21,528 nucleotides of DNA from a virus. Both the position numbers and the translations under genes were made by a program. This document shows positions 1-21,528 of this stretch, piece by piece. Below the pieces are notes generated by a model. The model saw nothing but the letters and a program-made list of their open reading frames with translations. It made no database searches and had not been told where the DNA came from. Position 1 is the first letter of the stretch. Each line of letters begins with the position of its first letter. The stretch spans positions 1 to 21,528 of the IMG/VR virus record IMGVR_UViG_3300018424_004545; one strand, 5' to 3'.

Positions 1-96
1 GCAATATTATTAACAGTATTAGTAATATACGAACTAATAGAACATTTAGTTTATCCTTGGCTTGTTCCGCTTTTAGCAATTAAAGCCTTTGGATAA
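1..96 (+). CDS. C-terminal end of a hydrophobic (membrane) protein, partial
   Basis: An open frame runs from the first base of the window to a TAA at 94-96. It encodes 31 residues that are mostly Leu, Ile, Val and Ala, with a short polar stretch (YELIEH) between two hydrophobic runs. This looks like the last transmembrane segment or segments of a small membrane protein. The start lies outside the window and no family can be named. It ends 12 bases before the next gene, whose Shine-Dalgarno follows at once, so the two are probably co-transcribed. A chance open frame is possible at this length. Confidence 0.5.
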   Translation, partial: AILLTVLVIYELIEHLVYPWLVPLLAIKAFG

Positions 97-97
97 T

Positions 98-103
98 AGG
101 AGA
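98..103 (+). promoter_or_regulatory. Shine-Dalgarno AGGAGA that fixes a TTG start
   Basis: AGGAGA lies five bases upstream of the TTG at 109. The first in-frame ATG is not until about position 250, well inside the conserved part of the protein. This ribosome binding site is therefore the reason for choosing the TTG start. Confidence 0.7.
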
Positions 104-108
104 ATAAT

Positions 109-1656
109 TTGAATACCGACTTAACAAAAGAACAAAAAGACTACGCAACTTTTCTTCCGGCGATTAGTGGCTTCTATGCTACTTTTATCGGTAAGCAACG
201 TCGTGAAGAATACGTAGACAAAAGTCGTATTCCTTTTCCAAACAACGAGATGGAAAGTCTTAATTGGTTTAACAAGCAAGACGGACTTTTTAATTATCAA
301 TGGAGTTTATATTCCGCAGGACACGCCGAACTTGATGTAAACAAGGACGCACCTAAAGAGGATATGATTCGGAACAGAGATAGAAATAACTCGTGGTTAC
401 TTGGAGACTCAGGTGGTTTCCAAATTGGTAAAGGTGTATGGGAAGGTGATTGGAAAGATCCTAATTGTCCTAAGGCTAAAAAGAAACGTGAACAAGTTCT
501 TACGTGGATGGATGCTTATATGGACTATGGTATGATTCTTGATATTCCGGCTTGGGTATCACGTTCTCCTGCAGGTGCAAAAGCAACAGGTATTGATAAC
601 TATCAAGATGCCGTAAATGCTACACGCATCAATAACGATTACTTTATGGCTAACCGTAATGGTAACTGTAAATTCTTAAATGTTCTACAAGGTGAGAATC
701 ACGCTGATGCAGAAGATTGGTATCAGCAAATGAAGGACTATTGTGATCCTAAAAAATATCCTGATACACATTTTAATGGTTGGTCAATGGGTGGTCAGAA
801 TATGTGTGATGTACATCTTGTTCTTAAGAGATTAGTAGCATTACGCTTTGACGGATTGTTGGAAAAAGGTATTCACGATGTAATGCACTTCTTAGGTACT
901 TCAAAATTAGAATGGGCGACATTGTTAACTGACATACAAAGAGCAGTTCGAAAATATCATAATCCAAACTTTATGATTACATTTGACTGTGCTAGTCCTT
1001 TCTTAGCAACAGCAAATGGTCAAATCTACTGCGAACTAGAAACAGCAGATAGAAAGAAATGGGTATACCGAATGGTACCTAGCATTGATAACAAAGGTTT
1101 AGCAACTGATACAACACCATTTGGTCAGGCTTTTGTTAGAGAAGGCAAACATGGAAGTTTTAAAGACTCACCAATCACAGCAAACCTACAAGCAAAAGAT
1201 ATTTGTATCTATGCACCAGGTGACCTAAATAAAATAGGTAAAGAAGGAAAAACTAGTTGGGATAGTTTTTCATATGCGATTCAAATGGGTCATAATGTAT
1301 GGAGTCATATTAATGCAGTACAAGAAGCAAACAGACAATACGATGCAGGAATTGTTCCTGCAATGCTTGTCGAAGAACGCTTTGACAGGTTATTTTTTAG
1401 AGACATTGTGGAAGCAATATTTGCGACATCTAGCAGAGATGAAGCAAACGCAGTAATTGAAGAATTTTCGAGATTCTGGATGTCAGTTATCGGTACACGA
1501 GGTGCTACTGGTAAAAAGACAGTAAACGCTCAAACATATTTTGATAACTTGTTTGAAGTTGAAAAAGACCCTGTTCCAAATGACGATGTACACGAGGACG
1601 GTTGTTTTACAGAAGAGGAAGAACACAAACTTGAAGAACTAGAAGAGGAGATCTAA
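109..1656 (+). CDS. dpdA: DpdA-like DNA 7-deazaguanine transglycosylase (TGT superfamily)
   Basis: Predicted to exchange guanine in DNA for a 7-deazaguanine base, as phage and bacterial DpdA proteins do. The 515-residue protein carries landmarks of the tRNA-guanine transglycosylase barrel in order: GDSGGFQ at 99-105 (Asp100 would be the general base), LDIPAW at 144-149, NVLQGE at 191-196, GWSMGGQ at 224-230, HFLGT at 260-264, and TFDCASP at 291-297, where Asp293 would be the nucleophile. It is longer than bacterial TGT (about 370-380 residues) and ends in an acidic tail (residues 496-515, Glu-rich). folE, queE and a QueD-like gene within 9 kb favour the DNA-modifying family over tRNA TGT. The start is TTG with AGGAGA five bases upstream. 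The superfamily is firm; the DNA substrate is inferred from context. Confidence 0.85.
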   Translation: MNTDLTKEQKDYATFLPAISGFYATFIGKQRREEYVDKSRIPFPNNEMESLNWFNKQDGLFNYQWSLYSAGHAELDVNKDAPKEDMIRNRDRNNSWLLGDSGGFQIGKGVWEGDWKDPNCPKAKKKREQVLTWMDAYMDYGMILDIPAWVSRSPAGAKATGIDNYQDAVNATRINNDYFMANRNGNCKFLNVLQGENHADAEDWYQQMKDYCDPKKYPDTHFNGWSMGGQNMCDVHLVLKRLVALRFDGLLEKGIHDVMHFLGTSKLEWATLLTDIQRAVRKYHNPNFMITFDCASPFLATANGQIYCELETADRKKWVYRMVPSIDNKGLATDTTPFGQAFVREGKHGSFKDSPITANLQAKDICIYAPGDLNKIGKEGKTSWDSFSYAIQMGHNVWSHINAVQEANRQYDAGIVPAMLVEERFDRLFFRDIVEAIFATSSRDEANAVIEEFSRFWMSVIGTRGATGKKTVNAQTYFDNLFEVEKDPVPNDDVHEDGCFTEEEEHKLEELEEEI

Positions 1657-1657
1657 A

Positions 1658-1837
1658 ATGGACAAACGAGCAAGACTTGAAAGTCTTACTAAATTACACA
1701 GAGAACTTGACAAAGAAATAAAACTATGTTACAGTAGGTATATTGATGATCCGTTGCTCAACAAAATGAAAAAAGAAAAACTGTCCATTAAAGAAGAAAT
1801 TGAAACTCTAAAGAAGGAAGAAATTAGTGAAACGTGA
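1658..1837 (+). CDS. DUF465 (YdcH)-like small helical protein
   Basis: A 59-residue charged protein that begins with ATG one base after the upstream stop, with GAGGAG just before it as ribosome binding site. The pattern LHRELDKEI at about 14-22 followed by MKKEKLSIKEEIETL near 37-51 matches the layout of the DUF465/YdcH family (H-x-x-LDK-x-I, then LKKxKLxLKDEI), a two-helix coiled-coil protein of unknown role. The length is also typical. Its 3' end overlaps the next gene by 11 bases. The family assignment is from pattern recognition only; the role in the phage is unknown. Confidence 0.65.
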   Translation: MDKRARLESLTKLHRELDKEIKLCYSRYIDDPLLNKMKKEKLSIKEEIETLKKEEISET

Positions 1838-2366
1838 TTACTCAGACGGCGTTGTAAAAGATGACGTTGTTTACTTTACCGGTTATGAAGTAGAGAAAAC
1901 ACCAGCATACGATATGGATACACTATTTGTAGTTGGATGTCGTCCGTTAGATGAAGTATTGGAACAAGCAAAAGCAAAGCACGTAGACCACATTTACTTA
2001 GGTGCTAATCAAAGTTTTCAAGTAAAACTGCCACACGGTGATGATGCTACTAATAAAGCATGGGATACTCTTGTATATGGTTTGCTTAAAGAAGGTTACA
2101 CTGTAACACTAGACTATGATATAAAATTTCATGAGTGGGTTTTAGAAAGCGGTTATAATGAACAGACTAAATTTATTAGTCAGATTAGTGTAAAACTTCC
2201 TTACATAGATCAACTTAACTATAATGCTTGTATCAAAATTGATGACAAAGACTTCAAAGCAACAAACGTCGGTGTATGGATTCATCAGGTGCACGATTTA
2301 CAAGACCGTTCAAAATTTACAGATTGGTCCAAATATGAAAATGATAATCCGGTTGACAGCGAGTAA
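1827..2366 (+). CDS. Hypothetical phage protein, 179 aa, GTG start
   Basis: An acidic soluble protein with no signal peptide or membrane segment. It starts at GTG inside the end of the DUF465-like gene; GAAGGAAG about 5-10 bases upstream can serve as ribosome binding site. Visible features are an N-terminal strand-rich part (DDVVYFTGYEVEKTPAY, then TLFVVG) and a middle part (HIYLGANQSFQV) with alternating hydrophobics. I do not recognise a catalytic motif. It lies between the DpdA-like and QueD-like genes, so a link to DNA modification is possible but rests on position only. Its last 14 bases contain the -35 box of the promoter at 2353. Confidence 0.75.
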   Translation: MKRDYSDGVVKDDVVYFTGYEVEKTPAYDMDTLFVVGCRPLDEVLEQAKAKHVDHIYLGANQSFQVKLPHGDDATNKAWDTLVYGLLKEGYTVTLDYDIKFHEWVLESGYNEQTKFISQISVKLPYIDQLNYNACIKIDDKDFKATNVGVWIHQVHDLQDRSKFTDWSKYENDNPVDSE

Positions 2367-2381
2367 GAAAGGTAGTATACT
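2353..2381 (+). promoter_or_regulatory. Sigma70-like promoter TTGACA-17-TATACT abutting the queD-like start codon
   Basis: The -35 box TTGACA (2353-2358) and the -10 box TATACT (2376-2381) are separated by exactly 17 bases, which is near consensus. The -10 box ends one base before the ATG at 2382, so transcription would begin about 2388, downstream of that ATG. Either this transcript starts translation further in (ATG at 2400) or serves mainly the genes downstream, while read-through transcripts use ATG 2382. Confidence 0.6.
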
Positions 2382-2825
2382 ATGAGTATAACTGAAGATA
2401 TGTTAAAAGCACACACAGAAACAGAAAGACATGAAAAAATTATGAGAACCGCAAAGAGAATGATTTGGGTTACGTTCCGCAAGGAAGGTATCCACAAATA
2501 TCCTGCGGCATTGGAAGATCCCAATCTTGCTACAGGAGACGAATATGATGTTTCGTTTTTAGGTTATCCACACAGACACATATTCCATTTCAAGGTCGGT
2601 ATCACTGTTACTCACAATGATAGAGATATCGAATTTATTCAATTTAAACGATGGCTAGAGAGGTTATACCAAGATGGTACACTAGAACTAGATTATAAAA
2701 GTTGTGAAATGATGGCTGATGATCTTTATGAGCAAATCAGTCAAAAACATCCCGGTCGTGAAGTCCATATTGACGTAAGTGAAGATGGAGAGAACGGCGC
2801 CCACATTGAGTATGCAAAGTACTAG
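2382..2825 (+). CDS. queD: Divergent QueD / 6-pyruvoyl-tetrahydropterin synthase-like protein
   Basis: Likely the phage version of QueD, which turns dihydroneopterin triphosphate (the FolE product) into 6-carboxytetrahydropterin. The 147 residues keep the T-fold layout: a possible zinc histidine at 38 (EGIHKYPA, in the place of the usual FxAAH), an HxH pair at 64 and 66 (YPHRHIF, in the place of HGHSY), DIEFIQFKRWL at 82-92 (in the place of MVxDFxxLK), SCEMMADDL at 107-115 (in the place of TSENLA), and a C-terminal SEDGEN at 133-138 (in the place of the catalytic Glu). No Cys precedes the HxH pair, where canonical QueD has its catalytic cysteine, so the chemistry may differ. The start could be ATG 2382 (weak AAAGG 10 bases upstream) or ATG 2400. 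The symbol is assigned with moderate confidence. Confidence 0.65.
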   Translation: MSITEDMLKAHTETERHEKIMRTAKRMIWVTFRKEGIHKYPAALEDPNLATGDEYDVSFLGYPHRHIFHFKVGITVTHNDRDIEFIQFKRWLERLYQDGTLELDYKSCEMMADDLYEQISQKHPGREVHIDVSEDGENGAHIEYAKY

Positions 2826-2837
2826 AGGAAATTTAAA

Positions 2838-3056
2838 ATGGCGATTAAGTTCAATCGTGAAGCCTATAACAAGGTCTTCGAAGACCTTGAGAAGTTTAAG
2901 GAGTTTTGTGCAACTGCTTGGACTATGGGTTACAAGCGTTCATACAATTTTGATGAACGCGAGTTGTACAACAACAAGAGCGAAGCGTGGCGTATGTACG
3001 TCGGCTTTACTAAAGGCAAACGCCCTAAATGGGTTGCTAAGACTCGGAGGAAGTAA
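2838..3056 (+). CDS. Small basic hypothetical protein, 72 aa
   Basis: Starts at ATG 2838 with GAGGAA eight bases upstream, directly behind the QueD-like gene, and stops immediately before the next ATG. The protein is Lys/Arg-rich and aromatic (FKEFCATAWTMGYKRSYNF, then a C-terminal KRPKWVAKTRRK), which may suit nucleic-acid binding. I see no known domain. The good ribosome binding site and tight packing support a real gene. Confidence 0.7.
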   Translation: MAIKFNREAYNKVFEDLEKFKEFCATAWTMGYKRSYNFDERELYNNKSEAWRMYVGFTKGKRPKWVAKTRRK

Positions 3057-4106
3057 ATGACAGTTTATATTGTAGACATTGAAGCAGTTGATACACGTTA
3101 CACTAAACAGTGGAAAGAATATCTTCCACGTCAATTGTCTCACGCTACAAATATGGACGTTAAAGTCATTAGTGGAGGAGAGACGCCTCAGGCTACTACG
3201 CCTGGGGCTTTTCTTAATTTTGGTGGCACCAATGTGTATAAGAGTAAACAACTTGAAACCATTGGAGAAATGTTTTGCAATGGAGAAGTAAAGGATGGAG
3301 ATTATTTCTTATATACAGATGCTTGGAACCCGACTGTTATCCAACTTCGTTACATGGCTGAGTTACTGGGCGTTAACATTAGAATCGGTGGCTTATGGCA
3401 CGCTGGTAGTTATGATCCTGCTGACTTCCTTGGCAGGCTTATAGGCAACAAGCCTTGGGTACGTCATGCAGAGCAAAGTATGTTTGAAGTATATGATCAT
3501 AATTTCTTTGCTACACAATTTCATATTGATATGTTTAAGAGTGCATTTACAACTGTTGACAGCAAAATTAAACGTGTAGGTTGGCCTATGGAGTACTTGA
3601 AAAAGAGTTTTACAAGTTATCAAAACATGGAGAAGAAAGATATTATTCTTTTCCCACATAGAATTGCTCCAGAGAAACAACCTGAAATATTTAGAGATCT
3701 TAAAACAGCATTACCACAATATGAGTTTGTTGTATGTCAAGAACGTACACTTACTAAGAATGAATATCATAACTTGTTAGGTGAAGCAAAACTTGTGTTT
3801 AGTGCAAATTTACAAGAAACACTTGGTATTAGTTGGTATGAAGGCTTACAAGTTGGTACCATTCCAATGGTTCCAGACAGACTAAGTTATAGTGAAATGG
3901 CAACTAAAGAATTTTTATATCCAAGTGAATGGACTAAAGATTTCAAATCGTATAAAGAACACAAACAAGAAATTATGGATAAGATTGTTGACTATATGGA
4001 AAATTATAAAAAGTATATTATCCCTATGCAAAAGCAATCAAAGATTTTATCAGAAAACTTTTTTAGTGGTAAACTACTATACGAGGCAATTAAGAATGGA
4101 CAATGA
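3057..4106 (+). CDS. GT4-like (GT-B fold) glycosyltransferase
   Basis: Likely transfers a sugar from a nucleotide-sugar donor. The 349-residue protein has the GT-B look: an N-terminal half with GDYFLYTDAWNP at 81-92, and a C-terminal donor domain with FPHRIAPEKQPEIF at 199-212 (the GRxxxEK-type strand-loop) and ETLGISWYEGLQVGTIPM at 244-261 (the E-x7-E donor-binding motif of GT4 enzymes). No signal peptide or membrane segment is visible. The ribosome binding site GGAGG lies six bases before the ATG, which directly follows the previous stop. Phage enzymes of this type can decorate DNA bases or virion proteins; the acceptor cannot be told from sequence. The start region contains a terminator-like hairpin (3185-3215). 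Confidence 0.75.
   Translation: MTVYIVDIEAVDTRYTKQWKEYLPRQLSHATNMDVKVISGGETPQATTPGAFLNFGGTNVYKSKQLETIGEMFCNGEVKDGDYFLYTDAWNPTVIQLRYMAELLGVNIRIGGLWHAGSYDPADFLGRLIGNKPWVRHAEQSMFEVYDHNFFATQFHIDMFKSAFTTVDSKIKRVGWPMEYLKKSFTSYQNMEKKDIILFPHRIAPEKQPEIFRDLKTALPQYEFVVCQERTLTKNEYHNLLGEAKLVFSANLQETLGISWYEGLQVGTIPMVPDRLSYSEMATKEFLYPSEWTKDFKSYKEHKQEIMDKIVDYMENYKKYIIPMQKQSKILSENFFSGKLLYEAIKNGQ
3185..3215 (+). terminator. Terminator-like hairpin inside the glycosyltransferase gene
   Basis: GCCTCAGGC (3185-3193), a six-base loop TACTAC, and GCCTGGGGC (3200-3208) pair over nine positions with a single G-U wobble, followed by TTTTCTT. This has the full shape of an intrinsic terminator, yet it falls within codons 43-53 of the glycosyltransferase (amino acids TPQATTPGAFL). 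Whether it stops RNA polymerase in vivo is unknown; translating ribosomes may keep it open. Confidence 0.5.
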
Positions 4107-4458
4107 TGATCTAAAACCTATTACAATTACACTTGATGATCATGATGGATCTATGGAAGACTGGTCAAAAGGAAACTATTCAGTAACATCGGATACTCCT
4201 TCTTATACGTATGAGTCAGGCGGGACTATAACATTTAATGCAAGTGATTATACCACTAGTTATGTTACATCAAGTTCTACTTCTTATATCGATCCTGAAT
4301 TTGAATGGACTGAGTCAAAATGGCCTAGCGAATACAAAATAGAACAAATGATTGAAATCTACCCTGCACTAAAATTGCAGTATTTAAAGTTTATAGAAAT
4401 TTATAACCTTTGTAAAGATGATTTTAAAACACGGAGTGACGATGACGTTCCTTTCTAA
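4096..4458 (+). CDS. Hypothetical protein, 120 aa, Ser/Thr/Tyr-rich
   Basis: Starts at ATG 4096, overlapping the last 11 bases of the glycosyltransferase gene; an upstream extension of the frame would lie wholly inside that gene and is rejected. The first half is low in complexity and rich in Ser, Thr, Tyr and Asp (for example TTSYVTSSSTSYIDPEFEW). The second half (EYKIEQMIEIYPALKLQYLKF) looks helical. I do not recognise it. It could be a short structural or adaptor protein; no motif points to an enzyme. Confidence 0.7.
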   Translation: MDNDDLKPITITLDDHDGSMEDWSKGNYSVTSDTPSYTYESGGTITFNASDYTTSYVTSSSTSYIDPEFEWTESKWPSEYKIEQMIEIYPALKLQYLKFIEIYNLCKDDFKTRSDDDVPF

Positions 4459-4936
4459 ACTAATGGATAAACTCGGAAGACGTCGAGTAATTACAGATAG
4501 AGACGGAAAGGTTCCATACCTTATCCGTTATTACCTATTTTTAAAAGAACGCAAGAACTTTCCTTTCAACGTTACACTACACAAAGTTCTTGTTAGCGAC
4601 GAACCTACACTACATGATCATCCATGGGGTTGGGGTGCATTAATTATTAAAGGTGGATATTGGGAACACGTTCCTATTTTTGCACAAGAAGGCCATGTAT
4701 GCGGAACTACAAGAATTTGGCGTGGTCCGGGATCAATTAGATTTAGAAGTGCTGACGACTTGCATTGGCTAGAACTTGCGAAAGATGAAAACGGAAATGA
4801 AATTCCGTGTACTAGTTTATTCTTTATGGGTCGTAAAAAGAAAGAATGGGGATTTGTACGTTGGGTTAAAAATCAAGGTTACAGATGGATTCACAATGAA
4901 AAATATTTAGGTATAGGTGCTAAAGATGGAGATTAA
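4442..4936 (+). CDS. Cupin-like protein
   Basis: The 164-residue protein has a cupin-type pattern: LHDHPWGWGALIIKGGYWEH at about 57-76, with candidate metal ligands His58, His60 and a Glu/His pair at 75-76, then a second part with WRGPGSIRFRSADDLHWLEL, in which His108 could complete the site. Such small beta-barrel proteins may be dioxygenases, isomerases or plain binding proteins, so no reaction is assigned. The start is ATG 4442, which has GGAG five bases upstream; an ATG at 4418 without a good binding site is less likely. It overlaps the gene before by 17 bases and the oxygenase gene after by 11, so translational coupling is likely. Confidence 0.65.
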   Translation: MTFLSKLMDKLGRRRVITDRDGKVPYLIRYYLFLKERKNFPFNVTLHKVLVSDEPTLHDHPWGWGALIIKGGYWEHVPIFAQEGHVCGTTRIWRGPGSIRFRSADDLHWLELAKDENGNEIPCTSLFFMGRKKKEWGFVRWVKNQGYRWIHNEKYLGIGAKDGD

Positions 4937-5564
4937 GAAAACATCTTACTTTGGTGGTATCATTAATACCTATGATAATATTTTCGAGCCTAAAGTAATT
5001 AGTATTTTAGAAAATGAAATACAAAACCTAAGTTTTAAATGGGGCACTAGAGATAATCCAGAACAACCGCCTACAGGCTTACAGTGTTTTGAATTTGAAC
5101 ATACCCACACTTGGTCTACACTTTGGAATACTATACAAGAAAAGATTGAAGATCTTGAAGGTTTAGAGTATCGTAGAAGTAATCTCAACTTCTTTGCTAC
5201 AGGCGAAGATGCATATTATCATGTTGACGACTGCGACTATACTGTGTTATACTATTGTAATAGCACTTGGCAACCAGATGAAAAGGGAGAAACTAAGTTC
5301 TTTATTACAGAAAAAGATTTAGAAGGATACGAATTACAAGATATTAAAGGTAATACAAATCCATTAGTTGTAAGTGTTGCTCCTATTCCTGGACGCTTTT
5401 GTTTTTTCAAAAGTAGCATTAATCATAGTGCTACAGGCTTTAGGTCAAATGCTAGATTTGTGCCTGCACTTAAATTTGTTAATGCAGGTCAAGGGAACGG
5501 TACAGGTATTATTGTAAAAAAAGGCAATAACGATTTTATAAATGTGAGGAAAATGTATGGCTAA
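4926..5564 (+). CDS. 2-oxoglutarate/Fe(II)-dependent oxygenase
   Basis: Predicted non-haem iron oxygenase of 212 residues. The 2-His-1-carboxylate triad is visible as YYHVDDCDY (His99, Asp101) and INHSATGF (His167), and Arg177 in the segment before PALKF would hold 2-oxoglutarate. Between them GETKFF (121-126) and PIPGRFCFF (154-162) fit the jelly-roll strands of the prolyl-4-hydroxylase-like superfamily. The start is ATG 4926, overlapping the cupin-like gene by 11 bases. The substrate is unknown; protein hydroxylation or base modification are both possible. It is one of three oxygenase-like genes in the window, but not closely similar to the other two. Confidence 0.8.
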   Translation: MEIKKTSYFGGIINTYDNIFEPKVISILENEIQNLSFKWGTRDNPEQPPTGLQCFEFEHTHTWSTLWNTIQEKIEDLEGLEYRRSNLNFFATGEDAYYHVDDCDYTVLYYCNSTWQPDEKGETKFFITEKDLEGYELQDIKGNTNPLVVSVAPIPGRFCFFKSSINHSATGFRSNARFVPALKFVNAGQGNGTGIIVKKGNNDFINVRKMYG

Positions 5565-6105
5565 GAAGCACTACTATAGTTGGCAAGACGTAGAACGTAT
5601 GTGCGTCAATATTGTAAATCAAATGTATAAAGACGGTTGGCGTCCTGATTACATTGTAGGCATTACCCGAGGTGGTAATGTACCTGCTACTATTATTTCA
5701 AACATGACAGGTATCCGTTGTGAAGCACTTAAAGTTGCATTAAGAGACAGTGACGAAAGTGAGTGTGAAGTAAATGCTTGGATGAGTGAAGATGCGTTTG
5801 GTTATGTATACGAAGACGCTGACAAAGTAACAGGTGGGCCATTAGAAAAGAAAATTCTTATTGTAGATGACATCAACGACACTGGTGCTACGTTTAATTG
5901 GATTAAAAAAGACTGGCAGTCAAGTTGTTTACCTAATGATCCTAAATGGAATAAAGTATGGCATAGTAATGTTAGATTCGCAACACTTACAGATAACTTG
6001 TCGAGCGAGTTTAATGGTAAGGTGGACTATACAGTTCACGAAGTTAACAAAGCCGAAGAAGATGTTTGGTTAGTTTACCCTTGGGAAAATGTGGGAGCAT
6101 ACTAA
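5557..6105 (+). CDS. Purine-type phosphoribosyltransferase
   Basis: A 182-residue type I phosphoribosyltransferase. ILIVDDINDTGATF at 100-113 is the PRPP-binding signature, with Asp104-Asp105 and the DTGAT loop. DYIVGITRGGNVPATIIS at 31-48 is the PPi-loop region, which normally precedes the first alpha helix in xanthine-guanine and related enzymes. The length suits nucleobase phosphoribosyltransferases (150-190 residues). The start ATG 5557 has GAGGA six bases upstream and overlaps the oxygenase stop by 8 bases. The base is not determined by sequence. Salvage of purines, or of a base released by DNA modification (for example guanine freed by DpdA), would fit the context, but that is inference. 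Confidence 0.8.
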   Translation: MAKKHYYSWQDVERMCVNIVNQMYKDGWRPDYIVGITRGGNVPATIISNMTGIRCEALKVALRDSDESECEVNAWMSEDAFGYVYEDADKVTGGPLEKKILIVDDINDTGATFNWIKKDWQSSCLPNDPKWNKVWHSNVRFATLTDNLSSEFNGKVDYTVHEVNKAEEDVWLVYPWENVGAY

Positions 6106-6827
6106 TGGCTACTTCAGAAGAAAAGCAAGAACTAGTTGAAACACTTAAAGGTCCGAGATACTATCGTATTATGATTTGGGGATATGGCGGCGAAAGTGCA
6201 TACATTCCTCTAAATGAACCGCAGTATAACTTTTGGAAACCTATCATAGACGAACACGGTGATAGTGATGCTGTTACATACATGACGGGTGCTGAAGACG
6301 GTAACTGGGAGTTTGAGGACATTGACAGTGTTCCTGAAAACGCAGATTTTATGAAAGATAGTAACGGTGATTATCGTCCTTGGTATGAACATCATAATGA
6401 ATTAGAACACCAGTGGGGTGTTGATTTTGACAACAGTAATATTACTATAGAAGAAGTAGACAGTAATGAATACAATGCAAAAGTTATTGCTACTATTGTA
6501 GATGGTAAGTCATTGTCAGAATGGACTGATAGCATTGAGAAGGCTGACAACTATGAAACAGAAATTACAAATCGTTCAATAAGCGAATATGAAGATTGGA
6601 CTGAACCTCATATCCTGCAATTTTATAGTGCAGAAAAAGGAACATTTTTTGATGGACGAATTGAAACATACGGTGAACTAGATCCAAAGAAATTTATGTT
6701 TCATAGTTTAGAATACGCTAACGGTGACGACACTGTTACGCAGATATTTTACGATGGTAAAGAATTAGACAACGACGGTGGTGACACTAATGGAAAAGGA
6801 TATTCAGTACATTTATGGAAAAATTAA
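6105..6827 (+). CDS. Hypothetical acidic protein, 240 aa
   Basis: Starts at ATG 6105 in a TAATG overlap with the phosphoribosyltransferase stop. The protein is strongly acidic and rich in Asp, Glu, Asn and Trp, without membrane segments or Cys pairs. The N terminus (YYRIMIWGYGGESAYIPL) looks like a beta strand pair, and the C-terminal half (KKFMFHSLEYANGDDTVTQI) again alternates hydrophobic residues. I recognise no family. Its place inside a tightly packed operon supports a real gene. An earlier in-frame codon at 6066 would lie inside the neighbouring gene and is not used here. Confidence 0.75.
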   Translation: MATSEEKQELVETLKGPRYYRIMIWGYGGESAYIPLNEPQYNFWKPIIDEHGDSDAVTYMTGAEDGNWEFEDIDSVPENADFMKDSNGDYRPWYEHHNELEHQWGVDFDNSNITIEEVDSNEYNAKVIATIVDGKSLSEWTDSIEKADNYETEITNRSISEYEDWTEPHILQFYSAEKGTFFDGRIETYGELDPKKFMFHSLEYANGDDTVTQIFYDGKELDNDGGDTNGKGYSVHLWKN

Positions 6828-7225
6828 ATATGGAATTTAAAGACATACCTTGGAAAGACGTACTTGTTGATACCAGAGACTTTACAGTATTTAAAGACGG
6901 TTTTCCTGTTACAGAAGGACACGTTCTTTTTGTTCCTAAGATAGCAGACTGGGATCATCTTGCCAAATGCTATAAAGCCGCATACGCTTGGGGTTATGAT
7001 TGGGTTGAAAAAGGATATTGTGATGCTTACAATATCGGACAAAACGTAGGTGTAGAAGCAGGACAAACTGTTATGTGGCCACACGTACATTTAATTCCAA
7101 GACGCAAAGGTGATATGGCAGATCCTAAAGGCGGGGTACGTGGTGTTATTCCGCATATGCAAAAGTACACTGTTCCTGATCCAAGACAACCAAGACTATT
7201 TCAAGACATGGGAGATTGTGTATAA
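6815..7225 (+). CDS. HIT-family-like protein with altered histidine triad
   Basis: A 136-residue protein of the histidine triad superfamily, usually nucleotide hydrolases or transferases. Landmarks are GHVLFVPK at 35-42, YNIGQNVGVEAGQTV at 72-86 and PHVHLIPRR at 89-97. Aligned with Hint-type GQSVYHVHLHV, the first His of the triad falls on Trp88, while the HxH pair (His90, His92) is kept. The core is otherwise well preserved, so altered catalysis rather than decay seems likely. The start may be ATG 6815 (AAGGA 14 bases upstream, overlapping the previous gene by 13) or ATG 6830; the longer form is given. The substrate is unknown. Confidence 0.75.
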   Translation: MEKLNMEFKDIPWKDVLVDTRDFTVFKDGFPVTEGHVLFVPKIADWDHLAKCYKAAYAWGYDWVEKGYCDAYNIGQNVGVEAGQTVMWPHVHLIPRRKGDMADPKGGVRGVIPHMQKYTVPDPRQPRLFQDMGDCV

Positions 7226-8019
7226 TGAGAACTGCCGTAATAGGTTGTAGTCATAGTGCAGGCTATAATTATAGTGCTGATAAAACTGTTCCAGATCGCT
7301 GGAATGACAACAACTGGGCAGAGATTTATATTAACAATCAAAACAAAGACGGAGTAATTTTTTCTTGCCCTGGTAGAGGCTGGTACGACTACAGTGAACG
7401 TCTTGCTTTTTTATTTAAAAAATATAATGACATTGACGAAGTTATTATCCAACAAACATACTGGAACAGATACAGATTTGGTTTTCAAAACCCTTGTCAT
7501 TATGAAAACATAGTTCCACTTGAGCGTCATATGAACTTAGAACAAACAAAAGAACGTATTGACTACTATAATATCAATATGTGGGACGATGATGGAAAGA
7601 GTTTTGATGGCGGACAAATTACTGTTGCTGGCGACTATGCAATACCGGCAACAATTCAATTTACTTTTGAACCGTTTAATTTAGAAACACCTAATATACA
7701 AACAGACGGATACCAAAGAATTAAAGCATGGTACGAGTTAATGACTGTTGTATCACAAAGGAATTTTTTCAAAGAAGTATATCTTTGGAATAATATTTGC
7801 AAAGACAATAACGCATCATTAAAGATCTTTGCCATTAATGAAAACACATGGCTACCGAAAGATCTAAATATGATTGGAGATTGTTCTTATGCAAGAGTAT
7901 CAAATCAAAATGTTAGAGAATTTTTAGAATCCAAAAATGCTCTTGTAACAATTGACGACGAACATTTTGATAAAACCGCACACGAACTTATTGCAAATGA
8001 GTTTGTGCCTAATATATGA
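7225..8019 (+). CDS. SGNH-like hydrolase, putative
   Basis: A 264-residue protein beginning TAVIGCSHSAG (residues 3-13), which resembles block I of SGNH/GDSL hydrolases with the candidate nucleophile Ser9. Near the C terminus DDEHFDKTAHELIANEF resembles block V (DxxHxxxxGHxxxA), giving a candidate Asp-His pair. A middle strand DEVIIQQTYWNRYRF fits the block III position. Such phage proteins may act as esterases on lipids, glycans or acyl groups. Start ATG 7225 is in a TAATG overlap with the HIT-like gene, with GGAG ten bases upstream. No signal peptide is seen, so it should act in the cytoplasm or on the virion. Assignment is from motifs only. Confidence 0.65.
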   Translation: MRTAVIGCSHSAGYNYSADKTVPDRWNDNNWAEIYINNQNKDGVIFSCPGRGWYDYSERLAFLFKKYNDIDEVIIQQTYWNRYRFGFQNPCHYENIVPLERHMNLEQTKERIDYYNINMWDDDGKSFDGGQITVAGDYAIPATIQFTFEPFNLETPNIQTDGYQRIKAWYELMTVVSQRNFFKEVYLWNNICKDNNASLKIFAINENTWLPKDLNMIGDCSYARVSNQNVREFLESKNALVTIDDEHFDKTAHELIANEFVPNI

Positions 8020-8029
8020 AAGGACGCAA

Positions 8030-8236
8030 ATGGCTTACACTAGAGAACAAATGATCGATGCTATGATCAAACACGCAGAAGGACATATTGCAAAACACCA
8101 AATGAACGTTGAAATTTATTTGGAAAGGGCATCAGGTATTGGTGAACATCCTGATGTTTTGGAAGCGGCTGAGAAAGAATTAAACATCATTTCTCAATAC
8201 CACGACCAAATTGAAATGCTCAAAAAGTATTTCTAA
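8030..8236 (+). CDS. Small helical hypothetical protein, 68 aa
   Basis: Starts at ATG 8030 with AAAGGA five bases upstream. The protein is almost entirely predicted amphipathic helix (REQMIDAMIKHAEGHIAKHQ, then VLEAAEKELNIISQYHDQIE) with many His and Glu residues, suggesting a helical hairpin or coiled coil. It has no known family in my recognition. It is the last gene before the strong promoter at 8250; no terminator separates it from folE. Confidence 0.75.
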   Translation: MAYTREQMIDAMIKHAEGHIAKHQMNVEIYLERASGIGEHPDVLEAAEKELNIISQYHDQIEMLKKYF

Positions 8237-8249
8237 ATGTATAATATAC

Positions 8250-8278
8250 TTGACAAAAACCTAAATAAAGTATATAAT
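8250..8278 (+). promoter_or_regulatory. Consensus sigma70 promoter for folE-queE
   Basis: TTGACA (8250-8255), a 17-base spacer, and TATAAT (8273-8278) match the sigma70 consensus exactly. The predicted start is near 8285, giving a leader of about 38 bases that contains a short hairpin (TAGAC, loop ATCCTC, GTCTA, 8290-8305) before the ribosome binding site GGAGAAGG and ATG 8323. A CTAAATA box also sits in the spacer (8261-8267). Confidence 0.8.
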
Positions 8279-8322
8279 GTAAAATATAGTAGACATCCTC
8301 GTCTATAACTCGGAGAAGGTAA

Positions 8323-9009
8323 ATGAAAAAATACGAAGAAGTAACACAACGTCTAAAGAACGCAAAGAAGCGTTATTGGGCAGGCGACAATATTAGTGAA
8401 TTCATCTATGAAGGTGAAAAGCAAACACTAATTGATGAAGCCACGGAAAAGTTTGAAGGTGTACTTGATGCACTTTTGATTGATCGCGAAAACGATCCTA
8501 ACAGTGAAGGAACTGCTAAACGTCTTGCTAAAATGTATTATAACGAATTAATGCAAGGACGTTATGATCGCATTCCTACTGCAACTGCTTTTCCTAACGA
8601 AGGAGATGACGCATACACAGGTATGTTAGTTGTACGAAGTGAACTCAAATCAGTTTGTTCACATCATCACCAGCCGGTAACAGGCGTAGCATATATTGGT
8701 GTTATTCCTAATGGTAAAGTAATTGGACTTTCTAAATATACACGTATTGCACAGTGGTGTGCTAGACGTGGTACACTACAAGAAGAACTTGCAAATGACA
8801 TTGCACGTGAAATTGAAAAGGCTACTAATGCAAAACACCTAGGTGTTTATATTCAAGCAACACACGGTTGTTGTGAGAATAGAGGTATTATGGCACATTC
8901 AAGTCTTACACAGACTACAGTGTTAAAAGGTTCTTTTAAAGAAGATGCAGGTACTAAAAAAGAATTTATGGACAATATTAAACTGCAACAGGAGTTTGCA
9001 CCACGATGA
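8323..9009 (+). CDS. folE: GTP cyclohydrolase I (FolE)
   Basis: Converts GTP to 7,8-dihydroneopterin triphosphate, the first step towards folate and towards 7-deazaguanines. The 228-residue protein is the normal FolE length. The zinc site is visible as CSHHHQP at 112-118 (Cys112, His115) with ATHGCCENRG at 179-188 (Cys183); His114 and His181 match catalytic histidines. Substrate motifs NDPNSEGTAKR (57-67) and GKVIGLSKYTRI (131-142) are intact. The ATG has GGAGAAGG just upstream and is driven by the consensus promoter at 8250. The stop overlaps the queE start by four bases (ATGA), so the two are coupled. In this context the role is deazaguanine synthesis for DNA modification rather than folate. 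Confidence 0.95.
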   Translation: MKKYEEVTQRLKNAKKRYWAGDNISEFIYEGEKQTLIDEATEKFEGVLDALLIDRENDPNSEGTAKRLAKMYYNELMQGRYDRIPTATAFPNEGDDAYTGMLVVRSELKSVCSHHHQPVTGVAYIGVIPNGKVIGLSKYTRIAQWCARRGTLQEELANDIAREIEKATNAKHLGVYIQATHGCCENRGIMAHSSLTQTTVLKGSFKEDAGTKKEFMDNIKLQQEFAPR

Positions 9010-9890
9010 AGTTAAGATATTCAGAAGCATTTTATAGTGTACAAGGTGAAGGTCGTTTTGTAGGAGTACCTAGTGTATTCTTACGTACCTTTGGTTGTAA
9101 TTTCCGTTGTATGAACTTTGGACATGAACGTGGTACGTATGTGCGTAAAAACGGCGATAAATACAATCCAGAAGTCAAACAATTATTAGATGACGGAATT
9201 ACTAATAAGATCGACACATTTGAAGATTTACCAATTGTGCATACAGGGTGTGATACTTATGCAAGTATCTATCCTGAATTTAAAAAATATATGAAGGATC
9301 ACACAGTTGACGAAGTAGTTGACTATGTATTAAGTTTGACTCCGCAAGGCAAGTGGACGATGGACAATGGACAGGATGTTCACTTTATATTAACCGGCGG
9401 GGAACCGCTACTTGGATGGCAAAAGTTATATATTGATCTTTTTGAGCATCCTAAAATGAGAGACTTAAAAAATGTTACGTTTGAAACAAATACAACACAA
9501 AAACTTAGAGATGATTTCCGAGACTATCTCGGATCTCAAGACAGATTCCAAGTTACTTGGAGTTGCTCTCCTAAACTTTCCGTATCGGGCGAAGTTTGGG
9601 ATGATGCTATCAATCCTGAAATTGCTAGGAGTTACTACGACATACCTAATAGTAATTTGTATTTCAAGTTTGTTGTCGCTGACGACGTGGACGTGGACGA
9701 AGTTACAAGAGCAGTTTCCGAATTTAGGAATGCAGGGATTGACTGCCCGGTTTACATCATGCCGCTCGGAGGACGAAGCGAAGAATACCAACTCAATACT
9801 AGACGAGTCGCAACATTGGCAATGGAGCGAGGTTGGCGCTATACACCCAGACTACACGTCGACATCTTCGGAAATGCGTGGGGAACGTAA
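9006..9890 (+). CDS. queE: 7-carboxy-7-deazaguanine synthase (QueE), radical SAM, with split cysteine motif
   Basis: Radical-SAM enzyme that rearranges 6-carboxytetrahydropterin to 7-carboxy-7-deazaguanine. FYSVQGEGRFVGVPSVFLR at 9-27 is the typical QueE N terminus, TGGEP at 130-134 is the AdoMet-binding GGEP motif, and VYIMPLGG near 250 and the C-terminal RLHVDIFGNAWGT also fit. In usual QueE the 4Fe-4S ligands are CxxxCxxC followed by DT. Here Cys31 and Cys35 are followed by MNF, and the expected third Cys is Phe38. A Cys-Asp-Thr (82-84) appears 46 residues later, suggesting an insertion inside the cluster loop (CX3CX46C). The 294-residue length, above the usual 210-245, fits this. ATGA overlap with folE. 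Confidence 0.9.
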   Translation: MKLRYSEAFYSVQGEGRFVGVPSVFLRTFGCNFRCMNFGHERGTYVRKNGDKYNPEVKQLLDDGITNKIDTFEDLPIVHTGCDTYASIYPEFKKYMKDHTVDEVVDYVLSLTPQGKWTMDNGQDVHFILTGGEPLLGWQKLYIDLFEHPKMRDLKNVTFETNTTQKLRDDFRDYLGSQDRFQVTWSCSPKLSVSGEVWDDAINPEIARSYYDIPNSNLYFKFVVADDVDVDEVTRAVSEFRNAGIDCPVYIMPLGGRSEEYQLNTRRVATLAMERGWRYTPRLHVDIFGNAWGT

Positions 9891-9939
9891 AAAGGATAAC
9901 AAGACCTTTGATCAAAAGGCAAGGGAAGCAGGATTATAA
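9874..9939 (+). CDS. Possible 21-aa basic peptide overlapping the queE end
   Basis: ATG 9874 opens a frame of 21 residues (MRGERKKDNKTFDQKAREAG plus Leu) that overlaps the last 17 bases of queE and fills the gap before the next gene. It is strongly charged and has a weak purine-rich site (CGGAA) just upstream. Filling the gap between queE and 9943 is the only argument for it. It may equally be chance. Confidence 0.25.
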   Translation: MRGERKKDNKTFDQKAREAGL

Positions 9940-9942
9940 ACT

Positions 9943-10311
9943 ATGATGGATAAAATTAAGAATATGTTTACTAAGAATAACGACAAGGCAAAAGAACCTA
10001 CACACAGGGAACTAATGCTTAAAGAAAAAGAAAAAGCAACTAAAGCAAAAAAGGCTTGGGTTGGTGTGTTAGATACTCAAGTAAACAAAGATAATATCCG
10101 TAATGGATTTTTTGAACTAGACTGGAATAACGAGTTTATTGAGCAACTACTTGATGCTGGTTATAAAGGCGAAACTAATGAAGAAATTGTTGATATGTGG
10201 TTTAAAGATCTTGCTAGAAATGTACTACAAGAACAAGGTCACGATCCAAATCGTGGTGCAGGATTTATTAATACAACAAACATCGGCGGCGGAAAGTCGG
10301 AGGTTAAGTAA
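9943..10311 (+). CDS. Conserved-looking phage hypothetical protein, 122 aa
   Basis: Soluble charged protein with a very Lys/Glu-rich first third (residues 1-38, probably a helix) followed by a compact acidic domain (LDTQVNKDNIRNGFFELDWN, then EQLLDAGYKGETNEEIVDMW). The style matches small proteins conserved among marine T4-like phages, but I cannot name a function. The start may be ATG 9943 or the adjacent ATG 9946. It ends in a TAATG overlap with the following oxygenase-like gene, and probably belongs to the folE operon. Confidence 0.75.
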   Translation: MMDKIKNMFTKNNDKAKEPTHRELMLKEKEKATKAKKAWVGVLDTQVNKDNIRNGFFELDWNNEFIEQLLDAGYKGETNEEIVDMWFKDLARNVLQEQGHDPNRGAGFINTTNIGGGKSEVK

Positions 10312-11027
10312 TGTCATTAGTAAGAATTAAAAGTTATCATCCATTAACAGAGTTTGCACCAAGTTGGAATATTCCATTATGGTTAACCAACTGGACTGAC
10401 TTAGAACAAGTCGACACTATTAAACAGTGGATTATTGACAACGAAGAAGAATTATTAAAATTAGAATATGCAAATACTGGTGGTACAGGTTTAACTGATA
10501 AACATATTACTACTAGGTTTGGACGTTATAATTTGCTTACTAAAGGTGACAATCCTGCTTTTAAAGAACTATTAACATTCTTACAATACTCATATTTAGA
10601 GTATGTACAGCAACAACAATTAGAATTAAAGGACTTACAAATTGTATGTTGGGCAAATATCCTACGCAAAGAAGAAGGCATGGATTCACACGCACACGGT
10701 TCCCAACCAGATTCTTATTTAAGTGGTAACATTCATTTAGATGATTATCATACTAATACCGTTTACCATTCTAGTTTTGATCCGGAATCAAAAATTGGAT
10801 TACCAAATAAAAAGGGCGGGTGTGTAATGTTCCCAAGTTGTACTCCACACTATGTAGAACCTCATACAAGAGATGATTTACGTGTAAGTGTAGCATTTGA
10901 TTTGCGCCTAACGGGTTCTTTTGATGCAGAGTTCTTTAATGCAGTTCCATTTATGAACAAAGAAATCATTAAAGAAATTCAAGAAAAGGCAAAGAAACAA
11001 CTTGACAAATCTCAAGAAAGCAAGTAA
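10311..11027 (+). CDS. Putative 2OG-Fe(II) oxygenase (2OG-FeII_Oxy_5-like)
   Basis: A 238-residue protein whose middle part fits the phage type of 2OG-Fe(II) oxygenase: DSHAHGSQPDSYLSGNIHLD at about 125-144 offers the iron ligands (HxH at 127-129, with an SG pair and strand after it), CVMFPSCTPHYVEPH at 171-185 gives the distal His180, and DLRVSVAFDL at 189-198 gives the 2-oxoglutarate Arg191. The same layout recurs in the gene at 13281, so the two may be distant paralogues. Function in phages is unknown. The C-terminal tail is Lys-rich. The promoter of the downstream nuclease begins inside the 3' end of this gene. Confidence 0.65.
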   Translation: MSLVRIKSYHPLTEFAPSWNIPLWLTNWTDLEQVDTIKQWIIDNEEELLKLEYANTGGTGLTDKHITTRFGRYNLLTKGDNPAFKELLTFLQYSYLEYVQQQQLELKDLQIVCWANILRKEEGMDSHAHGSQPDSYLSGNIHLDDYHTNTVYHSSFDPESKIGLPNKKGGCVMFPSCTPHYVEPHTRDDLRVSVAFDLRLTGSFDAEFFNAVPFMNKEIIKEIQEKAKKQLDKSQESK

Positions 11028-11049
11028 AATAGTATTACAATTAAATTGT
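11002..11049 (+). promoter_or_regulatory. Sigma70 promoter with a palindrome at the predicted start site
   Basis: TTGACA (11002-11007), 17 bases, TAAAAT (11025-11030). The predicted transcription start near 11037 coincides with a perfect palindrome ACAATT-A-AATTGT (11037-11049), a possible operator. The -35 and most of the spacer lie within the end of the preceding gene. The ribosome binding site GGAGG (11054-11058) follows. Confidence 0.65.
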
Positions 11050-11062
11050 TTTCGGAGGTATA

Positions 11063-12046
11063 ATGACTTACATCTTAGTTGATACAGCAAATACGTTTTT
11101 CCGTGCAAGGCACGTAATGCGTGGCGACCTAACAACTAAAGTTGGTATGGCATTTCATATTACTCTAAGTAGTATTAGAAAGGCATGGCAAGATTTTGAC
11201 GGCAGTCATGTTGTATTCTGCTTAGAAGGTAGAAGTTGGCGTAAAGATTATTACGAGCCATATAAACGTAATAGACAAGTTGCTCGTGATGCTCTTACTG
11301 CTTCTCAGCAAGAAGAAGAAACTGTATTCTGGGAAATGTTTGACGAGTTTAAAGACTTTGTTACAACTAAAACTAATTGTACTGTTTTACATAATCCTGT
11401 ACTAGAAGCAGATGATTTAATTGCAGGCTGGATTCAATCACATCCTAACGACGATCATGTTATTATTTCAACTGACGGAGACTTTGCACAACTTATTGCA
11501 CCTAACGTAAAACAATACAACGGTGTTAGCAATACTATTATTACACACGAAGGTTACTTTGACGATAAAAAACGTCAACCTATCGTAGATAAAAAGACTA
11601 AGGAGCCTAAAGGTGCTCCAAATCCAAAATGGCTATTATTTGAAAAATGTATGCGAGGTGATACCAGTGACAACGTCTTCTCAGCCTATCCAGGCGTTAG
11701 AGTCAAAGGTACTAAGAACAAAGTTGGCTTACAAGAAGCATTTGCTGATAAGAATACAAAAGGCTATAATTGGAACAATCTTATGCTACAGCGTTGGGTT
11801 GATCATAATGGTGTGGAACATCGCGTACTAGATGATTATAATCGCAATGTTACATTATGTGACTTGTCAGCACAACCAGACGAAATTAAACAAATTATGG
11901 CTACAACTATTGCAGAAAATAGTGTACCTAAAGAAATACAGCAAGTAGGCATTAAACTTATGAAGTTTTGTGCTAAACACGAATTAAACAAAGTTGCAGA
12001 GCAAATACAAAGTTTTGCAGATCCATTGAATGCGAGATATCAATGA
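11063..12046 (+). CDS. rnh: 5'-3' exonuclease / flap endonuclease of the T4 RNase H type
   Basis: Structure-specific 5' nuclease that removes RNA primers and flaps during phage DNA replication. The 327-residue protein has the FEN/PIN-like order: ILVDTANTFFRARH at 4-17 (Asp7), the arch lysine/arginine segment RKDYYEPYKRNR at 60-71, EADDLIAGW at 115-123 (Glu115, Asp117, Asp118), STDGDFAQLI at 136-145 (Asp138, Asp140), and RGDTSDNV at 198-205 (Asp200, Asp203). The length is near that of T4 RNase H (305 residues). Strong GGAGG ribosome binding site and its own promoter at 11002. Overlaps the next gene by four bases (ATGA). Confidence 0.88.
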   Translation: MTYILVDTANTFFRARHVMRGDLTTKVGMAFHITLSSIRKAWQDFDGSHVVFCLEGRSWRKDYYEPYKRNRQVARDALTASQQEEETVFWEMFDEFKDFVTTKTNCTVLHNPVLEADDLIAGWIQSHPNDDHVIISTDGDFAQLIAPNVKQYNGVSNTIITHEGYFDDKKRQPIVDKKTKEPKGAPNPKWLLFEKCMRGDTSDNVFSAYPGVRVKGTKNKVGLQEAFADKNTKGYNWNNLMLQRWVDHNGVEHRVLDDYNRNVTLCDLSAQPDEIKQIMATTIAENSVPKEIQQVGIKLMKFCAKHELNKVAEQIQSFADPLNARYQ

Positions 12047-12567
12047 GTGACGTAGGGTACTTTTATGCATATGAACTATTAGGGCAACACGACCCTGATA
12101 TTAAAGAATATGTTGAAAATCTGCCTATAGATATTGGATCTGATCATCCTATGGATAACTACAAGAGAGATAAGGCGGCTGTCGAAATTGGTAAAATACT
12201 AGACAAACTTCCTGTCCAAAATCTGTCTCGAGAAGCAATTTTAGAATTAAATAACTTAGTCAATATGCCGGAAGACGAATATACGTTAAATGAAATCAAA
12301 CGTGTAAGTGGTAATACGGGATATGATAAAAAGTTTATTGAGGAAATGCAAAAGAGAGATAAGCGTGATTTTAGAGAACGTGAATTTGCTATTGCAGATA
12401 CTCTACTCGCAGTTGAAAATGAAACCTGCGAGCCACCATTGATACTAGATTACAAAGATAAAAAATTTGTAATCGATGGTAGAACAAGGATTTATGCGGC
12501 ATTGGCGGCTAACAAAGACATTAAGATAACTGTAATAAACAACGAAACTTTTAAGGGGGTATTATGA
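12043..12567 (+). CDS. Protein with a ParB/Srx-like C-terminal domain
   Basis: A 174-residue protein. The C-terminal part (about 127-163, LILDYKDKKFVIDGRTRIYA) resembles the ParB-like fold in which a strand pair leads into a GHxR-type loop (here DGRTR) and an Ala-rich helix, followed by IKITVI. The N-terminal two thirds are acidic and helical and not recognised. ParB-like domains occur in partition proteins, nucleases and sulfiredoxin; in phages their role is often unknown. ATGA overlaps at both ends show that it belongs to the operon of the flap nuclease. Confidence 0.55.
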   Translation: MSDVGYFYAYELLGQHDPDIKEYVENLPIDIGSDHPMDNYKRDKAAVEIGKILDKLPVQNLSREAILELNNLVNMPEDEYTLNEIKRVSGNTGYDKKFIEEMQKRDKRDFREREFAIADTLLAVENETCEPPLILDYKDKKFVIDGRTRIYAALAANKDIKITVINNETFKGVL

Positions 12568-13052
12568 CACACATCAAAGCAAATCCAATCGTAGCAGGTA
12601 AATTCTGGATTGTTGAAGAAGATGGCGAGAGAATCGGTACTCTTTCTAAACAAGAAGATAAAACCTATATGTATTGTTGTAATACTCATACAAAGTTTTA
12701 TGATAACGAAAAACAACTAGCAAAAGATATCAACATTGAATGGGGTATCAAAGATGCTAGTAATAAACCTGAAGTAGAAAAAGAAGTACAAGGTTTTCCT
12801 ACTTCTTGTGTTCCTCATAATTCAATGTATGATGTAAAACGTAAACTACCATTGTTTACAAAAAGCAAGAAATCTAAATCTTTATATTGTGCAGGATATT
12901 ATATTATTAGGTTTGATAAAGGCTGGGTAAGAAGTTTTTGTCCTAAACTAATGACCATTGAAGGTTATACTTCTAAAGGTCCTTTTAAGACAGAAATTAT
13001 TATGCGTCAAGAACTAAGCAAGGCAAATGCAGATGACAAACGAGCCGATTAA
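12564..13052 (+). CDS. Conserved-looking T4-like phage hypothetical protein, 162 aa
   Basis: A basic, aromatic and Cys-rich soluble protein. The C-terminal stretch KRKLPLFTKSKKSKSLYCAG (about 93-112) followed by YYIIRFDKGWVRSFCPKL and GPFKTEIIMRQ is of a kind I associate with proteins conserved among marine T4-like phages; the function is unknown. Cysteines occur near positions 38, 39, 82, 109 and 126, but do not form a regular zinc motif. It overlaps its neighbours on both sides (ATGA before, 26 bases after). Confidence 0.75.
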   Translation: MTHIKANPIVAGKFWIVEEDGERIGTLSKQEDKTYMYCCNTHTKFYDNEKQLAKDINIEWGIKDASNKPEVEKEVQGFPTSCVPHNSMYDVKRKLPLFTKSKKSKSLYCAGYYIIRFDKGWVRSFCPKLMTIEGYTSKGPFKTEIIMRQELSKANADDKRAD

Positions 13053-13281
13053 TACTGTTCCTTTAGAACAGTTTATCCAACAAGTAAAAACAGCAAAACA
13101 GTCTAACGCAAAAGATGTTAGACTTACTTTGCCTCAAGCAGAACAACTAGCATTAACTATTGGTCAGATTGAATCTAGATTACACGGTGAACTAGAACGT
13201 TTGGTATCTGCCAACAACGCAAGACAAGAAGCAGAAGTCATTAATGTCGAAATGGACGGTGGTGGCTTTAAAGAGGATTAA
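13027..13281 (+). CDS. Small helical phage protein, 84 aa
   Basis: Starts at ATG 13027 (AAGG four bases upstream) or at ATG 13033, within the end of the preceding gene, and ends in a TAATG overlap with the next. Residues 10-65 form a predicted helical hairpin (LEQFIQQVKTAKQ, then LPQAEQLALTIGQIESRLHG), and the C-terminal tail is acidic. No function is recognised. The length and overlapping arrangement suggest a real phage gene. Confidence 0.7.
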   Translation: MQMTNEPINTVPLEQFIQQVKTAKQSNAKDVRLTLPQAEQLALTIGQIESRLHGELERLVSANNARQEAEVINVEMDGGGFKED

Positions 13282-13895
13282 TGCAAAAGCAAACACTCTT
13301 TACTACAGACATCTATAAACTCAAAGTAAAAAGTCACGATCGTATTAAGAATTTTCTTACAACACATCTTTTAGATGAGTTTATTAAAAACGGTCCTAAC
13401 TCAGAATTTTGTAATGTTTATAGCGATTACTTTCCTAATGCTAAACAACTATACTGGGATGATCTATTAGCATTATACGAACCTACTATAACAGAGTTTT
13501 TTGAAGGTTACGGTTTTGATACTTTAAAGGATTGGAAAGTAGGTATCGATGCTTGGTATAATGTAACAACAAAAGGTGGCTTTGGAGAAATACATAATCA
13601 TCTTTCAAGTCCACGTACTATACAGTTTTGTGCAGTACATTATGTTAAGTTTGACGAAAGTGTACACACACCTACTATATTTTATAACTCAGAAAGCAAC
13701 GGCATAAGAAGTACACAACCAACTCCTATTGCTGATAACTTACCAACAAATTTTCCTAAAGAACAATGTATTGCAGAAGCCGTAGAAGGCGATATGGTGT
13801 TCTTTCCTCCTTACCTAAACCATAGTATTCCAGTACAAAAACACGATGTACCTAGGATAACTACAGCATTTAACATTACAATCACCGACTCATAA
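13281..13895 (+). CDS. Putative 2OG-Fe(II) oxygenase (2OG-FeII_Oxy_5-like)
   Basis: A 204-residue protein with the core of the phage 2OG-Fe(II) oxygenase family: FGEIHNHLSSPRTIQFCAVH at 101-120 provides the iron ligands (HxH at 105-107) and the following strand, EGDMVFFPPYLNHSIPVQ at 169-186 provides distal His181, and PRITTAFNITI at 191-201 provides the 2-oxoglutarate Arg192. This parallels the gene at 10311. Its substrate is unknown. The start ATG lies in a TAATG overlap with the upstream gene; the 50-base gap after the stop contains a possible late promoter. Confidence 0.75.
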   Translation: MQKQTLFTTDIYKLKVKSHDRIKNFLTTHLLDEFIKNGPNSEFCNVYSDYFPNAKQLYWDDLLALYEPTITEFFEGYGFDTLKDWKVGIDAWYNVTTKGGFGEIHNHLSSPRTIQFCAVHYVKFDESVHTPTIFYNSESNGIRSTQPTPIADNLPTNFPKEQCIAEAVEGDMVFFPPYLNHSIPVQKHDVPRITTAFNITITDS

Positions 13896-13897
13896 AA

Positions 13898-13940
13898 GAT
13901 AAATATATACGTAGTTTATTAATAAGGAAATTACGTATAT
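13898..13940 (+). promoter_or_regulatory. Late-promoter-like box and inverted repeat around a ribosome binding site
   Basis: GATAAATA (13898-13905) resembles the T4 late promoter TATAAATA. It overlaps an inverted repeat: ATATACGTA (13905-13913) and TACGTATAT (13932-13940) are perfect complements with an 18-base loop. The loop holds the palindrome TTATTAATAA and the ribosome binding site AAGGAAA (13924-13930), which is 14 bases from ATG 13945. The hairpin could hide the binding site. Confidence 0.45.
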
Positions 13941-13944
13941 TATT

Positions 13945-14232
13945 ATGAGTAGACCTAAACCCACAGTGTTGTTAGAACACATAGATAAGAAGACTTACAA
14001 GTCTGACCAAATTCTGATGGCTGAAGCAATCTGGGCGGTGTTCTATCAAAACAAACCTTTTAACTTAAAAACACAGAATTCACTTTCTAGTTTTCCGGGG
14101 CCTAAGTATAAAAAAGTTTCTTTTTCAAACCCAGGACACGCTCATAACTTAGCAAAAAAATTAAACGATTTATTTAATTCAACCGAATTTACAGTTGTTA
14201 AACTTACCCAGGGGGAAGAAGTAACAGAGTAA
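13945..14232 (+). CDS. Conserved-looking phage hypothetical protein, 95 aa
   Basis: A basic soluble protein of 95 residues. The central portion (MAEAIWAVFYQNKPFNLKT, then GPKYKKVSFSNPGHAHNLAK) reads as a compact alpha/beta domain with a conserved-looking GHAHNLAKKLN segment near 64-74. I do not recognise a function; the style is that of small proteins shared by marine T4-like phages. It is the only gene in this stretch with its own non-overlapping leader, which has a late-promoter-like box and a hairpin (13898-13940). Confidence 0.75.
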   Translation: MSRPKPTVLLEHIDKKTYKSDQILMAEAIWAVFYQNKPFNLKTQNSLSSFPGPKYKKVSFSNPGHAHNLAKKLNDLFNSTEFTVVKLTQGEEVTE

Positions 14233-14253
14233 CGTACTTAAACGGAGGGCAAA

Positions 14254-14721
14254 ATGTACGAGTATAAAGTGCTAGTCACAAAAATAATTGACGGTGATAC
14301 CGTTGACGTAGATATTGATTTAGGGTTCGGAGTATGGCTAAAAGACGAAAGAGTTCGTATTATGGGAATTGACACACCAGAAAGCCGCACTTCAAATGAT
14401 GTAGAAAAGTTATTTGGCAAAGCCGCAAAAGGAAGACTTGCTCAACTATTAGGAGAAACAGCAATCCTAAAAACACAAGTTAACAAGAACGGCGAAGACA
14501 TGAAAGGCAAGTTTGGACGTATCCTAGGAGACTTTGTAGCACCCGACGGACGTATGGTTACAGATATAATGATCGAAGAAGGACATTGCGTAGCATACTT
14601 TGGCGGTAGCAAAGAAGAAATTCAAATGAAGCACATGGCTAACAGAGAAAAACTTTTACGTGAAGGAATTGTAAGTCGCGAAGATTATGATGCGGCTGTT
14701 TTAAAAGAAGCAAACGACTAA
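14254..14721 (+). CDS. Staphylococcal nuclease-like (SNase/TNase) endonuclease
   Basis: Predicted calcium-dependent phosphodiesterase acting on DNA or RNA. The 155 residues cover one SNase domain: DGDTVDVDID at 13-22 (calcium-binding Asp13 and Asp15), RIMGIDTPES at 35-44 (Arg35, Asp40, Glu43), and KFGRILGDF at 86-94 (Arg89, equivalent to the catalytic Arg87 of the S. aureus enzyme). All catalytic positions are kept. No signal peptide is present, so it works inside the infected cell, perhaps in host DNA breakdown or nucleotide scavenging. Ribosome binding site GGAGGG (14244-14249). The stop overlaps the next start by one base (TAATG). Confidence 0.9.
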   Translation: MYEYKVLVTKIIDGDTVDVDIDLGFGVWLKDERVRIMGIDTPESRTSNDVEKLFGKAAKGRLAQLLGETAILKTQVNKNGEDMKGKFGRILGDFVAPDGRMVTDIMIEEGHCVAYFGGSKEEIQMKHMANREKLLREGIVSREDYDAAVLKEAND

Positions 14722-15113
14722 TGAACTGGAAAGAAACATATACCAAAATCTTTCTCAAACAAGCAGACATTAGTATTACCGAAGCCACACTTAGACAATA
14801 TATGCCTGTGTGGTGGCAAAATACTAGAGTCAAAGAAGTTGGTGGTTTAAGATTAACCGACAAGGGGTATATGTTTCTTACAGAAAAGTTAGATCTACAA
14901 TCATATGATGTTCCTTTTCCACAAGATTTCACACTTACAACTAATACAGTAATTTGGTTAGACCAATTTATTACCTGTCCTTATTGGTTAGGTAGAGATC
15001 ATATCAGTGTTTTTGATGAAAAGAAAGCACTCGAATTACACCTTTTTAGCGGTGATGTTAAGAAATATGGCTTAACTAAAGCGTTTAAAAGAGCAGACGA
15101 AGAACTAACTTAA
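14721..15113 (+). CDS. Phage hypothetical protein, 130 aa
   Basis: A 130-residue soluble protein coupled to the nuclease by a TAATG overlap. Visible segments are MPVWWQNTRVKEVGGLRLTD at about 28-47, then FLTEKLDLQSYDVPFPQDF, then IWLDQFITCPYWL and a C-terminal LELHLFSGDVKKYGLTKAF. The WW and GGLRLT segments suggest a compact fold, possibly a winged helix, but I see no catalytic motif. It looks conserved rather than random (rich in aromatic residues and with no low-complexity parts). It is the last gene before the promoter at 15148. Confidence 0.75.
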   Translation: MNWKETYTKIFLKQADISITEATLRQYMPVWWQNTRVKEVGGLRLTDKGYMFLTEKLDLQSYDVPFPQDFTLTTNTVIWLDQFITCPYWLGRDHISVFDEKKALELHLFSGDVKKYGLTKAFKRADEELT

Positions 15114-15147
15114 TCCAAATATTTTACCAAAATAGGTAAAAAACCTC

Positions 15148-15175
15148 TTGACTTTTATCCTAGTGATGCTATACT
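15148..15175 (+). promoter_or_regulatory. Sigma70-like promoter for the MoxR-like gene
   Basis: TTGACT (15148-15153), 16 bases, TATACT (15170-15175); predicted start near 15182. Just upstream an AT-rich inverted repeat TTTTACC/GGTAAAA (15122-15141) lies in the same 112-base gap; it has no T tract on the plus strand and may be an operator rather than a terminator. Confidence 0.65.
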
Positions 15176-15197
15176 ATATACATAGTTAGAAATTAAC

Positions 15198-15209
15198 TAA
15201 GGCACTGAG
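15198..15209 (+). repeat. Shared 12-base leader motif, copy 1 (MoxR-like gene)
   Basis: TAAGGCACTGAG occurs here and again at 16398-16409, each time in the leader between promoter and start codon. In this copy the ribosome binding site AAGGAG (15214-15219) is separate, so the motif is not merely a Shine-Dalgarno sequence. Confidence 0.6.
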
Positions 15210-15225
15210 AAACAAGGAGTACATT

Positions 15226-16311
15226 ATGGAAAACATCGCAAGTCGCACTGTAAGTCCTAATAATGCTAAAAAGAGTATTATTAGAGCATTCAAAAAGAAA
15301 CGTCCTTTATTTTTATGGGGCGCACCAGGTATTGGTAAATCAGACATTATTCACCAGATTGGTGAATTCCTAGACGCTCACGTTATTGACGTTCGTTTGT
15401 CACTTTGGGAACCTACTGACATTAAAGGTATTCCATACTATGCGGCAAATGACAACTGCATGAAATGGGCACCGCCAGCAGAACTTCCTACTAAGGAATT
15501 GGCAAAGAAATACAAGAACATTATTTTGTTCTTAGATGAAATGAATTCTGCGGCACCGGCTGTACAAGCCGCGGCATATCAATTGATTCTTAACCGTAGG
15601 GTTGGACAATATGTATTGCCAGACAACGTTTTAATTGTTGCCGCTGGTAACCGAGACGCTGATAAAGGTGTTACTTATAGAATGCCTGCTCCGTTGGCTA
15701 ATCGTTTTGTTCACTTAGAACTTAAAGTTGACTTTGACGATTGGTTTTCGTGGGCAACTGAAAACAACATCCACACTGATGTTGTAGGTTACTTAACTTA
15801 TAGCAAAAAAGACTTATATGACTTTGATCCTAAGTCACCGAGTCGTTCTTTTGCAACACCGCGTTCTTGGTCATTTGTTTCCGAGTTACTCGAAGACGAT
15901 GATGATGAGAATACCACTACCGATTTGGTCAGTGGTGCAGTAGGCGAAGGCCTTGCTGTGAAGTTCATGGCCCATCGTAAGATGGCATCACAACTACCAA
16001 ATCCCTCAGATATTTTGGTAGGTAAAGTGAAGGAGTTGAAAACTAGAGAAATCAGTGCCATGTATTCCTTGACTGTTTCACTCTGCTATGAACTGAAAGA
16101 AGCCAGTGATAAAAACGACAAGAAGTTTGACGATAAAGTTAACAACTTCTTACGTTTTGCAATGGACAATTTCGATACAGAATTGGTTGTAATGGGCATT
16201 AAACTTGCTCTTACCCAATACCAACTTCCAATCGATCCAGATGAAGTTGAATGTTTTGATGAGTTCCATGAGAAGTTCGGCAAGTACGTAACTGCCGCAC
16301 AGGCTTCGTAA
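15226..16311 (+). CDS. MoxR-like AAA+ ATPase
   Basis: A 361-residue AAA+ ATPase of the MoxR type, which act as chaperones that remodel or activate a partner, typically a VWA-domain protein. Walker A is GAPGIGKS at 32-39, Walker B is ILFLDEMN at 100-107 (Asp104, Glu105), sensor 1 is AAGNRD at 139-144 (Asn142), and the ANRF at 158-161 supplies the arginine-finger candidate Arg160. The C-terminal third is helical and charged. ATG 15226 with AAGGAG seven bases upstream, and a dedicated promoter. The next gene encodes a metallopeptidase/VWA protein, the classical partner, but a terminator and a second promoter lie between them. Confidence 0.88.
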   Translation: MENIASRTVSPNNAKKSIIRAFKKKRPLFLWGAPGIGKSDIIHQIGEFLDAHVIDVRLSLWEPTDIKGIPYYAANDNCMKWAPPAELPTKELAKKYKNIILFLDEMNSAAPAVQAAAYQLILNRRVGQYVLPDNVLIVAAGNRDADKGVTYRMPAPLANRFVHLELKVDFDDWFSWATENNIHTDVVGYLTYSKKDLYDFDPKSPSRSFATPRSWSFVSELLEDDDDENTTTDLVSGAVGEGLAVKFMAHRKMASQLPNPSDILVGKVKELKTREISAMYSLTVSLCYELKEASDKNDKKFDDKVNNFLRFAMDNFDTELVVMGIKLALTQYQLPIDPDEVECFDEFHEKFGKYVTAAQAS

Positions 16312-16316
16312 TACAC

Positions 16317-16356
16317 ATAGGGGCGGAATATTTTGGTATTTCGCCCCTATCTTTTT
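16317..16356 (+). terminator. Strong intrinsic terminator after the MoxR-like gene
   Basis: ATAGGGGCGGAATA (16317-16330) pairs with TATTTCGCCCCTAT (16337-16350) over 14 positions with one G-U wobble and a TTTTGG loop, followed by CTTTTT. It begins six bases after the stop codon. It separates the ATPase transcript from the next promoter. Confidence 0.9.
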
Positions 16357-16358
16357 GG

Positions 16359-16387
16359 TTGACTTTTATCATTAAATATACTATAAT
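16359..16387 (+). promoter_or_regulatory. Sigma70 promoter for the metallopeptidase/VWA gene
   Basis: TTGACT (16359-16364), 17 bases, TATAAT (16382-16387), immediately behind the terminator. The predicted start is near 16394, so the shared leader motif begins about four bases into the transcript. Confidence 0.8.
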
Positions 16388-16397
16388 AATAACATAA

Positions 16398-16409
16398 TAA
16401 GGCACTGAG
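16398..16409 (+). repeat. Shared 12-base leader motif, copy 2 (VWA gene)
   Basis: Second exact copy of TAAGGCACTGAG. Here its last bases run into GAGGAA (16407-16412), the probable ribosome binding site five bases before ATG 16418. A protein or small RNA binding this motif would block translation directly. Confidence 0.6.
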
Positions 16410-16417
16410 GAATACAA

Positions 16418-17692
16418 ATGGCAACTACAACAGTTTTAGAAAAAGCACAAAAAGTAGATATTGAAATTACGGATGAGATGCGTAAAGAAGTTCTCGACCG
16501 TATTATTGTTGCACGAGTAGGTTTGCTATTACGTCACCCATTTTTTGGTAACATGGCTACACGTCTTAAGATTGTAGATGCTTCAGACTGGTGCCCAACT
16601 GCCGCTACAGACGGTCGTAACTTATTTTATAATGTTGCATTCTTTTCAACACTTACAAACAAGAATATTGAGTTTGTAATTGCACACGAAATTCTACACT
16701 GCGTTTACGATCATATGAGTCGTAGAGAAAAACGTGATCCGCAAATTCATAATATTGCGGCAGACTATAAAGTTAACAATATTCTTGTTCGTGATAAGAT
16801 TGGTGAGAAGCCTGCAGACATTGATATCTTCCAGGACTTTAAATACGATCCTATGTCATCAGAAGAAATCTATGATGAGATTTATAACAAATATGATGAA
16901 GAAGAATTAAAACAATTAGGTCAATTACTTGACGAACACGTTGACTGGGAACAGAAAGATGGTGATAGTCCTTCAAACAATTCAGGCGACAGTAAAAAAG
17001 AAGGTAATAAACCTTCTTACAGTAAAGATGAACTACGTAAGATACGTGACGAAATTAAAGAGTCTATGATTAGTTCGGCTCAAAGTGCTGGTGCTGATAA
17101 TCTTCCTAAAGAAGTTCAGCGTATGATTAAAGAACTTACCGAACCTAAAATGAACTGGCGTGAGTTGCTTCAGCAACAGATTCAGTCAACTATCCGTAAT
17201 GACTTTACATTTAGTCGTCCATCACGTAAAGGTTGGCACACAGGTGCTATACTTCCAGGCTTAAACTTCCAAGACACAATTGATTTGTGTATTGCTATTG
17301 ATATGTCTGGATCAATTGGTAATGATCAAGCACAAGATTTCTTAGGAGAAGTTAAAGGAATTATGGATCAATACCAAGATTACAAAATTAAAATTTGGTG
17401 TTTTGATACAGAAGTTTATAACGAACAGGATTTTGACCCGTCAACTGACGACTTGTTAAGTTATGAAATTCAAGGCGGTGGCGGTACTGATTTTATGTGT
17501 AACTGGCGTTACATGAAAGAAAACGACATTGTTCCTAAAAAGTTTATTATGTTCACAGACGGTTATACTTGGGACTCGTGGGGTGATGCAGACTATTGTG
17601 ATACAATATTTGTAATTCACTCACATCATAATAAACAACTCGAAGCACCGTTTGGGATTAGTACACACTATGAAGAAGCCAAATCCGCTTAA
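16418..17692 (+). CDS. Metallopeptidase-like plus VWA domain protein (DUF2201-like), MoxR partner
   Basis: A 424-residue two-domain protein. The N-terminal domain carries HEILH at 90-94, a zincin-type HExxH motif, in FVIAHEILHCVYDH, followed by HNIAADYKVNN at 111-121, which may give further ligands. A Ser/Lys/Glu-rich linker lies at about 181-205. The C-terminal VWA domain has the MIDAS residues DMSGS at 285-289, Thr347 in GGGTDF, and Asp371 in FTDGY. This is the DUF2201-type arrangement often paired with MoxR ATPases in bacteria. The role in phage infection is unknown; protein remodelling or metal-dependent proteolysis of a host target is a fair guess. No signal peptide is visible. Confidence 0.85.
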   Translation: MATTTVLEKAQKVDIEITDEMRKEVLDRIIVARVGLLLRHPFFGNMATRLKIVDASDWCPTAATDGRNLFYNVAFFSTLTNKNIEFVIAHEILHCVYDHMSRREKRDPQIHNIAADYKVNNILVRDKIGEKPADIDIFQDFKYDPMSSEEIYDEIYNKYDEEELKQLGQLLDEHVDWEQKDGDSPSNNSGDSKKEGNKPSYSKDELRKIRDEIKESMISSAQSAGADNLPKEVQRMIKELTEPKMNWRELLQQQIQSTIRNDFTFSRPSRKGWHTGAILPGLNFQDTIDLCIAIDMSGSIGNDQAQDFLGEVKGIMDQYQDYKIKIWCFDTEVYNEQDFDPSTDDLLSYEIQGGGGTDFMCNWRYMKENDIVPKKFIMFTDGYTWDSWGDADYCDTIFVIHSHHNKQLEAPFGISTHYEEAKSA

Positions 17693-17942
17693 CTATTTTG
17701 GAATTAGGAGATTAGATTATCCCGGTCCTCATTTGAATTATATTGAAATGAGTCCTAATTACAATTTAGAAAAAGCACTTGTAAATTGGATTACAAGTCA
17801 TTGTAAAAGTCGTTACTATGTAGGCAAAACTGTCAACATAAACGACTCAAATTCTATCCAAAACAAATTAAAAATCGGTTTTGAGGACCCTAAAGAACTT
17901 TCATATTTCGCTTTGGCGTGTCCTCTTTTAAAATACAAATAA
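17670..17942 (+). CDS. Small hypothetical protein, 90 aa
   Basis: Starts at ATG 17670 within the last 23 bases of the VWA gene; an in-frame ATG at 17652 is possible, but neither has a strong ribosome binding site (GGGA 12 bases before the later one). The protein has an N-terminal YFGIRRLDYPGPHLNYIEM and a central helix (EKALVNWITSHCKSRYYVG) that could bind nucleic acid or protein, but no known domain. The overlap suggests translational coupling to the VWA gene. Confidence 0.6.
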   Translation: MKKPNPLNYFGIRRLDYPGPHLNYIEMSPNYNLEKALVNWITSHCKSRYYVGKTVNINDSNSIQNKLKIGFEDPKELSYFALACPLLKYK

Positions 17943-17983
17943 GTAATTAAGTATGTACATTACAAAAAAAGGAGAACTGACAT

Positions 17984-18295
17984 ATGTCTGATAACAAACA
18001 ACCTCAACAAGCCGCTCCTGCAGAAGGCGGTGCAGTTGACTTAACTGTTCAAGATCTAAACACTCTTAGAACTATTATTGATGTTGCTACACAACGTGGC
18101 GCATTCAAAGCAAACGAATTGGCGGCTGTAGGCACAACTTATAACAAGTTGGATACGTTCTTACAGTCAGTACAAAAACAACAAGCGGACGCGGCCAAAG
18201 CGGCTGAGAAATCAACAGCGGCTCCAACAGCACCTGCAGAAAAACCTGTAGATGGTGCTGATGCGGCTTCGGCGTTATCCGGCGAACCTGCATAA
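17984..18295 (+). CDS. Phage hypothetical protein, 103 aa, with Ala/Pro-rich ends
   Basis: ATG 17984 with GGAG nine bases upstream. An ordered helical middle (about residues 18-66, with DLNTLRTIIDVATQRGAFKA and AVGTTYNKLDTFLQ) lies between a Gln/Pro/Ala N terminus and a disordered Ala/Pro/Glu-rich C terminus. This build is familiar from small conserved proteins of marine T4-like phages, often near structural genes; the function is unknown. It is followed directly by a similar-style gene (SD overlaps its stop). Confidence 0.75.
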   Translation: MSDNKQPQQAAPAEGGAVDLTVQDLNTLRTIIDVATQRGAFKANELAAVGTTYNKLDTFLQSVQKQQADAAKAAEKSTAAPTAPAEKPVDGADAASALSGEPA

Positions 18296-18305
18296 GGAGA
18301 AAATT

Positions 18306-18899
18306 ATGGCTATTAAGCATATTGGAAAATTAAAATCAAACAGCAGAAAGGTTGCTGTAGTATATAGAACACTACCTGGCGACCCATACTCTGCATTAAT
18401 TGTTGGTACAGAAAGTCTTACAGATTCCGAACACGATATTCTAATGAATATGATTGAAGGTCCTGTAGGGCAGAATGCAAACGAACTTGCTGAAGCAATG
18501 GCTAGAACTACACTAAGTGATGGCTCTATTATGTTAGCACGTTTTCATGCACTAAACAAGTTACAAAAGATTGCAACTAATCAAGTGATTATGACTCCTA
18601 ACACAACTACAAATGTTCCGTTAGATGAGTTAAATCAAATTATTGCAGAACAGAAAGGTGTTGCACTTGAAGATCTTGCTATTAAAGATACTTCTTCGCC
18701 AACAACTACTACTGCAACAACTGAAACAACTGCAACTTTACCAACAGGTGAAGCGGCTCCGACAGGGGAACAAGCACTTTCAGACGAAGATCTTGCTAAA
18801 TCGTATCGCTCTCAAGCAGATGCAATGTTTAAAGAAGCACAACGTCTACGTAAAGAAGCAGAAGCACTATCTCCTACTAAAAAATCAGCCAAGGCGTAA
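18306..18899 (+). CDS. Phage hypothetical protein, 197 aa, with Thr-rich linker
   Basis: Start ATG 18306 has AAGGAGA (18294-18300) just upstream. The N-terminal domain (about 1-115; KHIGKLKSNSRKVAVVYRTL, then SEHDILMNMIEGPVGQNANE) appears folded. It is followed by a low-complexity linker of Thr, Ala, Pro and Glu (about 138-165), and a C-terminal helix rich in Lys, Glu and Ala (SYRSQADAMFKEAQRLRKEA). I believe such proteins are conserved in marine T4-like phages, but cannot name a role. Its place between two other unknowns and a tail fibre suggests a virion or assembly function by position only. Confidence 0.75.
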   Translation: MAIKHIGKLKSNSRKVAVVYRTLPGDPYSALIVGTESLTDSEHDILMNMIEGPVGQNANELAEAMARTTLSDGSIMLARFHALNKLQKIATNQVIMTPNTTTNVPLDELNQIIAEQKGVALEDLAIKDTSSPTTTTATTETTATLPTGEAAPTGEQALSDEDLAKSYRSQADAMFKEAQRLRKEAEALSPTKKSAKA

Positions 18900-18905
18900 T
18901 AGCCT

Positions 18906-19223
18906 ATGGCCAATAGGAGTTTAAAACTCCCGGAAGATGTAATCAGACATTGGCCGGAGGTATTCAAGGGTATTGAAGTAAAAAGCATACCTCTTGAATA
19001 TCTCCAGCACATTGAAGTTACATTTAAGAACCGGAAAAAGTGGATCATTGAGTGTTACCCTAATATAACTCAGAAGAAGTTTGATAAGGAAATTAGAGAT
19101 CTGTTCCAAGAATACGGCGATGTAATACAGGGTGTTGAGTTCGGTATCAATGCTGGTAAAATCAAGGAAGATATACAAAAAAGCACCAGCAATGTATTTA
19201 AACGCTCTAAAATGCGTAAATAA
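18906..19223 (+). CDS. Phage hypothetical protein, 105 aa
   Basis: ATG 18906 follows the preceding stop by six bases; the ribosome binding site is weak (AAGG about 10 bases upstream, inside the upstream gene). The protein is basic and shows WPEVFKGIEVKSIPLEYLQH at about 17-36 followed by VTFKNRKKWIIECYP, a mixed alpha/beta pattern, and a helical C-terminal half. No function is recognised. The 70-base gap that follows holds a late-promoter-like box. Confidence 0.7.
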   Translation: MANRSLKLPEDVIRHWPEVFKGIEVKSIPLEYLQHIEVTFKNRKKWIIECYPNITQKKFDKEIRDLFQEYGDVIQGVEFGINAGKIKEDIQKSTSNVFKRSKMRK

Positions 19224-19250
19224 AGTAAAAACAGAATCTTCGCAAATGGC

Positions 19251-19257
19251 ATAAATA
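19251..19257 (+). promoter_or_regulatory. Late-promoter-like box ATAAATA before the tail-fibre gene
   Basis: ATAAATA in the context GGCATAAATACAT matches seven of eight bases of the T4 late promoter TATAAATA. It lies 37 bases ahead of ATG 19294, leaving about 30 bases of leader with AGGAG (19280-19284). A structural gene behind a late promoter is what is expected. Confidence 0.5.
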
Positions 19258-19293
19258 CATATAGCAATATTTGTGAACCAGGAGTATATATAA

Positions 19294-20592
19294 ATGGCAT
19301 TAAAGATTAGAAGAGGTACCGAAGCGGAAAGAGCGGCACTGACCGGTGCTAATCCAGCGGCGGGCGAACCTATTTTTGTTACAGATACCGGAAAACTATG
19401 GGTTGGGGACGGTGTAACTACCGGTGGTATTGAAATAAACCCAAACATTAATCTAAATGATTTAGAAGACGTAAGCGTTGCGGCACCAGCATCCGGCCAA
19501 GTTTTAACATGGTCAACTCCAAATTCACGATGGGAAGCAACAACACTAAGTATTGCTCAAGAACTAAATGACTTAACTAACGTCGATGCCATCACAGGTG
19601 TTGCTACTAATAAAGTTTTAAAATATGATGGTACCGCTAACGGCGGAGCAGGTGGCTGGGTAGCAGGCGATGAAGCATTTTTATCGTTTGATTTAGATCA
19701 GCAATTAGCAAGTAAGAGTATTGATAACCTAGGCGATGTTAGTGTATCAGGTACTGATTCTCCGACTATTGGACAAGTACTTGCTTGGGATAATGTCTCT
19801 AGTTTGTGGAAACCATCTGATATCGATCTATCAAGTCTTTCATTAGGCAACTTGGAAACTGATATTACTGGTTCTGTCTTTGCAGATGATTCAAGTGTAA
19901 TGATTGACGGTGTTGCAGGAACTGTTAATTTATATAACGGTGTAACACGTATTGTTGATAATCAAATCTCAGTCGAAGGTGTTAACGAAGTTCAGATTGG
20001 TAACATTAACGATTCAGTTTCTAACGTATTACAAGTTATTAACGCAGACGGTTCTGAGCCAATTGAAATTATTAACATTGCAGGCACTGGAATTAATGAC
20101 AGTGCTAAGTTTACATTTACTGGACGTCACGGCGATATGGTTACTCCTGTTAAAGCAACAGCAGGTGATTATGTTGGCGTATTAAGTTCCAGATCAGTTG
20201 ACCCAGATGTTGATGGTCTCGGCAATGAAGGTAATGTTCCAAACTCAATTATTGCAATGACTGTTGACAATAATGAAACCGTTGCTAATGATACTGCTAA
20301 AGGTAAAATTATTTTCCTTAACAATGCAGGTACAGGTACAACTCCATCTTTGGTTGCGGCATCATTTGATGCACGTGGTTACTTTGCTATTAACCAAGCG
20401 ACAGTACACGTTGCAGATGCACACTTAGACGTAAACGGATTTATGAAACTAGCACCACAAACAGCAGAACCAACAGCAGTTGAAGGTATGATTGTTATTG
20501 CTGATGGTACTACTTGGGATCCTGCTTCAAAAGGTGGAGCAGTAAGTTATCCAGTGTACTACGACGGTAGTGCTTGGAACGCTTTCTATTAA
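19294..20592 (+). CDS. Tail-fibre-like structural protein with Mtd-type N terminus
   Basis: A 432-residue virion protein, probably a tail fibre or receptor-binding protein. Residues 1-45 (LKIRRGTEAERAAL, then GEPIFVTDTGKLWVGDG) match the N-terminal domain found in major tropism determinant-like and other fibre proteins. Three degenerate repeats follow, each with a LNDLxDV-type opening and a GQVLxWD...W ending (about 54-80, 91-122, 143-172). Then comes a GSVFADDSSVMIDGVAGT segment at about 193-210 and a Gly/Asn/Val-rich beta region, ending in TTWDPASKGGAVSYPVYYDG and an aromatic tail. No collagen repeat or chaperone domain is seen. It has its own leader with a late-promoter-like box. Confidence 0.8.
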   Translation: MALKIRRGTEAERAALTGANPAAGEPIFVTDTGKLWVGDGVTTGGIEINPNINLNDLEDVSVAAPASGQVLTWSTPNSRWEATTLSIAQELNDLTNVDAITGVATNKVLKYDGTANGGAGGWVAGDEAFLSFDLDQQLASKSIDNLGDVSVSGTDSPTIGQVLAWDNVSSLWKPSDIDLSSLSLGNLETDITGSVFADDSSVMIDGVAGTVNLYNGVTRIVDNQISVEGVNEVQIGNINDSVSNVLQVINADGSEPIEIINIAGTGINDSAKFTFTGRHGDMVTPVKATAGDYVGVLSSRSVDPDVDGLGNEGNVPNSIIAMTVDNNETVANDTAKGKIIFLNNAGTGTTPSLVAASFDARGYFAINQATVHVADAHLDVNGFMKLAPQTAEPTAVEGMIVIADGTTWDPASKGGAVSYPVYYDGSAWNAFY

Positions 20593-20620
20593 TTCAGCAT
20601 TAGTTTATCCAATTTAATTT

Positions 20621-20627
20621 CTAAATA
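20621..20627 (+). promoter_or_regulatory. Late-promoter-like box CTAAATA close to the next start
   Basis: CTAAATA resembles the late promoter type described for T4-like cyanophages. With T4 geometry transcription would begin near 20633, four bases before ATG 20637, giving an almost leaderless message. No good Shine-Dalgarno sequence precedes that ATG. The match is short and may be chance. Confidence 0.3.
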
Positions 20628-20636
20628 AGTAAGTGT

Positions 20637-21302
20637 ATGAGCACACTTACACTTTATACTTCTGGTTCCACCGATATTCCAAAAAAGGTTACGCATTCTT
20701 GGGATTATATAAAAGAATGTGCAACCAAAAGCATAAAAGAAATTGGACTTACCAAAAACGATATAGTGCTCGATGTGTTCCCTGCAAACACTATTGCCCA
20801 CTACACAATCACCGCCGTTCCTGCGTTTTTAAGCGGCGCACAGCACGTTTCTAGTAACTTTAGTGCCTACACCTACCCTGAACTGTTTAACCGCGTTAAA
20901 CCGACCGTTATAGCGTTAATACCACGCCATTTAGAACTATTACTAAACGCAAAAGGCTTTGAAAACTTAGATATGAGTTGCGTCCGTTATATGGTTACAG
21001 GCAGTTCCAAAATAGAACAAAGTTTCATAGATGCCTTTAGAGAACGTGGTGTCCAAACTGTAGCAAATTGGTATGGTATGACAGAAGTGCCTCCACCTGT
21101 AATGATTGGTTATAATAGCACATCGTTTGATCTAAACACTATAAAAGATGATCACGTAATGTTTAATCCGATTGGTTTTAGTAGTTTACACGAGTGTTAC
21201 ATAAACGGAAAAGCAACAGGAGATCTGTTTGAAATGAACCCTGTGAGATTTGTTAAGAGAGCAAAAGAGTCAAATGGACAAACTTGGAAGACTAAAGTTT
21301 AG
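20637..21302 (+). CDS. Miniature AMP-forming adenylating enzyme (ANL superfamily)
   Basis: A 221-residue protein with the signature motifs of acyl/aminoacyl adenylating enzymes compressed into under half the usual 500-600 residues. LYTSGSTDIPKKVTHSW at 6-22 is the phosphate-binding A3 motif and starts almost at the N terminus. NWYGMTE at 144-150 is the A5 motif. TGDLFEM at 194-200 and RFVKRAKESNG at 204-214 match the A7-A8 hinge. The N-terminal subdomain before A3 and the C-terminal subdomain with the A10 catalytic lysine are missing. It lies behind the tail-fibre gene and overlaps the GNAT-like gene by 29 bases. It may activate an acid as an adenylate for the next enzyme; that is inference. 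Confidence 0.75.
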   Translation: MSTLTLYTSGSTDIPKKVTHSWDYIKECATKSIKEIGLTKNDIVLDVFPANTIAHYTITAVPAFLSGAQHVSSNFSAYTYPELFNRVKPTVIALIPRHLELLLNAKGFENLDMSCVRYMVTGSSKIEQSFIDAFRERGVQTVANWYGMTEVPPPVMIGYNSTSFDLNTIKDDHVMFNPIGFSSLHECYINGKATGDLFEMNPVRFVKRAKESNGQTWKTKV

Positions 21303-21528
21303 AGCATTAACTAATAATGACAAACCTGCTGTAGAAGAATTTTGTAACTCACAAAACTTCAGTAACAATACATCATTAGAAAAAATGAAATGGGACTGGT
21401 GTCCGTTTTGGTGTGCGGCATTTGACGGAGATAAAATAGTTAGTATTGCTGGCGCACACGAATTACCTGAAGTATCACCCAATGCTTATAGACTATTGTT
21501 TAGAGGCGCACAGTTGCCTGGCTACACA
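21274..21528 (+). CDS. GNAT-like acetyltransferase, N-terminal part (cut by window edge)
   Basis: ATG 21274 opens a frame of 85 codons that is still open at the last base. KFRALTNNDKPAVEEFC (8-24) is a typical GNAT opening (strand 1 and helix 1), and the stretch WCAAFDGDKIVSIAGAHELP (about 47-66) fits strands 2-3 of the fold. The acetyl-CoA loop would lie beyond the window. It starts inside the adenylating-enzyme gene, so translation is probably coupled, and the two may act on one substrate. The assignment is tentative because only the N terminus is seen. Confidence 0.55.
   Translation, partial: MDKLGRLKFRALTNNDKPAVEEFCNSQNFSNNTSLEKMKWDWCPFWCAAFDGDKIVSIAGAHELPEVSPNAYRLLFRGAQLPGYT

Follow-up and report, generated by a model that had tools for sequence, protein, structure and literature searches.

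Organization of the Locus

The window, i.e., the whole stretch of 21,528 bases that was analyzed, spans positions 1 to 21,528 of the IMG/VR virus record IMGVR_UViG_3300018424_004545. Near its end, an ORF check of the window places a gene with an ATG start and a 221 aa product at positions 20637–21302 (+); this product is referred to below as mini-ANL. A second ORF on the same strand begins with an ATG at position 21274 and stays open to the window end at position 21528. The two frames share 29 bases (21274–21302), and the same 29-base overlap is found in most of the related loci. Only the 5′ part of the second gene, which encodes a GNAT-fold partner (21274–21528, +), is available, because the record itself is a virus contig of 21,528 bases; in the nearest relatives the gene is complete, as in locus L002 (10638–11183, 182 aa). 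Directly upstream of mini-ANL, positions 19294–20592 (+) encode a 432 aa protein with the N-terminal domain of the major tropism determinant (PF18454 Mtd_N, Pfam E = 7.7e-10), and the presence of this domain makes the name "tail fiber-like" reasonable. The original prediction, made from the window alone, had described a 221-residue ANL-type protein located behind a tail fiber and overlapping a GNAT-like gene by 29 bases, which agrees with this arrangement.

A T4-type late promoter pattern was detected upstream of mini-ANL in 14 of the 63 upstream stretches. Further upstream in the window (15226–17692), an ATPase (phrog_1297) adjoins a metallopeptidase/VWA-like protein (DUF2201, PHROG name "HNH endonuclease"), and the two resemble the MoxR–VWA-like pair of large phages. 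For an upstream phage ATPase, the nearest match, with 51% identity, is the ATPase of PA5oct-like jumbo phages.

Mini-ANL Is Reduced to the Core of ANL Proteins

A Pfam search assigned residues 6–167 of mini-ANL to the AMP-binding family (PF00501, E = 1.7e-21). The match covers only positions 168–331 of the 384 profile positions; therefore, only a few residues precede the A3 P-loop in mini-ANL. The N-terminal part of ANL proteins (~175 residues) and their C-terminal lid (~100 residues) are both absent, and the same Pfam search found no PF13193 lid domain in the protein. Compared with cellular ANL enzymes, internal segments are missing in addition to both ends, and the segment between A5 and A7 is shortened. 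Sequence comparison thus confirms the protein as an ANL member cut down to its nucleotide- and acyl-binding core, as had been proposed from the single sequence. The homology is also seen when the profile of the family is compared with the PDB (ANL match, E = 4e-14) and in the predicted structure. The AlphaFold2 (AF2) model has a mean pLDDT of 89.6, and a Foldseek search with it returned hundreds of ANL-like matches with E down to 8e-11, including MenE (3ipl/5bus, TM 0.74–0.76 on the query).

The alignment of 44 sequences of the family contains 39 invariant columns. In the A3 P-loop (TSGSTDIPK, residues 8–16, 20658–20684, +), T8, S9, G10, T12, and K16 are invariant (44/44), and the second glycine of the loop is replaced by Asp, Lys, or other residues. 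The A5 motif (NWYGMTE, residues 144–150, 21066–21086, +) has invariant N144, Y146, G147, T149, and E150 (44/44), the last being the Mg2+/ATP glutamate (PMC6122825). In the A7 motif (TGD, residues 194–196, 21216–21224, +), T194 and D196 are invariant; the Asp of A7 binds the ribose of ATP (PMC3438747). The linker arginine of A8 (R208, 21258–21260, +; role from PMC6122825) is likewise kept in all 44 sequences. All of the A3, A5, and A7–A8 motifs named in the original prediction are therefore conserved throughout the family.

Across 374 ANL sequences, five residues are fully invariant: the A5 Glu, a Gly of the A6 region, the A7 Asp, the A8 Arg, and the A10 Lys (PMC6122825). Three of them, E150, D196, and R208, are invariant in the 44 mini-ANLs. 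The A6-region glycine probably corresponds to G191 by our own mapping, and G191 is kept in 42 of the 44 sequences. The remaining residue is the A10 lysine, for which mini-ANL has no lid. Since the lid with the A10 lysine is missing, mini-ANL is homologous to ANL enzymes and may work alike, yet it is no standard member of the superfamily; the terminal lysine described below is its only candidate counterpart.

Conservation and Distribution of Mini-ANL

Two scans of IMG/VR revealed mini-ANL at 94 viral loci, including the window, with identities of 47–92% in the first scan. The carriers are large uncultivated aquatic phages. Among the copies from the first scan, 64 of 65 are full length, and the single exception ends where its contig ends. 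The median dN/dS is 0.17 among 63 pairs that are 75–99% identical. Mini-ANL is thus conserved under purifying selection and is not decaying. The loss of both ends and of internal segments relative to cellular ANL enzymes could recall the decayed remnant of a full-length enzyme, a reading that the original prediction had set against its own; it fails because of this purifying selection. Intact frames, the same boundaries in 94 loci, and the invariant columns and motifs leave it practically no probability.

A search of 84,980 prokaryote species genomes found neither mini-ANL nor the GNAT partner; it used short conserved patterns, which distant relatives could escape. A cellular origin of the pair was rejected, as the prokaryote genome scans contained no relative of either protein. 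Isolate phages contain no relative of the GNAT protein and none of the c4 protein of the downstream cassette, and their ANL matches are distant and mostly of the cellular type. One deposited protein belongs to the family, namely A0A6J5L770 of an uncultured Caudovirales phage (AMP-dependent synthetase/ligase, 214 aa), which has 51% identity to mini-ANL and a TM score of 0.87.

The C-Terminal Thr-Trp-Lys Tail

Mini-ANL ends within about 14 residues after the A8 arginine. A feature overlooked in the original prediction is the Thr-Trp-Lys (TWK) sequence in this tail (residues 216–218, 21282–21290, +), which is present in all 93 complete copies and is a candidate substitute for the lid lysine. The tail is usually read in the GNAT frame as well; hence, the copies without the GNAT overlap were examined. 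Twelve distinct proteins without the overlap retain TWK, and the explanation that it is kept merely by the overlapping frame was rejected.

In a MAFFT alignment, the tail falls on the A10 motif of EntE, CaiC, and FadD. Such an alignment is weak, as sequence termini are readily matched with one another, and the column of the A10 lysine contains Lys or Arg in just 26 of the 44 mini-ANLs. For both of these reasons, the replacement of the lid lysine by the tail lysine is put forward as a hypothesis. In the AF2 model, the tail with TWK has a pLDDT below 50 and is disordered. One divergent mini-ANL (L053:9998–10714) has a rearranged region before TWK and an unrelated context, with no GNAT gene within the 3.8 kb present.

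The GNAT-Fold Partner

By sequence, the GNAT assignment is weak, with one PDB match at E = 8e-4. It is backed by the predicted fold: the AF2 model of the complete homologue from L002 (182 aa) has a pLDDT of 86.7, and Foldseek gives 2r7h as the best GNAT match (E = 7e-6, probability 1.00). At E ≤ 0.001, 93 PDB matches were obtained, and the best 50 of these 93 are acetyltransferases or complexes containing one. Structure prediction, which had been suggested as a check, thus points to an ANL core next to a GNAT fold.

The coupling of the two genes is far stronger than a single overlap could indicate. In a scan seeded with the GNAT protein, mini-ANL was found within 4 kb in 79 of the best 80 loci, which makes the two genes near-obligate partners. 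In seven mini-ANL loci, the GNAT gene has been relocated and still lies within the cassette. At the one lone GNAT locus without mini-ANL (L168:3373–4020), the place of mini-ANL is taken by an unrelated gene (215 aa) that overlaps the start of the GNAT gene; this unrelated gene is possibly a functional replacement of mini-ANL and, as such, a useful clue.

The pyrophosphate loop of acetyl-CoA binding, [QR]xxGx[GA] after beta 4, was found in none of the 60 distinct GNAT sequences. Judging from these sequences, its absence would fit a donor that is not acetyl-CoA and does not prove that CoA is unused.

The Tail Fiber Neighbor and the Downstream Cassette

In 70 of 89 loci, a fiber-like gene is found no more than 3.5 kb upstream of mini-ANL, and in 50 of 89 it is the directly adjoining upstream gene. 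This link is real but looser than the link to the downstream block of enzymes. In the 67 loci with at least 9 kb of downstream sequence, mini-ANL is followed by the GNAT gene (65/67), a radical SAM protein (66/67), a hydroxylase-type oxygenase (66/67), the c4 protein (60/67), a protein of the tryptophan halogenase family (48/67), and a short kinase-like protein (46/67). The hydroxylase-type oxygenases were counted as Asp/Asn-hydroxylase-like, mostly in 4–7 copies, or as TauD-like by eye. Further enzymes, which the original prediction had suggested looking for beyond the window, are present in related loci.

The long conserved block that adjoins the mini-ANL/GNAT pair is seen at L002:11186–20663 and in equivalents in about 60 loci. 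It contains a flavin halogenase family protein (PF04820, E = 2.6e-80), mostly four to seven paralogous Asp/Asn-hydroxylase-like oxygenases (PF05118), a radical SAM protein with a twitch domain, the 489 aa c4 protein, and the 151 aa kinase-like protein. For c4 and a further protein, c21, nothing significant was found in the PDB, Pfam, or PHROGs. The kinase-like protein (c17, L028:11637–12092) and its relatives, about 151 aa in length, are a second miniature enzyme of the block; they have a kinase-like catalytic loop (HGDW.LSN, DWDN; RIO/APH matches) and are too short for a full kinase. The WxWxIP signature is present in 3 of 36 halogenase family (c5) proteins, such as that of L089 (11128–12300), and 15 of the 36 did not fit the catalytic lysine pattern. 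Because the signature is often missing and the residue at the catalytic lysine position seems to vary, the c5 proteins may be hydroxylases, not halogenases.

Neither a lid gene nor a linked carrier protein, both of which the original prediction had considered as possible neighbors, was found. The PF13193 lid is absent from 16 related records, which reach 356 kb in length, and a carrier (PF00550) occurs in only two of the records, unlinked, about 37–38 kb away. Mini-ANL is the sole AMP-binding gene in each of the 16 records, with no second ANL gene. A crude search for conserved short ORFs encoding precursor peptides downstream gave nothing convincing, and no substrate gene for the pair was found. 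A defense-system reading was rejected, as PADLOC returned nothing convincing.

Possible Mechanism and Alternative Explanations

The likeliest reading, at about even odds, is that mini-ANL is an active minimal adenylating enzyme with the GNAT protein as its acceptor enzyme. Mini-ANL retains only the central subdomain and the beta-barrel that comes after it, the parts that hold the ATP and acid sites. It could bind ATP-Mg and a carboxylic acid and form an acyl- (or aminoacyl-) adenylate. The short flexible tail may stand in for the absent lid, and in this tail the invariant lysine of TWK could act as the A10 lysine. The GNAT-fold protein would be a dedicated acceptor enzyme that moves the activated acyl group to an amine. 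The pair would be part of a fiber-adjacent cassette of oxygenases and radical SAM, flavin-dependent, and kinase-like enzymes. This cassette probably makes a modification, or attaches one, on some component of the virion or a surface, the presumed target. The most specific version of this scheme seems unlikely as a whole: a two-gene acyl transfer invented by phages, in which a lysine in a ten-residue tail stands in for the A10 lid, the acyl-adenylate is the donor handed straight to a CoA-free GNAT, and the fiber-adjacent cassette decorates a virion or surface molecule.

A rather unlikely, if serious, alternative is that mini-ANL is a pseudoenzyme that binds ATP/AMP or an acyl-adenylate without catalysis and serves the GNAT protein or the cassette as a scaffold, a regulator, or a sensor of acyl ligands. 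The loss of the lid with the standard A10 lysine, the unmodelled tail, and the near-obligate partner gene would fit such a role, whereas all checked residues that contact ATP, Mg, and ribose are invariant, seemingly beyond the needs of binding alone, and the lysine near the end of the tail is kept in 93 of 93 copies. The constant partner could also mean that the enzyme is split, i.e., that the lid function comes in trans from a further protein of the phage or the host (the GNAT protein being one candidate) and mini-ANL is active only in the complex. A large surface of the core, normally covered by subdomain A and the lid, is exposed, and the halves of firefly luciferase reconstitute an active site when brought together (PMC4757408). 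However, the lack of PF13193 in the 16 records and the difference between the GNAT and lid folds make this quite improbable. In a further alternative, the pair would be regulatory: the GNAT protein would not receive the product of mini-ANL but would acylate one of its lysines (e.g., K218), as AcuA/Pat do with acyl-CoA synthetases. There is a precedent in the GNAT enzyme AcuA, whose acetylation target in the ANL enzyme MenE is the active-site lysine (PMC11619455). The coupled genes and the invariant lysine would suit a regulatory pair, but the canonical acetyl-CoA loop motif is missing in all 60 distinct phage GNATs, and we regard it as very improbable.

If mini-ANL is an active adenylating enzyme, it would rank with the smallest enzymes of the ANL fold that form adenylates. 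Such enzymes could then do without subdomain A and the lid, and the question of the purpose of the lid could be addressed directly in this family. Large phages would, in that case, also have an acyl-activation and transfer chemistry of their own, encoded beside host recognition genes in a block with many oxygenases and radical SAM enzymes. The mini-ANL/GNAT pair points to undescribed phage chemistry.

Comparison with Known Systems

Mini-ANL shares the core fold, A3, A5, A7, and the A8 arginine with ANL acyl/aryl-CoA ligases and NRPS adenylation domains (PF00501; MenE, FadD13, EntE). Its length is about 220 aa, whereas those proteins have about 450–560 aa, and it differs from them in the absence of the N-terminal subdomain and the PF13193 lid, the shortened A5–A7 segment, the terminal TWK tail, and its restriction to phages. 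The ANL fold itself is known. To our knowledge, and in the literature searched, its reduction to a core that ends in a conserved lysine tail, occurs only in phages, and is coupled to a single GNAT partner has not been described. No well-described phage system of this kind was found in that literature, in line with the original prediction. A0A6J5L770 is of the same family by fold and sequence and carries an automatic database name only; no description of it was found in the literature searched.

In the system of AcuA/Pat and its acyl-CoA synthetase target (Bacillus subtilis MenE/AcsA, PMC11619455), a GNAT protein likewise works with an ANL enzyme. The ANL enzyme of that system is full-length and is switched off by the GNAT with the help of acetyl-CoA; in the phages, the GNAT has no CoA-loop motif, and the two genes overlap. 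Among known contexts, the host recognition cluster of pelagimyophages (PMC7029224) comes closest. The ANL/GNAT pair was not seen in the parts of that source consulted, and the phages described here are of a different, uncultivated large type. As at the present loci, the pelagimyophage cluster is a variable island beside tail fibers with radical SAM cassettes, and an Asp/Asn beta-hydroxylase is among the genes of those phages too.
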